A DNA stretch of 56,710 bases, from positions 1-56,710 of the forward strand of contig CALWXR010000009.1 of the NCBI GenBank assembly GCA_944385535.1, written 5' to 3'. The number at the start of each line of letters is the position of its first letter. Within the stretch, counting starts at the first letter, position 1. The translations under genes were made by a program, and so were the position numbers. Below the pieces are notes generated by a model, which saw only the letters and a program-made list of their open reading frames with translations, was not told the origin of the DNA and searched no databases. This document shows, piece by piece, positions 1 to 56,710 of the stretch. Source of the DNA: an uncultured Oscillospiraceae bacterium (GTDB lineage: Bacteria > Bacillota > Clostridia > Oscillospirales > Oscillospiraceae).

Positions 1-11
1 GCCTTTGCCAT
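1..11 (-). CDS. Possible start of a minus-strand gene (partial)
   Basis: An ATG on the minus strand at 9-11 is preceded by a purine-rich GGGGGA at 19-24 that could act as a ribosome binding site. Only the first three residues (M-A-K) lie in the window, so the product cannot be named. It would be transcribed divergently from the CofE-like gene. Confidence 0.3.
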
Positions 12-132
12 GTTGAGATCCCCCATTTCTTTTCCTGGGGTTATGTTAGCATTTTATCTGTCCATTAAAACGGACTCCTTCCACATTTTGTAGCTTGCTG
101 TTTTATGCCGATAAGCATTATAGAAAATAATA

Positions 133-161
133 TTGCATTAAAGGCCCGTTCACGGTATAAT
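133..161 (+). promoter_or_regulatory. Sigma-A promoter of the CofE-like gene
   Basis: TTGCAT at 133-138 and a perfect TATAAT at 156-161 are separated by 17 bases. Transcription would start near 168, giving a leader of about 55 nt before the ATG at 222. Confidence 0.8.
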
Positions 162-221
162 GGGTGTGTAAATCCATCCGGTCGTGGATGGCAGCCCCGG
201 CCGGAGAAATGAGGTTGTTTT

Positions 222-1412
222 ATGGAAAGAAAAGTCGGAACCGTATCCAGAGGCGTTCGCGCTCCCATCATCCGGGAGGGGGACGATCTGGCGGGGATTG
301 TGGTCAATGCCGTTCTGGAAGCGGCGAAGAGCGAAGGCTACGAACTGCGCGATCGGGATGTGATTGCGGTCACGGAATCTGTGGTGGCCCGGGCTCAGGG
401 AAACTATGCCTCCGTGGATGCCATTGCCAAGGATGTAAAGGCCAAGCTGGGCGGGGAAACCATCGGCGTGATCTTCCCCATTTTGTCCCGGAACCGGTTT
501 GCCATCTGCCTGCGGGGCATTGCCCGGGGGGCGAAGAAAATCGTGCTCATGCTCAGCTATCCCAGCGACGAGGTGGGCAACGAGCTGGTGTCCCTGGATA
601 AGCTGGATGAGGCGGGAATCAATCCCTACTCTGATGTGCTGACCCTGGAGCGGTATCGTGCCCTCTTCGGCGAGAATCTCCATCCCTTTACCCAGGTGGA
701 TTATGTGCAGTACTATTCCGATCTGATCCGGGAAGAGGGCGCGCAGGTGGAGGTCATCTTCGCCAACGATCCCCGTGCCATTCTGAACTATACCAAGAAT
801 GTGCTCAGCTGTGACATTCATACCCGGGCCCGTACCAAGCGGCTGCTGAAGGCCGCCGGGGCGGAGAAGGTCTGCGGCATGGACGAACTGCTCAACGCCT
901 CTGTAGACGGCAGCGGCTACAATGAAAAATACGGCCTGCTGGGCTCCAATAAGTCCACCGAGGACAAGGTCAAGCTCTTCCCCAGAGACTGCTTCGGACT
1001 GGTTCAGGACATCCAGGCACAGCTGCTGGAGAAAACCGGTAAGCGGGTGGAGGTTATGGTCTACGGCGACGGCGCCTTTAAGGATCCTGTAGGCAAAATC
1101 TGGGAGCTGGCGGATCCGGTGGTCTCTCCTGCCTACACCCCGGGCCTGGAGGGCACCCCCAACGAGCTGAAGCTGAAGTACCTGGCGGACAACGATTTTG
1201 CCGATCTCAGCGGCGAAGCCCTGAAAACCGCCATTGAAGGGGCCATTCGGGAGAAGGACGGCAATCTGATGGGCAGCATGGCCTCCCAGGGCACCACACC
1301 CCGGCGGCTGACGGATCTCATCGGCTCTTTGTGCGACCTGACCTCCGGCTCCGGCGACAAGGGCACCCCCATCATCCACATCCAGGGCTACTTTGATAAT
1401 TATACCAACTAA
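222..1412 (+). CDS. CofE-like F420-0:L-glutamate ligase family protein
   Basis: 396 aa. The protein resembles the coenzyme F420-0:gamma-glutamyl ligase family, whose studied members add L-glutamate to F420-0 using GTP. The N-terminal part (residues about 10-75) carries the family-like pattern of 'RDRDVIAVTESVVARAQG', and the C-terminal third contains conserved-looking 'YGDGAFKDP' and 'GSMASQGTTPRR' stretches. GAGGT at 211-215 fixes the ATG at 222. The gene stands alone between its own promoter and a hairpin. F420 biosynthesis is not known from ordinary gut Clostridia and no other cof gene is present, so the true substrate is probably another acid or nucleotide conjugate. The family assignment is fairly firm; the reaction is not. 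Confidence 0.8.
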   Translation: MERKVGTVSRGVRAPIIREGDDLAGIVVNAVLEAAKSEGYELRDRDVIAVTESVVARAQGNYASVDAIAKDVKAKLGGETIGVIFPILSRNRFAICLRGIARGAKKIVLMLSYPSDEVGNELVSLDKLDEAGINPYSDVLTLERYRALFGENLHPFTQVDYVQYYSDLIREEGAQVEVIFANDPRAILNYTKNVLSCDIHTRARTKRLLKAAGAEKVCGMDELLNASVDGSGYNEKYGLLGSNKSTEDKVKLFPRDCFGLVQDIQAQLLEKTGKRVEVMVYGDGAFKDPVGKIWELADPVVSPAYTPGLEGTPNELKLKYLADNDFADLSGEALKTAIEGAIREKDGNLMGSMASQGTTPRRLTDLIGSLCDLTSGSGDKGTPIIHIQGYFDNYTN

Positions 1413-1443
1413 AAAACCGGCGGCACGGATCATCCGTGCCGCC
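1411..1443. terminator. Hairpin with A-run on its left side
   Basis: An 11-bp stem (1419-1429 with 1433-1443, sequence GGCGGCACGGA) is preceded by six A residues at 1411-1416. Read on the minus strand this is a hairpin followed by a U-run, so it can end minus-strand transcripts coming from degV. It nearly duplicates the hairpin at 1703-1728. Confidence 0.7.
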
Positions 1444-1449
1444 AAAGGG

Positions 1450-1700
1450 TGTCGAAAAAACTTTTGGCGCTTACAGCGCCCAAGGCTCCCTTGCGTAAAG
1501 GGAGCTGTCACGCTATGCGTGACTGAGGGATTGTGCGGTACAATGTACGAATTCGCCCGCACTCCGGCAAAGTGGGAACATTCTGCTGCGTCAATCCCTC
1601 CGAGCAGACTTCGCCTGCCCACCTCCCTTTACACTTCGGAGGCTTTGCTGCGGTGCTTGTTTATAAACTTCTACGTGGAAACTTACTTTCTCGACAGTCT
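1450..1700. mobile_element. MITE-like palindromic element, about 250 bp
   Basis: The ends are inverted copies of TGTCGA(A/G)AAA (left from 1450; right TTTCTCGACA ending at 1696). Inside, the stretch around 1490-1536 (AAAGGGAGCTG ... GAGGGATTG) is matched in inverted order by about 1592-1632, so the unit could fold into one long structure. No credible protein is encoded. The right end, TTTCTCGACAGTCT, closely matches TTCTCGACGGTCTG beside the IS1182-type remnant near 29341, which suggests mobilisation by that family. It lies between two nearly identical terminator hairpins. Confidence 0.6.
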
Positions 1701-1702
1701 GC

Positions 1703-1737
1703 GGCGGCACGGATCAATCCGTGCCGCCAAATTTTTT
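1703..1737 (+). terminator. Rho-independent terminator between convergent genes
   Basis: An 11-bp stem (1703-1713 with 1718-1728) is followed by a T-run at 1732-1737. It suits plus-strand transcripts from the CofE-like gene, although a 250-bp element now separates it from that gene. It also lies just beyond the degV stop. Confidence 0.75.
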
Positions 1738-1754
1738 GAAAAGGGAACAAGCAT

Positions 1755-2594
1755 TTATTCCGCGAAGAAGGCCACGGCTACCGCGCCGGGGCCGGCGTGG
1801 ACGCCGATGACGCTGCCTACGATGGTGGTGGGAAGCGCCTGGCGATGGCACTCCCAGAGAGCGGCGCTGTCAACCATGTACTTTTGCAGCAGAACGTCGC
1901 TCAGGCCGGTGTAGCCCAGCAGCAGAGGCTTGGTAAAGTCCACGCCGCAGCTTTGAATCATCTGTACCAGCAGGTTGTTGGCCTGCTTGGAGCCCCGAGC
2001 CTTGCCCATCATCTTCACTTCCCCGTCCTCTACGGAGATCACCGGCTTGATGTTCAGCAGGCCCCCGGCGAAGGCCACCGTGGCGGAGACCCGGCCGCCC
2101 TTTTTCAGATATTCCAGGGTGTCCACCATGGCCAGCAGCTTCACCTTGTCCCGCTGGACCGCCAGTTCCTCATAGATCTCCCGGGCGGTGCGGCCCTGGT
2201 CAGCCAGGGAAACGGAGTACTCCGCCAGAATGCCGCTGGCGATGGTGGCGTTTTTGCTGTCTACCACGAACACCTTGCCGGGGAAATTTTCCGCGGCGAT
2301 GGTGGCGCTCTGGTAGGTGCCGGAGAGCTTGGAGGCGATGGTGATGCACACCACCTCGTCCCCAGCCTCCACCGCCTCCGTAAAGACCTGCTCAAAGGCG
2401 TAGGGGGTGGGCTGGCTGGTGGTGGGCAGCACGTCGCTTTCCACCAGCATTTCATAAAACCGGCGGGCGTCGATGTCCACGCCGGAAACATACTCCTTCT
2501 CCCCAAAGCGGATGGTCAGAGGAACCACGGTCACTTTGGCCTCCATACCCGGATTCATATCTACCGTGGAATCCACAATAATTTTTACGCTCAT
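1755..2594 (-). CDS. DegV family fatty-acid-binding protein
   Basis: 279 aa, normal for the family. DegV proteins bind fatty acids in a cleft between two domains; FakB members hand fatty acids to the kinase FakA for phosphorylation. The opening 'VKIIVDSTVDM', the 'TTSQPTP' loop (about residues 58-64) and 'SKLSGTYQSA' (about 88-97) are typical, and 'LLNIKPVI' marks the second domain. The gene overlaps the end of the MarR regulator by 4 bases, so the two are probably translationally coupled and the regulator may respond to a lipid signal (inference). No FakA partner is visible in the window. Confidence 0.88.
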   Translation of the reverse strand: MSVKIIVDSTVDMNPGMEAKVTVVPLTIRFGEKEYVSGVDIDARRFYEMLVESDVLPTTSQPTPYAFEQVFTEAVEAGDEVVCITIASKLSGTYQSATIAAENFPGKVFVVDSKNATIASGILAEYSVSLADQGRTAREIYEELAVQRDKVKLLAMVDTLEYLKKGGRVSATVAFAGGLLNIKPVISVEDGEVKMMGKARGSKQANNLLVQMIQSCGVDFTKPLLLGYTGLSDVLLQKYMVDSAALWECHRQALPTTIVGSVIGVHAGPGAVAVAFFAE

Positions 2595-3073
2595 AATTGA
2601 TTCTCCTTACTTCCTTCGTATTTATCCTTCAGGCCGTCTTTGCAGATGGCGTGCAGATTGCCTGCAATCAGGGCCAATACCTGATAAAATATTTCCCGGC
2701 GCTCGTCGTCCAGACCTGCGCCTGCCTGCTCCACTGCCAGCCGGGCCCGTTGATTCACCGCCTGGGCGGCGGCGCTGCCCTGCTCCGTCAGGCTCAGCAG
2801 GGAACGGTATCGGGTGCCGTTGGGCTCCCGGCGAAGAACCATTCCGGCGCGCTCCAGCTCGGCGACGATTCGGGAAATGGCGGCTTTGTCTTTCTCACAG
2901 ACTTCGCACAGGCGGGCGGCGGTAATGCCCTGGGGAAAGCGGCTCATAGCCAGCAGACATTGGGCGTGGGGGCCTTTCAGACCGTATTTTGCCATCTCCA
3001 CCCGTTCGATTTTTTGAATGTCGTGATACATACAGGAAACGGACGCGGAAAACAGCTGGTATCTGTTTTGCAT
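2591..3073 (-). CDS. MarR family transcriptional regulator
   Basis: 160 aa from the ATG at 3073, chosen because AAGGAGG lies just upstream and because the sigma-A promoter rules out longer starts. A winged helix-turn-helix is seen in 'GITAARLCEVCEKDKAAISR', followed by the wing 'LRREPNGTRYRSLLSLTEQG', which is the classic MarR layout; flanking helices would form the dimer interface. It is first in an operon with degV. Two matching 16-bp palindromes flank its promoter, so autorepression is likely. The ligand is unknown; a fatty acid is a guess from the partner gene. Confidence 0.9.
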   Translation of the reverse strand: MQNRYQLFSASVSCMYHDIQKIERVEMAKYGLKGPHAQCLLAMSRFPQGITAARLCEVCEKDKAAISRIVAELERAGMVLRREPNGTRYRSLLSLTEQGSAAAQAVNQRARLAVEQAGAGLDDERREIFYQVLALIAGNLHAICKDGLKDKYEGSKENQL

Positions 3074-3091
3074 TGAGTATTCCTCCTTGGA

Positions 3092-3107
3092 TGTTGACTT
3101 ATCAACA
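3092..3107. promoter_or_regulatory. MarR operator, proximal copy
   Basis: TGTTGACTTATCAACA has arms TGTTG and CAACA around six bases. It lies downstream of the marR -10 element, in the region of the transcription start and leader. Confidence 0.7.
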
Positions 3108-3116
3108 ACGCCCCTT

Positions 3117-3145
3117 AGTATACTACACTTTTGTTGTGATGTCAA
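3117..3145 (-). promoter_or_regulatory. Promoter of the marR-degV operon
   Basis: On the minus strand a consensus TTGACA (3140-3145) is followed after 17 bases by TATACT (3117-3122). The -35 hexamer lies within the distal operator palindrome. Confidence 0.85.
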
Positions 3146-3147
3146 CA
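3132..3147. promoter_or_regulatory. MarR operator, distal copy
   Basis: TGTTGTGATGTCAACA repeats the TGTTG-N6-CAACA pattern of the proximal copy exactly 40 bp away, about four helical turns, and covers the -35 hexamer of the marR promoter. Confidence 0.7.
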
Positions 3148-3199
3148 TCTTGCGAAAAAAGAAAAACCATAGTTTTATTTTCCCTTAACCACAATTCCG

Positions 3200-3228
3200 T
3201 TGCCATTTTTTTGGTGCAGTGCTATAAT
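3200..3228 (+). promoter_or_regulatory. Promoter of the trkA-trkH operon
   Basis: TTGCCA (3200-3205), 17-base spacer, TATAAT (3223-3228). The start site would be near 3235, about 50 nt before the trkA ATG. Confidence 0.85.
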
Positions 3229-3283
3229 AAAACAAGTTTCATCATTTATCCACGGATCGACCCGGATTGTTTTGGAGGCTTTT

Positions 3284-4645
3284 ATGAATATCATCATCGC
3301 GGGCGACGGTAAGGTGGGCTCCACCTTGACCCGGCAGCTTACCCAGGAAGGGTATAATGTGACCGTCATTGACAGTGACGCCAAGGTGCTTCAGTCCAGT
3401 GTGGAGCGATACGACGTGATCTCCGTCCACGGCAACTGCGCGGCTATGCGTGTGCTGCAGCAGGCCGGAGTGATGGAGGCGGATCTGCTTATCGCCGCCA
3501 CCAGTGAGGACGAGATCAATCTGCTGTGCTGCACCACCGCCCATGGCTTAAATCCCAAGCTGCATACCATTGCCCGGATCCGGAATCCGGAGTATACGGA
3601 GCAGATCTATAAAATGCGGGACATCTTCGGATTGTCCATGGCCATCAATCCGGAAAAGCAGGCGGCTGCGGAAATTGAGCGGCTGCTGAAATACCCGGGC
3701 TTTCTGCGGCGGGATGTATTCGCCAAGGGCCGGACGGAGATCGTGGAGCTTCGGGTTGACAAAAACAGCAAGCTTCTGGGCGTCCGGCTGGCGGATATGC
3801 CCGGAATCATCAAATGCCGGGTGCTGATCTGCGCGGTTCTGCGAAACGGCAGCGCCCTGGTTCCCAACAGCGGCGACTTTACCTTCCAGGAGAACGACCG
3901 GATTTTCGTCACCGCCCCCACCAAGGATCTGACCATTCTTCTGAAAAACCTGGGAATCATCACCCGCCGGGTGCGGCAGGTGATGGTGTGCGGCGGCGGC
4001 CGGGTGAGCTTCTATCTGGCGTCCGCCCTGGAGCACAGCGGAATTTCCGTGCAGATCATTGAAAAAGATTATGACCGGTGCCTGGATTTAAGCGGAATGC
4101 TGCCCAACACCGCCATTATCCACGGGGATTGCAGCGATCTGGAGCTTCTGGAAAGCGAAGGAGTCAGCCAGTGCGACGCTTTGGTGACCATGACCGGGGA
4201 GGACGAACTGAATATGATCATCTCCCTTTGGGCCGGATCCGCCGGTGTGCCCCAGGTGATCACCAAGCTGGGCCATGCCAGCAACCGAAGCATCATCGAC
4301 AGCCTGAACTTAGGCAGCGTGGTCTGCCCCAAGGAGCTGTGCGTCAACAACATTCTGCGCTATGTCCGGGCCATGCAGAACCAGACCGGCGCGGCGGTAT
4401 CCGTCCATACCATTGCCGACGGCCAGGTAGAGGCCATGGAGTTTCTGGTGGATGAAAACACCAAGCACTGCGGCACCCAGCTGAAATACCTGAATCCCAA
4501 GTCCAATGTGCTGCTGGCCAGCATTACCCACGGCCCCAAAACCGAGATCCCCAACGGCGAATCCATGTACCATCTGGGAGACACCGTGGTGGTGGTCACC
4601 ACGGATCGGGGAGCCATCCGGCAGCTCAACGACATTTTCGCATAA
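3284..4645 (+). CDS. trkA: Trk potassium uptake regulator TrkA
   Basis: 453 aa. TrkA is the cytoplasmic ring subunit that binds NAD(H)/ATP and gates the TrkH potassium channel-transporter. The protein has two tandem RCK units: a Rossmann half opening with 'NIIIAGDGKVGSTL' (residues 1-15), its C-terminal subdomain around 135-220, a second Rossmann half beginning 'RQVMVCGGGRVSFYLA' (about 228) and a second C-terminal subdomain to the end. The start at 3284 is preferred because GGAGG lies at 3275-3279 and the glycine-rich motif begins at once; longer starts would lie inside the promoter. trkH follows after 12 bases. Confidence 0.95.
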   Translation: MNIIIAGDGKVGSTLTRQLTQEGYNVTVIDSDAKVLQSSVERYDVISVHGNCAAMRVLQQAGVMEADLLIAATSEDEINLLCCTTAHGLNPKLHTIARIRNPEYTEQIYKMRDIFGLSMAINPEKQAAAEIERLLKYPGFLRRDVFAKGRTEIVELRVDKNSKLLGVRLADMPGIIKCRVLICAVLRNGSALVPNSGDFTFQENDRIFVTAPTKDLTILLKNLGIITRRVRQVMVCGGGRVSFYLASALEHSGISVQIIEKDYDRCLDLSGMLPNTAIIHGDCSDLELLESEGVSQCDALVTMTGEDELNMIISLWAGSAGVPQVITKLGHASNRSIIDSLNLGSVVCPKELCVNNILRYVRAMQNQTGAAVSVHTIADGQVEAMEFLVDENTKHCGTQLKYLNPKSNVLLASITHGPKTEIPNGESMYHLGDTVVVVTTDRGAIRQLNDIFA

Positions 4646-4657
4646 GGGGAGGGCCTT

Positions 4658-6109
4658 ATGAACTACAAAATGATGGGCCGCTTCATCTCCCAGATCCTGT
4701 TTATTGAGGGAACTCTCATGCTTCCCCCTCTGTGCATCAGCTTATACTGCGGGGAAGCTATGGCGGTCAAGGGGTTTGTCTGTACCCTGATTCTCATTTT
4801 CGCCCTGGCGGGAATTGGGTATCTTCTGTGCCGGGGGGCCCCCAGCGCCTTCTATGCCAAAGAGGGCTTGGTATGCGTGGCGGTATGCTGGATCGTCATG
4901 AGCTTGGTGGGCTGCCTGCCCTTTTACATCTCCCGGGAGATTCCCAAGTATGTGGACGCTCTGTTTGAGATCGTCTCCGGATTTACCACCACCGGCGCTT
5001 CCGTTGTGCCGGAGGTGGAAAAGCTGAGTAAGGGCATTATCTACTGGCGCAGCTTCAGCCATTGGATCGGCGGCATGGGCGTGCTGGTGTTCCTGCTGGC
5101 ACTGGCCCCCAGCGGAAAGGGGACGGGCTTTACCATGCACCTGCTCCGGGCGGAAAGCCCCGGACCGGATGTGGGGAAGCTGGTGCCCAAAATGCAGAAC
5201 ACCGCCGCCATTCTCTACATCATCTACGTTGTGCTCACCGTTCTCAACGTGATCTTCCTGGTGCTGGGGGATATGCCCCTGTTTGAAGCCCTGTGCCACG
5301 CCTTCGGCACGGCGGGTACCGGCGGCTTCGGCATCAAGAACGATTCCCTGGCCGGCTACAGTCCCTACCTGCAAAATGTGACCACGGTGTTTATGATCCT
5401 GTTCGGCGTGAACTTCAGCTGCTACTACCTGCTCTTGCTGCGGCAATGGCTGGGCGTTTTCAAGGATGAGGAGCTTCGGCTGTATCTGGGAATCATTCTG
5501 GGAAGCATTGTCCTGATTGTGCTGAATCTGCGGGGCTACTATGACACCCTGGGGGAGACGGTTCGTCACGCCGCCTTCCAGGTGGGCAGTATCATCACCA
5601 CCACCGGCTACACTACCACCAATTATGACCTGTGGCCCACCTTCTCCAAAACCATTCTGCTGTGCCTGATGGTGATCGGCGCCTGCGCGGGTTCCACCGG
5701 CGGCGGCCTGAAGGTGGCAAGACTGTTGCTGCTGCTGAAGGGCCTGCGGCGGAACATCCGGCAGATGCTCAATCCCCGGAAGGTGGAGGTGGTTCGCAAC
5801 AACGGCAAGGTGGTGGATGAAAAGGTGCTGGCCAATACCAACGCCTATTTGGCCGCCTATATGCTGATCCTGTTCATCCTGTTCACCATCATCTCCCTGG
5901 ACGGCTATTCCGTAGGTACCAATCTGTCCGCGGTGCTGTGTACCTTCAATAACATCGGCCCCGGTCTGGAAGCGGTTGGCCCCATCTGTAACTTCAGCAT
6001 TTACAGCGACCTGAGCACCCTGGCCCTGACCTGGGGCATGCTGGCAGGACGGCTGGAGATTTTCCCCATGCTGGTGCTGTTTTCCAAGAGCACCTGGAGC
6101 AGAAACTAA
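4658..6109 (+). CDS. trkH: TrkH family potassium transporter
   Basis: 483 aa integral membrane protein, the ion-conducting subunit of the Trk system. Four pore-loop repeats are visible with their glycine filters: 'FTTTGAS' (about residue 109), 'GTAGTGGFG', '[11 protein letters not shown]' and 'NNIGPGL'. The basic loop '[20 protein letters not shown]' follows the third repeat. It is preceded by AGGGGAGG and is clearly in one operon with trkA, so both halves of the system are made together. A bidirectional hairpin follows the stop codon. Confidence 0.95.
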
Positions 6110-6114
6110 CACAA

Positions 6115-6140
6115 TGCCCGGCTCCCAAAAGAGCCGGGCA
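6115..6140. terminator. Terminator hairpin between trkH and the SDR gene
   Basis: A 10-bp GC-rich stem (6115-6124 with 6131-6140) lies between two convergent genes; TGCCCGGCTC is one arm. The plus side is followed by only ATTTG, so the U-run is weak. Confidence 0.65.
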
Positions 6141-6162
6141 TTTGAATATGTAGGGTAGGGAA

Positions 6163-7017
6163 TTATACGCCGCTGTAGGCGGAGAAGCCGCCGTCGATGG
6201 GCAAAACCACGCCGGTGATGAAGCCTGCGGCGTTGTCGTCCAGCAGGAACAGCAGTCCTCCCGCCAGATCCTCCGTCTTGCCGAACCGGCCCATGGGGGT
6301 GCCCGCCAGGATCTTCTTGGTTCGCTCTGTGGGGGTGCCGTCCTCGTTGAACAGCAGGCTCTGATTTTGCTTGCTGGCAAAGAAGCCGGGGGCAATGGCG
6401 TTGACCCGGATGTTGCACTTGGAGAAATGAACCGCCAGCCACTGGGTAAAGTTGCTCACCGCCGCCTTGGCCCCGGAGTAGGCGGGGATCTTGGTCAAAG
6501 GCAGGAAGGCGTTCATGGAGGAGATGTTGATGATGTTGCCGCCGCCGTTATGTACCATATGCTTGGCAAAGGCCTGGGTGGGAATCAGGGTGCCGTTGTA
6601 GTTTAAGTCAAAGACCATGTTCACGCCCTCGTCGTCCAGGTCAAAGAAGGTTTTGATGTCCTCCCGTTCCAGATCCCCCGGCTCATAGTATTCCTTGTCC
6701 GTCTGGGCTCTGGAGTTGTTGCCGCCGGCGCCGTTAAGCAGAATGTCACAGGGGCCCAGATCCTGAAGAACCTGATCGGCGATGCGCTCCATGTCCTCCT
6801 TAATCAGTACGTTCCCCTTGTAGGCCTTGGCTACGCCGCCCTCGGCGATAATCTCCGCTGCATATTGATTGATGGCGGCGTCAGACCGGTTTACCAGCGC
6901 CACCTTCGCGCCGGCCCGGGCCAGCACCTTAGCCAGGTAGCTGCACAGAACGCCGCCTGCGCCGGTGACCACGGCGACCTTACCGGAAAGATCGGTTTGC
7001 AAAACATTTTTCTCCAT
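6163..7017 (-). CDS. SDR oxidoreductase, probable D-mannonate oxidoreductase (fructuronate reductase)
   Basis: 284 aa. Short-chain dehydrogenase with the cofactor loop 'TGAGGVLCSYLA' near residue 20, 'NGAGG' after the fourth strand, and the catalytic Ser and Tyr-x-x-x-Lys in 'INISSMNAF' and 'YSGAKAA'. The inserted 'KEYYEPGDLEREDIKTFFDLDDEG'-type region is what I associate with the Bacillus YjmF/UxuB-like subfamily that interconverts D-fructuronate and D-mannonate, a glucuronate-degradation step. The start at 7017 has AAGGAG nearby; a weaker in-frame ATG exists at 7041. No other uronate gene is in the window, so the substrate remains probable rather than shown. The neighbouring aldo/keto reductase is divergent. 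Confidence 0.8.
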   Translation of the reverse strand: MEKNVLQTDLSGKVAVVTGAGGVLCSYLAKVLARAGAKVALVNRSDAAINQYAAEIIAEGGVAKAYKGNVLIKEDMERIADQVLQDLGPCDILLNGAGGNNSRAQTDKEYYEPGDLEREDIKTFFDLDDEGVNMVFDLNYNGTLIPTQAFAKHMVHNGGGNIINISSMNAFLPLTKIPAYSGAKAAVSNFTQWLAVHFSKCNIRVNAIAPGFFASKQNQSLLFNEDGTPTERTKKILAGTPMGRFGKTEDLAGGLLFLLDDNAAGFITGVVLPIDGGFSAYSGV

Positions 7018-7071
7018 GGTGAATGCTCCTTCTTCTTGCATATTCTTACCAAATAAAAATGGGATAAGCCT

Positions 7072-7100
7072 ATTATAGCCGCCTTTGTTTGAAAGCGTAA
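7072..7100 (-). promoter_or_regulatory. Probable promoter of the SDR gene
   Basis: Minus-strand TATAAT (7072-7077) with a poor -35 TTACGC (7095-7100) at 17 bases. The weak -35 suggests that an activator may be needed. Confidence 0.55.
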
Positions 7101-7118
7101 GAGAACATGGAGAAGATA

Positions 7119-7147
7119 TTGTATTTTTGTTGTATTTGCTGTATAAT
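7119..7147 (+). promoter_or_regulatory. Promoter of the aldo/keto reductase gene
   Basis: TTGTAT (7119-7124), 17-base spacer, TATAAT (7142-7147), divergent from the SDR promoter. Confidence 0.7.
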
Positions 7148-7175
7148 GAAGAAAACATTTTGGGAGGACTGTTCC

Positions 7176-8180
7176 ATGGAATACCGTATTCTGGGCAAAA
7201 CCGGCCTGAAGATTTCCCGCCTGGGCTTTGGCGGCATCCCCATCCAGCGCATTGACGGGGAAGGCGCCCGCGCCCTGATCCGGAAGCTGAAGGAGGCGGG
7301 GGTCAACTATATCGACACCGCCCGGGGCTATACCGTCAGCGAGGAATATCTGGGCTACGCTTTGGAGGGCGTCCGGGAGGACTTTGTTCTGGCCACCAAG
7401 AGCATGGCCCGGGATAAGGAAGGTATGGCGAAGGATATTGGCGTCAGCCTGAAGAATCTGCGCACCGGCTATATTGACCTGTACCAGGTTCACAACCCTA
7501 CCCCGGAGGATCTTCAGAAGATCATTGCCCCCGGCGGGGCGTTGGAAGCCTTGGAGGAAGCCAAAGCCGCCGGGAAGATCCGCCATTTGGGCCTGACCGC
7601 CCATTCTCTGGAGACCTTCCGCCAGGCCCTGGAGCAGCCCTGGGTGGAGACCATCATGTTCCCCTATAACATTGTGGAGACCCAGGGAGAGGATATGATT
7701 CACGCCTGCGCCGAAAGGAACATCGGCTTTATCGATATGAAGCCTCTGGCCGGCGGGGCCATTGAGGACGCCTCCCTGGCCCTGCGGTTCGTCTGTGCCA
7801 ACCCGGACGTCACCGTGACCATTCCCGGCATGGCGGAGGAAGGAGAGCTGGCGCAAAACCTGGCAGCCGCCGCCGATACCGCCCCCCTGACCCGGGAAGA
7901 AAAACAGGCCATGGAGGCCCTGCGGAAACAGCTGGGCACCCAGTTCTGCCGCCGCTGCAACTACTGCCAGCCCTGCGCCGTGGGCATCAACATTTCCAGC
8001 GTGTTCCTGTTTGAAGGGTATCTGTCCCGGTACGGTCTGGAGGACTGGGCCCGGGGCCGGTATGCTACCCTGCCGAAGAAAGCATGTGAGTGCATTGGCT
8101 GCGGTGTCTGCGAGACCCGCTGCCCCTACCATCTGCCCATCCGGGAAATGCTGAAAAAGGCATCCGAAAAGCTGGATTGA
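7176..8180 (+). CDS. Aldo/keto reductase with C-terminal ferredoxin-type domain
   Basis: 334 aa from the ATG at 7176, which has GGGAGG at 7162-7167. The N-terminal barrel carries the AKR tetrad: Asp and Tyr in 'YIDTARGY', Lys in 'LATKS' and His in 'YQVHNP'. The tail adds two cysteine clusters, 'CRRCNYCQPC' and 'CIGCGVCETRCPY', which should hold Fe-S cluster(s), the second being a good 4Fe-4S motif. Such proteins are common in anaerobes and probably couple carbonyl or related reduction to low-potential electron carriers; the substrate is unknown. Because the short promoter-to-ATG distance excludes longer forms, this start is well supported. Confidence 0.9.
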   Translation: MEYRILGKTGLKISRLGFGGIPIQRIDGEGARALIRKLKEAGVNYIDTARGYTVSEEYLGYALEGVREDFVLATKSMARDKEGMAKDIGVSLKNLRTGYIDLYQVHNPTPEDLQKIIAPGGALEALEEAKAAGKIRHLGLTAHSLETFRQALEQPWVETIMFPYNIVETQGEDMIHACAERNIGFIDMKPLAGGAIEDASLALRFVCANPDVTVTIPGMAEEGELAQNLAAAADTAPLTREEKQAMEALRKQLGTQFCRRCNYCQPCAVGINISSVFLFEGYLSRYGLEDWARGRYATLPKKACECIGCGVCETRCPYHLPIREMLKKASEKLD

Positions 8181-8199
8181 ATCTGAGATACAACCAAAC

Positions 8200-8233
8200 G
8201 CCCCCCGGCTTTCTCTGTTTGAAAGCTGGGGGC
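8200..8233 (+). terminator. Rho-independent terminator after the aldo/keto reductase
   Basis: A long stem (8200-8213 with 8221-8233) rich in G/C is followed by a T-rich stretch from 8235. Confidence 0.8.
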
Positions 8234-8277
8234 ATATTTATTTCGTATAAAAATTAATGTTTATCATTAAATTTTAG

Positions 8278-8306
8278 TTGACAAACATAATGTGCTCTGC
8301 TACAAT
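8278..8306 (+). promoter_or_regulatory. Promoter of the DUF2975-HTH pair
   Basis: TTGACA (8278-8283), 17 bases, TACAAT (8301-8306). Confidence 0.8.
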
Positions 8307-8336
8307 AAGATTATCTTGAAAGGGGATCCCGATTCT

Positions 8337-8939
8337 ATGGATCGCATTATGAAAACATCGAAAATCATATATAAAGTTCTCAGCGTTTTGTTCTGGCTGG
8401 ATTTGGCGGCACTGGGGTTCGGCCTTTTGGTGGAGATCGCGGCGATCTTCGCGGCGATATTTGCCGGAGATGCTGTGCTCCCGGAGAATTCTCTGACCAT
8501 TACCCTGGGCAGCGTCGAAGTGAATTTGCGCCAATCCTACCATTCCCGGCAGTTCATACCCTTTCTGGGGACCGCGGTTGTGAACCTGGTGGTGGGGGCC
8601 GCCAGCCTGTGCGGCGGAATCCGGATCGTCCAGGGAATCCTGCGGCCCATGACCCAGGGGAAGCCCTTCGACTGTAATATCAGCTCTGCCCTTCGAAAGC
8701 TTGCCTTTCTGGTACTGATTATGGGTGTGATTTCCTATTTGCTGGACAACGTGACCAATGTGATCTTTTTTCATAGCCTGGATATTTCCTCTCTGTTCTC
8801 TCAGGAAAAAGTCTCCGGCTGCACCTTGTCGGTGGTGGGTGACGTCAGTTTTCTAATCTGGTTTGGGCTGCTTCTGCTGCTCAGCCGGGTATTTCAATAC
8901 GGCCAGCAGCTCCAGCAGCTTTCCGACGAGACCCTATGA
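8337..8939 (+). CDS. DUF2975 family membrane protein
   Basis: 200 aa, with four likely membrane segments at about residues 8-45, 77-98, 120-145 and 172-192. The segment between the first two (about 45-75) would be outside or in a loop. The layout and the partner gene match the DUF2975 family, whose biochemical role is unknown. The ATG at 8337 is used because GAAAGGGG precedes it and the promoter excludes the longer form. It is followed after 15 bases by a small HTH protein, the usual pairing for this family, which suggests a membrane sensor or anti-regulator with its own DNA-binding partner (inference). Confidence 0.75.
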   Translation: MDRIMKTSKIIYKVLSVLFWLDLAALGFGLLVEIAAIFAAIFAGDAVLPENSLTITLGSVEVNLRQSYHSRQFIPFLGTAVVNLVVGAASLCGGIRIVQGILRPMTQGKPFDCNISSALRKLAFLVLIMGVISYLLDNVTNVIFFHSLDISSLFSQEKVSGCTLSVVGDVSFLIWFGLLLLLSRVFQYGQQLQQLSDETL

Positions 8940-8954
8940 GAAAGAGGGAATATC

Positions 8955-9179
8955 ATGCCTATCATCTTACGATTGGATCGGGTTATGGCGGACCGGAAAA
9001 TGTCGCTGAACACCCTGTCTGAAAAAGTCGGGATTGCCAATGTGAATCTTTCCAAGATCAAAACCGGGAAAGTCAGCGCCATCCGGTTTTCCACCCTGGA
9101 AGCCATTTGCCAGGCCCTGGACTGCCAGCCGGGAGACATCCTGGAATACCAGCCGCCCGATCCCGGGGAAACCAAATAA
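8955..9179 (+). CDS. Small Cro/C1-type HTH regulator (YozG-like)
   Basis: 74 aa, consisting almost only of a helix-turn-helix of the Xre/Cro type: 'MSLNTLSEKVGIANVNLSKI' followed by 'RFSTLEAICQALDCQPGDIL'. Proteins of this size and sequence pattern are regularly found directly after DUF2975 genes. RBS AAAGAGGG lies upstream. It probably regulates its own operon, with the membrane partner modulating it; neither point is shown by the sequence. Confidence 0.88.
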   Translation: MPIILRLDRVMADRKMSLNTLSEKVGIANVNLSKIKTGKVSAIRFSTLEAICQALDCQPGDILEYQPPDPGETK

Positions 9180-9183
9180 AAAA

Positions 9184-9211
9184 GCTGCCCGAACCAACCG
9201 GTTCGGGCAGC
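9184..9211. terminator. Bidirectional terminator between HTH gene and serA
   Basis: Perfect 12-bp stem (9184-9195 with 9200-9211, arm GCTGCCCGAACC) with A residues before and T residues after it, so it can serve both convergent transcripts. Confidence 0.9.
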
Positions 9212-9231
9212 TTTTGTTAGAGGATGGGTAT

Positions 9232-10395
9232 TTATTTGATGATCCGCACTCGAACCACGCCGTCCACCTTCTTCAGTTCTTCCACCACAGCCTGGGAGGG
9301 GTGGTGATCCAAGTCCAGCATGGTGTAGGCGTATTCCCCACGGCTCTTGTTCATCAGGCCGTCGATGTTGATGTTCTCCCCGGCGATGGCGGCGGTGAAC
9401 CGGCCCAGGGAGTTGGGAATATTTTTATGGAGAATGGCAATCCGTCCCGCGGCGTTGCACACGCCCATGTCGCAGTTGGGGTAGTTGACGGAGTTGACGA
9501 TGTTGCCGTTTTCCAGGTAGTTCATCATCTGACGCACCGCCATTTTGGCGCAGTTGTCCTCGGATTCCTCCGTGGAAGCACCCAGGTGGGGAATGGCGAT
9601 GCAGCCGGGCATATTGGCGGTTTTGGGATTGGGGAAGTCGGTGATATACCGCCACACCTTGCCGCTTTTCAGGGCCTGGGCCATGGCGTCGTCGTCTACC
9701 AGCTGATCCCGGGCGAAGTTCAGGATGATCACCCCGTCCTTCATTCGGTCAAGGGCCTCGGCGTCGATCATATGCCGGGTGCTGTCCAGCAGGGGGACGT
9801 GGAGGGTGATCACATCGCAGGTGGAGTAGATCTCATCCTGGGTGTTCACCCGCTGGACGTGCTGATCCAGGTGCCAGGCGGCGTCTACGGAGATGTGGGG
9901 GTCGCAGCCGTAGACCTCCATGCCCAGACGCCGGGCGTGGTTGGCCAGGGGGCCGCCGATGTTTCCCAGGCCGATGACGCCTAAGCGCTTGCCGTAGATC
10001 TCATGACCGGCAAACCGGGATTTGCCCTTCTCCACCAGCTTGGTCAGTTCCGGGTCGTCCTTCATAGCCTGCACCCAGTTGATGCCGCCTACAATGTCCC
10101 GGCAGCCCAGCAGCATGGCGCACAGGGCCAGTTCCATGACGCTGCGGGCGTTGGCGCCGGGGGTGTTGAATACCACAATGCCCTGCTGGGCGCATTTGTC
10201 CACGGGGATGTTGTTGTAGCCTGCGCCTGCCCGGGCGATGGCCAGCAGATTCTCCGGCAGGGCCATATCGTGCATAGCCGCCGACCGGACCAGAATGCCT
10301 TCCGCCTGGGCTACATTGTCGGTCATGGTATAGTTATCCGTGAACAGGGCGGTCCCCCGAGGGGAGATTTTGTTCAGGCAGTGAATGTGATGCAT
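9232..10395 (-). CDS. serA: D-3-phosphoglycerate dehydrogenase
   Basis: 387 aa. SerA oxidises 3-phosphoglycerate to 3-phosphohydroxypyruvate with NAD, the first step of serine synthesis. Substrate-domain halves flank a Rossmann domain with 'GLGNIGG' (about residue 144); the active-site signature is 'NFARDQLV' (where many homologues have ARG) and the catalytic His lies in 'IPHLGASTEES'. A short C-terminal ACT domain (about 315-387) is the likely serine sensor. It is the last gene of the apgM-serC-serA operon, 30 bases after serC, with RBS AGAGGAAG. Confidence 0.94.
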   Translation of the reverse strand: MHHIHCLNKISPRGTALFTDNYTMTDNVAQAEGILVRSAAMHDMALPENLLAIARAGAGYNNIPVDKCAQQGIVVFNTPGANARSVMELALCAMLLGCRDIVGGINWVQAMKDDPELTKLVEKGKSRFAGHEIYGKRLGVIGLGNIGGPLANHARRLGMEVYGCDPHISVDAAWHLDQHVQRVNTQDEIYSTCDVITLHVPLLDSTRHMIDAEALDRMKDGVIILNFARDQLVDDDAMAQALKSGKVWRYITDFPNPKTANMPGCIAIPHLGASTEESEDNCAKMAVRQMMNYLENGNIVNSVNYPNCDMGVCNAAGRIAILHKNIPNSLGRFTAAIAGENINIDGLMNKSRGEYAYTMLDLDHHPSQAVVEELKKVDGVVRVRIIK

Positions 10396-10425
10396 AGATA
10401 GCTTCCTCTTTTCCCGGGAAAATCC

Positions 10426-11508
10426 TTACCGGTTTTCCTTCTCAAATTTTTCCATAAACTGAACCAGCTTTTCTACACCCTCTATGGGCATGGCGTTGTA
10501 GATGCTGGCCCGCATGCCGCCTACGGTGCGGTGGCCCTTCAGATTTACGAAGCCCGCCGCCTCCGCTTCCTTTACGAATTTGGCGTCCAGGGCCTGGTCT
10601 CCGGTGACGAAGGGCACGTTCATCAAAGAGCGATCCTTCTTCACCACAGTGCCCCGGAACAGGCGGCTGCTGTCTAAGAAGTTATACAGCACCGCCGCTT
10701 TCTTTTCGTTATACTTGCCCATCTCCACCAGGCCGCCCTTATCCAGCAGCCAGCGGAACACCTTTCCGCAGATGTAAATACCGTAGGCAGGCGGGGTGTT
10801 GTACATGGAGCCGTGATCCGCGTGGGTCTTGTAGCGGAGCATGGTGGGGGTGCCGGGAAGCACGTCTTCGGTAATCAGATCCTCCCGGATAATGGCGATG
10901 ACCACCCCGGCCGGGCCGATGTTCTTCTGCACGCCGCCGTAAAGCATGGCGTATTTGCTCACGTCCACCGGCTCACTGAGAAAGCAGGAGGACACGTCCG
11001 CTACCAGATCCTTGCCCTTGGTGTTAGGCAGCTGCTTAAACTTGGTGCCGTAGATGGTGTTGTTTTCGCAGATGTACACATAGTCCGCGTTCTCACTGAT
11101 GGGCAGGTCGGAGCAGTCGGGGATATAGGAGAAGGTCTTGTCGGCGGAGGAGGCCACGGCGTTGGCCTGGCCGTACAGGGACGCCTCCTGCCATGCCTTT
11201 TTGGCCCACTGGCCGGTGATGATATAGTCCGCCACCTTGTTTTTCATCAGATTCATGGGGATCATGGCAAACTGCTGGGAAGCGCCCCCTTGCAGAAACA
11301 GTACTTTGTAGTTCTCCGGGATTCCCATTAAGGCCCGCAGATCCGCCTCCGCCTGGTCGATGATGGCCTGGTAGGCCTTGGAACGGTGGCTCATTTCCAT
11401 AACGGACATGCCGGTGCCCCGGTAGTCCAGCATCTCGGCGGCAGCTTCCTTCAAAACCTCTTCCGGCAGCACCGCGGGGCCGGCGGAAAAATTATATACT
11501 CTGGACAT
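10426..11508 (-). CDS. serC: Phosphoserine aminotransferase
   Basis: 360 aa. PLP enzyme converting phosphohydroxypyruvate and glutamate to O-phosphoserine. It starts with the hallmark 'YNFSAGPAVLPEEVL', and the PLP lysine lies in 'YGGVQKNIGPAG'; 'RTVGGMRASIYNAM' near the C-terminus is also typical. The ATG at 11508 is chosen over one 15 bases upstream because GGAGG sits 8 bases before it. It lies 18 bases after apgM and 30 before serA. A dedicated phosphoserine phosphatase (serB) is not present here. Confidence 0.95.
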   Translation of the reverse strand: MSRVYNFSAGPAVLPEEVLKEAAAEMLDYRGTGMSVMEMSHRSKAYQAIIDQAEADLRALMGIPENYKVLFLQGGASQQFAMIPMNLMKNKVADYIITGQWAKKAWQEASLYGQANAVASSADKTFSYIPDCSDLPISENADYVYICENNTIYGTKFKQLPNTKGKDLVADVSSCFLSEPVDVSKYAMLYGGVQKNIGPAGVVIAIIREDLITEDVLPGTPTMLRYKTHADHGSMYNTPPAYGIYICGKVFRWLLDKGGLVEMGKYNEKKAAVLYNFLDSSRLFRGTVVKKDRSLMNVPFVTGDQALDAKFVKEAEAAGFVNLKGHRTVGGMRASIYNAMPIEGVEKLVQFMEKFEKENR

Positions 11509-11526
11509 GATGGTTTCCTCCATATC

Positions 11527-12729
11527 TTAAGATCTTTGAAACAGCTTCTCGATGAGCCTATGGCCCTGGGCTTCAAAAATGCCGGTCTGCTCCGCTTCCG
11601 CTTCAGTGTACCGGGCGATGGCTTTGCGCTGGCGGGTGCTGTCGTAGAGCACATAGGGCACCGGCTGGGCGCAGTGGGTACGGATGCGGATGGGGGTGGG
11701 ATGATCCGGCAGCACCAGCATTCGGAAGTCCTCTCCCGCGTCCTCCAGAGCCTTCTTTACCGGGGCGATGAGCCGCCGGTCCAGATATTCAATGGAACGT
11801 ACCTTTTCCTCCACCAGTCCCTGGTGGCCCATCTCGTCCGGAGCCTCCACGTGGACGTAGACGAAGTCACAGCCGTCCTTCAACAATGCGTCAATGGCCG
11901 CCTGGGCTTTGCCCTCGTAGTTGGTGTCAATGGAGCCGGTGGCTCCCTCTACGGGACATACCTGCATCCCGGCCCCTACGGCAATGCCCTTTAACAGATC
12001 CACAGCGGAGACCATGGCCCCCTTCAGACCGGTTTTCTCCTGGAAGTTCTGCAAGGAGGGCTTGGTGCCCGCGCCCCAGAACCACAGGGAGTTGGCCTTG
12101 TTCTTGCCTTCCGCCGCCCGCCGGACATTGAGGGGGTGCCCGTTCAAAATGGGGTAGCTGCGCTCCATCATATCCCGGAGCTTCTGTTCCCGGGGAAGAT
12201 TGGGGCCGATTACCTGGGTCAGATGATCGTGGGGCGGCTCCAGGGGCACTACAGAACCGTTCTTCCAGATGGTGATGTGCCGGTAGCTGGTGCCGGGGTA
12301 GAACTGAAATTCTGCATTGTTAAAGCTTTCCTGAATGGAGCGGATGAGAATAGCCGCATCGGCGCTGGAGATTTCGCCGGAGCTGTGATCCAAAATGGTT
12401 TTCTCCGGGTAAGGCTCCGGATCCGTCACCGTTACAATGTTGCACCGAAACACAACGTCTGTAGGCTCCATGGGAATGCCCAGACTCAAAGCTTCCAGGG
12501 GAGATCGTCCGGAATAACACACTGCCGGGTCATAGCCCAGAACAGACAGATTCGCCACATCGCTGCCCGGGGACATTCCGTCGGGAATGGTCTTTACCAT
12601 GCCCATCTCGCCTTTGGAGGCAAGGGTGTCCATCACGGGAGTGTGGGCATAGGCCAGGGGTGTTTTTCCTCCCAGCTGGGCAATGGGCTCATCCGCCATG
12701 CCATCGCCGAGAATGACAACGTATTTCAT
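11527..12729 (-). CDS. apgM: Cofactor-independent phosphoglycerate mutase, ApgM type
   Basis: 400 aa, alkaline-phosphatase-superfamily enzyme that interconverts 2- and 3-phosphoglycerate. Metal-site motifs include 'ILGDGMAD' at the N-terminus, 'SDVANLSVLGYDP' with the likely catalytic Ser near residue 61, 'EAPDEMGHQG' and 'LPDHPTPI'. It leads the serine operon, so its job may be to feed 3-phosphoglycerate into SerA. Some ApgM-like proteins in genomes lacking ThrB have been suggested to act as homoserine kinases; that alternative cannot be excluded from sequence alone. Confidence 0.88.
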   Translation of the reverse strand: MKYVVILGDGMADEPIAQLGGKTPLAYAHTPVMDTLASKGEMGMVKTIPDGMSPGSDVANLSVLGYDPAVCYSGRSPLEALSLGIPMEPTDVVFRCNIVTVTDPEPYPEKTILDHSSGEISSADAAILIRSIQESFNNAEFQFYPGTSYRHITIWKNGSVVPLEPPHDHLTQVIGPNLPREQKLRDMMERSYPILNGHPLNVRRAAEGKNKANSLWFWGAGTKPSLQNFQEKTGLKGAMVSAVDLLKGIAVGAGMQVCPVEGATGSIDTNYEGKAQAAIDALLKDGCDFVYVHVEAPDEMGHQGLVEEKVRSIEYLDRRLIAPVKKALEDAGEDFRMLVLPDHPTPIRIRTHCAQPVPYVLYDSTRQRKAIARYTEAEAEQTGIFEAQGHRLIEKLFQRS

Positions 12730-12783
12730 AGCCGCTCTCCTTCCTTGTTACAGCATCCGTCCTTCGAATATGGACAAATGTGT

Positions 12784-12805
12784 ATGGTAATGAATATCAT
12801 ACCAT
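12784..12805. promoter_or_regulatory. Palindrome over the ser operon -10 region
   Basis: Arms ATGGTA and TACCAT enclose a second, slightly offset ATGA/TCAT pair. The element overlaps the -10 hexamer at 12796-12801 and is a plausible operator for an unidentified regulator. Confidence 0.45.
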
Positions 12806-12824
12806 CAATTGGCTGGGATTACAA
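12796..12824 (-). promoter_or_regulatory. Promoter of the apgM-serC-serA operon
   Basis: Minus-strand TTGTAA (12819-12824), 17 bases, TATGAT (12796-12801). The leader to the apgM ATG is about 60 nt, too short for a T-box. Confidence 0.7.
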
Positions 12825-12910
12825 TATGAAAAACTGCCAGAAATTGTGCATATTTTCTGAAAAAACGTGGGCATTTTGGTGGGAGAACGCTGAAAGAAGG
12901 GATTCGCCCC

Positions 12911-12939
12911 TTGCTTGGGAAGGGATATCCTGGTAAAAT
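12911..12939 (+). promoter_or_regulatory. Promoter of the DNA glycosylase gene
   Basis: TTGCTT (12911-12916), 17 bases, TAAAAT (12934-12939), with AAGGAGGGG immediately downstream as RBS. Confidence 0.65.
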
Positions 12940-12960
12940 ACAGGTGAAGGAGGGGAAGCA

Positions 12961-13455
12961 ATGAAGCTTGGCTATGGGTTTTTCTATCGTCCCTGCCCGG
13001 AGGTGGCCCGGGATCTGGTGGGAAAGGCGTTGGTTTTCCGGGGACAGCGGTTGCGGATCTCGGAGACGGAGTGCTACTGCGGGGAGGAGGACACCGCCTG
13101 CCACGCCAGCAAAGGCAGGACAAAGCGCACCGAGACGCTGTACATGGAGGCGGGGACGGTCTATGTGTACCTATGCTATGGGGTACACTGGCTGCTGAAC
13201 ATCGTCACCGGGGAGGAAGGCCATCCCGAGGCGGTGCTGATCCGGGCCTGCGTCGAGGCCCCCGGCCCCGGCAGACTCACCAAAAAATTGGGGATCACCG
13301 GAGAACAGAACCGGGCCAGCGTGGTTGCGGGCGGCGATCTGTGGGTGGAGGACGACGGTTTTGCCTGCAATGTGGTGACGGACAAGCGGGTAGGCATCGG
13401 CTACGCCACCCGGGAGGATCAGGAGCGGCAGTGGCGATATATAATGGAATTGTAA
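12961..13455 (+). CDS. DNA-3-methyladenine glycosylase (AAG/MPG type)
   Basis: 164 aa, a short member of the alkyladenine glycosylase family that removes 3-methyladenine and other damaged purines in base excision repair. The active-site strand 'RISETECYCGEEDTACHA' (about residues 30-48) carries the catalytic Glu, and 'VYLCYGVHWLLNIVTG' and 'GPGRLTKKLGI' form the DNA-binding core. A strong AAGGAGGGG is located just before the ATG. It is monocistronic: a separate promoter precedes the next gene. Confidence 0.93.
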   Translation: MKLGYGFFYRPCPEVARDLVGKALVFRGQRLRISETECYCGEEDTACHASKGRTKRTETLYMEAGTVYVYLCYGVHWLLNIVTGEEGHPEAVLIRACVEAPGPGRLTKKLGITGEQNRASVVAGGDLWVEDDGFACNVVTDKRVGIGYATREDQERQWRYIMEL

Positions 13456-13471
13456 ATTTTTTATGGGCATC

Positions 13472-13500
13472 TTGACCGATATGGGCAGCTGTGTTACAAT
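13472..13500 (+). promoter_or_regulatory. Promoter of the GH2 gene
   Basis: TTGACC (13472-13477), 17 bases, TACAAT (13495-13500). Confidence 0.75.
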
Positions 13501-13556
13501 GGTTTTAGGCAAAATCGATAATACTGTTTTTGAATTTGAAAGGAGAAGTTTACTAC

Positions 13557-15773
13557 ATGCGTAATGTAAAGCTTTTGACCCAAGCACGCTTCGCAAAGCA
13601 GGGGGAGGCTCTGGCCCAGGTTGCTCTGCCCCATACCTGGAACGCTCTGGACGGCCAGGATGGCGGCAATGACTACTGGCGTGGAATCGGCACCTATGAG
13701 ATCGACCTGCCCAACCCCACCGCGGGCATGCGGCAGTATATTGAGTTCCAGGGCGCCAACCATGTGGCCACCGTCTACTGCAACGGCCGGGAACTGGGTA
13801 CCCACAAGGGCGGTTTCTCCACCTTCCGGTTCGACCTGACCCCTGCTATGAAAGCCGCAGGCAACGTGCTCACCGTGGTGTGCACCAATGCCGTCAGCGA
13901 TATCTATCCCCAGACTGCCGACTTTACCTTCTACGGCGGCCTGTACCGGGATGTGAACTTCATTGAAGTCAATGAGGCCCATTTTGATCTTCTGAAGCAT
14001 GGCACTTCCGCTGTGTTCGTCACCCCCCACTGCTCCGGAAACACCCGGGTAGATCTGTTCCCCATGAACGCGGAAGGCTGCACCCTGGTGGTGGAGCTGA
14101 AGGACGCGGAGGGCAACGTGGCGGGCAGCGGCAGCGTGGAAGCCTGCGACCATGCCCATGTGCTCATTGATGTGAAGGAGCCCCACCTGTGGAACGGCAT
14201 GGCCGATCCCTACTGCTATACCGCCACCGCCTCCATCGTCAAGGACGGCAAAGTGGTGGACGCGGTCACCGTGACCTACGGCTACCGCTCCTTCCATGTG
14301 GACGCCGCCACCGGCTTCTACCTGAACGGCAAAAATGTGCCTCTGCACGGCGTGTCCCGGCATCAGGACCGGCTGGACAAGGGCTGGGCCATTTCCAAGG
14401 AAGATCACCGGGAGGACATCGCCCTGATTAAGGAGGTCGGCGCCAACACCATCCGTCTGGCCCACTACCAGCACGATCAGTACTTCTACGATCTGTGCGA
14501 TCATACCGGTTTTGCCTTGTGGGCCGAGATTCCCTTCATCTCCAAGTTTATTCCCACGGAAGAAGCCTATGAAAACACCATCTCCCAGATGACGGAGCTG
14601 ATTGCCCAGAACTACAACCATCCCTCCATCTTCTTCTGGGGCATTGCCAACGAGATTCTCATCGGCGCGGACAGCGAGGTCCTGCGCACCAACCTGCGGG
14701 ATCTGCACCGGCTGGCCAAGACCATGGATCCCAGCCGCCTGACCACCATCGCGGAAGTCAGCGCCACCCCCATGAACTCCGAGCATGTGTACATCACCGA
14801 CGTGGTTTCCTATAACCATTACTTTGGCTGGTACGGCGGGGACGTGTCCCAGAACGGTCCCTGGCTGGACAAGTTCCATGCCCTGAACCCGGACATCCCC
14901 CTGGGTGTTTCCGAGTACGGCGCGGAGAACATCGTGAAGTGGCATTCCGCCACCCCCATGAACCACGACTACACCGAGGAATACGCCAGCTACTACCACC
15001 ATGAGATGCTAAAGACCTTCGCCACCCGGCCTTATCTGTGGTCCACCCACGTGTGGAATATGTTCGACTTCGCCGCTGACGCCCGGAACGAGGGCGGCAT
15101 CCAGGGCCGGAACGATAAGGGCCTGGTGACCTATGACCGGAAGCTGAAGAAGGATGCCTTCTACATCTACAAGGCATACTGGACCACCGAGCCTATGGTT
15201 CATGTGGCGGGCCGCCGGTGGGAGGACCGGGGTCCCCAGGAGCGCAACGTCACCGTGTATACCAACTGCGACCAGGTCACCCTGGTGATTAACGGCGAGG
15301 AAGTGGAGACCAAGGCCGCCGTGGATCACTGCGTGGTTTTCGAAAACGCGGTGAAAGACGGGGCCAACACCGTTACCGCTAAGGCAGGCAGCGCAGAGGA
15401 TACCATCACCCTGAACGGCGTTGCGGAACCCAACCCCGCCTATACCCTTCCGGATCTGGCAACAGCCATGGCTGTGGGCAACTGGTTTGATTCCGTGTCC
15501 GACAACGATGACAGCGACGAGATCATCGTGGTGGACGGCTACTACTCCGTAGAGGACACCGCCGGAGAGCTGCTGGCAAACGAGGAGTGCCTGAAGATCG
15601 TCAAGGGCTGGTACATCTCCAATGGCAACCTGACCATGGCCTCCATGCTCACCACCCTGCGGGACATGATGGGCTTCCGGAAGATCACCGAAGTCACCAT
15701 GGGCCAGGAAGTGAGCCAGAAGCAGATCGCCCAGCTGAACCGTTTGCTGAGCAGAGTCAGGAAGGAAGCGTAA
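13557..15773 (+). CDS. Glycoside hydrolase family 2 enzyme (beta-galactosidase-like)
   Basis: 738 aa from the ATG at 13557 (AAGGAG upstream). Order: jelly-roll sugar-binding domain (about 20-165), Ig-like domain (to about 255), TIM barrel (about 260-560) and a C-terminal extension. The acid/base is Glu366 in 'GIANEIL' and the nucleophile is Glu453 in 'GVSEYGAEN'. No signal peptide is seen, so it should act on imported oligosaccharides in the cytoplasm. The last ~120 residues (after 'LNGVAEPNP') are acidic and end in an amphipathic 'SQKQIAQLNRLLSRVRK' helix that I cannot match to a known domain. Galactoside is the default substrate, but glucuronide or other beta-linked sugars are possible. Confidence 0.9.
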   Translation: MRNVKLLTQARFAKQGEALAQVALPHTWNALDGQDGGNDYWRGIGTYEIDLPNPTAGMRQYIEFQGANHVATVYCNGRELGTHKGGFSTFRFDLTPAMKAAGNVLTVVCTNAVSDIYPQTADFTFYGGLYRDVNFIEVNEAHFDLLKHGTSAVFVTPHCSGNTRVDLFPMNAEGCTLVVELKDAEGNVAGSGSVEACDHAHVLIDVKEPHLWNGMADPYCYTATASIVKDGKVVDAVTVTYGYRSFHVDAATGFYLNGKNVPLHGVSRHQDRLDKGWAISKEDHREDIALIKEVGANTIRLAHYQHDQYFYDLCDHTGFALWAEIPFISKFIPTEEAYENTISQMTELIAQNYNHPSIFFWGIANEILIGADSEVLRTNLRDLHRLAKTMDPSRLTTIAEVSATPMNSEHVYITDVVSYNHYFGWYGGDVSQNGPWLDKFHALNPDIPLGVSEYGAENIVKWHSATPMNHDYTEEYASYYHHEMLKTFATRPYLWSTHVWNMFDFAADARNEGGIQGRNDKGLVTYDRKLKKDAFYIYKAYWTTEPMVHVAGRRWEDRGPQERNVTVYTNCDQVTLVINGEEVETKAAVDHCVVFENAVKDGANTVTAKAGSAEDTITLNGVAEPNPAYTLPDLATAMAVGNWFDSVSDNDDSDEIIVVDGYYSVEDTAGELLANEECLKIVKGWYISNGNLTMASMLTTLRDMMGFRKITEVTMGQEVSQKQIAQLNRLLSRVRKEA

Positions 15774-15786
15774 CCCAAATGAAATC

Positions 15787-15820
15787 GGCTCCCGGGGCAA
15801 CCCGGGAGCCTTGTTTATTT
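15787..15820. terminator. Terminator between the GH2 gene and plsY
   Basis: Perfect 10-bp stem (15787-15796 with 15801-15810, arm GGCTCCCGGG) followed by TTGTTTATTT; serves the plus-strand GH2 gene. Confidence 0.85.
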
Positions 15821-16429
15821 CTGCTTAAGCTTATTTTCTCCCCGGAGGGCGCTGCGCAGGCCCAGCTCGGTGCCGTTCAGCATCCTGGGGAAGTTCTCCC
15901 GGTGTTTGTAGAGGATCACCAAAGTGGCTATGCCCAGAATCAGGGCGGGAATCCAGCCTTTTGTGACGCCCATATACGCCGGAACCGAAAGGATGGTGGT
16001 CACCGTACCCCAGACGATGTAGTCGGTGATCACCGTCACCAGCACCACCGCCAGGATTACCACCGCCGCCAGCTTCCAGTTCAGGGCCAGGGTCATGCCT
16101 AAGTAGGAGGCAAAGCCCTTGCCCCCTTTGAATTTCAGGTAGAAGGGGAAAATGTGCCCCAGTACGCAGGCTACCCCGGCAACCACGCCGATGTGTTCCG
16201 CCTGGGGGAACAGCCGCTTCAGCAGCAGCACCGCGAGAAATGCCTTGCCGATGTCGTGAAGGGCGGTAAGCGCCCCGGCCCGCCAGCCAAGCAGCACGGT
16301 TGCGTTGGAAGCCCCTAAATTGCCGCTGCCGCCGCCCCGAAGATCCGCGTGGTTCAAAATCGCCAGATAGTAGGCCATGTTGGAGCAGCCCAGCAGATAG
16401 CCCCCGATCATAGCCAGAATATATGCCAT
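15815..16429 (-). CDS. plsY: Glycerol-3-phosphate acyltransferase PlsY
   Basis: 204 aa multi-pass membrane enzyme that transfers an acyl group from acyl-phosphate to glycerol-3-phosphate, beginning phospholipid synthesis. The three PlsY motifs are visible: 'GGGSGNLGASNA' (about residues 32-43), 'GHIFPFYLKFKGGKGFA' (about 91-107) and the 'HRENFPRMLNGTE' end. The family normally has 'RxxGSGNxGATN', so this is a modest variant. The partner PlsX is not in the window. A TATAAT with weak -35 precedes it. Confidence 0.92.
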   Translation of the reverse strand: MAYILAMIGGYLLGCSNMAYYLAILNHADLRGGGSGNLGASNATVLLGWRAGALTALHDIGKAFLAVLLLKRLFPQAEHIGVVAGVACVLGHIFPFYLKFKGGKGFASYLGMTLALNWKLAAVVILAVVLVTVITDYIVWGTVTTILSVPAYMGVTKGWIPALILGIATLVILYKHRENFPRMLNGTELGLRSALRGENKLKQK

Positions 16430-16461
16430 CAGAATCCCTCCTTGCAGGTTTCTCCCGGTTC

Positions 16462-16490
16462 ATTATACCACGAAGGCTCATAGAGGGGAA
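16462..16490 (-). promoter_or_regulatory. Probable plsY promoter
   Basis: Minus-strand TATAAT (16462-16467) with a poor -35 TTCCCC (16485-16490) at 17 bases. AAGGAGGG follows in the leader. Confidence 0.55.
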
Positions 16491-16654
16491 GCCCCTTTTT
16501 TTGGGAAGCCAATTCTTCACAAAAAGAGTTGGACACTTCTGTGGAACCTGCCAAAATCCCCGATATTCATTGACGAAGGAGGGGATGATGTGGTATGCTG
16601 GACATGAAAATCAAACCCCAAAGGGGCGAAACTTACGAAAGAAGGATGATGATT

Positions 16655-17074
16655 ATGAAAGACAGCAACTGCGGCTATTGCATGGGCGGCGAGATCCTGG
16701 CAGGCTTCGGCATCAAGATCTGCGATTTGCAGGTATCCCAGCTGATCCTGTTTAAGGAGCAGAGCCATCCCGGCCGGGTGATCGTGGCCTACAAGGATCA
16801 CGTTTCCGAGTTGGTGGACATTTCCGATGAGGAGCGGAATCTGTTCTTCCAGGATGTGGCTACCGCGGCCAAGGCGCTGCACAAGGCCTTCCACCCGGAC
16901 AAGGTGAACTACGGCGCCTACGGCGACGGCGGCTGCCACCTCCACTTCCATCTGGTGCCCAAGTACAAAGACGAATTTGAGTGGGGCACCCCCTTTGCCA
17001 TGAACCCGGGAAAGACCTACCTGACGGAAGAAGAATACGCCCAGATGATCGAAAAGATCAAAGCCGCCCTGTAA
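16655..17074 (+). CDS. HIT family nucleotide-binding protein
   Basis: 139 aa. Histidine-triad hydrolases cleave nucleoside phosphoramidates and related compounds. The signature is 'GGCHLHFHLVPKY' (about residues 91-103), close to the His-x-His-x-His core; 'CGYC' near the start recalls the zinc-binding cysteines of many HIT proteins. I place the start at 16655 (AAGGA 8 bases upstream). An in-frame ATG at 16595 also has AAGGAGGGG at 16576-16584; it would add 20 residues unlike the family. That same stretch overlaps a possible promoter (TTGACG 16570-16575, TATGCT 16594-16599). Its stop codon is part of the target duplication of the element that follows. Confidence 0.85.
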   Translation: MKDSNCGYCMGGEILAGFGIKICDLQVSQLILFKEQSHPGRVIVAYKDHVSELVDISDEERNLFFQDVATAAKALHKAFHPDKVNYGAYGDGGCHLHFHLVPKYKDEFEWGTPFAMNPGKTYLTEEEYAQMIEKIKAAL

Positions 17075-17083
17075 TCCACTATA
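17072..17083. repeat. Left 12-bp target-site duplication
   Basis: TAATCCACTATA, identical to the copy at 17516-17527; it begins with the stop codon of the HIT gene. Confidence 0.8.
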
Positions 17084-17515
17084 TGCTTATCGACTTTGTT
17101 CAGCAAAGGCTCAGCCAGCACCGGAGAGAGAGGAATGTTCGTTGGTTCCTCCGGGCTTCCCTGAAAAATGGCGGGCTTAAGGCTGGGCAGTGATTGGGGT
17201 GCTGTGCACCGATTCGGGCACTGTACCTATTCAGCGGCAAAAGGGCATACCAGCGCTTACCAAGTGCGCGCCGGGAGGGGTCCGGGGAGAGCGGGCGGCG
17301 AATCGCCGCGGATGATGGGCGCGGGAGCTGGCCAGCGTTCAGCACCTCCCCGGTTGGCTTCTTTGCTTCCTTTCTTGCCGAGACAAGAAAGGAAGGCCCC
17401 CGGCAGGGTAGGGGAGCACTCGGACATGGGATGCGCCAAATCTTTCCCGCATTTGCATTATACTTTCTGACAGAAAACCCGGTTTCTTGCAGAAGCTGAA
17501 TTAACCAGATAAGCA
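17084..17515. mobile_element. Non-autonomous transposable element, 432 bp
   Basis: The ends are inverted: the first 8 bases TGCTTATC are perfectly repeated (GATAAGCA) at the right end, and similarity continues to about 21 bases with TTCAGC at the inner edge (16 of 21 match). Perfect 12-bp direct repeats flank it. Inside are several palindromes, for example CCTTTCTTG..CAAGAAAGG near 17376-17394, but no credible gene; minus-strand reading frames here lack an RBS and domain features. It separates the HIT gene from its terminator at 17533-17565. The family of the element is unknown to me. Confidence 0.8.
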
Positions 17516-17527
17516 TAATCCACTATA
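17516..17527. repeat. Right 12-bp target-site duplication
   Basis: TAATCCACTATA, identical to 17072-17083. Confidence 0.8.
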
Positions 17528-17532
17528 GAATA

Positions 17533-17570
17533 ACAGCAGCAGCCGAACAACACGGCTGCTGCTGTTTTGT
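17533..17570 (+). terminator. Terminator between the HIT and tlpA genes
   Basis: 13-bp stem (17533-17545 with 17553-17565, arm ACAGCAGCAGCCG) followed by TTTGTT. It faces the plus-strand HIT gene and ends beside the tlpA stop. Confidence 0.8.
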
Positions 17571-18142
17571 TAGTTCCCCAACAGCTGGTCAATGCGCTGC
17601 TGCAAAACCTCTGCGCTCATAGCCCCCCGGTAAGTGGAGGCGATGTTTCCTTCCCCGTCGATAAAATAGGTGGCGGGTATGGCGCTGACGGTGTAGGCGT
17701 TGGCGGCTTCCAGATCCGTATCATAGTACACCGGGAAGGTGTAGCCCTGCTCTTGGATATAGCTTTGGGCGGAGTCCACCGTTTCCTGATATCCGTCGGT
17801 CAGGTTCACCAGCAGGAACTGGATCTGATCGCCGTATTCCTGATAGGCATGTTCAATATCCGGCATTTCGCTGGTGCAGGGGCCGCACCAGGAGGCCCAG
17901 AAGTTCAGGATCACCGGCTGGCCCTGGAAATCCGACAGCCGGTAAGCGTTTCCTTCCTCATCGTAAACCGTGAAATCCGGGGCGGCGGTTTTGGAGGCCT
18001 CGCCGGTTTCCGGGGCTGCCGTCAGGCTGGGAATTTCCACCTGGCCGCTCAGCCGGTCGTACAGCACGTAAGAACCCACCACCAAAACTGCCAGGGCCAG
18101 GATCAGGATCAGAACTTTCAGAATCTTATACAGCTTTTCCAT
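17570..18142 (-). CDS. TlpA-like membrane-anchored thioredoxin-fold protein
   Basis: 190 aa. One N-terminal membrane segment (about residues 9-29) anchors a thioredoxin domain outside the cell. The redox motif is 'WASWCGPC' (about residues 81-88), with the cis-proline region 'VSAIPATYFID' near 153-163. Such proteins reduce disulfides outside the membrane or act as peroxide-linked reductases, taking electrons from CcdA. ccdA lies 10 bases upstream in the same direction, giving a complete electron relay. Confidence 0.92.
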   Translation of the reverse strand: MEKLYKILKVLILILALAVLVVGSYVLYDRLSGQVEIPSLTAAPETGEASKTAAPDFTVYDEEGNAYRLSDFQGQPVILNFWASWCGPCTSEMPDIEHAYQEYGDQIQFLLVNLTDGYQETVDSAQSYIQEQGYTFPVYYDTDLEAANAYTVSAIPATYFIDGEGNIASTYRGAMSAEVLQQRIDQLLGN

Positions 18143-18152
18143 GATTTCCTCC

Positions 18153-18815
18153 TTAGCTTAAAATGGCCAGAAATTTACCCAGCATCCCGGTAGCCATCAG
18201 CAGGCCCACGATTACCAGCAGAATTCCGCACACCAGATTGATGACGGTATAGTGGCGCTTGATCCAGTTGAAGGCGCCCTTCAGCTGGTCGATGAGCACC
18301 GCGCTGATAAGGAAGGGAATGCCCAGGCCCAGGGAGTAGCAAAGCAGCATCATCATTCCCTCCAATACGTGCCCCTGCTGGGATGCCAGCATCAGGGCTG
18401 AGCCCAGGAAGGTGCCCACGCAGGGGGTCCAGCCGATGGAAAAGACAATGCCGAACAGCACCGCCGAGAAAAAGCCCATGCTGCCTGTTTTTACGGAACC
18501 AGCCATGCCGCGAAACAGGTTGAATTTCAGAACCCCCATATAGTTCAGGCCGAAAAACACCACAATGCCGCCGCAAATAATATTTACCCAGGTCTGGTAT
18601 TTGGTCAGAAAGCTCCCGACCGTCCCGGCCAATGCCCCCATGGCTGTAAACACCAGGGTAAAGCCCAGCACAAAGCCCAGGGCGTTGGTCAGCGTTTTTC
18701 TTATGGTTCGTTCCCCGCCGCCGGCAAAGTAGGAAATGTAAATGGGCAGCATGGGAAGCAAACAGGGAGACAGGAAGGTGATGATGCCCTCCAGAAAAGA
18801 AATCAAGTATTGCAT
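18153..18815 (-). CDS. ccdA: CcdA-type transmembrane thiol-disulfide reductase
   Basis: 220 aa, about six membrane helices in two related halves. The paired cysteine-proline motifs that carry electrons are 'LSPCLLPMLP' (about residues 15-24) and 'GWTPCVGTFLG' (about 128-138). It moves electrons from cytoplasmic thioredoxin to an external partner, here almost certainly the TlpA-like protein encoded next. No cytochrome c maturation genes are nearby, so the target is more likely other exported thiol proteins. AAGGAG precedes the ATG. Confidence 0.93.
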   Translation of the reverse strand: MQYLISFLEGIITFLSPCLLPMLPIYISYFAGGGERTIRKTLTNALGFVLGFTLVFTAMGALAGTVGSFLTKYQTWVNIICGGIVVFFGLNYMGVLKFNLFRGMAGSVKTGSMGFFSAVLFGIVFSIGWTPCVGTFLGSALMLASQQGHVLEGMMMLLCYSLGLGIPFLISAVLIDQLKGAFNWIKRHYTVINLVCGILLVIVGLLMATGMLGKFLAILS

Positions 18816-18878
18816 GAAACGCTCCTTCGGTAGATTTTCGGCGCAGGATACGGAAGAACCCCTGACCGAGCTTTTCCA

Positions 18879-18907
18879 ATTATACGATAGATGGGGCGCT
18901 TTTTCAA
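18879..18907 (-). promoter_or_regulatory. Promoter of the ccdA-tlpA operon
   Basis: Minus-strand TTGAAA (18902-18907), 17 bases, TATAAT (18879-18884). Confidence 0.8.
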
Positions 18908-18910
18908 TAA

Positions 18911-18947
18911 AAAATTAGGACAGCCTCCCTTTTTGGGAGACTGTCCT
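18911..18947 (-). terminator. Terminator of the vWA gene
   Basis: 13-position stem with one mismatch (18917-18929 with 18935-18947) followed on the minus strand by a U-rich run. It abuts the ccdA promoter. Confidence 0.8.
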
Positions 18948-18959
18948 GGGAACGGGGGA

Positions 18960-19616
18960 TCATTTGCTGTTCTTTCCCCGTTCCTTGAAATCCTGGTCAA
19001 TGCGCGTTTTCCAGGAGCTGCCCAGAGGGGCGCTGCACCGGACGGAGGTGACGGCGTCGCACAGGACTTCGTAATTCAGCTGGGTGCCCTGGTGGTCGCT
19101 GTGGTAGGTCACCGCCCGGTCCGCGCCGATGCCGAAGTGGCTGGCGGTCTCCACCGCGTCAATGTTGGCCCCCAGGAACAGGAACTCCCAGCCGTACTGC
19201 TCCTGCTGCCGCTTGACCATCTGTCGCACCCGGTCGGCGCTGTAGCGGCGGCTGGCGTTTTCCATGCCGTCGGTGGTGATGACGAACAGGGTGTGCTCCG
19301 GCACGTCCTCTTCCCGGGCGTACTTATGGACGTTGCCGATGTGGTGGATGGCCCCGCCGATGGCGTCCAGCAGAGCGGTGCAGCCCTGAACCTGGTAGTC
19401 CCGATCCGTCATAGACCGGATGCTTTGAATATTCACCCGGTCATGGAGCACAAGGCTTTTGTTGTCAAAGAGTACGGTGGAGACCAGGGCTTCCCCATTC
19501 TGCTTTTTCTGCTTCTCAATCAGGGAATTGAAGCCGCCGATGGTGTCTTTTTCCAGTCCGTGCATGGAGCCGCTGCGGTCCAGAATGAAAACGATCTCAG
19601 TCAAATTCTTCTTCAT
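18960..19616 (-). CDS. von Willebrand factor A domain protein
   Basis: 218 aa, nearly all one vWA fold. The metal-ion-dependent adhesion site is complete: 'DRSGSM' (residues 13-18), the Thr in 'GCTALLDAIGG' (about 78-88) and 'TTDGMENAS' (about 114-122). There is no signal peptide or membrane segment, so it is cytoplasmic. The closest look-alikes are stand-alone phage- or toxic-metal-associated vWA proteins of unknown role. No MoxR ATPase or other usual partner is adjacent, so function is open. RBS AGGAGG lies just before the ATG. Confidence 0.85.
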   Translation of the reverse strand: MKKNLTEIVFILDRSGSMHGLEKDTIGGFNSLIEKQKKQNGEALVSTVLFDNKSLVLHDRVNIQSIRSMTDRDYQVQGCTALLDAIGGAIHHIGNVHKYAREEDVPEHTLFVITTDGMENASRRYSADRVRQMVKRQQEQYGWEFLFLGANIDAVETASHFGIGADRAVTYHSDHQGTQLNYEVLCDAVTSVRCSAPLGSSWKTRIDQDFKERGKNSK

Positions 19617-19722
19617 AGTAATTCCTCCTGTATCATGGTTTGGCGTATTTTTCTTACACGCTCAGCATACCAAACTGTCAGGAGCCTATGGTCGCTTGGA
19701 AGGCGACATTTTGAAAGGGGAT

Positions 19723-20286
19723 TCAGGGACGGTTGTCATTCATGCCGTACAGGGTGCCGCTGAAAAACGCGGTCAGAAGGGAGGACAGCTGCTCTATGGA
19801 GGGCGGGGCTTCGTCCCGGATCCACAATACCACCAGCTGAGCCAGAGCACCGCTGAGCATGGCTTCGCTGTAGGGAAGCAGCTGCGTTTTTTTCTCCCTG
19901 CTGATGAAGCGCTGGGCGAAGGCGGACACACAGGCCAGGATCTCATCATATAGGATTCCATAAAGCGCGTCCCGTAAAATGGCGTCGATCAGCGGACGAT
20001 TTTGGGTGACGACGGAAAAGAAGGCTTCCAGAAGATCCGGCAAGGGCAGTTCCTTCCGGGAGGCCAGGGCGGTAAACTGCTCCCGATAGGTCTGCTTCAG
20101 GCAGAAGCGGAGAACCGCCTCCTTGTCCGGGAAAAAGTTGTAAAAGGTCTGGCGGGATAGGCCGGCCCGCTGGCACAGATCCCGGACGGTGATCCGCGAA
20201 TAAGGGCGCTCTGCCATCAGGGCGGTCATGCTTTGGGCCAGCCATTGCTGGGATTGAAGGGCGGTGGGATTGGAGCCTGCATACAT
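19723..20286 (-). CDS. TetR family transcriptional regulator
   Basis: 187 aa from the ATG at 20286, about 8 bases after GAGAGGA; a start at 20292 would be too close to it. The N-terminal HTH is 'RITVRDLCQRAGLSRQTFYNFFPDKEAVL', textbook TetR, and the rest is the helical ligand-binding domain ('DAILRDALYGILYDEIL'). It is transcribed divergently from a membrane protein, and mirror-image TTGACA-N2-TGTCAA palindromes cover both -35 hexamers, so it probably represses itself and its neighbour until a small molecule binds. The inducer is unknown. Confidence 0.92.
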   Translation of the reverse strand: MYAGSNPTALQSQQWLAQSMTALMAERPYSRITVRDLCQRAGLSRQTFYNFFPDKEAVLRFCLKQTYREQFTALASRKELPLPDLLEAFFSVVTQNRPLIDAILRDALYGILYDEILACVSAFAQRFISREKKTQLLPYSEAMLSGALAQLVVLWIRDEAPPSIEQLSSLLTAFFSGTLYGMNDNRP

Positions 20287-20325
20287 GGACATTTTCCTCT
20301 CAATGTACAAGTTATCCGATAAAGA

Positions 20326-20339
20326 TTGACATTTGTCAA
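20326..20339. promoter_or_regulatory. TetR operator over the -35 of the membrane-protein gene
   Basis: TTGACATTTGTCAA, a perfect 6-bp-arm palindrome whose left arm is the -35 hexamer of the plus-strand promoter. Confidence 0.75.
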
Positions 20340-20354
20340 AGTAATCGGTATGAT
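20326..20354 (+). promoter_or_regulatory. Promoter of the terpene-cyclase-like gene
   Basis: TTGACA (20326-20331), 17 bases, TATGAT (20349-20354). Confidence 0.8.
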
Positions 20355-20381
20355 GGTACCATAAACTTTGACACATGTCAA
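20353..20381 (-). promoter_or_regulatory. Promoter of the tetR gene
   Basis: Minus-strand TTGACA (20376-20381), 17 bases, TACCAT (20353-20358). Its -10 overlaps the -10 of the opposite promoter by two bases. Confidence 0.7.
20368..20381. promoter_or_regulatory. TetR operator over the tetR -35
   Basis: TTGACACATGTCAA, a perfect palindrome 42 bp from its twin at 20326-20339. Confidence 0.75.
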
Positions 20382-20399
20382 TATTCGGAGGGAAATACT

Positions 20400-21053
20400 A
20401 TGGATACGCTTATCAATATGCTCGTTGCCATCAGCGGCCTGTGCTGGTCTGCTGTGTATGTGGATTCCATCCGCACCGGCTTCCGGCAGCGAACCTGCTG
20501 CATGCCCCTGTTTGCCCTTGGGCTGAACATTGCCTGGGAGGGGATCTACGCCTATACGGATCTGTTTATCCGCCACGCCTATGGGGTACAGGCCATGGCA
20601 AACACCGTCTGGTTCCTGTTGGATATTTTTATTCTGGTCACCTGGTTCCGGTATGGCCGGGAGGAGATGAAGGGGCAGGCGGGCAAACAGTGGTTTGTTC
20701 CCTGGTCTTGTCTGGTGCTGGCAGCGTGCTTTGTGCTTCAGATCCTGTTTCTGGTGGAATTCGGGGATGTGGAGGGAGAGAAATACTCCGCCTTCCTGCA
20801 AAACATCGCCATGAGCGTGGCCTATCTGTATATGCTTCAGCGCCGGGGATCTTCCAAGGGACAGACTATGTGCATCGGGGTGTGCAAGTGCGTCGGCACT
20901 CTGACCCCCACGATCTACGGCGCCCTGGAAGGAAACACCTTCATTCTGGTCACCGGCGTGATTTGCTTCGTGTTCGATCTGATCTATATTTTTGCCCTGT
21001 ATTCCGTGAAAAAAGCGGAGGCGGCAAAAAAGACGGCAGCCGCGGCAGTGTAA
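20400..21053 (+). CDS. Seven-helix membrane protein resembling integral-membrane terpene cyclases (PaxB/Pyr4-like)
   Basis: 217 aa with about seven membrane segments and a basic tail. I see 'LNIAWEGIYAY' with Glu47 in the second helix, 'NTVWFLLDIFI' (residues 69-79), and Asp193 in 'FVFDLIYIFALY' in the last helix. In the fungal Pyr4/PaxB family a Glu in an N-x-x-W-E helix and an Asp near the last helix are the catalytic acids, at a similar spacing. I therefore infer kinship with membrane-bound terpene cyclases or their bacterial homologues; the reaction, if any, is unknown, and no prenyltransferase is nearby. GGAGGG precedes the ATG. Expression appears to be controlled by the divergent TetR. 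Confidence 0.6.
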   Translation: MDTLINMLVAISGLCWSAVYVDSIRTGFRQRTCCMPLFALGLNIAWEGIYAYTDLFIRHAYGVQAMANTVWFLLDIFILVTWFRYGREEMKGQAGKQWFVPWSCLVLAACFVLQILFLVEFGDVEGEKYSAFLQNIAMSVAYLYMLQRRGSSKGQTMCIGVCKCVGTLTPTIYGALEGNTFILVTGVICFVFDLIYIFALYSVKKAEAAKKTAAAAV

Positions 21054-21073
21054 TCATAGGAAAAATGAAAAAG

Positions 21074-21113
21074 CCCAGGCTGAGAAGCGCTGATCTCAGC
21101 CTGGGTATTTTTT
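21074..21113 (+). terminator. Terminator after the terpene-cyclase-like gene
   Basis: Perfect 12-bp stem (21074-21085 with 21094-21105, arm CCCAGGCTGAGA), A-run before and TATTTTTT after. Confidence 0.9.
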
Positions 21114-21155
21114 GAAGGGGAACGCCCAGCAAAATCCTCAGAAGATGGGAGATCC

Positions 21156-21212
21156 ATTCCGTATTTCTAAGGGTTTTGAACCTTCAGCTAAGCATCCTTA
21201 GAAATCCGGAAT
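21156..21212. repeat. 17-bp inverted repeat beside the GH31 gene
   Basis: 21156-21172 and 21196-21212 are inverted copies with one mismatch (ATTCCGTATTTCTAAGG on the left), with a 23-base loop. There is no U-run on either side, so it is not a standard terminator. It could be a small mobile palindrome or a messenger-stabilising hairpin at the 3' end of the GH31 transcript. Confidence 0.6.
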
Positions 21213-21223
21213 ATTCTTCTGGC

Positions 21224-23491
21224 TCACTTCTCCAGCCGGAAGATCAGCTCGCCGGCAAAGGGGAGGGCGGTTTCCTTGTCTCCCTGCACCACCACCAGAT
21301 GCTGATAGCGGGTGGGGAAGTTGGCGCTTACCGTCTGAAGCCGGAGGACATTGCCGGTTTTGGAGATCCGATACCGGTTAAAGACGCCTTTTTCATAGTC
21401 CAATGTGCGGCCGTCGTCCTCATAGTGAAGGTACTCGCCATCCCGGCCGTCTACCACATACAGATACAGGGTGTCCAGGGCTTCATCGTCGATGTGGGTC
21501 AGCCCCCGGTACATGGGGATGATGGCGCCTTCCTTCAGGAACAGGCCCATGGCGTCCAGGGGCATGGAGATCAAGTACTCCTTGCCGCCTTCATACCGCT
21601 CTCCGGTAAAGTAGTTCACCCACCGGCCCTGGGGGAAGTAGACCACCCGGGACCGCTGGCCCTGATGGAGGATGGGACAGAGCATGACGCTGCTGCCCAG
21701 CATCATCTGGTCGTTGCGCTCCTTGGCCTGCTCGTCATCGGGGTATTCAAAGAACAGGGGGCGCTGGACAGGCTCGCCGGTGCGGTGGGCGTTTTCCAGA
21801 AGGTCATACAGGTAAGGAAGGAAGTCGTAGCGCACCCGCAAGGCTTCTTTGTAGAGCCGTGTGGTTTCCTGGTCAAAGGCGTAGGGCTCCTGGGACCGGG
21901 TGTGCAGGCTGGTGTGGTTGCGCAGGAAGGGAGAGAAGATATTGGCCTGGATCCACCGGATCAGCAGCTCCTTGGCGGTGTCCCCGCCGAAGCCTCCGAT
22001 ATCCACGCCGTTGACAGGGAAGTTGCAAAGATTCATGGTCATGACCTGGGGCAGGGAGGCTTCCAGGTGGTGCCACAGGGACTGGTTATCCCCGTTCCAG
22101 GTGGTGGTAAAGGGGCTGGAGGTGGCGAAGGCTGCCCGGGTGATTACCAGAGGGCGGCGGTTCTGCTGGGTAAAGGCTTGGGAAACCGCCCTGACCATAT
22201 AGTCGCCGTAGAGATTGTGGGTTTCATCGTGCAGATGCATGGCATTGTCCGAGGGGAATTCCACGTTGGCCGGCAAGGGCCCCCGGAAAGAAGCGGGCTC
22301 GTTCATGTCGCACCAGATGCCCGCAACCTTGTTTTCCGTCATAAAATCCTTTGTGATTTGGGTGATATAGCCGGCGGTTCTGCTCTGGAAGTAGTTGGGG
22401 TACTTGGCGTCTCCCGGCCACACCTGGTTGACATAAGACTGCCCGTCCAGGGTGGCAAAGCCCCCGGCCTTTTCCAGATCGTCGTGGACGAAATATCCCT
22501 GCTCCACCTTGACGCCCGGGTCGATGATGGTAATCAGGTCAATGCCCTGCTCCCCCAGCTTTTGGGCGGTGTCCTTCATGCTGGGAAATTCCTCTTGATC
22601 CACGGTATAGACCTTATACCGCTCCATATAGTCGATGTCCAGGTGGATGTAGTCCAGGGGAAGTCCCAGCTCTGCAAACCGCTGGGCAATCTGGTCCAGA
22701 TCCTGCCGGCCGTAGGACCACCGGGACTGGTGATAGCCCAGGGCCTTCCGGGGAACGAACAGGGGCTTGCCCACCAGAGCGGAATACCGCCGGGTAATGT
22801 CCATGGGGGTTTGGCCCAGGAGCAGGAAGTAGTCATATTCCCCCTGCTCGCTGCCGATGTAGAAGAAATTCCGGCTGTATTTTCCCAGATTGAATACGCA
22901 CCGATAGGAGCTGGGATAGAACAGGCCGTAGTAACGATCCCGGTGGTGGTTTACCAGAAGATAGTTGATGGACTTATACAGAGACTGGTAGCTTTCATTG
23001 TGGGCGGTGGGGTCGTCGGTATTCCAGGAGACGTATTCATACTCCCGCCGGTTCAGAGCCGCCGCCTTGTCTCCCAGACCGTAGAGCTTGTCGGTATCGT
23101 CAAAGAGGGTCACGCTGATCTGGGTTTTGAAATCTACCGGAGACTGGGTACGCTTATGACCTTCCAGCTCCGCCAGAGAGAATTCCTTATGGCCGGAATA
23201 TACGGTGGCGTCCCCGGGATACTCGGCAAAGCAGGGGCGGCCCTCCCGATAGACGGAGATGTTCAGGCTTTCATCCGCCCGGAGCAGATAGCCCTCCCAG
23301 CGGAAGGCGGCGCCTTCCTCCGTGGGTTCCTGATCAAGGACCACCGGCTCCTCTTCATAGTTTAGACGCACCAGTTCCTCGCTGTTTTTCTGCTCATAGA
23401 TCCGAATCAAATCCCGGTTGATCCACTGAATGGTTTTCTCCCGGGCTCCGTTACACAGGCGTACCGCCTGCGCGCTGCGCTGTACATCCAT
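21224..23491 (-). CDS. Glycoside hydrolase family 31 alpha-glycosidase
   Basis: 755 aa. Retaining alpha-glycosidase of the alpha-glucosidase/alpha-xylosidase family. Order: N-terminal beta-sandwich (to about 230), catalytic barrel with the nucleophile Asp395 in 'GIWCDMNEP', then C-terminal beta domains with the 'LYLYVVDGRDGEYLHYEDDG' strand pattern. There is no signal peptide, so the substrate is an imported oligosaccharide. AAGGAAGG lies before the ATG. It faces away from an AraC regulator that is probably its controller. Maltose/isomaltose-type substrates are most likely, but xylosides cannot be excluded. Confidence 0.93.
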   Translation of the reverse strand: MDVQRSAQAVRLCNGAREKTIQWINRDLIRIYEQKNSEELVRLNYEEEPVVLDQEPTEEGAAFRWEGYLLRADESLNISVYREGRPCFAEYPGDATVYSGHKEFSLAELEGHKRTQSPVDFKTQISVTLFDDTDKLYGLGDKAAALNRREYEYVSWNTDDPTAHNESYQSLYKSINYLLVNHHRDRYYGLFYPSSYRCVFNLGKYSRNFFYIGSEQGEYDYFLLLGQTPMDITRRYSALVGKPLFVPRKALGYHQSRWSYGRQDLDQIAQRFAELGLPLDYIHLDIDYMERYKVYTVDQEEFPSMKDTAQKLGEQGIDLITIIDPGVKVEQGYFVHDDLEKAGGFATLDGQSYVNQVWPGDAKYPNYFQSRTAGYITQITKDFMTENKVAGIWCDMNEPASFRGPLPANVEFPSDNAMHLHDETHNLYGDYMVRAVSQAFTQQNRRPLVITRAAFATSSPFTTTWNGDNQSLWHHLEASLPQVMTMNLCNFPVNGVDIGGFGGDTAKELLIRWIQANIFSPFLRNHTSLHTRSQEPYAFDQETTRLYKEALRVRYDFLPYLYDLLENAHRTGEPVQRPLFFEYPDDEQAKERNDQMMLGSSVMLCPILHQGQRSRVVYFPQGRWVNYFTGERYEGGKEYLISMPLDAMGLFLKEGAIIPMYRGLTHIDDEALDTLYLYVVDGRDGEYLHYEDDGRTLDYEKGVFNRYRISKTGNVLRLQTVSANFPTRYQHLVVVQGDKETALPFAGELIFRLEK

Positions 23492-23608
23492 GGCTTGCCT
23501 TCCTTTCCCGTCTATGTTTCCGTGCGCGTTTTTACGCGGCTTCTGATGTTATTATCATATGAATTTTTAAGATTTTCTTTCGTAATCATGCGAAGTATTA
23601 TGACGATA

Positions 23609-23637
23609 TTGCGCTTTGCGCCGGAATGTGCTATGAT
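23609..23637 (+). promoter_or_regulatory. Promoter of the araC-type regulator
   Basis: TTGCGC (23609-23614), 17 bases, TATGAT (23632-23637). Together with the GH31 gene this makes a short divergent control region. Confidence 0.6.
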
Positions 23638-23662
23638 AAAGCCCAAAGGGGGGGGGAGGAGA

Positions 23663-24550
23663 ATGAAGGGTCATCCCGATGGAGATCACGTGGAACTGGA
23701 AAAGGCGCTCCACGGAACCCCCATGTTTCCCTGCATTTGCTATGACAGCTGGATTGTAGAGACCTTTCCCGCGTTTTCTCTTCACTGGCATCCCGAGGTG
23801 GAGTTCAATTTGGTGGTCCAGGGACAGGCGGAAGGGATCCTGGATTTTCAGCCCTTCACCGCCCGGGAAGGGGATGTGATCCTGGTCAACAAAAAGGTCG
23901 CCCACGGCTTTTTCCGAAAAGACGATTGGAATTTCAACTGCAAGGCGGTGGTCTTTCGGCTGGATTTTCTGGCGGATAAAACCGGGGACGATATTTTTGA
24001 GGATTATATCGCGCCGCTGGAGCGGGGGGAACAGGCCTTCGCCGCCTTCATCCGTCCGGATCACCCCATATATCCCCGGCTGCGAAGTCTGCTGGAAGAG
24101 ACGTTTTCCCTGTACGAGGAAATGCCGCCCTGCTATAAGCTGCTGATCAAGGCCAAGCTGACAGAGGCTTTGTATCTGCTGTATGCAGGCGGCTGCGTTC
24201 AGGCCACGCTGAGCGTTTCCACCAGAAGCCGGTCCCTGAAAAAAACGGTGGATTATATCGGGAAAAACTATGCCCGCCCCATTTCCGCCCAGGAGGCGGC
24301 GGATGTGGCGGGATACAGCAAGTACCATTTCCTGCGGATCTTTAAAGAGGCGGTGGGAATGGATTATACACGTTATGTAAACCAAGTCCGGCTGGATCAT
24401 GCCGCCGCGCTGCTGCGGCAGACCAACCTTTCCGTTACCGAGATCGCTTTGACGGTGGGCTTTTCCGATTCCGCTTACTTTACCAAGCGGTTTAAGGAAG
24501 CATACCATACCACGCCTGTGGCGTTCCGGCGGGAAGGCCGGGGCGGGTAA
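23663..24550 (+). CDS. AraC family transcriptional regulator
   Basis: 295 aa from the ATG at 23663, behind a G-rich GGAGGA and 20-odd bases after the expected transcript start. The N-terminal cupin-like sensor ('SLHWHPEVEFNLVVQG', 'REGDVILVNKKVAHGF') suits sugar binding. The C-terminus has the double HTH: 'ISAQEAADVAGYSKYHFLRIFKEAVG' and 'LSVTEIALTVGFSDSAYFTKRFKEAYHTTP'. It sits head-to-head with the GH31 gene and is likely to activate it in response to an oligosaccharide; the ligand is not evident. Confidence 0.92.
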   Translation: MKGHPDGDHVELEKALHGTPMFPCICYDSWIVETFPAFSLHWHPEVEFNLVVQGQAEGILDFQPFTAREGDVILVNKKVAHGFFRKDDWNFNCKAVVFRLDFLADKTGDDIFEDYIAPLERGEQAFAAFIRPDHPIYPRLRSLLEETFSLYEEMPPCYKLLIKAKLTEALYLLYAGGCVQATLSVSTRSRSLKKTVDYIGKNYARPISAQEAADVAGYSKYHFLRIFKEAVGMDYTRYVNQVRLDHAAALLRQTNLSVTEIALTVGFSDSAYFTKRFKEAYHTTPVAFRREGRGG

Positions 24551-24572
24551 CCGAATCCGAACAGACCCGGGA

Positions 24573-24596
24573 CCGTCCCCCGCTTACCGGGGACGG
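24573..24596 (+). terminator. Weak terminator-like hairpin
   Basis: 8-bp GC stem (24573-24580 with 24589-24596, arm CCGTCCCC) without a following U-run, between the AraC gene and the next gene. Confidence 0.4.
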
Positions 24597-24648
24597 CCCA
24601 GCCAAGAGAAACTGCCCCTTTTGGGCGGTTCAGGAGGACCCTGCTATT

Positions 24649-26571
24649 ATGAAAACATACAGAATCATTCCATTGGCGCTGGCTGTGATGCTGGTGCTGG
24701 GCGTTTGCCATACCGTGTCACGGGGCACTACGGCGGGTACGGACGCCGCCCCCACGGTGAGCGAGCCGCAAACCATACCTTCCACGCAGCCGCCGGAAGG
24801 TTCCCCGGAGTCCGCCCTTACCTTCCTGGAAGGGGGCACGCCGGTAGAAGGGCAGGAAAATCTGCTCTATCTTCCGGAAACCTTGCTGGAAAGCTTTGAC
24901 CAGCAGGACAACTACCAGCTTTATTCTCTGGAGGACGCCATCCTGATCTGCAATAGCCGGGAAACCCAGTCGGAGGGCGCCGCCGTGACGATGACCACGG
25001 TTTCCATGACGGACGGCAGTATTCTGGGGACCCTTACCTGGTCGGAACAGGAAACTGTGACCATTCAGCCCCAGGGCAGCTATGTTGCCGTGCTGAAGGA
25101 GGGGGAGGAAGAGCTTTGGCTCTATGATCAGACGCTCACGCAGATCGATCACCACCGGCTTCCCTCCGACTGCAGCGACTGGGCGCTTGGGCCGAATTTG
25201 ACCACCCTTTACGCGGTACACTGGGACGGCGGCGTGTCGGTGACGGCACTGCTCACAGGAGAGGAAACCTGGCTGATCGAAAACGCGGCGCAGACCGTGA
25301 TCTCCGGCAGGGATGACCGCTGGCTTTGCGTGTCCTACATTGATCTGGATACCCAGCGCAATCAAATCGTTTTCATAGACATGCATACCCGGGAGGTCAC
25401 GCCCATGACGTTCCCGGACGGCAGCTTTCTGACCAGCTTTTCCCAGGGAGAAGCCCTGCTTCAGGATAATGAGGATGATACGGTTTATTATCTGCGCACA
25501 GAGCAGGAACTGAGCCGCGTCTCTGTTCCCCAGAGCGGATTGACCCAGATCAGAAATACCGGCCATCTGATCCGCCAGGCGGGGGACTATGTATGGCTGT
25601 ACGATCATGACGGCACATTCCTGTCCGGGGTTCAGATCCCGGAAGGGGAGACGGTGCGGATCTATGACGGGCCGGTTTGGTGGGAGGATCAGCAGGGGTA
25701 CTTTCTGACCACCCAGGATCGATGGTCCCAATCCAAGCTGTATTATTGGGATATCCGCCAGAGCGTGGACGGGGAGGATCTGACGGTCCAGGCCTATGAG
25801 CCGGAGATCCCCGGGGGCACGGCCGTGTCCCAGAGCCTTTATGACCGGGCGGCGGAACTGTCCGAGAAATACGGCCTGGATATTCGCATCGCCGACCAGT
25901 GCCAGCTGAGCTATCAGGACTATACCGCTTCCATGGTGAAAAACGAGAACAAGATTCAAAAGGCGTTGGACACCCTGGAAAATGCCCTGACCTCTTACCC
26001 GGAGGGATATTTTCAGCAGCTTTTATACGGAAGCCTGAATACCATCCGCATTGAACTGGTGGAAGACCTGTCGTCCAGGAATATCGCGGATGACGCCCCC
26101 TACACCGCCTTCGCCGCCTTTGCTCAGGAATCGGAGAACTACTATCTGGTGGTGGTGGATGTGGATGAGACACAGCTAAAGACCTATTTTCACGAGTTCA
26201 CCCACATCACCGACCGCCGCCTGGCCTGGGACGCCGGCCTTCGGCAGGAGGCGCTGTTCAGCGAGGAGCGGTGGCTGGAGCTCCAGCCGGAAGGATTCGA
26301 CTATTCCTATTCCTACGACTGGCTGCCTGAGGGGATCAATGGATATATTTACGGAAGCGCGCCCTGGTTTGTGGATGATTATTCCTGTACCTTCCCCACA
26401 GAGGATCGGGCGAGATTAATCGAGTATTCCATGTCCGACTGGCATTGGGCGCTGCAATCCCCCCATTTGCAGGAAAAGCTGGAATACTACAGCAGATGCA
26501 TCCGGGATTGCTTCGATACCACCGGCTGGCCGGAGATCACCGTATGGGAGTCGGCGTTGACGCCCAAGTAA
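24649..26571 (+). CDS. Secreted protein with beta-propeller-like region and zincin HEFTH motif
   Basis: 640 aa, not assigned to a named family. Residues 1-24 form a signal peptide; 'LGVC' at its end is a poor lipobox, so anchoring is uncertain. A Thr/Pro/Glu linker follows (25-60). Residues about 65-370 look like repeated short beta strands with Trp/Asp turns ('WLYDQTLTQID', 'VWLYDHDGTF', 'LYYWDIRQ'), probably a propeller. The C-terminal part has 'YFHEFTHITDRRL', in which His515, Glu516 and His519 would bind zinc in a gluzincin-like peptidase; 'YGLDIRIADQ' near 410 may precede that domain. The third zinc ligand is not obvious. AGGAGG lies upstream. Substrate unknown. Confidence 0.7.
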   Translation: MKTYRIIPLALAVMLVLGVCHTVSRGTTAGTDAAPTVSEPQTIPSTQPPEGSPESALTFLEGGTPVEGQENLLYLPETLLESFDQQDNYQLYSLEDAILICNSRETQSEGAAVTMTTVSMTDGSILGTLTWSEQETVTIQPQGSYVAVLKEGEEELWLYDQTLTQIDHHRLPSDCSDWALGPNLTTLYAVHWDGGVSVTALLTGEETWLIENAAQTVISGRDDRWLCVSYIDLDTQRNQIVFIDMHTREVTPMTFPDGSFLTSFSQGEALLQDNEDDTVYYLRTEQELSRVSVPQSGLTQIRNTGHLIRQAGDYVWLYDHDGTFLSGVQIPEGETVRIYDGPVWWEDQQGYFLTTQDRWSQSKLYYWDIRQSVDGEDLTVQAYEPEIPGGTAVSQSLYDRAAELSEKYGLDIRIADQCQLSYQDYTASMVKNENKIQKALDTLENALTSYPEGYFQQLLYGSLNTIRIELVEDLSSRNIADDAPYTAFAAFAQESENYYLVVVDVDETQLKTYFHEFTHITDRRLAWDAGLRQEALFSEERWLELQPEGFDYSYSYDWLPEGINGYIYGSAPWFVDDYSCTFPTEDRARLIEYSMSDWHWALQSPHLQEKLEYYSRCIRDCFDTTGWPEITVWESALTPK

Positions 26572-26611
26572 GACCCATGCCCCATGGGATTCCGTCAATA
26601 CAACATACAAA

Positions 26612-26644
26612 GGAGGCAGCCTGATCCTTGGGCTGCCTCCTTTT
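26612..26644 (+). terminator. Terminator between convergent genes
   Basis: Perfect 10-bp stem (26612-26621 with 26631-26640, arm GGAGGCAGCC) followed by TTTT; it serves the secreted-protein gene. Confidence 0.85.
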
Positions 26645-26672
26645 CACGGCAAGACGATGGGAAGAGGAAATA

Positions 26673-28196
26673 TCAGCGTTCCAGCGCGCTTCTTACCGCT
26701 TCCGGAATCACAAACTGTTCCGGGGTGTTCGGGATGGTAAACTGGGCGGTGAAGCTGACAGGCACATCCACCATGGCCACGGCCGCGCTCCCATCCACCT
26801 GGAAGGTGAGCCTTTGGATCCTGCCATCCTCCAGCGTTACTTGGGCCAGGCCCTCCCCGAAGCGCACATCCAGCTCCTTTACGCCGGGAGCAATGGCGGA
26901 ACTGTCCACGATCAGGTCGTCCTCTTCTCTGTAGAGCAGATCATAGGCAGTATCGGTGATCTCGTTGACTTTCTCGTTGATGGCCAGAACATCGGATTGA
27001 AGCTCGGCGGACATGCCGGCCATTTCGCCGCTGAGCATGCGCATCTGGCTGGCAAGGCCGGAGAGGGAGGAGGCGACGCCGCTTAAGGAGGTGGTCATGG
27101 TGATCTGGGTGCTGGCGCTCACATTCCCGCTGACGGAAGAGCTGCCGCCCCCTTCCGCGCCGCCGCCGGATATATCCACGCTGATCTGGCCGCCGCTGCC
27201 GTCGGAACTGCCGCCTACGGTGACGCCGGAGGGGTCGAAGGTGATGCTGCCGCTGCCGCCGCTGTCGCCGCTGCCTGCGGCGCTTCCGTCAATGGTGGCT
27301 GAGGTCTGGATATCCTTTAGGCCCGAAGAGGCGCCGCTGACATTGCCTGCCATTTTATTCAGGCGGCTGGTGACGGTGCTCATGCCGTCGCCCGCGTCCT
27401 CCGCTGCCTGATCCAGCAGCCCGTCCAGCTCATCCAGCTGCCGCTGAAGCTTGGCCAGGGTGGTTTCCGTCATGTTGGCGGCAATGTAAGGCTCCATCTG
27501 ACCGCAGATGCCCCCAATATCTTTTCTGCCGCAGATTATGCCGGAATTGCGGCTGTCGTAAATATATCCGCAGCTGCGGCCGGTGATGCCGCCTACGTTA
27601 TAGCCAACGTGAGGGTAGCCCACGCCGCCGGTGCGCTTACCGCCTTTGACCGAGCCCTCCACGCCGCAGCGCAGAATGGTTCCGGTGGAGGCGTTGATCC
27701 CCGCGATGCCGCCCACATCCGTTTCTCCGCTGATGGAACCGGTAAAGGCGCAATTCCGAATGGTTCCGTAGTTCTCTCCCGCGATGCCCCCGATGGTCTG
27801 CTTGCTGCCGGAGGGGGTGACGGAGCCGCTGACATTCAGATTTTTCACAACGCCGCTTGCTTGAATGCTGCCAAATACACCGGCCGGGGTGATGCTGCCT
27901 GTGAGGCTCAGACCGCTGATGGTATGGCCGTTTCCTTCAAACGTGCCTCCAAAGGAGGGAATGGGCCGGAAATCTATGCCGTCCAGGGAAATGTCCGCCT
28001 TCAGATATACGGTTTTCCCCTGGGATCAGGTATCCAGGCGGCATTGATCCGCCAGCTCCAGCAGATCCTCCGCCGTTTCCAGATAAATCGCGTCCTCTTC
28101 TTTGGCGGCAGCCTGGGCGGCAGGCGCGGCCAGGGACAGGGTGATCACCCCGATCAGGAGCATGGCCCAGATCCGGGTCAGGGATTTACGCTTCAT
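26673..28196 (-). pseudogene. GLUG-repeat surface protein gene broken by an in-frame TGA
   Basis: Read from the ATG at 28196 (GGAGG 8 bases upstream) the frame is open for 56 codons, meets TGA at 28026-28028, then stays open to 26673; the full product would be about 507 aa. The stop falls in 'LDT*SQGKTVYLKADI', where homologous surface proteins have Trp, so TGG to TGA is the simplest event. Parts: signal peptide (1-30), GLUG-type repeats ('TIGGIAGENYGTI', 'DVGGIAGINASTG', 'NVGGITGRSCGYI', 'DIGGICGQM'), a coiled stretch, a Gly/Ser-rich region, another coiled stretch and a C-terminal beta domain. It overlaps the truncated MMPL gene by 11 bases, so both were one operon. A fragment starting at 27848 could still be made but would lack export signals. 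Confidence 0.8.
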
Positions 28197-28701
28197 GGAA
28201 GAGACCTCCTTCCGTGGGTTCCTGTCCGGCGGCTTCCGGGCGGAAGCCTTCCGGCTGTGCTTCGTTTTGCTCCAGGATGGCGCCGGAGAGCAGATTCAGA
28301 TCCACGTCGCCGCTGATATCCGCCCGGACAATGCCGCTGACATAGCCGTGGATCTGACCGTGCACCATGCCATCCACCTTCACGTGTCCGCTTGCCTTTT
28401 TCTGCTTGCTGGTTTGGGGCATGGAGAAGGAAGTTTTATCCACAAGCTTGCCCCCCAGCAGCAGAATCTGGGGCAGTACAAACATGACCAGAATGATGGA
28501 AATGACGGTGCCCCGGCCCAGACTGTCGCCGATGCCCACAATGGCGGCTTCCGAGGTCATTTTACCGATGAGGGTGCCGGCCACCGCCAGAATGGTTCCG
28601 GAGGTGATGATGGTGGGAAAGGCGAAGTTCATGGTTTCGATGATGGCGGTACGGTGATCCATCTTGTTCTTCAGCTCCTCATAGCGGCTGGCAATGACGA
28701 T
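28186..28701 (-). pseudogene. C-terminal remnant of an MMPL/RND transporter gene
   Basis: The remaining ~170 residues begin at 'IVIASRYEELKNKMDHRTAI' and include three membrane helices ('FAFPTIITSGTILAVAGTLIG', 'GTVISIILVMFVLPQILLLGG'), which is the end of the second transmembrane block of MMPL exporters. A cytoplasmic tail of about 85 residues follows. The whole N-terminal part (usually several hundred residues) is missing: at about 28702 the sequence switches to an opposite-strand transposase remnant. The gene therefore has no start or promoter. The stop at 28186-28188 overlaps the GLUG-protein ATG, pointing to an old exporter/surface-protein operon. Confidence 0.85.
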
Positions 28702-29326
28702 TGGTAGAGAAGTACCCTGAAGTAAAGACCGTAGTAGCCGACAGCGCCTATAAGACTCCGCATATCTGCAAGAAGGTATTTGATGACGGCAGACTTCTGT
28801 ACACGCCATACAAACGTCCCCAGACCATGAAGGGCGGTCATGAATGGTGGAAGTATGTGTATGACGAATACTATGATTGTATCATCTGCCCGGAATATCA
28901 GGTATTGAACTACAGCACCACCAACCGTGATGGCTACCGGGAGTATAAAAGTAATCCACAGGTCTGTGCGAACTGTCCCACCAGGGAGCTGTGCACAAAG
29001 AGCAAGGACTTTGTTAAGACAGTCACCCGGCATATTTGAAAGCCCTATGTGGAAATGGCCGAGGAACTACGATACACCGAGCGGCACAAGAAGTATTACG
29101 CAATGCGCAAAGAAACCATTGAACGAACCTTTGCGGATGCAAAGGAAAAGCATGGCATGCGATATACGAGATACACAGGCCTGGCCCAGGTAACAAATTG
29201 GGTGAGCTTAAATTTGTTGCCATGAACTTGAAAAAGTTCGCAATTAGGAAGTGGGAGGACTCCCGCAACCTTTTGCAGATCCTCATATTCTGGCCCCAAC
29301 ATGCTCAAAACCCCAGTTTTGCCTGA
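28702..29326 (+). pseudogene. IS1182-type transposase remnant
   Basis: The C-terminal part of a DDE transposase: 'VADSAYKTPHICKK' holds the second catalytic Asp, 'CPEYQVLNYSTTNRDGYREY' and a four-cysteine cluster (C-x-x-C .. C) follow, then 'RKETIERTFADAKEKHGMRY' with the catalytic Glu. The N-terminal half is absent. It is further broken by TGA at about 29037-29039 (homologues have Trp: 'TRHI*KPYVE') and by a frameshift near 29195-29205, after which the frame resumes as 'LKFVAMNLKKFAIRKW'. A palindrome at about 29308-29340 and the TTCTCGACGGTCTG end mark the right border. It is dead and has replaced the front of the MMPL gene. Confidence 0.85.
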
Positions 29327-29342
29327 CGCAAAACTGGGGTTT
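29308..29342. repeat. Palindrome at the right end of the IS remnant
   Basis: Arms AACCCCAGTTTTGC and GCAAAACTGGGGTT around CTGAC. It overlaps the transposase stop and is followed by the TTCTCGACGGTCTG terminal motif shared with the element at 1450-1700. Confidence 0.7.
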
Positions 29343-29354
29343 CTCGACGGTCTG

Positions 29355-29385
29355 AAGAGGCCCGCGAAATGCTCGCGGGCCTCTT
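29355..29385 (-). terminator. Hairpin after lysS
   Basis: 13-bp stem (29355-29367 with 29373-29385, arm AAGAGGCCCGCGA). The U-run on the minus side is poor, so strength is uncertain. Confidence 0.6.
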
Positions 29386-29404
29386 AAAATATATGGGGAT
29401 GGGA

Positions 29405-31351
29405 TCAATACAGCTTGGCCCCGGCGGGAATGTGGTCGTCCACCATCAGTAGGTGGAGCTTTTCCGCACCCTCTTCGTGGTGGACGGCGGAGATCAGCAT
29501 GCCGCAGGAGTCTATGCCCATCATCTTTCTTGGGGGCAGATTGGTGATGGCGATGCAGGTCTTGCCGATGAGCTGTTCCGGCTCGTAGTACTCGTGGATG
29601 CCGCTGAGGATGATCCGGTCTGTTCCGGTGCCGTCGTCCAGGGTGAACTTCAGCAGCTTCTTGCTCTTGTTTACGGCCTGGCATTCCTTGACCTTCACCG
29701 CCCGGAAATCGGACTTGCTGAAAGTTTCAAAATCCACAGCGTCCTGGAACAGTGGCTCAATTTCCACCTTGGAAAAGTCGATGACCTCCACAGGCTTTGC
29801 TTCCTCCAAAGCCACGGCGGCTTCTTCCGTCTCGCCCTGGGCGGCCTTGTTGCGCTGGATCTCCTCCGCAGTTGGCTTCATGGTGGGGAAGAGCAGCACG
29901 TCCCGGATGGAGGCGGAGTCGGTGAGCAGCATCACCAGCCGGTCAACGCCGAAGCCCAGACCGCCCGTGGGGGGCAGGCCGTATTCCAGGGCGGTGATGT
30001 AGTCGTAGTCCACTTGGGCCCGGGTGTTGGGGTCCAGAGTCTTCCGGTCGGCCACCTGCTTTTCGAACCGGGCCTTCTGATCGATGGGATCGTTCAGCTC
30101 GGAGAAGGCGTTGCCGTACTCGGTAGCGTTGATGAAGTATTCAAACCGCTCGGTGTAGGCGGGGTTGCCGGGCTTGCGCTTGGCAAGGGGGGAGTTCTCC
30201 ACGGGATAATCGTAGATGAAGGTGGGCTGGATCAGGTGCTCTTCCACGAAGGCGTCGAAGAACTCCGCCAGGATGGCGCCCTTGGAGGGAATCTCCGGCA
30301 GCTCCACGTTCTTCTCCTTGGCAATGGCAATGGCCTCTTCATCGGAAGCAATGGCGTCAAAGTCCACGCCGGAGTACTTCTTCACCGCCTCCACCATGGT
30401 CATCCGCTCCCAGTGGCTCAGGTCGATGTCCTGACCCTGGTAGGTGATTTGCAGAGTGCCGCAGACCTCCATGGCCACGGTTTTCATCATTTCCTCTACC
30501 AGATCCATCATGCCGTAGTAGTCGGTATAGGCCTGATACAGCTCGATGGAGGTGAACTCCGGATTGTGGGTCTGATCCATGCCCTCATTCCGGAAGATCC
30601 GGCCCACCTCGTAGACCTTGTCCATGCCGCCCACGATCAGCCGCTTCAGGTACAGCTCGGTCTCGATCCGCAGAACCATGTCCAGATCCAGGGTGTTGTG
30701 GTGGGTATAGAAGGGGCGGGCGGAGGCGCCGATTTCAAAGGGGGTGAGGATGGGGGTATCCACCTCCAGGAAGCCCTTGCTGTCCAGGAAGCCCCGCAGG
30801 GAACGGAGAATCCGGCTGCGCTTGACGAAGGTATCCTTCACGTCGGGATTGACGATCAGATCCACATACCGCTGGCGGTACCGGGTCTCCAGGTTGCTCA
30901 GGCCGTGGAATTTCTCCGGCAGGGGAAGCAGGGCCTTGCTCAGCAGGGTGGCTTCGTGAACCCGGACGGAGATCTCGCCCCGCTCGGTTTTGAACACGTC
31001 GCCGACCACGCCGACGATGTCCCCAATGTCGTTTTTCTTAAAGCGCTGGAAGGAGGCTTCCTCCATCTCGTCGAATTTGACGTACAGCTGGATCCGGCCG
31101 GCGTCGTCCTGTAAGTCGCAGAAAGACACCTTGCCCATGCCCCGCTTGCTCATAAGACGGCCGGCCAGACGGACGGACCGGCCTTCCATGGCTTCATAGT
31201 TTTCCTTGATGGTCACGGAGTTGGAGGTGACTTCAAACTTGGTCTGGACAAAGGGGTCGAAGCCTTCGGCCCGGAGGTTTTCCAGCTTCTCCCGGCGAAC
31301 CCGGGCCTGCTCGGTAACAGGCATATCAGCCTGGGGTACAAACTTTGCCAT
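29405..31351 (-). CDS. lysS: Lysyl-tRNA synthetase with C-terminal tRNA-binding domain
   Basis: 648 aa; class II LysRS is normally about 490-510 aa. Residues about 55-160 form the anticodon-binding OB fold; the class II motifs are 'GIFRNEG'-like 'GRIFRNEGMDQTHNPEFT' (motif 2) and 'GGLGFGVDRLVMLL' (motif 3). After a Glu/Ala-rich linker (about 505-540) comes a second domain (about 545-648, 'DFRAVKVKECQAVNKSKKLLKFTLDDG', 'NLPPRKMMGIDSCGMLISA') like Trbp111 and the MetRS C-terminus, which binds tRNA non-specifically. Only 3 bases separate it from greA, so the two are cotranscribed. Confidence 0.96.
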   Translation of the reverse strand: MAKFVPQADMPVTEQARVRREKLENLRAEGFDPFVQTKFEVTSNSVTIKENYEAMEGRSVRLAGRLMSKRGMGKVSFCDLQDDAGRIQLYVKFDEMEEASFQRFKKNDIGDIVGVVGDVFKTERGEISVRVHEATLLSKALLPLPEKFHGLSNLETRYRQRYVDLIVNPDVKDTFVKRSRILRSLRGFLDSKGFLEVDTPILTPFEIGASARPFYTHHNTLDLDMVLRIETELYLKRLIVGGMDKVYEVGRIFRNEGMDQTHNPEFTSIELYQAYTDYYGMMDLVEEMMKTVAMEVCGTLQITYQGQDIDLSHWERMTMVEAVKKYSGVDFDAIASDEEAIAIAKEKNVELPEIPSKGAILAEFFDAFVEEHLIQPTFIYDYPVENSPLAKRKPGNPAYTERFEYFINATEYGNAFSELNDPIDQKARFEKQVADRKTLDPNTRAQVDYDYITALEYGLPPTGGLGFGVDRLVMLLTDSASIRDVLLFPTMKPTAEEIQRNKAAQGETEEAAVALEEAKPVEVIDFSKVEIEPLFQDAVDFETFSKSDFRAVKVKECQAVNKSKKLLKFTLDDGTGTDRIILSGIHEYYEPEQLIGKTCIAITNLPPRKMMGIDSCGMLISAVHHEEGAEKLHLLMVDDHIPAGAKLY

Positions 31352-31354
31352 GCT

Positions 31355-31831
31355 TTAGCCCTCGCGAGAGACGGAAACCACCTTCATGGTGAAGGAACCG
31401 GCAGGGGCGTTGACGGTGAAGGTTTCTCCGGCAGCCTTGCCCACAATGGCGCGGCCGAAGGGGGAGTCGTCGGAAAGCTTAAACTCCATGGGGTTGGCTT
31501 CCTGAGAGCCGGTGATCCGGTACTTGGTCTGACGGCCCTGCTCGTCTTCCACCACCACGTTGCAGCCCAGGCCCACCCGGCCGGAAGCCTCGTTCTCGTC
31601 CTCGATAATCACCGCGTGGGAAAGAATGTCCTCGATCTCCGCGATCCGGCCGTAGAGCTTGGCCTGCTCGTTTTTCGCGGCGTCGTATTCGGAGTTTTCC
31701 GACAAGTCGCCGTAGGACCGGGCCTCGGCGATCATGGCGGCGATCTCCCGCTCCCGGGTGGTTTTCAGGTAGTTCAGTTCCTTTTCCAGGTCTGCCAGAC
31801 GCAGGCTTGTGATTTTATATTCCTTAGCCAT
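31355..31831 (-). CDS. greA: Transcription elongation factor GreA
   Basis: 158 aa. GreA enters the RNA polymerase secondary channel and stimulates cleavage of backtracked RNA. The coiled-coil hairpin (about residues 10-75) carries the acidic tip in 'EARSYGDLSENSEYDAAKNEQ', and the FKBP-like C-terminal domain ends in 'VNAPAGSFTMKVVSV'. The ATG at 31831 is used because the promoter start lies near 31870. The first gene of a greA-lysS operon, an arrangement common in Firmicutes. Confidence 0.96.
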   Translation of the reverse strand: MAKEYKITSLRLADLEKELNYLKTTREREIAAMIAEARSYGDLSENSEYDAAKNEQAKLYGRIAEIEDILSHAVIIEDENEASGRVGLGCNVVVEDEQGRQTKYRITGSQEANPMEFKLSDDSPFGRAIVGKAAGETFTVNAPAGSFTMKVVSVSREG

Positions 31832-31876
31832 AATACATAAATCCTTTCTTAGCTGTAAGTTTCCATAGTCCAAACT

Positions 31877-31905
31877 ATTATAGTGGAATTTTACCCTGCC
31901 GTCAA
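31877..31905 (-). promoter_or_regulatory. Promoter of the greA-lysS operon
   Basis: Minus-strand TTGACG (31900-31905), 17 bases, TATAAT (31877-31882). Confidence 0.9.
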
Positions 31906-32054
31906 GGATATTTTCCCGTTTTTCAGGGGGCTTTATTTGGGACGGAGTCAGAAATTTACTTCACCCGCTCTGCCCGGCGACGCGGTCATTTCCCCGATCC
32001 GCTCAGGGAGAAGGTGCGGGGCCCGCAGGGACATTCAATGAGATACCAAAGTAA

Positions 32055-32083
32055 AGAGGCCTGTGCTTCACGCACAGACCTCT
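32055..32083 (-). terminator. Terminator of the sdp operon
   Basis: Imperfect stem of AGAGG and CTGTGC with their complements around a 5-base loop, followed on the minus strand by TTACTTT; just beyond the sdpI stop. Confidence 0.65.
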
Positions 32084-32092
32084 CAGGAAGCT

Positions 32093-32743
32093 TCAGTTTT
32101 CTTTGCAATGCCGGTGGTAGTAACGATAGGCGTAGACCATGGGGACGATCACCAGCACGGCCAGGGCGGCGAACATGACCCACAGGCCGATTGCCTCCGG
32201 CAGGAAGGCGCACAGCAGGATTCCAATGCTGCCTGCGATCCACACCCGTCCGCCGAAGCGGTGGGTGGCGTTCCAGGTGTCCTCGTCCGCCAGCGTCCAG
32301 GGGATCCGGATGCCGATGGTGTGGTTTCTCCGGCATTTGGGCAGATAGTTGCCGATGATGAGAAACAGAATGCCGACCATCAGGTACATGACGGTGCTGA
32401 TGGAGAGGGGGACGCCCAGGGCGATGGCATAGACCATGCCGCAGCAGATGTTGCTGATCAGCGGGACGATCCAAACCACCAGAGACAGCGCCTTCTTGTT
32501 TTGCTCCTGATTTCCCGGATCCCGGGCGGTGATAAAGACGCACAGCCAGTGGACGCCTAACAGGAGCAGGGGCAGGAAGAACACGGCAAAGGACTTGCTG
32601 GACCAACCGTCCGCCTGGCCGTGAAAGTTCCAGTGGGTGGCGATTACATCAGGGAGCTGATTCCACAGCAGCAGTCCCGCGGCAATGGGCAGCAGGGTGG
32701 CCAAGGAGGATAGGATCAGGCTGATTCGTCTCTTACGCATCAT
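32093..32743 (-). CDS. SdpI family membrane immunity/signal protein
   Basis: 216 aa from the ATG at 32743 (AAGGAG upstream). About six membrane segments. The N-terminal half has the DUF1648 pattern 'LPDVIATHWNFHGQADGWSSK' (about residues 27-47), and the second half the SdpI motif 'NHTIGIRIPWTLADEDTWNATHRFGG' (about 138-163). In Bacillus, SdpI gives immunity to the SDP toxin and sequesters the repressor SdpR. An sdpR-like gene heads this operon but no toxin gene is seen, so a sensing or self-protection role is inferred. It overlaps the YhfC gene by 11 bases. Confidence 0.9.
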   Translation of the reverse strand: MMRKRRISLILSSLATLLPIAAGLLLWNQLPDVIATHWNFHGQADGWSSKSFAVFFLPLLLLGVHWLCVFITARDPGNQEQNKKALSLVVWIVPLISNICCGMVYAIALGVPLSISTVMYLMVGILFLIIGNYLPKCRRNHTIGIRIPWTLADEDTWNATHRFGGRVWIAGSIGILLCAFLPEAIGLWVMFAALAVLVIVPMVYAYRYYHRHCKEN

Positions 32744-33563
32744 ATAGCGCTCCTTTCTGACAGGCAGGCCACCACCGGGAAAGACGGCGAAGCAGGAAAA
32801 GGGAAAGGGCGGCCATGGCGGCAATGCAGACATAGATCAGGATATACGCGGTGGTTAGGGGGAATATGCCGGTGAAGCTGGGGGTCATGTCCAGCAGGGT
32901 ATGCAGAAGCAGGCACAGCAGAAGACATTGAACCGTCCGCTTTGCCTGTACGCCGTAGCAGACCAGCACCGACAGACCGGCGTGGCAGACCATGGTCAGC
33001 ATCCGCTCCAGTCCGGCCAGCAGGAACATGGCGGGATGGGTGTTCACCAGGGCGTCTTTAACTGCCAGCAGCTGGGAAACATCCGCGCCCATGGCCTCCG
33101 TCTGGGCGATCAGGGCGTCAAAGCTTCCGGAACGGATCAGGAACAGGCAGACAATGTTATTGACATAGGTAAGGCCCACCAAAAGCATGGATTCGATGCC
33201 CCCATGGCCCAATCCGGCAGCCAGCGCCCGGGAAAAGGGAAGATCCTTTCGCTGAAGAAGCTTCGCCGTGGCAAACCGGCCGGAAAGTTCAAACAATCCG
33301 GCGGTAAACGCCAAACTCAGGCAGTACAGGAAAAAGTGCTCCTGGGAAAAGGTCAGGAAGCCTTCCGACGCGGCCAGCAGATTCATCAGCGGCAGTCGGA
33401 TGAGGATCTGGGGAACAAAGAAACCCGCCGCCCCCAGGAACCAGGCGGAACAGAGCTTCTCCCCGGGATGCTTGCGCGCAAGGAGAACGAGAATCAGCAC
33501 CGGAAGGATCAGGGTTACAAACAGGGTGACAAAACAGGCGGCAAACGCGGCGTTAGCGATCAT
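32733..33563 (-). CDS. YhfC family intramembrane glutamic-type protease
   Basis: 276 aa, about seven to eight membrane helices. Conserved-looking polar motifs lie inside helices: 'FELSGRF' (about residues 91-97), 'GLGHGGIESML' (about 117-127) and 'LLHTLLDMTPSF' (about 218-229), the layout expected for the YhfC branch of CPBP-like intramembrane proteases. Substrate unknown. It lies between sdpR and sdpI, with 11-base overlaps on both sides, so all three are made together. Confidence 0.82.
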   Translation of the reverse strand: MIANAAFAACFVTLFVTLILPVLILVLLARKHPGEKLCSAWFLGAAGFFVPQILIRLPLMNLLAASEGFLTFSQEHFFLYCLSLAFTAGLFELSGRFATAKLLQRKDLPFSRALAAGLGHGGIESMLLVGLTYVNNIVCLFLIRSGSFDALIAQTEAMGADVSQLLAVKDALVNTHPAMFLLAGLERMLTMVCHAGLSVLVCYGVQAKRTVQCLLLCLLLHTLLDMTPSFTGIFPLTTAYILIYVCIAAMAALSLFLLRRLSRWWPACQKGALYDA

Positions 33564-33831
33564 GGGTATCTTCTCCTTTCAAATCGGAAATCCACAGCAG
33601 CAGCTCCTCCAAAACCGAGACGTTCAGCTGGTAGAAAATGTATTTGCCCTCCCGGGTGTCGCTGATCAGGTCCGCCTCTTTCAGCAGGGACAGATGCCGG
33701 GAGATGGCGGCGGCGGTGATATCAAAGTGCTGGCCGATTTCCCCGGCGGACAGGGGGCCGGATTTCAGCAGGTTCAGAATCTCCCGCCGGGTGGGATCCG
33801 CCAGGGCCTTCATGGTTTGCTGCAAGCCCAT
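33553..33831 (-). CDS. ArsR family repressor, SdpR-like
   Basis: 92 aa from the ATG at 33831, 7 bases after AAAGGAGG. Winged HTH: 'ALADPTRREILNLLKSGPLSAGEIGQHFDITAAAISRHLSLLKEADLI' then the wing 'SDTREGKYIFYQLN'. It has no metal-binding cysteines, which fits SdpR rather than metal sensors. As in Bacillus, it probably represses its own operon until the membrane protein SdpI captures it. A 20-bp A/T palindrome lies at its transcription start. Confidence 0.9.
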   Translation of the reverse strand: MGLQQTMKALADPTRREILNLLKSGPLSAGEIGQHFDITAAAISRHLSLLKEADLISDTREGKYIFYQLNVSVLEELLLWISDLKGEDTHDR

Positions 33832-33853
33832 GGGATTGCCTCCTTTATTTAGC

Positions 33854-33873
33854 ATTTAAGTTAATTGTTAAAT
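33854..33873. promoter_or_regulatory. Operator of the sdpR-like repressor
   Basis: ATTTAA and TTAAAT arms around 8 bases, immediately downstream of the -10 element and so across the transcription start. Confidence 0.7.
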
Positions 33874-33875
33874 AA

Positions 33876-33904
33876 AGTGTACCATGGAAAAGGGGATTTG
33901 TCAA
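33876..33904 (-). promoter_or_regulatory. Promoter of the sdpR-yhfC-sdpI operon
   Basis: Minus-strand TTGACA (33899-33904), 17 bases, TACACT (33876-33881). Confidence 0.8.
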
Positions 33905-34018
33905 GGGGAAGATGGCTACTTCCCTCATGTCATGCAGTCGGGAGATCTACCCATTTACGGTCAGCAGGTACTCGGATGGTTTCTGCTGCCCAACCAACGA
34001 GGGTTTCAGGTTCCGTAG

Positions 34019-34210
34019 GTGCGTGGATCTCTCGACTGCGCTCGAGATGACAAATTTTTTACTGCGTGCCATTGAACGGAGCGCATTCCGCGAGGGAGTG
34101 CGTGGATTCCTCGACTACGCTCGGGATGACAAATTTTATACTGAATGCCATTGAACGGGGCGTATTCCGCAGGGGAGTGCGTTGCTCTCTCGACTGCGCT
34201 CCGAATGACA
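34019..34210. repeat. 79-bp tandem repeat, about 2.4 copies
   Basis: Units begin at 34019, 34098 and 34177, each with GTGCGT(G/T)G and CTCGACTnCGCTC..ATGACA; between them lies GCCATTGAACGG(A/G)GCG. Copy 3 stops after the first third. The CTCGACTGCGCTCGAGATGACA-type core is itself nearly palindromic. The 360-bp interval 33905-34269 holds this repeat and no gene. Confidence 0.85.
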
Positions 34211-34269
34211 GCGGGGAGCGGTGAGAAGGCAACGAACCGCCCCGGTGATCCAGGCGGTCCGTCATAATC

Positions 34270-34704
34270 TTATTCGGTAAGGGAAGTGAAGATCAGTTCC
34301 TCATATCCCGTTTCCGGGTCCTGCTCCCTATCATAGCCCACCCCGGGAAGCGCTCCGATCACCAGCTCACAGGTGGTGTTGATGACGCACCCGGGGCACA
34401 GGTGGCCGCCGATGGTGGTTAAGTCCTCTTTGGACAGGGCGATGTGCAGATGGCACCGCTTTTCGCTGACGGTGCCGTTTAAGCTGACAATTTCGCAGTG
34501 GTCGTTGACCTCCCGAACGGTCACGCCGCTGGCATCCCGAAGGCGGCCCCGGGAGATGCAGCCCACGGCGGACAGCACCACCCCGGCGGCAATGTGCTTT
34601 TCCCGGCAGACTTCCTGAATGGACAGCAGCAGATCCTCTCCCCGCCGCAGCCGCAGGCAGTGAATCTTCAGGGGCCCTTGGGCAGAAAGTATGCTGTTTT
34701 CCAT
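34270..34704 (-). CDS. PPC/DUF296 domain protein
   Basis: 144 aa, a single PPC domain of the type attached to AT-hook proteins in plants but free-standing in bacteria. Typical pieces are 'LRLRRGEDLLLSIQEVC', 'GVVLSAVGCISRGRLRD' and 'HLHIALSKEDLTTIGGHLCPGCVINTTCEL', the last with conserved His/Gly. Bacterial members form trimers with an unknown ligand. It follows a nitroreductase gene by 3 bases, hence cotranscribed. It lacks a DNA-binding hook. Confidence 0.85.
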   Translation of the reverse strand: MENSILSAQGPLKIHCLRLRRGEDLLLSIQEVCREKHIAAGVVLSAVGCISRGRLRDASGVTVREVNDHCEIVSLNGTVSEKRCHLHIALSKEDLTTIGGHLCPGCVINTTCELVIGALPGVGYDREQDPETGYEELIFTSLTE

Positions 34705-34707
34705 GGC

Positions 34708-35238
34708 TCACTCCTGATAGCTGACCAGTGCGGTCAGGTCTTTCCGCTTTTTGGGGCGCAGGGGATCGTCCTCCTTGGCATAGCCCAGGGCGATCACCAG
34801 CCTGACGGGCTTGGTCAGGCCGCAGATCCCCCGGATTTTCTCATCGTCCAGCCAGCCTAAAATGCAGCTGGCAAGACCCTGGGCGGCGGCTTCGGCGGTG
34901 AGATAGGCCACGGCAATGCCGATGTCCATGGACCGGTAGTCGTTGCTCTTGACCTTGGCCCCCAGGGCGGCGGATTTTACATAGGAATCCTCGGATACCA
35001 CGATCATCACCGGGGCCTGGGCGGCGAACTTGTTCATGCCCATGCCGGTGACGGCGGCGGCTACCTTTTTGGCGGACGCGCCCTGACAAACGGTGAAGTG
35101 GTAGGGCTGACCGTTGCAGGCGGAAGGGGCCAGGCGGGCGGCCTCCAGAACCGCGTTCAGCTTTTCCGGTTCTACGCAGCGGCCTTCTTCATAGCTGCGG
35201 CAGGACTGCCGGGTTTGGGCGATTTCCAGAAAATTCAT
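34708..35238 (-). CDS. Nitroreductase family flavoprotein
   Basis: 176 aa from the ATG at 35238 with AGGAGG upstream. FMN-dependent NAD(P)H oxidoreductase; the phosphate-binding start 'RQSCRSYEEGR' (about residues 9-19), 'ARLAPSACNGQPYHFTVC' and 'GYAKEDDPLRPKKRKDLTALV' are characteristic. The physiological substrate (quinone, nitro compound, enone or other) cannot be told. It forms a two-gene operon with the PPC-domain gene. Confidence 0.9.
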   Translation of the reverse strand: MNFLEIAQTRQSCRSYEEGRCVEPEKLNAVLEAARLAPSACNGQPYHFTVCQGASAKKVAAAVTGMGMNKFAAQAPVMIVVSEDSYVKSAALGAKVKSNDYRSMDIGIAVAYLTAEAAAQGLASCILGWLDDEKIRGICGLTKPVRLVIALGYAKEDDPLRPKKRKDLTALVSYQE

Positions 35239-35266
35239 AGGGCTGCCTCCTAATTTGGTTTCTTTT

Positions 35267-35295
35267 AGTATAGCATTTGTATTCAGCTTCCGCAA
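35267..35295 (-). promoter_or_regulatory. Promoter of the nitroreductase-PPC operon
   Basis: Minus-strand TTGCGG (35290-35295), 17 bases, TATACT (35267-35272). Confidence 0.75.
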
Positions 35296-35301
35296 GGGGC
35301 T

Positions 35302-35940
35302 TCAAGCGCCCAGATCCAGGCGGCCATAAAACCGGATGGACAGATACCAGGACAGTCCCAAAACCGCGGGGGTGGGCAGAAAAAGTTTGAACATGGTTTC
35401 CGAGAACATCTCATAGGGAAGGGCAAAGGACAACAGCAAAGACAACAGCAAAAAGAGGACGAGCAGAACCACAAGAAGAAAACCAAACACATACTGCCCG
35501 GTGGAGACGCCGAACAGGCACATTAGGGGCATATACAGGCTGAGAAGCAGACAGCCCCCGAAGAACAGGAAGTAGGCCATCGCGCCTATGGCTTCCCACT
35601 GAAAGCCGCCGAAACGGTGGAGCGTCCACCCTTGCATTACCAGGACCCAAGCGACGGAAACGGCTCCCGCGATCAGACCGATCAGGTATTTTTCGGAGAT
35701 CTGCATGGCCCGGGAGTAGGGAAGGGCGCAGGCATACACATCCCATCGGCTTCCCCGATCCGCCTGCATCAGATAAAAGGACAGGTTAAACCCCACACAA
35801 CAGGGGTACACCAGAAAAAAGCCGTTCCTTGCCAGCGTTTCGGATAGCAGGGGAATGGCGCTGACGGTCAAGGCCAGCAGGAAGATCCAGGTGTATTTTT
35901 TGCGAATCAGATACCAGTCTTTCAACAGCAGGGCACCCAT
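35302..35940 (-). CDS. ABC-2 type transporter permease
   Basis: 212 aa from the ATG at 35940 (GGAGG upstream). About six membrane segments. The N-terminal 'MGALLLKDWYLIRKKYTWIF' and 'YPCCVGFNLSFYLMQADRGSRWDVYACALPYSR' match the small ABC-2 permeases (ABC2_membrane_5 type) that accompany YtrA-regulated ATPases. The preceding ATPase gene ends one base before this start codon, so translation is coupled. The exported compound is unknown; many such systems respond to cell-wall-active peptides. Confidence 0.88.
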   Translation of the reverse strand: MGALLLKDWYLIRKKYTWIFLLALTVSAIPLLSETLARNGFFLVYPCCVGFNLSFYLMQADRGSRWDVYACALPYSRAMQISEKYLIGLIAGAVSVAWVLVMQGWTLHRFGGFQWEAIGAMAYFLFFGGCLLLSLYMPLMCLFGVSTGQYVFGFLLVVLLVLFLLLSLLLSFALPYEMFSETMFKLFLPTPAVLGLSWYLSIRFYGRLDLGA

Positions 35941-35941
35941 A

Positions 35942-36784
35942 TTATCGTTCCTCCTTGGTAAGCAGAATAAACAGTTCCTCAATGCCAACCGGCTTTACAT
36001 CCAAAAGGCCGGAGAGCGCCTCCCGGTTTACCAGAGCCTGAACCCCGTAGGGGTTGACCCGCTTGCCCAGAACCGCCTCCTGGGGCAGGGCCAGCAAATC
36101 CTCCTGGGTGCAGTGGAGCAGACCGTATTGTTCCAGGAGCCGGTCTTTTTCCTCCACAAGCAGCAGCTTGCCCCGGTGAAGGAAGGCGATGTAATCGCAT
36201 AGCTTTTCCAGATCGCTGACAATGTGGGAGGAGACCAGAGCGGCGTGTTCCTCGTCCTGGGTAAATTCTCGCAGAAGATCCAGCAGGCGGTCCCGCACCA
36301 GGGGATCCAGGCCGCTGGTGGCCTCGTCCAGAATCAGCAGCTTAGGGCGATGGGCCAGGGCAATGACGATTCCAAGCCTCATTTTAGTGCCCCGGGAGAA
36401 GGTTTTGAAGGGGGCGGACTGGGGAATGTCAAACGCTTCCAGCAGGGCCTGGTAGTATCCGCCGTCCCAACGATGATAGGTCAGGGCCATGACTTTGCCC
36501 ACCTGGCGGGCGTTGAAGCAGTCCGGGATTCCCACCTCGTCCAGGACTACCCCAATATCCTGCTTGGTCAGATGGAGCTTCTCTCGATTGTCTTTTCCCA
36601 GGATGGTGACGGTTCCCTTGTCCCGGTGGATGATATCCAAAATCAGTTTGATCAGCGTGGACTTACCGGCCCCGTTTTCCCCCACAAGCCCCAGAATACA
36701 GCCTCCGGGAAGGGTCAGGTTCACATCTTCCAGACAGAAGTCCGGGAAGTTCTTGGTGAGATTACGAATTTCCAAAGCGTTCAT
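35942..36784 (-). CDS. ABC transporter ATP-binding protein
   Basis: 280 aa from the ATG at 36784. Walker A 'GENGAGKST' (about residues 35-43), signature 'FSRGTKMRLG' (a variant of LSGGQ usual in this subfamily) near 128 and Walker B 'LLILDEATSGLDP' near 147, followed by the H-loop His in 'LVSSHIVSDLEKL'. It energises the permease encoded after it. It overlaps the upstream ytrA-type regulator by 4 bases. Confidence 0.93.
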   Translation of the reverse strand: MNALEIRNLTKNFPDFCLEDVNLTLPGGCILGLVGENGAGKSTLIKLILDIIHRDKGTVTILGKDNREKLHLTKQDIGVVLDEVGIPDCFNARQVGKVMALTYHRWDGGYYQALLEAFDIPQSAPFKTFSRGTKMRLGIVIALAHRPKLLILDEATSGLDPLVRDRLLDLLREFTQDEEHAALVSSHIVSDLEKLCDYIAFLHRGKLLLVEEKDRLLEQYGLLHCTQEDLLALPQEAVLGKRVNPYGVQALVNREALSGLLDVKPVGIEELFILLTKEER

Positions 36785-37161
36785 AGGGATTCCTCCTCCA
36801 GACACAGCTGTACCATGGAAGCCAGTTCTTCAGCGCTTAAGCCGCAGGAGCGGGCAAGCTGCCGGACTTGCTCCAAATGATCCTCGATTTGCCTGAGCGT
36901 CTCCTCCCGAAGAAGCTGGGTGTTCTTCGGGGCCACAAAGCAGCCCTTCCCGGGAACGGCATAGAGAAACCCTTCTTTTTCCAGCTCCTCATAGGCCCGC
37001 TTGGTGGTGATGAAGCTGATGCGCAGGTCTCTTGCCAGCCCCCGGATGGAAGGAAGCTGGGTATGCGGGGCAAGTTCTCCGCTGATGATCTTGCCCTTGA
37101 TTTGGGAATAGATCTGATCGTAGATGGGCGTGCCGCCGGTGTTGTCAATGAAGATGTGCAT
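36781..37161 (-). CDS. GntR family regulator, YtrA subfamily
   Basis: 126 aa. Winged HTH of the GntR kind: 'PIYDQIYSQIKGKIISGELAPHTQLPSIRGLARDLRISFITTKRAYEELEKEGFLYAVPGKGCFV' spans about residues 12-75, and the short C-terminal helical part is typical of YtrA-type regulators of ABC genes. It is first in a three-gene operon with the ATPase and permease. A 37-base palindrome lies over its -10 element, so autorepression is likely. Confidence 0.92.
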   Translation of the reverse strand: MHIFIDNTGGTPIYDQIYSQIKGKIISGELAPHTQLPSIRGLARDLRISFITTKRAYEELEKEGFLYAVPGKGCFVAPKNTQLLREETLRQIEDHLEQVRQLARSCGLSAEELASMVQLCLEEESL

Positions 37162-37173
37162 TTCATCACCTCT

Positions 37174-37210
37174 GTAGCTACTGTGTATAATGATTATATA
37201 CAGTAGTTAC
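37174..37210. promoter_or_regulatory. Large palindromic operator of the YtrA-type regulator
   Basis: A 37-base near-perfect palindrome centred on 37192: GTA-CTACTGT-TATAAT on each side with three mismatched pairs. It covers the -10 hexamer and much of the spacer of the operon promoter. Confidence 0.85.
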
Positions 37211-37221
37211 AGTTTTGTCAA
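37193..37221 (-). promoter_or_regulatory. Promoter of the ytrA-ABC operon
   Basis: Minus-strand consensus TTGACA (37216-37221), 17 bases, TATAAT (37193-37198). Confidence 0.9.
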
Positions 37222-37226
37222 TAGGA

Positions 37227-37258
37227 AACCGGCAAGTTCCCGAAGAAACCTGCCGGTT
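37227..37258. terminator. Terminator of the ilv/leu operon
   Basis: Stem AACCGGCA (37227-37234) with TGCCGGTT (37251-37258), plus A/T flanks; located after the stop of the last gene of the minus-strand amino acid operon. Confidence 0.65.
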
Positions 37259-37267
37259 TTGTAATAA

Positions 37268-38467
37268 TCATTGTTTCGCCAAAAGTCCGTCAATGAACTG
37301 TCGGGCGGCCCGGGCGGAGCGGCCTCCCCGGTTCAGGGCGAAGCGCTCGGCCTCCTGGTCCAGCTGGGCTTGGTCCATGGCAATGCCATGCTCTTTTGCC
37401 AGATGGCGGACGATGCCAAGGTAAGTGTCCTTATTGGGCTTCTGGAAGGTCACCTGGATGCCGAACCGCTCGGATAGAGACAGGATCTCCTGCATGGTGT
37501 CGTTGCGGTGGATGTCGTCTCCGTCCCGGTCAGAGAAGCTTTCCTTTACCAGATGCCGCCGGTTGGAGGTGGCGTAGATCACCACGTTCTTGGATTTGGC
37601 GGAGACGCTGCCCTCCAGAATGGCCTTCAGGGCGCTGAAGTTATCGTCGTCCTTCTGGAAGGACAGGTCGTCGATGAACAAGATGAACTTCAGCGGATTG
37701 TGGCCCAGTTCATCCAGGATCCCCGGGATGGCGTGAAGCTGTTCCTTGCGCACCTCCAGGATCCGCAGGCCCCGGTCGCCCAGCTCGTTGACCACCGCCT
37801 TTACAGTGGAGGATTTGCCGGTTCCCGCGTCGCCGGTGAGCAGGATATTGGCGGCGGGCTTTCCCTCCAGCAGGGCAACGGTGTTGTCCAGAATGATCCG
37901 CTGCTCCCGCTTGTAGTCGATGAGAGAGGACAGGCGGATGGGATCCGGGTGAAGCACCGGGACGATTTTTTTCTGCTCGTCAATATAAAACATCCGGTGC
38001 TTGGCGTAAATGCCGTAGCCGTACAGACCGATGTTGGCGCACCGCTCCCGGTAGCTGGCGGCTATGTCCACATGCTTTACCCCGAAGCCGGGAAGATAGC
38101 CCTCCCAGGCAAGGCCCTGGCGAAGGGTTTCGGGGGTCAGGTCTGCCGCCGACTGCAAAATGGACAGCTCCTGTGTGACATTCGCCTCCATTTCCGGCCA
38201 GGCGGACGCTCCCTTGCCGATCATGCGGATGTAGGCGTTTTCATCGTTGTTGACAATGTGCTGGATGTAGCCTGCCAGCGTCCGCTTTTCCGTGGCATAG
38301 AAGGTGGCTGCAAAGGAGGCGTATTTGGCAACGGACTGGGCGGTGGAACTTTGATCCAGGCTGTCTAAGTAGGCCCGCAATGAGGCAATCACCGGGTCTT
38401 GAAGCAGGGCGTGGAAAATCGCCAGGGAGCCCAGGCGGATGTTCAGCTCATACAGTCCGGTGTTCAT
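37268..38467 (-). CDS. DUF815 family AAA ATPase
   Basis: 399 aa. N-terminal ~190 residues are helical without a recognised domain; the C-terminal part is an AAA-type ATPase with Walker A '[11 protein letters not shown]' (about residues 209-219), Walker B '[10 protein letters not shown]' and a sensor region '[13 protein letters not shown]'. DUF815 proteins are widespread in Firmicutes but have no settled function. It overlaps the end of ilvD by 4 bases and so is cotranscribed with the branched-chain operon. A metabolic link is inference only. Confidence 0.88.
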
Positions 38468-40122
38468 AGGTTCAAAATCGCACCTTTCGCGCCGCTGGAC
38501 ACCAGGGCGGCGTAGCGTTTCAGATAGCCGGACAGAGGCTTGGTCTTGGGCTTAAATTCTGCCAGCCGCTGTTTCATTTCCTCATCGCTGATCTTCAGCT
38601 CCAGCTTGGAACCCGGAATGTCGATGGAGATGATGTCCCCCTCCCGGACGATGCCGATAGGCCCGCCGGAGGCGGCTTCCGGGGACACGTGGCCGATGCA
38701 GGCCCCACGGGTGGCGCCAGAGAACCGGCCGTCGGTAATCAATGCCACGCTGTTGCCTAAGCCCATGCCCATAATGGCGGAGGTGGGGTTCAGCATTTCC
38801 CGCATGCCGGGGCCGCCCTTGGGGCCTTCGTAGCGGATGACTACCACGTCCCCGGGGTGGATGCGGCCTTCGTTGATGGCGGCCTGGGCCTCTTCCTCAC
38901 AGTCAAACACCCGGGCGGGGCCTTCGTGAACCAGCATTTCCGGCAGCACCGCGCTGCGCTTGACCACGCTGCCCTCGGGAGCCAGGTTGCCCCGAAGCAC
39001 GGCGATGCCCCCGGTGGGGGAGTAGGGGTTCTCCACCGTGCGGATCACGGTTTCGTCCCGGTTGACGGCGGAGGCGATGTTTTCCCCCAGGGTCTTGCCG
39101 GTGACGGTCATCACCGAGGTATCCAGCAGATCCAATTTGGTAAGCTCCTTCAGCACCGCGTATACGCCGCCGGCTTCGTTCAGGTCCTCCATATAGGTGG
39201 GGCCGGCAGGGGCCAGATGGCACAGATTGGGGGTTTTCGCGCTGATCTCATTGGCCATGTCCAGGTTGAATTCCACCTGGCATTCGTTGGCGATGGCGGG
39301 CAGATGGAGCATGGAGTTGGTGGAGCAGCCAAGGGCCATGTCGGCGGTGAGGGCGTTGCGAATGGCGGCGGCGGTCATAATATCTCTGGGCCGGATGTTC
39401 TTTTTCACCAGCTCCATCACCTGCATGCCCGCGTGCTTGGCAAGCTCGATCCGGGCGGAGTAGACCGCCGGGATGGTGCCGTTGCCTTTCAGGCCCATGC
39501 CCAGCACCTCCGTCAGGCAGTTCATGGAGTTGGCGGTGTACATGCCGGAGCAGGAGCCGCAGGTGGGGCAGGTGCCCTCCTCGCAGACCTTCAGGTGGGC
39601 TTCATCGATTTTACCGGCGTTGTAGGCGCCGATGGCTTCGAACATGCTGCTCAGGCTGGTTTTCTTCCCGTCCACCCGGCCTGCCAGCATGGGGCCGCCG
39701 CTGACAAAAATGGTGGGGATGTTCACCCGGGCGGCGGCCATAAGCAGGCCCGGCACGTTCTTATCACAGTTGGGAACCATCACCGCCCCGTCAAAGCCGT
39801 GGGCCCGAAGCATGGACTCGGTGGAGTCGGCGATCAGATCCCGGGTGACCAGGGAGTATTTCATACCCTCGTGGCCCATGGCGATGCCGTCGCACACGGC
39901 AATGGCCGGGAATACGATGGGGGTGCCTCCGGCCATGGCTACGCCCAGCTTGACCGCGTCTACGATCTTGTCCAGGTTCATATGGCCGGGGACGATCTCA
40001 TTATAGGAGCTGACCACGGCGATCAGGGGACGCTGCTGCTCCTCGGCAGTCAGGCCCAGGGCGTGATACAGGCTGCGGTGGGCGGCGTTCTGGGGACCGT
40101 TGACAATGGTATCTTTAATCAT
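38464..40122 (-). CDS. ilvD: Dihydroxy-acid dehydratase
   Basis: 552 aa. Fe-S enzyme dehydrating 2,3-dihydroxy-isovalerate and -methylvalerate, the penultimate step to valine and isoleucine. The cluster cysteines are in '[12 protein letters not shown]' and '[21 protein letters not shown]'; '[19 protein letters not shown]' near the end is the family signature. It is downstream of ilvC, separated by 236 bases that hold a MITE-like palindrome, so full transcription may depend on reading through that structure. Confidence 0.97.
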
Positions 40123-40155
40123 ACAGCATTCCTGCTTTCTTTTTTGAATTTACAG

Positions 40156-40180
40156 AAGGAGGGGCAGGACGCCCCTCCTT
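40156..40180. repeat. Hairpin upstream of ilvD
   Basis: Perfect 10-bp stem AAGGAGGGGC (40156-40165) with its complement (40171-40180). There is no convincing U-run on the minus side, so it may slow or process the transcript rather than end it. Confidence 0.6.
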
Positions 40181-40192
40181 AAGTGGAAGATT

Positions 40193-41432
<1,240 letters not shown>

Positions 41433-41460
41433 TCAGAGGGTTTTCCCTCAGAGAAAATGA

Positions 41461-41967
41461 TTATAAATTGGTGACCCTGCGAATGGTGGTGCCGCCTCGC
41501 TGCAAGGTGACGATGCCCGTGCGGCAGATCTCCATGATCTCAAAATCCCGCATCAGATCGATGAAATTGTCGATCTTCCGGCTGTCTCCCACCATTTGGA
41601 TCATGATGGACTCCTTGGTATAGTCCACCATTTTGCCTTCGTAGGCGTCGGAGGCGGAACGGATGTCCCCCCGGACGTCCGGGTCGTTTTTTACCTTAAT
41701 GAGCAGCAGCTCCCGGCTGACGGTCTCCAAATCGCCCAGCTCTGCCACGGATACCACGTCCGGCAGCTTGTACAGCTGGTTAATCAGCTGCTCCTTCTTG
41801 ATTTCATCCCCTTCGGACTGGACGGTGATCCGGGAGAAAGCCTCGGACTCCGTCTCCGACACGGTCAGGGACGCGATGTTAAACTGACGGCGGCGGAACA
41901 TGCTGGTGACCCGGTTCAGAACGCCGAATTGATTATTGACCAAAATGGCTACGGTAAATTTCTTCAT
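41461..41967 (-). CDS. ilvN: Acetolactate synthase small subunit
   Basis: 168 aa. Regulatory subunit: an N-terminal ACT domain ('TVAILVNNQFGVLNRVTSMFRRRQFNIASLTV', about residues 4-35) binds valine, and a C-terminal half activates IlvB. The ATG at 41967 follows the ilvB TGA by one base; AAGGA lies inside the ilvB end, so translation is coupled. A TTG at 41979 could add four residues. Confidence 0.95.
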   Translation of the reverse strand: MKKFTVAILVNNQFGVLNRVTSMFRRRQFNIASLTVSETESEAFSRITVQSEGDEIKKEQLINQLYKLPDVVSVAELGDLETVSRELLLIKVKNDPDVRGDIRSASDAYEGKMVDYTKESIMIQMVGDSRKIDNFIDLMRDFEIMEICRTGIVTLQRGGTTIRRVTNL

Positions 41968-41968
41968 A

Positions 41969-43639
41969 TCAGTCACCAATCCTTACAATGATATCATCCA
42001 TGGAACCGCCGGGGGGCAGCATGGGCAGAACGAACTCGTCCTTGTCAATGGCGCAGTCAATGAGATAGGGGCCGTCACAGGCGAAGGCTTCCGTGAACGC
42101 GCCTTCCAGCTCCTCCAAAGTCAGAACCCGGCTTGCCTGGGCGCCGAACGCCTGGGCCAGCTTCACAAAGTCGGTCTGCCGGGCGTCCAGGTTGGTGTTG
42201 GAGTAGTGCTTGTCAAAAAACAGGGTCTGCCACTGGCGAACCATGCCCAGCACCCCGTTGTTCAGAAGCAGGATGACCAGGGGAATCCTGTGGGAAACGG
42301 CGGTAGCCAGCTCGTTCAGGTTCATGCCGAAGCTGCCGTCGCCGGTGACCAGAACCGTCCGTTCGCCGGTGCCCAGGGCCGCGCCCATGGCGGCGCCCAT
42401 GCCGAAGCCCATGGTGCCCAGACCGCCGCTGGAAATAAACCGGCGGGTGGTTTTCAGGTTCAGGTACTGAGCGGCCCACATCTGGTGCTGGCCTACATCG
42501 GTGGCCACCGGGGTGTTTTCTCCCAGGCGGTGGTTCAGGGCGCTGATCACGTTCCGGGGGGTCATGCCCTCCCGGCTGTCCAAGCCGGCGGCTTCCTCCT
42601 CCTGCAGCATAGCGATCTGGGCCTGCCAATCGGGGTGTTTCGCGGAATTCACCAAAGGCAGCAGCTTTTGCAATGTTTTCTTCACATCCCCCCGGAGGCC
42701 GTGGACGGGATTTACGGTTTTGCCCAGCTCCGCGCCATCTACGTCGATGTGGACGATTTTCGTCCCCACCGCGAACTTGGCCCGGTCGCCGGTGACCCGG
42801 TCGTTGAACCGGCAGCCCAGGGCAATGATTACATCCGCGTGATGCATGGCCATGCTGCAGGCGTAGTGACCGTGCATGCCCTGCATGCCCAAAAACCGGG
42901 GATAGTCCGTGGGGATCCCGGAGACGCCCATCAAAGAGCAACCGATGGGCGCGTCGATCCGCTCCGCCAGGGCTAGAAGCTCATCCTGGGCCTCGCTGGT
43001 GATCAGACCGCCGCCGAAGTACAAAAAGGGCCGCTGGGCGCTGTTGATACACGCCGCTGCCTGATGAATGCGGATCTCCTTAGCGGGCTGGGCCGGATCC
43101 GGCTGAACCAGAGGCTGGGGAGCGTATTCTCCCATGGCGATCTGCACATCCTTGGGAATGTCCACGAGCACCGGGCCGGGGCGGCCGGATTTTGCCAATC
43201 GGAAGGCCTCCCGGATGGTGTCCGCCAGGTTCTCCACCCTGCCTACAAAGTAATTGTGCTTGGTGATGGGCAGGGTGACGCCAGTGATGTCGATCTCCTG
43301 GAAGCCGTCGGTGCCGATGGTGGTGTTGGGCACGTTGCCGGTGATGGCTACCAGGGGAACGGAATCTAAGTAGGCGGTGGCGATGCCGGTGACCAGGTTG
43401 GTGGCCCCGGGGCCGGAGGTGGCGATACACACGCCCACCTTTCCGGTGGCGCGGGCGTAGCCATCGGCGGCGTGGGAAGCCCCCTGCTCATGGGCAGTGA
43501 GCACGTGCTTCAGCTCGCCGCTGAACTTATACAGGGAGTCATAGATGTTGATGACCTGTCCGCCGGGGTAGCCGAATACCACATCGACGCCCTGCTCGAT
43601 CAAAGTGCGGACAAGGATATCGGAACCGGATAGTTTCAT
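41969..43639 (-). CDS. ilvB: Acetolactate synthase large subunit
   Basis: 556 aa ThDP enzyme that joins pyruvate with pyruvate or 2-oxobutyrate, first common step to valine/leucine and isoleucine. The catalytic Glu is in 'LTAHEQGASHAADGYAR' (about residue 50) and the ThDP/Mg motif is 'GDGSFGMNLNELATAVSHRIPLVILLLNN' (about 430-458). An FAD domain lies between. It is 4 bases after leuB and is followed by its regulatory subunit. Confidence 0.97.
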   Translation of the reverse strand: MKLSGSDILVRTLIEQGVDVVFGYPGGQVINIYDSLYKFSGELKHVLTAHEQGASHAADGYARATGKVGVCIATSGPGATNLVTGIATAYLDSVPLVAITGNVPNTTIGTDGFQEIDITGVTLPITKHNYFVGRVENLADTIREAFRLAKSGRPGPVLVDIPKDVQIAMGEYAPQPLVQPDPAQPAKEIRIHQAAACINSAQRPFLYFGGGLITSEAQDELLALAERIDAPIGCSLMGVSGIPTDYPRFLGMQGMHGHYACSMAMHHADVIIALGCRFNDRVTGDRAKFAVGTKIVHIDVDGAELGKTVNPVHGLRGDVKKTLQKLLPLVNSAKHPDWQAQIAMLQEEEAAGLDSREGMTPRNVISALNHRLGENTPVATDVGQHQMWAAQYLNLKTTRRFISSGGLGTMGFGMGAAMGAALGTGERTVLVTGDGSFGMNLNELATAVSHRIPLVILLLNNGVLGMVRQWQTLFFDKHYSNTNLDARQTDFVKLAQAFGAQASRVLTLEELEGAFTEAFACDGPYLIDCAIDKDEFVLPMLPPGGSMDDIIVRIGD

Positions 43640-43643
43640 GCCA

Positions 43644-44732
43644 TCATCCTTTCTTCAGGTTTTCTATAATCAAGCTGCCCATTTCCCGGCAGCCGACCTT
43701 CTTGCAGCCACTGTCCAAGGGGGACAGAATGTCACCGGTGCGGTAGCCCCCATCCAGAACCGCCCCTACCGCGGCTTCGATGCAGCTTGCTTCCTCGGGA
43801 AGGTCAAAGGAGTAGCGCAGCATCATGGCGGCGGCCAGAATGGTGCCGATGGGGTTGGCCATATCTTTACCGGCAATGTCCGGGGCGGAGCCGTGGATGG
43901 GCTCGTACAGGCCCCGGGAGCCGTCGCCCAGGGAAGAGGAGGGGATCATGCCGATGGAGCCGGTAATCATGGAGGCTTCGTCGGAGAGAATGTCCCCGAA
44001 CATGTTCTCCGTGACGATCACGTCAAACTGGCTGGGATCCTTTACGATCTGCATGGCGCAGTTGTCTACCAGCATGTGGGAAAGCTGTACGTCGGGGTAT
44101 TCTTCGGAAAGCTGGGTCATGACCTTCTTCCAAAGCCGGGAGGAATCCAGCACGTTGCTTTTTTCCACGCTGCAAAGCCGTTTGTTTCGCTTCCGGGCGG
44201 TTTCAAAGCCGATGCGGCCAATGCGCCGGATCTCACTTTCGGAATAGCGCAGCTCGTCAATGGCCAGATGTTCCCCGTTTTCTTCCACCGTCTCGTGTTT
44301 GCCGAAGTAGATGCCGCCGATCAGCTCCCGGACGATGATAAAGTCAATGCCCTTGTCCACGATCTCCTGTTTCAGGGGAGAGGCGGCGGCCAGCTGGGGC
44401 CAGATCTTGGCGGGGCGGTTGTTGCTGTAGACCCCCATGCCCGCTCGCAGGCGAAGCAGGCCCTTTTCCGGCCGCATGGAGCCGGGCACGTCGTTCCACT
44501 TGGGGCCGCCCACCGCGCCCAGCAGCACGCTGTCGGAGGCAAGGCATTTGTCCAGTTCCGCCTGGGGCAGAGGGTCGCCGAACCGGTCAATGGCGCAGCC
44601 GCCCATGAAAACATCTGTATAGGTGAAGCTGTGGCCGTACAGCCGGGCCACTTTGTCCAGCACCAGCAGAGCCTGCTCCAGGATTTCCGGGCCGATGCCG
44701 TCTCCCCGGATCACTGCAATGTTGAAATTCAT
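43644..44732 (-). CDS. leuB: 3-isopropylmalate dehydrogenase
   Basis: 362 aa. NAD-dependent oxidative decarboxylation of 3-isopropylmalate in leucine synthesis. The isocitrate/isopropylmalate signature 'NMFGDILSDEASMITGSIGMIPSSSLG' is near residue 235-260; 'AVGGPKW' and the Arg-containing 'LRLRAGMGVYSNNRPAK' are substrate-binding parts. It begins 4 bases after leuD and ends 4 bases before ilvB. Confidence 0.97.
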   Translation of the reverse strand: MNFNIAVIRGDGIGPEILEQALLVLDKVARLYGHSFTYTDVFMGGCAIDRFGDPLPQAELDKCLASDSVLLGAVGGPKWNDVPGSMRPEKGLLRLRAGMGVYSNNRPAKIWPQLAAASPLKQEIVDKGIDFIIVRELIGGIYFGKHETVEENGEHLAIDELRYSESEIRRIGRIGFETARKRNKRLCSVEKSNVLDSSRLWKKVMTQLSEEYPDVQLSHMLVDNCAMQIVKDPSQFDVIVTENMFGDILSDEASMITGSIGMIPSSSLGDGSRGLYEPIHGSAPDIAGKDMANPIGTILAAAMMLRYSFDLPEEASCIEAAVGAVLDGGYRTGDILSPLDSGCKKVGCREMGSLIIENLKKG

Positions 44733-44736
44733 TGTA

Positions 44737-45222
44737 TCACATCTCCTTCAGGGAAGCAAGCAATCCACCCTTTTTAATAATATTCTGGATGAATTCCGGG
44801 AAGGGGGCGGCCTGGTAGGTTTTTCCGGTGGTGACATCGGTAATGACGCCGGTGTCAAAGTCCACGCGCACCTGATCCCCCGGCTGGATTTCATCGGCGG
44901 CTTCCTCGCATTCCAGGATGGGCAGGCCGATGTTGATGGCGTTGCGGTAGAAGATCCGGGCGAAGCTTTTAGCAATGACGCAGCCGGTGCCGCAGGCCTT
45001 GATTACCAGGGGGGCATGCTCCCGGGAGGAGCCGCAGCCAAAGTTCCATCCGGCTACCACAATGTCCCCGGGCTGAACCCGGCTTACAAAGGAAGCGTCA
45101 ATGTCCTCCATACAGTGCTTTGCCAGCTCCTGGGCGTCGGCGGTGTTTAAGTACCGGGCGGGGATGATCACATCGGTATCCACATTGTCAGGATACTTGA
45201 AAACATGTCCTTGGGTGTTCAT
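44737..45222 (-). CDS. leuD: 3-isopropylmalate dehydratase small subunit
   Basis: 161 aa from the ATG at 45222 (GGAGG upstream). Swivel domain of the aconitase-like isomerase; '[16 protein letters not shown]' and '[15 protein letters not shown]' are the hallmark loops. It starts 2 bases after the leuC stop. The short form matches the archaeal/Clostridia-type LeuD that pairs with a ~420-residue LeuC. Confidence 0.96.
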
Positions 45223-45224
45223 GG

Positions 45225-46484
45225 TCAGACCTCCTTGGGCGTTGTGATACAGCCGGTCAGGGCGGAAGCGGCGGCGGTGGCGGGGCTTGCCAGGTATACC
45301 TCGCTGTCCACATGGCCCATGCGGCCTACAAAGTTCCGGTTGGTGGTGGCAATGCACCGCTCACCCTGGGCAAGGATCCCCATGTAGCCCCCCAGGCAAG
45401 GCCCGCAGGTGGGGGTGGAGACCACCGCGCCCGCGTCAATAAAGGCGGTGACATAGCCCCGTTCCACGCATTCCCGGTAGATGGCCATGGTGGCGGGGAT
45501 GATGATGCACCGCACCCCGGGGGCGACGGTTTGTCCCTTTAGCGTCCGGTAGGCGGCTTCCATGTCCTCCATCCGGCCGTTGGTGCAGCTTCCGATGACC
45601 ACCTGATCGATTTTGATATTCCCAAGCTCGGCGGCGGGACGGGTGTTCTCCGGCAGATGGGGACAGGCTACGGTGGGAACGATCTTGCTTAAGTCGATCT
45701 CAACGGTCTTTTCGTAGCTGGCGTCCTCGTCGGCGGTGAAGATCACCGGCTGACGCTTGCACCGGCCTTCCATATAGGCCATGGTCACATGATCCACCGG
45801 GAAAATGCCGTTTTTGGCCCCGGCTTCAATGGCCATGTTGCAGATGCACAGCCGGTCGTCCATGGAAAGGGATGCAACGCCGGGGCCGGTGAACTCCATG
45901 GACTTATACAGCGCCCCGTCTACGCCGATCATGCCGATGATGGTGAGGATCACATCCTTGCCGCTGCAATTCTTCGGCAGCCGGCCGCTTAAGTGGAAGC
46001 GGATGGCGGCGGGAACCTTGAACCAGGCGGTACCGGTTGCCATGCCCGCGGCCATGTCCGTAGAGCCTACGCCGGTGGAGAAGGCCCCCAGGGCGCCGTA
46101 GGTACAGGTGTGGCTGTCCGCGCCGATGATGCAGTCCCCGGCGGTGACGATCCCCTGTTCCGGGAGAAGGGCGTGCTCGATGCCCATTTTGCCTACGTCA
46201 TAGAAGTGGCTGATACAGTGCTGGCAGGAGAATTCCCGGCACTGCTTGGACTGCTGGGCGGCCTTGATATCCTTATTGGGAACGAAGTGGTCTAAGACGA
46301 TGGCGATCCGATCCTTGTCGAACACTTCCGTAAAGCCGTTTTTGGTAAACTCGTTGATTGCCACCGGGGTGGTGATGTCGTTGCCCAGAACGATGTCCAG
46401 CTTGGCGCTGATCAGCTGTCCCGGAACAACCTGGTCCAGTCCCGCGTGGGCGGCGAGGATTTTTTGGGTCATGGTCATTCCCAT
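45225..46484 (-). CDS. leuC: 3-isopropylmalate dehydratase large subunit
   Basis: 419 aa from the ATG at 46484 (AAAGGAG 8 bases upstream). It carries the 4Fe-4S cluster cysteines: one in '[12 protein letters not shown]' and the pair in '[11 protein letters not shown]'. '[23 protein letters not shown]' is also diagnostic. With LeuD it isomerises 2-isopropylmalate to 3-isopropylmalate. The length is that of the short LeuC class. Confidence 0.97.
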
Positions 46485-46521
46485 ACTACGCACTCCTTTA
46501 TTCTATCTTATCAGGGATGGG

Positions 46522-48186
46522 TCAAGATTTAAGCATATTGTTGAACGCGCCGATAAGGGCGTGGACGCTGGCTCTGATAATGTCGGTATCCGTGCCCGCG
46601 CCCCAGAACATGCGGCCCGTTTCATCCTCCAGGCCGATATAAGCGGCGGCGGTGGAGCCGGAGCTCTTCTCCTGCACCGAGTGCTCGGTGTACACCGTCA
46701 GGGTGTAGTTTTTGCCGGTGTACTGCTTCAGGGCGTTGCTTACCGCGTCCAGAGAGCCGTTGCCGCTGGCGTGGATGGTGGTCTGGCGGCCGTGGCGCAG
46801 GAAGGTAACGGAGGCATCCACCCCCTCGTCGGTTTGGGTAAAGCACATTCTGTGAATGCCGATGGGGTGCTGCAAATTCAGGTAGCAGTCCATGAAGATT
46901 GCCAGCACATCCTCGCTCTTCAGCTCCCGGTGGTCGTGGTCGGAGACGCTCTTGCACTGATAGCTCAGATGCTCCCGCATCTTCGGAGGAAGAATGTAGC
47001 CGTAGGCCTGCTCCAGCAGATACCCGATGCCGCCCTTGCCGCTCTGGGAGTTGACCCGGATCACATCCGCGTCGTAGGTGCGGTTGATGTCATGGGGATC
47101 CACCGGCAGGTAGGGAACCGTCCACTGGTGGAGATTCTTCTCCTTCCGCCAGGTCATGCCCTTGGCAATGGCGTCCTGATGGGAGCCGGAGAAGGCGGCA
47201 AAGACCAGAGCGCCCGCGTAGGGGCTGCGCTCATATACGTGCATCCGGGTGCATTCTTCGTAGGTCTTGCAGATGGCGGGCATGTCGGAGAAGTCCAGCT
47301 CCGGATCCACTCCGTGGGAGTACATATTCATGGCCAGGGTGATGATATCCACATTGCCGGTGCGCTCGCCGTTGCCGAAGAGGGTGCCCTCCACCCGGTC
47401 CGCGCCCGCCAGCAATGCCAGCTCCGTATCCGCCACGCCGGTGCCCCGGTCGTTGTGGGGGTGGAGGGAAAGGGTTACATGCTCCCGGTACTTTAGATTC
47501 TCGCTCATATATTCCACCTGGCTGGCGTAGATGTGGGGCATGCTCATTTCCACGGTCACAGGCAGGTTGATGATTACATTGTTGTTTTCGCTGGGCTCCA
47601 ATACGTCCAGCACCGCGTTGCACACCTCCAGGGCGTATTCCGGCTCGGTGCCGGTAAAGCTCTCCGGGGAGTACTCGAAACGGAAGTTGCCGTCGTATTC
47701 CGCCGCCAGCTTTTTCACCAGCTTGGCCCCTTCCACGGCGATTTTCTTAATCTCCTCCTTGCCCTTGCGGAATACCTGTTCCCGCTGGGCAACGGATACG
47801 GAATTATAGAAATGGATAATGGCGTTGGGCGCGCCCTTGCAGGCGTCAAAGGTTTTGCGGATGATATGCTCCCGGCACTGGGTCAGCACCTGGACGCTCA
47901 CGTCCTTGGGGATCATGTTGTGTTCGATCAGGGTCCGCAGAAACTCGTATTCCGTCTCTGAGGCGGCGGGGAAGCCCACCTCGATCTCCTTGAACCCAAC
48001 CCGCAGCAGCATGTGGTAGAATTCCAGCTTTTCTTCCAGGCTCATGGGGATCACCAGGCTTTGATTACCGTCCCGTAGGTCAACGCTGCACCATTGGGGG
48101 GCTTTCTCAATGTGATCCTTCTGTACCCATTTGTAATGGGAGCCGGGGGCGGGATAATAACCAATGCTGTACTTTGTGGTGTCCAT
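46522..48186 (-). CDS. leuA: 2-isopropylmalate synthase, long LeuA type
   Basis: 554 aa from the ATG at 48186; a second in-frame ATG at 48192 is only 3 bases after GGAG and less likely. DRE-TIM-metallolyase barrel with 'VDLRDGNQSLV' (about residues 35-45), 'SLHPHNDRGTGVA' (metal His pair) and 'GNGERTGNVDII'; the C-terminal dimerised domain from about 430 is the leucine allosteric region. It resembles the type-2 LeuA group also found in yeast and actinobacteria. It condenses acetyl-CoA with 2-oxoisovalerate. Confidence 0.96.
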   Translation of the reverse strand: MDTTKYSIGYYPAPGSHYKWVQKDHIEKAPQWCSVDLRDGNQSLVIPMSLEEKLEFYHMLLRVGFKEIEVGFPAASETEYEFLRTLIEHNMIPKDVSVQVLTQCREHIIRKTFDACKGAPNAIIHFYNSVSVAQREQVFRKGKEEIKKIAVEGAKLVKKLAAEYDGNFRFEYSPESFTGTEPEYALEVCNAVLDVLEPSENNNVIINLPVTVEMSMPHIYASQVEYMSENLKYREHVTLSLHPHNDRGTGVADTELALLAGADRVEGTLFGNGERTGNVDIITLAMNMYSHGVDPELDFSDMPAICKTYEECTRMHVYERSPYAGALVFAAFSGSHQDAIAKGMTWRKEKNLHQWTVPYLPVDPHDINRTYDADVIRVNSQSGKGGIGYLLEQAYGYILPPKMREHLSYQCKSVSDHDHRELKSEDVLAIFMDCYLNLQHPIGIHRMCFTQTDEGVDASVTFLRHGRQTTIHASGNGSLDAVSNALKQYTGKNYTLTVYTEHSVQEKSSGSTAAAYIGLEDETGRMFWGAGTDTDIIRASVHALIGAFNNMLKS

Positions 48187-48203
48187 ATCCATTTACTCCT
48201 TTA

Positions 48204-49403
48204 TTATTTTGGAATGATTTTGAAGCCCTCCTGCTGAAGGGCGTGGGTGATCTGCTGTACGTGCTCATAGTTCCGGGTTTCCAGGGTCAGCCGCAGGTAG
48301 CAGCCGTAAATGGCCTCGGTATCTCCGTTGCGCTCGTGGTGGACGCTGGTCACATTGCCGCCGCAGTCGGCGATGATCCGGGAAACGTCCTTCAGCTGGC
48401 CCGGCTTATCCACCAGCTCAATGAGCAGGCTGGTGCTTCGGCCGGACTTCATCAGGCCCCGCTCAATGACCCGGGACAGGCTGGTCACGTCGATGTTGCC
48501 GCCGGAGATCAGGCTGACCACCTTCTTGCCCTGGAGGGGGAACTTATTGAACATAGCGGCGGCTACGGAGACGGCCCCGGCCCCCTCGGCAATCATCTTC
48601 TGCTTCTCAATCAGGGCCAGGATGGCGGCGGCGATTTCGTCCTCGGATACCAGGGCGATGTCGTCCACATACTGCTGGACCATCTGGTAGGTCAGTTCCC
48701 CGGGCTTCTTTACCGCGATGCCGTCGGCAATGGTGGAAACCGTGTCCAAGGTCTCCATATGACCGTGCCGCACCGCGTTGTACATGCTGGGGGCGCCCGC
48801 CGCCTGGACGCCGTAGACCTTCACATGGGGGCTGATGGACTTGATGGCGCAGGCCACGCCCGCAATCAATCCGCCGCCGCCGATGGGCACGATCACCGCG
48901 TCCACATCGCTCATCTCGTTCATGATCTCCAGGCCGATGGTGCCTTGACCGGCGATGACATAGGGATCGTCAAAGGGGTGGACAAAGGTATAGCCCCGTT
49001 CTTCCTTCAGCTCCAGCGCCCTGTTGTAGGCGTCGTCGTAAACCCCGGATACCAGACACACCTGAGCCCCGTAGGACTTGGTGGCCTCCACCTTGGAAAT
49101 GGGGGCGCTGTCCGGCAGGCAGATGAGAGACTGGATCCCGCATTTGCTGGCGGCCAGGGCCACACCCTGGGCGTGGTTGCCGGCGGAACAGGCGATAACC
49201 CCTTTGGCCTTCTCTTCCTCGGAAAGCATGGCGATCTTATAGCCGGAGCCCCGAAGCTTGAAAGAGCCGGTGTTCTGCAGGCATTCCGGCTTCAGGTACA
49301 GGTCGCATTCCGGCGCGATGCCGTAGGCCTTGGCCAGGGGGGTGGGGCGGATGATGTCCTTCAAAACCACAGAGGCGTGAAAGATCTTGTCGATGGTTAC
49401 CAT
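48204..49403 (-). CDS. ilvA: Threonine ammonia-lyase (deaminase)
   Basis: 399 aa from the ATG at 49403, about 9 bases after AAAGGA. PLP fold-type II enzyme giving 2-oxobutyrate for isoleucine. The PLP lysine is in 'NTGSFKLRGSG' (about residue 50) and the phosphate loop is 'PIGGGGLIAG'. A single C-terminal ACT domain (about 325-399, 'LLIELVDKPGQLKDVSRIIADCGGNV') is the likely allosteric site. First gene of the operon, behind a T-box leader. Confidence 0.95.
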   Translation of the reverse strand: MVTIDKIFHASVVLKDIIRPTPLAKAYGIAPECDLYLKPECLQNTGSFKLRGSGYKIAMLSEEEKAKGVIACSAGNHAQGVALAASKCGIQSLICLPDSAPISKVEATKSYGAQVCLVSGVYDDAYNRALELKEERGYTFVHPFDDPYVIAGQGTIGLEIMNEMSDVDAVIVPIGGGGLIAGVACAIKSISPHVKVYGVQAAGAPSMYNAVRHGHMETLDTVSTIADGIAVKKPGELTYQMVQQYVDDIALVSEDEIAAAILALIEKQKMIAEGAGAVSVAAAMFNKFPLQGKKVVSLISGGNIDVTSLSRVIERGLMKSGRSTSLLIELVDKPGQLKDVSRIIADCGGNVTSVHHERNGDTEAIYGCYLRLTLETRNYEHVQQITHALQQEGFKIIPK

Positions 49404-49463
49404 ATGTATCTGTCCTTTCTCTTTGATCCTGGGCAGCCCCGTGCCGAAAGACGGGGCACTGTG

Positions 49464-49505
49464 TAAAAAGACCCTGTCTCTTTGGCTAGAAAGAGACAGG
49501 GTCTT
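49464..49505 (-). terminator. T-box-controlled terminator
   Basis: 16-bp stem (49468-49483 with 49490-49505) with a U-run on the minus strand; its upstream arm follows the antiterminator-forming T-box core. Confidence 0.9.
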
Positions 49506-49747
49506 CACAATCGAAAAACCTTGCGGTACCACTCTTTTTGCCGCCTAAGCGGCCACTCAGGACGATCTATCAACCGTCTCCCGCTGTATCGGTCGGGCTC
49601 CGTCCGTCTTACTGAAAGAACTTGTTCAGAACGGCCGCTCAGAGGCCAGTATACAGCCCATCCGTCGCCGCCTCGCACCACCCGGCGGTTCTCTGTGATC
49701 GGGATCAGAGCTGCTTTTTCCTCATCATTGCGTTGTGCGCTATGTTG
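49464..49747 (-). promoter_or_regulatory. T-box riboswitch, leucine-type specifier likely
   Basis: Minus-strand leader of the branched-chain operon. The conserved T-box core AGAGTGGTACCGCAAGG lies at 49519-49535, just before a strong terminator (stem 49468-49483 with 49490-49505, U-run after it). Stem I begins at GAGG..GCAGC (about 49708-49722) and closes with GCTGT..CCTC; the unpaired ATACTGG between those strands is the specifier loop. Aligned with GAA-XYZ-A-CCTC of known T-boxes, the codon is CTG (Leu) followed by G. Uncharged tRNA-Leu should then stabilise the antiterminator and switch the operon on. Confidence 0.9.
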
Positions 49748-49753
49748 AGGTGA

Positions 49754-49782
49754 ATTATACCATGGGTTTTGCTAGGTGTCAA
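49754..49782 (-). promoter_or_regulatory. Promoter of the ilvA-leu-ilv operon
   Basis: Minus-strand consensus TTGACA (49777-49782), 17 bases, TATAAT (49754-49759); start near 49747, immediately before the T-box. Confidence 0.92.
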
Positions 49783-49898
49783 GCGGAGAAAAACAAAAGT
49801 CTTTGAAAGAAATATGCTTTTGGATGGAATGAAAAAAAACGGTTTAGATTTAAGAAATAATTGTGCGCTGTGACGAAAGGGGGCGACGGCGGAAACGC

Positions 49899-50909
49899 TT
49901 ATTCGATGACCTTGATCCAGCCCTCCGGGGCTTCAATCCGGCCCATTTGGATGCCGGTGAGGGTATCGTAGAGCTTCTGAATGCCATCGCCCATACCGGC
50001 GTAGCGGTACAGCGTGCCATGATCGTCAATGGTGCCGATGGGGGAAATGACGGCGGCGGTGCCGCACAGGCCCGCTTCCTCAAAATCGCCGATTTCGCTT
50101 AAGAATACGGGACGCTCCTCCACTTCCATGTTCAGGTACTCCTTGGCAACATAAAGCAGGCTCCGGCGGGTGATGGAGGGAAGGATGGTGTCGGACTTGG
50201 GAGTGACGAGGGTATTGCCTTTGATGAAAATAATGTTCGCGCCGCCGGTCTCCTCAATGTGGGTGCGGGTGGCGGAGTCTACGTACACATTTTCGTCATA
50301 GCCCTGCTCGTGGGCGTCCACGATGTTGTACAGGCTCATGGCGTAGTTCAGTCCCGCCTTTACATGGCCGGTGCCTCTGGGGGCGGCCCGATCCAGGTCG
50401 GAGATCCGCACGGTTACCGGTTTGGCGCCGCCCTTGAAGTAGGGGCCCACCGGGGTGACGAATACCCGGAACTGATACTCGGTGGCGGGCTTTACGCCGA
50501 TGATGGCGTCGCTGCCGAACATAAAGGGACGGACGTAGAGCGTTGCGCCGGAGCCGTAGGGGGGAACCCACTGGGCGTTGGCCCGGACGGTCTCCACCAC
50601 TGCTTCCACAAACCGGTCCTCGGGGAACACGGGCATTTTCAGACGCCGGGCGGAATCTGCCATCCGGGAGGCGTTCAGATCCGGCCGGAAGCAGACGATG
50701 TGGCCGTTTTCCGTGGTGTAGGCCTTCAGGCCTTCAAAGCAGGTCTGGGCGTATTGCAGAACGCAGGCACATTCGCTCATGGTGATGTTTGCCTGGTCGG
50801 TCAGACAGCCGTCATCCCAGGCGCCGTTTTTAAAATTGGAGACATAGCGCATATCGGTCTGCACGTAGTTAAATCCCAGATTGCCCCAGTCTATATTTTT
50901 TCTTTCCAT
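49899..50909 (-). CDS. ilvE: Branched-chain amino acid aminotransferase
   Basis: 336 aa from the ATG at 50909 (GCGAGGTG upstream; the promoter excludes longer forms). PLP fold-type IV enzyme for the last step to valine, leucine and isoleucine. The PLP lysine is in 'GTGHVKAGLNYAMSLY' (about residue 184) and the Glu/Thr part of the site in 'HIEETGGANIIFI' and 'LPSITRRSLL'. It has its own promoter, separate from the T-box operon, and no terminator is evident in the 150 bases after it. Confidence 0.95.
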   Translation of the reverse strand: MERKNIDWGNLGFNYVQTDMRYVSNFKNGAWDDGCLTDQANITMSECACVLQYAQTCFEGLKAYTTENGHIVCFRPDLNASRMADSARRLKMPVFPEDRFVEAVVETVRANAQWVPPYGSGATLYVRPFMFGSDAIIGVKPATEYQFRVFVTPVGPYFKGGAKPVTVRISDLDRAAPRGTGHVKAGLNYAMSLYNIVDAHEQGYDENVYVDSATRTHIEETGGANIIFIKGNTLVTPKSDTILPSITRRSLLYVAKEYLNMEVEERPVFLSEIGDFEEAGLCGTAAVISPIGTIDDHGTLYRYAGMGDGIQKLYDTLTGIQMGRIEAPEGWIKVIE

Positions 50910-50946
50910 AGATAGCACCTCGCAGCTTTTTTCAAGATCGTTACCT

Positions 50947-50975
50947 ATTTTAGCACCGGCAAAAGCCCAGGTCAA
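50947..50975 (-). promoter_or_regulatory. Promoter of ilvE
   Basis: Minus-strand TTGACC (50970-50975), 17 bases, TAAAAT (50947-50952). Confidence 0.75.
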
Positions 50976-51066
50976 TAGGAGAAGAAGAAAAAATGTTTTC
51001 TGGATAAAGACAGGTGTCCGTTGGAAATGCACCCAAACTGGGAGAAAGAATTTACAAAAACAAGTA

Positions 51067-51095
51067 TTGACTTTAATAGACTAAAGTGATAAAGT
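51067..51095 (+). promoter_or_regulatory. Promoter of the his operon
   Basis: TTGACT (51067-51072), 17 bases, TAAAGT (51090-51095). Confidence 0.75.
51070..51087. promoter_or_regulatory. Palindrome inside the his promoter, candidate YerC operator
   Basis: ACTTTA and TAAAGT arms around six bases, filling the spacer between -35 and -10, so a bound protein would block RNA polymerase. Confidence 0.6.
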
Positions 51096-51141
51096 ATAGC
51101 AAGCAGGAAACCAATACCGATGCTGAGAAAGGAATATTGTT

Positions 51142-51456
51142 ATGGGTAAAATCCGACATCCCGGCGAGGAAGAATTTTATCAGGCGATTTTGTCCCTGAA
51201 AACCATAGAAGAGTGCCGGCTGTTTTTTGAGGATGTGGCTACCATCAAGGAATTGCAGGCTATGGCCCAGCGGTTCCGGGTGGCCTGCCTGTTGGATGAA
51301 GGCAGCAATTATCTGGAGGTTTCTCAGGCCACCGGCGCCAGCTCCGCCACCATCAGCCGGGTGAACCGGTGCTTAAACTACGGCGGCGGCTACCGCACGG
51401 CCCTGGATCGAATCAAGAAAGCGGGGTACCATGACGGAGCAGATCTGGAAGAATGA
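51142..51456 (+). CDS. YerC/YecD family TrpR-related regulator
   Basis: 104 aa. The fold is that of the Trp repressor: six helices with a helix-turn-helix in 'NYLEVSQATGASSATISRVNRCLNYGGGYR'. 'TIEECRLFFEDVATIKELQAMAQRFRVA' matches the YerC/YecD group, often found beside histidine genes in Firmicutes. It overlaps hisZ by 26 bases and sits under a promoter whose spacer is a palindrome, so it is a good candidate for the histidine-responsive repressor of this operon (inference). Confidence 0.9.
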   Translation: MGKIRHPGEEEFYQAILSLKTIEECRLFFEDVATIKELQAMAQRFRVACLLDEGSNYLEVSQATGASSATISRVNRCLNYGGGYRTALDRIKKAGYHDGADLEE

Positions 51457-52495
51457 AGAACGGGCGGTTTTCGCCTTGCGCAGCCTTTACCGGCGCTATG
51501 GGTACGCCCCCTATAAAATGAGCCGGTTTGAAGAATATGAGCTGTACGTCCGAAACAAGGATTTTCTGGTATCGGATCAGATCATCACCTTTTCCGGCAG
51601 CGGCGGCAGGCTCATGGCCCTGAAGCCGGACGTGACCTTATCCATCGTGAAAAACGCTCCGGAGACCCCCGGGGTGGTGCAGAAGGCCTACTATAACGAA
51701 AACGTCTACCGGGACTACCGGGAGATTATGCAGGCGGGACTGGAATGTGTGGGCGATCTGGGAGAATACGAGATCGCCGAGGTGGTGCTGCTGGCGGCGG
51801 AAAGCCTTGCCCTGCTGGGAGAGCCCTATGTACTGAATCTGTCCCACATGGGGCTGGTGGGCGCTATGCTTCGCTCCAGCGGCTTAAGCGGCAAGCAGCA
51901 GCGTCAGGCCATGGCCTGCCTGCGCCGGAAAAACCGCCACGAACTGGAAGGGCTTTGCGGCGGCAATCCGTTGGCCGTAAGCAAGCTTTCCACCCTGCTT
52001 ACCTGCCGGGGCGGAATGGAGGCGCTGAAGCGGGTGGAGGCGGTGCTGACCACGGAAGGGGAACGGCAGGCCATGGCTGAACTGCGGGCCTTGTGGGCCA
52101 TTCTGGAAGGCAGGGAGAACGCCATCCGGCTGGATTTTTCCGTAGGCAGCGATTTGGGCTATTACAGCGGCGTGGTGTTCCGGGGATATCTGGCAGGGGT
52201 GCCGGAAAGCGTGCTCTCCGGAGGACAGTATGATGCCCTGGCCCGGAAAATGGGGAAGCGCTGCCGGGCCATTGGCTTTGCCATTTACCTGGATCTGCTC
52301 CAGGAGCTGCACCAGCAGGAGAATATGCTGGATGTGGATACGCTGATCCTCCATGACGGCTCTGTGGATACCTGCGCGCTCATTGCCGCCGCCCAGGAGG
52401 CGGCGAAAAAGGGCAGCGTGCTGGTAGCCCGGGAGACGCCCCGGGAAAGACGGTGGAAGCACCTGGTGGATCTGAGAAACGGGGAGGGCAGGTAA
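51431..52495 (+). CDS. hisZ: ATP phosphoribosyltransferase regulatory subunit HisZ
   Basis: 354 aa paralogue of histidyl-tRNA synthetase without tRNA charging function; it is needed to activate and feedback-control the short HisG. Class II-like parts are 'LMALKPDVTLSIVKNA', 'YYNENVYRDYREIMQAGLECVG' and 'YYSGVVFRGYLAG'. The anticodon-binding domain of HisRS is missing, as expected. Start overlaps the yerC end. The short HisG is encoded next. Confidence 0.94.
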   Translation: MTEQIWKNEERAVFALRSLYRRYGYAPYKMSRFEEYELYVRNKDFLVSDQIITFSGSGGRLMALKPDVTLSIVKNAPETPGVVQKAYYNENVYRDYREIMQAGLECVGDLGEYEIAEVVLLAAESLALLGEPYVLNLSHMGLVGAMLRSSGLSGKQQRQAMACLRRKNRHELEGLCGGNPLAVSKLSTLLTCRGGMEALKRVEAVLTTEGERQAMAELRALWAILEGRENAIRLDFSVGSDLGYYSGVVFRGYLAGVPESVLSGGQYDALARKMGKRCRAIGFAIYLDLLQELHQQENMLDVDTLILHDGSVDTCALIAAAQEAAKKGSVLVARETPRERRWKHLVDLRNGEGR

Positions 52496-52497
52496 TT

Positions 52498-53133
52498 ATG
52501 GATATGCTGAACATTGCCCTGCCCAAGGGAAGGCTGGGAGAAAAGGCCTACGCCATGCTGAAAAACAGCGGCTACCCCTGTCCGGCCCTGGAGGATCCGG
52601 GACGGCGGTTGATTTTTGAGAATCCGGAAAAGAACGTCCGGTATTTCTGGGTGAAGCCCTCGGACGTAGCCATTTATGTAGAGCGTGGGGCGGCGGATCT
52701 TGGGATCGTGGGAAAGGACATTCTGCTGGAATACGCCCCGGATGTATATGAGCTGCTGGATCTGAACATGGGAAAATGCCGCATGGCGGTTGCGGGGAAA
52801 AAGGATTTTCGGGAGCCGGTGGGGAAAACCCTGAAGGTCGCCACCAAATTCCCCAACATTGCCCAGCGGTACTACAGCGGCAAATGCCGGGATATTGACA
52901 TCATTCACTTAAACGGTTCCATTGAGCTGGCGCCCATTCTGGGGCTGAGTCATGTGATTGTGGACATTGTGGAGACGGGGGTCACCCTGCGGGAAAATGA
53001 TTTGATGGTGTACGAGGAGATCGTCCCCATCAGCGCCCGGCTCATCGCCAATGTGGCCGCCTATCAATTCAAGGAGCAATCCATCAACCGGATTTGCGGG
53101 AGCTTAAGAGAGCAAATGGAGGGAAAGTCGTGA
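52498..53133 (+). CDS. hisG: ATP phosphoribosyltransferase, short catalytic form
   Basis: 211 aa from the ATG at 52498 with GGGAGG upstream. First step of histidine synthesis, joining ATP and PRPP. 'IALPKGRLGEKAYAMLKNSG' opens the protein and 'LGLSHVIVDIVETGVTLRENDL' holds the PRPP-binding loop. It lacks the C-terminal ACT-like domain of long HisG, which agrees with the presence of HisZ. Confidence 0.96.
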   Translation: MDMLNIALPKGRLGEKAYAMLKNSGYPCPALEDPGRRLIFENPEKNVRYFWVKPSDVAIYVERGAADLGIVGKDILLEYAPDVYELLDLNMGKCRMAVAGKKDFREPVGKTLKVATKFPNIAQRYYSGKCRDIDIIHLNGSIELAPILGLSHVIVDIVETGVTLRENDLMVYEEIVPISARLIANVAAYQFKEQSINRICGSLREQMEGKS

Positions 53134-54410
53134 TTCGGATCATGAAATACGGCCAGACGGCCAATGAGGAGATTTTCGCCCGGGTCACCCCAGCTGTGGA
53201 TGTGGCGGCGGTGGTATCGGAAATTCTAAGTATGGTTCGCGCCCAGGGGGATCAGGCCCTGCGGGCGTATACAGAACAATTTGACGGAGCCAAGCTGGAA
53301 AGCCTGGCCGTCTCCCGGCAGGAGATCTTGGAGGCGGTTGACTCCGTTGACCCGAAGTTTTTGGCCATTCTGGAGCGGGCGGCGGAGAACATCCGCCATT
53401 TCCACGAAAAGCAGGTGCGAAACAGCTTTGTCATCGCCGACCGGCCGGGGATCCTCCTGGGACAGAAGGTGACCCCCATTGAAAAGGTGGGCATTTACGT
53501 TCCCGGGGGCACCGCCGCCTATCCCTCCACCGTGCTCATGGATACCATCCCCGCCAAGATTGCCGGATGCGCCCAAATCGTTATGGTAACGCCCCCCGGA
53601 AAGGACGGAAAAGTGAACCCGGTAATTCTGGCGGCGGCGAAAATCGCCGGGGTGGATCAGATCTTCAAGGTGGGCGGGGCCCAGGCTGTGGCCGCCCTGG
53701 CCTACGGCACGGAAAGCGTTCCCAAGGTGGATAAGATTGTAGGCCCCGGCAATGCCTTTGTGGCGGAGGCCAAAAAGCAGGTGTTCGGTCTGGTGTCCAT
53801 TGACATGATTGCCGGGCCCAGTGATATCCTGGTGGTGGCGGACGGCGCCAGCGACCCAAAGCATGTGGCGGCGGATCTATTAAGCCAGGCGGAGCATGAT
53901 AAGCTTGCCAGCGCGGTGCTGGTCACCGACAGTGAAAAGCTTGCCCAGGCGGTGGCGGAAGAATTGGAGCGGCAGATCCCTCTGCTTCCCCGGGCGGAGA
54001 TTGCCCGGGCTTCCATTGAAAATAACGGCAAGATCATTGTGGCGGACAACCTGAAAGCGGGCATTGACATTGCCAATGAAATTGCTCCGGAGCATCTGGA
54101 GCTGATGGTGGACAACCCCTTCGACTATCTGGAAGCGGTGAAAAACGCCGGTTCCATCTTCCTGGGCAGAAGCTGCCCGGAAGCCCTGGGGGACTACTTT
54201 GCCGGGCCCAATCACACCCTGCCCACCTCCGGCACCGCCCGGTTTTCCAGTCCCTTAAGCGTGGACGACTTTGTAAAGAAGAGTCAGTTTACCTATTATA
54301 CCCCCCAGGCCTTCAGCCAGGCCGCGGAGGACATCGCCTTTTTCGCGGAACAGGAGGGACTGCGGGGTCATGGAAACAGCGTCCTGATCCGAAAGGAGGG
54401 AGGGCTGTGA
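53130..54410 (+). CDS. hisD: Histidinol dehydrogenase
   Basis: 426 aa starting with GTG at 53130, which overlaps the hisG stop as GTGA; GGAGGG is 6 bases upstream, whereas the next ATG (53142) is too far from it. Zinc/NAD enzyme for the last two oxidations. 'GIYVPGGTAAYPSTVLM', 'VGPGNAFVAEAKKQVFG' and 'DMIAGPSDILV' are family signatures, and 'SQAEHD' plus 'GPNHTLPTSGTARF' hold zinc and catalytic residues. Confidence 0.96.
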   Translation: MIRIMKYGQTANEEIFARVTPAVDVAAVVSEILSMVRAQGDQALRAYTEQFDGAKLESLAVSRQEILEAVDSVDPKFLAILERAAENIRHFHEKQVRNSFVIADRPGILLGQKVTPIEKVGIYVPGGTAAYPSTVLMDTIPAKIAGCAQIVMVTPPGKDGKVNPVILAAAKIAGVDQIFKVGGAQAVAALAYGTESVPKVDKIVGPGNAFVAEAKKQVFGLVSIDMIAGPSDILVVADGASDPKHVAADLLSQAEHDKLASAVLVTDSEKLAQAVAEELERQIPLLPRAEIARASIENNGKIIVADNLKAGIDIANEIAPEHLELMVDNPFDYLEAVKNAGSIFLGRSCPEALGDYFAGPNHTLPTSGTARFSSPLSVDDFVKKSQFTYYTPQAFSQAAEDIAFFAEQEGLRGHGNSVLIRKEGGL

Positions 54411-55459
54411 GTCGATTTCTCGCCGGAAAATATGAGGCCCTGGAGGCCTACACCCCCGGAGAGCAGCCCCGGGACAAGCGATACATCAAGCTGAACACCA
54501 ACGAGTCTCCCTACCCTCCGGCCCCGTCCGTAGCGGAAGCGGTGAGCCGGGAGGCGGTGGAGGGGCTGCGGCTGTACTGCGACCCCACCGCCAAAAGGCT
54601 GAAGGAAAAGCTGGCGGGGCTGTATCAGGTGGAGCCGGAGAATATATTCCTCTCCAACGGCTCTGACGAGGCGCTGAACTTTGCCTTTATGGCCTTTGGC
54701 GGGGCCGGGGTGGTGTTCCCGGATATCAGCTATGGATTCTACGGCGTGTTTGCCCAGCTCCATGGTTTGCCCTATGAACAGATCCCTCTGAAAGAGGATT
54801 TTACCCTGGACTACCGGGATTACTGCCATCAAAACAAGATGATCGTCATCGCCAACCCCAACGCCCCTACGGGCATGAGCATCCCGGTGGAGCAGATCCG
54901 GCAGATTCTGAAGTCCAACCCGGATGCTGTGGTGGTGATCGACGAGGCCTATGTGGATTTCGGCGGAGAAAGCTGCCTGCCCCTGATCAAAGACTATGAC
55001 AATCTGCTGGTTGTCCGCACCTTTTCCAAGTCCCGGTGTCTGGCGGGGGGACGGCTGGGCTACGCCTTTGCCGGCAGAGCCATCATCGCCGATCTGGAAA
55101 AGCTTCAGTATTCCACCAACCCCTATAATGTGAACACCTTGACCCAGCTGCTGGGGGCCGCTACGGTGGATGAGGAAGCATACTACCGGCAGCGGTGCCG
55201 GGAGATCATGGATACCCGCCGCCGGACCAAAGCGGCCCTGGAAGCGCTGGGCTTTCAGGTGCTGCCCAGCCAGGCCAATTTCCTTTTTGCAAAGACTGAG
55301 AAAATGGACGGCGGCGCGCTGTACCGGGAATTGAAAAACCGGGGCATTCTGGTTCGCCACTTTACGGCCCAGCGGATCTGCCAGTATAACCGCATCACCA
55401 TTGGCAGACCGGAAGAGATGGACATGCTGATCCAAACCCTGAAAGAGGTGCTGATATGA
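54407..55459 (+). CDS. hisC: Histidinol-phosphate aminotransferase
   Basis: 350 aa starting with GTG at 54407 (GTGA overlap with hisD; GGAGGG upstream). PLP fold-type I aminotransferase: 'LNTNESPYPPAPSV' at the N-terminus, 'LSNGSDEALNFAFMAF', 'VVIDEAYVDFG' and the PLP lysine in 'VRTFSKSRCLAGGRLGYAF' (about residue 207). It overlaps hisB by 4 bases. Confidence 0.96.
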   Translation: MSRFLAGKYEALEAYTPGEQPRDKRYIKLNTNESPYPPAPSVAEAVSREAVEGLRLYCDPTAKRLKEKLAGLYQVEPENIFLSNGSDEALNFAFMAFGGAGVVFPDISYGFYGVFAQLHGLPYEQIPLKEDFTLDYRDYCHQNKMIVIANPNAPTGMSIPVEQIRQILKSNPDAVVVIDEAYVDFGGESCLPLIKDYDNLLVVRTFSKSRCLAGGRLGYAFAGRAIIADLEKLQYSTNPYNVNTLTQLLGAATVDEEAYYRQRCREIMDTRRRTKAALEALGFQVLPSQANFLFAKTEKMDGGALYRELKNRGILVRHFTAQRICQYNRITIGRPEEMDMLIQTLKEVLI

Positions 55460-56037
55460 GAAGCTGTGAACTGCGCCGAAAGACGGCGGAAACGGACATT
55501 ACCCTGTCCCTGGACTTAGACGGCAGCGGAAAAAGCCAGATCCAAACCGGCTGCGGCTTTCTGGATCATATGCTCACCTTGTTTGCCGCCCATGGAAAAT
55601 TTGATTTAAGCGTACATTGTGTGGGAGATACCCAGGTGGACGACCACCACAGCGTAGAGGATATCGGCATCTGCCTGGGTCAGGCCTTCCGGGAAGCTTT
55701 GGCTGACAAGCGGGGCATTACCCGATACGGCTCCTTCCTGCTGCCTATGGACGAGGCGCTGATTCTCTCCGCGGTGGATATCTCCGGCAGAAGCTGCTTG
55801 TGCTTCGATTTGCAGATCCCCACGGAGAAGATCGGCAGCTTTGATACGGAACTGGTGGAGGAATTTTTCCTGGCCTTTACCCGGAACTGCCCCATGAGCC
55901 TGCACCTGAAGCAGCTGGCGGGGAAAAACGCCCACCACATTGTGGAGGGGGCCTTTAAGTCTCTGGCCCGGTCCATGAAAGCGGCGGTTGCCTTGGACGG
56001 CAGCGACACAATCCCCTCTACCAAGGGGGTGCTGTAA
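55456..56037 (+). CDS. hisB: Imidazoleglycerol-phosphate dehydratase
   Basis: 193 aa, the monofunctional Firmicute form. Manganese-dependent dehydration of IGP. The metal-binding repeats are 'GFLDHMLTLFAAHGKFD', 'DDHHSVEDIGICLGQAF' and 'GKNAHHIVEGAFKSLARSM'. The ATG overlaps the hisC stop (ATGA), and the final A of its TAA is the first base of hisH. Confidence 0.97.
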   Translation: MRSCELRRKTAETDITLSLDLDGSGKSQIQTGCGFLDHMLTLFAAHGKFDLSVHCVGDTQVDDHHSVEDIGICLGQAFREALADKRGITRYGSFLLPMDEALILSAVDISGRSCLCFDLQIPTEKIGSFDTELVEEFFLAFTRNCPMSLHLKQLAGKNAHHIVEGAFKSLARSMKAAVALDGSDTIPSTKGVL

Positions 56038-56657
56038 TGGTCGGCATCATTGACTATGGGGTGGGGAACCTGTTTTCCTTGCAGTCGTCCTTCCGCGCCA
56101 TTGGTCAGGAGGCCTTTGTCAGCGGCGATCCGGCGGCATTGTCCCGGGCGGACCGGCTGGTGCTGCCCGGGGTGGGCGCCTTTGAGGACGCGGCGAAGAA
56201 GCTTCGGCAGTCCGGCCTGGATGAGCTGGTCCGGCAGCAGGCGGCGGCGGGAAAACCCCTGCTGGGCATTTGCCTGGGCATGCAGCTGCTGTTTGAGAAA
56301 AGCTATGAATACGGGGAACATGATGGCCTGGGACTGCTCGCGGGACAGGTGGTTGCTATGGAAGGCCGGTTGCCCCGGGAACTGAAGATCCCCCATATGG
56401 GCTGGAACCGGCTCCAGGTGAAGCAGGGACGGCTGCTGGAAGGAGTGGATGGGCAGTATGTGTATTTTGTCCACTCCTATTTTGCCCGGGGCTGTGAAGA
56501 TTCCCTGGCCGCGGTGACGGATTACGGCATTCCCATCACCGCCGCCGTGGAGCGGGGGAACCTGTTCGGATGTCAGTTCCACCCGGAAAAAAGCGGCAAT
56601 GTGGGTCTCAGGATCCTGGAAACCTTTTGTAAATTAGGAACTTGTAAAAGTCTCTAA
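56037..56657 (+). CDS. hisH: Imidazole glycerol phosphate synthase glutaminase subunit
   Basis: 206 aa. Class I glutamine amidotransferase that supplies ammonia to HisF. Catalytic Cys in 'GICLGMQLLFEKSYE' (about residue 79), and His/Glu in 'GCQFHPEKSGNVG' (about 181-186). 'DYGVGNLFSLQSSF' starts the protein. hisF and the later his genes would be expected just beyond the window edge. Confidence 0.96.
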   Translation: MVGIIDYGVGNLFSLQSSFRAIGQEAFVSGDPAALSRADRLVLPGVGAFEDAAKKLRQSGLDELVRQQAAAGKPLLGICLGMQLLFEKSYEYGEHDGLGLLAGQVVAMEGRLPRELKIPHMGWNRLQVKQGRLLEGVDGQYVYFVHSYFARGCEDSLAAVTDYGIPITAAVERGNLFGCQFHPEKSGNVGLRILETFCKLGTCKSL

Positions 56658-56710
56658 ACGCCGGGCAACAGGAAACGGAAAACCATACCCCAAAAGGAAA
56701 ACACCTAAGT

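Follow-up and report, generated by a model that had tools for sequence, protein, structure and literature searches.

A TetR-paired homologue of Pyr4-like membrane terpene cyclases in an uncultured Oscillospiraceae bacterium

We analysed a 56,710-nucleotide stretch of DNA from an uncultured Oscillospiraceae bacterium (GCA_944385535.1, contig CALWXR010000009.1, positions 1 to 56,710), called the window here, in which the gene for a small predicted membrane protein stands divergently beside that of a TetR-family regulator. The locus has the following features.

19723..20292, minus strand: gene for a TetR-family regulator, divergent from the cyclase gene, with its likely start at 20292 or 20286 (TetR_N 39.2 bits, cut-off 24)
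20326..20339, no strand assigned: putative TetR operator 1, TTGACATTTGTCAA, an exact match that overlaps the -35 box of the cyclase promoter
20326..20354, plus strand: sigma-70-like promoter of the cyclase gene (TTGACA, 17 nt, TATGAT), 11 of 12 consensus positions
20353..20381, minus strand: sigma-70-like promoter of the tetR gene (TTGACA, 17 nt, TACCAT), 10 of 12 consensus positions
20368..20381, no strand assigned: putative TetR operator 2, TTGACACATGTCAA, an exact match that overlaps the -35 box of the tetR promoter, with the exact site also in the Agathobacter locus L005
20387..20392, plus strand: likely ribosome-binding site GGAGGG, read from the sequence
20400..21053, plus strand: gene for a Pyr4-like transmembrane terpene cyclase homologue of 217 residues, assigned by its PF25129 match, its conserved residues and the mutagenesis of DmtA1 (PMC6173783)
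21073..21106, matched on both strands: intrinsic terminator-like hairpin, a stem of 13 pairs with a T run after it (the scanned region has 3 sites of this kind, 2.0 expected)

The first-pass annotation had described the 217-residue reading frame together with three motifs that it likened to those of fungal Pyr4-type cyclases, and all of these proved exact: Glu47 lies within NIAWEGIYAY, Asp75 within NTVWFLLDIFI and Asp193 within VFDLIYIF. The profile similarity that it anticipated is also borne out. In a Pfam-A search the protein matches PF25129, the family of Pyr4-like transmembrane terpene cyclases, over profile positions 15-226 of 227 with 95.7 bits against a cut-off of 27 (E 4.4e-27), and on this sequence evidence its membership of the family is near certain; the score and the conserved residues described below rule out a chance resemblance. 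The second-best family, MtN3_slv, covers residues 140-204 with 19.9 bits, below its cut-off of 23.7, and we accordingly reject identity as a sugar transporter of the MtN3/SWEET type. The single NCBIfam match falls far below its cut-off, and a search of solved structures gave no sequence relative (best E 0.9). A simple hydropathy profile shows four clear membrane segments and about three of lesser strength, which is compatible with seven helices and is no proof of their count. The gene occurs in one copy in the source genome and in none of 14 control genomes.

To locate a candidate active site we relied on an alignment of 30 full-length homologues, taken from the 34 loci with a matching reading frame after exclusion of the partial genes L002, L007, L008 and L013; L009, which scores below the family cut-off, and two further Streptomyces clavuligerus records also lie outside it. 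Glu47 and Asp193, the acid pair singled out in the first-pass annotation, are identical in all 30 sequences, as are Tyr20, Trp16, Trp46, Tyr196, Asp75 and several others, with Asn43 kept in 29, and this conservation of the active-site residues extends to ∼29% identity. A close comparison is with DmtA1, the drimentine cyclase of Streptomyces youssoufiensis, which the available text of PMC6173783 reports to have seven transmembrane helices; its W, Y, N, W, E and D..Y blocks are matched in the present protein. That study, which also cites the original Pyr4 residues (Itoh 2010), mutated ten positions: activity was abolished in the E60A/Q, Y33A/F, W29A and W59A variants and poor in N56A and Y217A, D214A formed very little product, D94 was also required and C58 was dispensable. 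Through the residue numbers given there, and not through the DmtA1 sequence itself, seven of the ten positions find counterparts in our protein with equal local spacing, at an offset of 13 for Trp-29, Tyr-33, Asn-56, Trp-59 and Glu-60 (here Trp16, Tyr20, Asn43, Trp46 and Glu47) and of 21 for Asp-214 and Tyr-217 (here Asp193 and Tyr196); the position of Cys-58 is occupied by Ala45. These seven residues are therefore likely to belong to the active site, with Asp75 as a further candidate. Asp75, which is invariant, may correspond to Asp-94 of DmtA1, which the same text describes, together with Glu-133, as unique to DmtA1-3 and so as a feature of that subgroup; Glu-133 has no assigned counterpart in the present protein. 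The same pattern of conservation would be expected of a non-catalytic ligand-binding protein too.

The layout of the region between the two genes suits repression by the adjacent TetR protein. The mechanical reading frame of the tetR gene reaches 20376, but a start at 20292 or 20286 is likelier because the promoter-like site for this gene occupies 20381-20353, and because the Agathobacter homologue (L005) has the same MSMY start region. Three promoter-like sites were found in the scanned region against 1.2 expected. Exact TTGACANNTGTCAA palindromes occur twice in the window, against 0.002 expected by a first-order Markov estimate. Once up to two mismatches are allowed, the window holds three operator-like sites against an expected 1.36, a number reached in 13 of 100 shuffles and so unremarkable, and the argument for the operators consequently rests on their exactness and position. 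The first-pass annotation had called the gene TetR-controlled; the divergent TetR-family gene and the exact palindromes over the promoters, which recur in relatives, agree with that claim, and control of the cyclase gene through putative operators over two opposed promoters is supported as a prediction.

Among the 51 loci compared, exact TTGACANNTGTCAA is confined to the source locus (L001, L004), L005 (the same as L029), L030 (twice), L031 and L034, and every such site in the relatives adjoins a cyclase or tetR gene. A different motif, the TGTWACA-type site TGTWACANNTGTWACA, is found at L032, L033 and L038, with a near form at L035. The TetR proteins of the window, L005, L030 and L034 share the helix text LSRQTFYN, and those of the second group carry a different recognition helix, of the type V(A/S)R(L/M); helix and site motif thus vary together, each motif group having its own helix, in a comparison of eight proteins made by eye. 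Neither operator motif is present at L006 and L036, each of which has a TetR-like neighbour. At L031 an exact TTGACANNTGTCAA lies upstream of the cyclase gene (L031:1481-1494), yet no TetR-like reading frame was found within 13 kb (L055).

A TetR-like gene adjoins the cyclase gene at nine of the ten full-length loci from the window, L006 and the family of G1281 (window, L005, L006 and L030-L036), being divergent in eight and downstream on the same strand in L030, with L031 as the locus that has none. Pfam supports these TetR-like genes except that of L036, which falls just below both cut-offs (TetR_N 22.7 bits, cut-off 24; TetR_C_8 24.0 bits, cut-off 26.1). The genus of G654 is arranged differently: 1 of its 15 loci (L038) has a TetR-like gene, four (L037, L042, L046 and L048) have an upstream AraC-family regulator with GyrI-like and Cass2 domains, and the remaining loci show no TetR-like gene within flanks of ∼1.5 kb. 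Elsewhere, a TetR-like reading frame in the surroundings of L011 (L016) lies ∼3.8 kb from the cyclase gene, too distant to be counted as a neighbour, and none was found at L010, L021, L022 or L023.

Other kinds of neighbour appear at two relatives. At L035 a FUSC_2 gene lies directly 3' of the cyclase gene. At L052:2153-8528 the cyclase gene shares one strand with genes matching CrtC (44.1 bits, cut-off 22.5), FUSC_2 (59.8 bits, cut-off 25.6; third in the row) and Caroten_synth (37.2 bits, cut-off 25); CrtC and Caroten_synth homologues occur at no other locus compared. CrtC and CruF are carotenoid hydratases, which carry out proton-triggered chemistry on terminal isoprene double bonds, a resemblance to what is proposed here for the cyclase. 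Their families are unrelated to the cyclase, and matches to them are found only in the L052 gene row, with none in the window. By their annotation the CrtC and Caroten_synth neighbours, present in a relative, point to an isoprenoid, and the FUSC neighbours and GyrI-type AraC regulators, all in relatives too, point to foreign compounds. The L052 row is perhaps carried on a mobile element. A relaxase gene lies close to it. In plasmid records, the FUSC partner has partial matches in two Enterococcus records, the CrtC-like partner matches 91 records (three with at least 80% coverage, all below 60% identity) and the carotenoid-synthesis-like protein matched none.

Relatives of the cyclase itself are found in six plasmid records, four from Streptomyces and two from Nostoc. 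One Streptomyces plasmid relative (L020:7363-13883) overlaps a TetR gene and has an annotated hydroxyneurosporene dehydrogenase ∼4 kb downstream, for which the AsqO_C match is weak and below cut-off. One Nostoc plasmid relative (L022:7974-9794) adjoins a gene annotated as isopentenyl phosphate kinase, which is AA_kinase by Pfam. A phage or viral origin was rejected, as phage records gave no match at E 0.01 and none of 30 pattern matches in viral contigs was a relative.

The cyclase gene is a rare and solitary one in the source lineage. A search of 136 genomes from the source genus gave three matches, two of them partial and one of these near a contig end, and there were matches in 3 of 394 genomes of the order (two above cut-off), 5 of 391 of the class and 1 of 398 of the phylum, the last being the source genome; the family of G1281 gave 8 of 250 and the genus of G654 14 of 68. 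These genome sets overlap in the source genome or in the genome used as centre, and the larger sets are samples. The window protein groups with L005 in the tree, and a starred set of five (support 100/98) unites these two with L030 and L033 from the family of G1281 and with L006 from Pseudobutyrivibrio. Because the tree joins proteins from these sources, it suggests that the gene has moved between lineages. The GC content of the cyclase-tetR pair is 0.55, near the 0.576 of the window. Partial copies suggest repeated loss of the gene. In genomes of the same genus or class they lie at L007:8001-8201, L002:1468-1821 (near a contig end) and L013:1510-1920, the last followed by a reading frame that reads as transposase-like.

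The first-pass annotation had further stated that no prenyl donor pathway to such products is known in bacteria of this kind, and this proves largely right. The source genome, which is 99.05% complete, was searched throughout for UbiA, SQS_PSY and polyprenyl synthase. UbiA gave no hit above cut-off (best 21 bits, cut-off 34.2) and was positive in all 14 control genomes, and SQS_PSY, the squalene/phytoene synthase family, was absent and was positive in 7 of the 14; one polyprenyl synthase, however, is present. Among the 45 other window proteins scanned (limit 1e-6, part at 1e-3, short and overlapping reading frames left out) there was no terpenoid family, and 10 of the 45 matched no family at all. 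The nearby prenyltransferase and core-forming enzymes by which meroterpenoid clusters are recognised are not found at the source locus. Given that no UbiA above cut-off and no SQS_PSY accompany the one polyprenyl synthase, ordinary meroterpenoid synthesis is unlikely, as is, judged on these three families, a standard route to a prenylated substrate in this genome. Since the usual substrate-making enzymes are missing, the protein may work on extracellular compounds. The source bacterium probably lives in the gut.

Given this combination of features, the gene looks more like a standalone inducible unit than a biosynthetic gene, and the reading that we favour, while placing it somewhat below an even chance, is that the protein is an inducible small Pyr4-type membrane cyclase that modifies an incoming isoprenoid, with activity, ligand and substrate all inferred. 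Glu47, aided by Asn43, Tyr20 and Asp193, and perhaps Asp75, would trigger ring closure by donating a proton to an alkene or epoxide group of a linear isoprenoid that is dissolved in the membrane. The substrate, having no dedicated pathway in this cell, would be supplied from outside by the diet, the host or other microbes; this compound, or one related to it, would release the TetR protein, and cyclisation would alter or disarm the substrate, so that the gene would serve as an inducible one-enzyme response to isoprenoids and not as part of a biosynthetic cluster. TetR-controlled efflux and detoxification pairs have a divergent repressor, palindromes over opposed promoters and a single membrane protein as target. 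The cyclase-tetR pair shares that layout, but its target is a cyclase homologue where those pairs have a pump or a known detoxifying enzyme. More tentatively, the same may be true of clostridial standalone Pyr4-like cyclases in general, which would constitute an inducible handling of foreign isoprenoids in which a ligand-responsive regulator, either TetR or an AraC protein that has a GyrI-like domain, senses a terpenoid whose chain is then protonated and closed by the membrane cyclase, in some cases together with CrtC- and CruF-like proteins and a FUSC pump.

One alternative, which we consider unlikely but worth weighing, is that the protein provides the cyclisation step of a native pathway whose genes are dispersed: a small terpenoid would be made from farnesyl or polyprenyl diphosphate by genes located elsewhere, and the TetR protein would time its production. 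The single polyprenyl synthase would fit such a pathway, as would the Nostoc plasmid relative beside the annotated isopentenyl phosphate kinase, and the available text of PMC11109268 suggests that in two basidiomycete clusters, for which no prenyltransferase gene is known, the Pyr4 homologue might use a ubiquitous polyprenyl molecule. The lack of UbiA above cut-off and of SQS_PSY, the window proteins scanned without a terpenoid family and the rarity of the gene in its genus, with two of its three matches partial, argue against it. It is improbable that the protein has kept the Pyr4 fold and lost its reaction, serving as a receptor that binds a hydrophobic compound or as an exporter that moves it; the weak MtN3_slv match, to a sugar-efflux family, and the FUSC_2 neighbours of L035 and L052 would be in keeping with this, whereas the retention of seven positions whose role in catalysis was tested in DmtA1, with both acids among them, down to the most distant homologues aligned speaks for catalysis. 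Least probable of all is an envelope-stress response directed at polyprenyl lipids of the cell itself, undecaprenyl carriers for example, since the predicted membrane location, the repressor-type promoter and the polyprenyl carriers expected in the cell are set against a patchy distribution of the gene and against GyrI-like small-molecule domains in the regulators of four relatives, which indicate foreign ligands.

Overall, the observation recorded in the first-pass annotation is confirmed and its interpretation supported, with the correction that bacterial Pyr4-like cyclases are already known (PMC6173783 and PMC13307353, in their available text). Like fungal Pyr4 and the bacterial XiaH, TylF, GroF and ZigF described in PMC13307353, the window protein belongs to PF25129 and conserves the acid pair, but the characterised members in the available part of that paper serve biosynthetic pathways, whereas here the gene stands beside a tetR gene only, in a genome with no UbiA above cut-off. 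DmtA1, as described in the available text of PMC6173783, is likewise accompanied by a cyclodipeptide synthase and a phytoene-synthase-like prenyltransferase, unlike the present protein, for which we found no such partner. In a literature search that covered titles and the starts of abstracts and reached few subscription papers, no TetR-paired or clostridial Pyr4-like gene appears among the matches listed. Partial texts of two surveys report that 264 of 1107 bacterial candidates passed a filter for nearby terpenoid genes (PMC13307353) and that 690 of 1050 fungal clusters were without another core gene (PMC11109268). Many members of the family thus have no biosynthetic neighbours, and this locus offers a small test case, in which a single enzyme is paired with a single regulator and defined candidate operators and the genome lacks the prenyltransferase families that were searched. 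If the ligand of the regulator were a dietary, host or microbial terpenoid, the locus would represent a new kind of isoprenoid transformation and a possible biosensor, and the handling of foreign isoprenoids, if true, would give a defensive or metabolic use to a family otherwise characterised only in biosynthesis in the literature covered.

Two further loci in the window were recorded in passing. A 218-residue protein encoded at 18960-19616 resembles von Willebrand A domains by eye and has no Pfam match at 1e-6, and at 32093-33563 membrane proteins of the SdpI and YhfC families are encoded adjacently.
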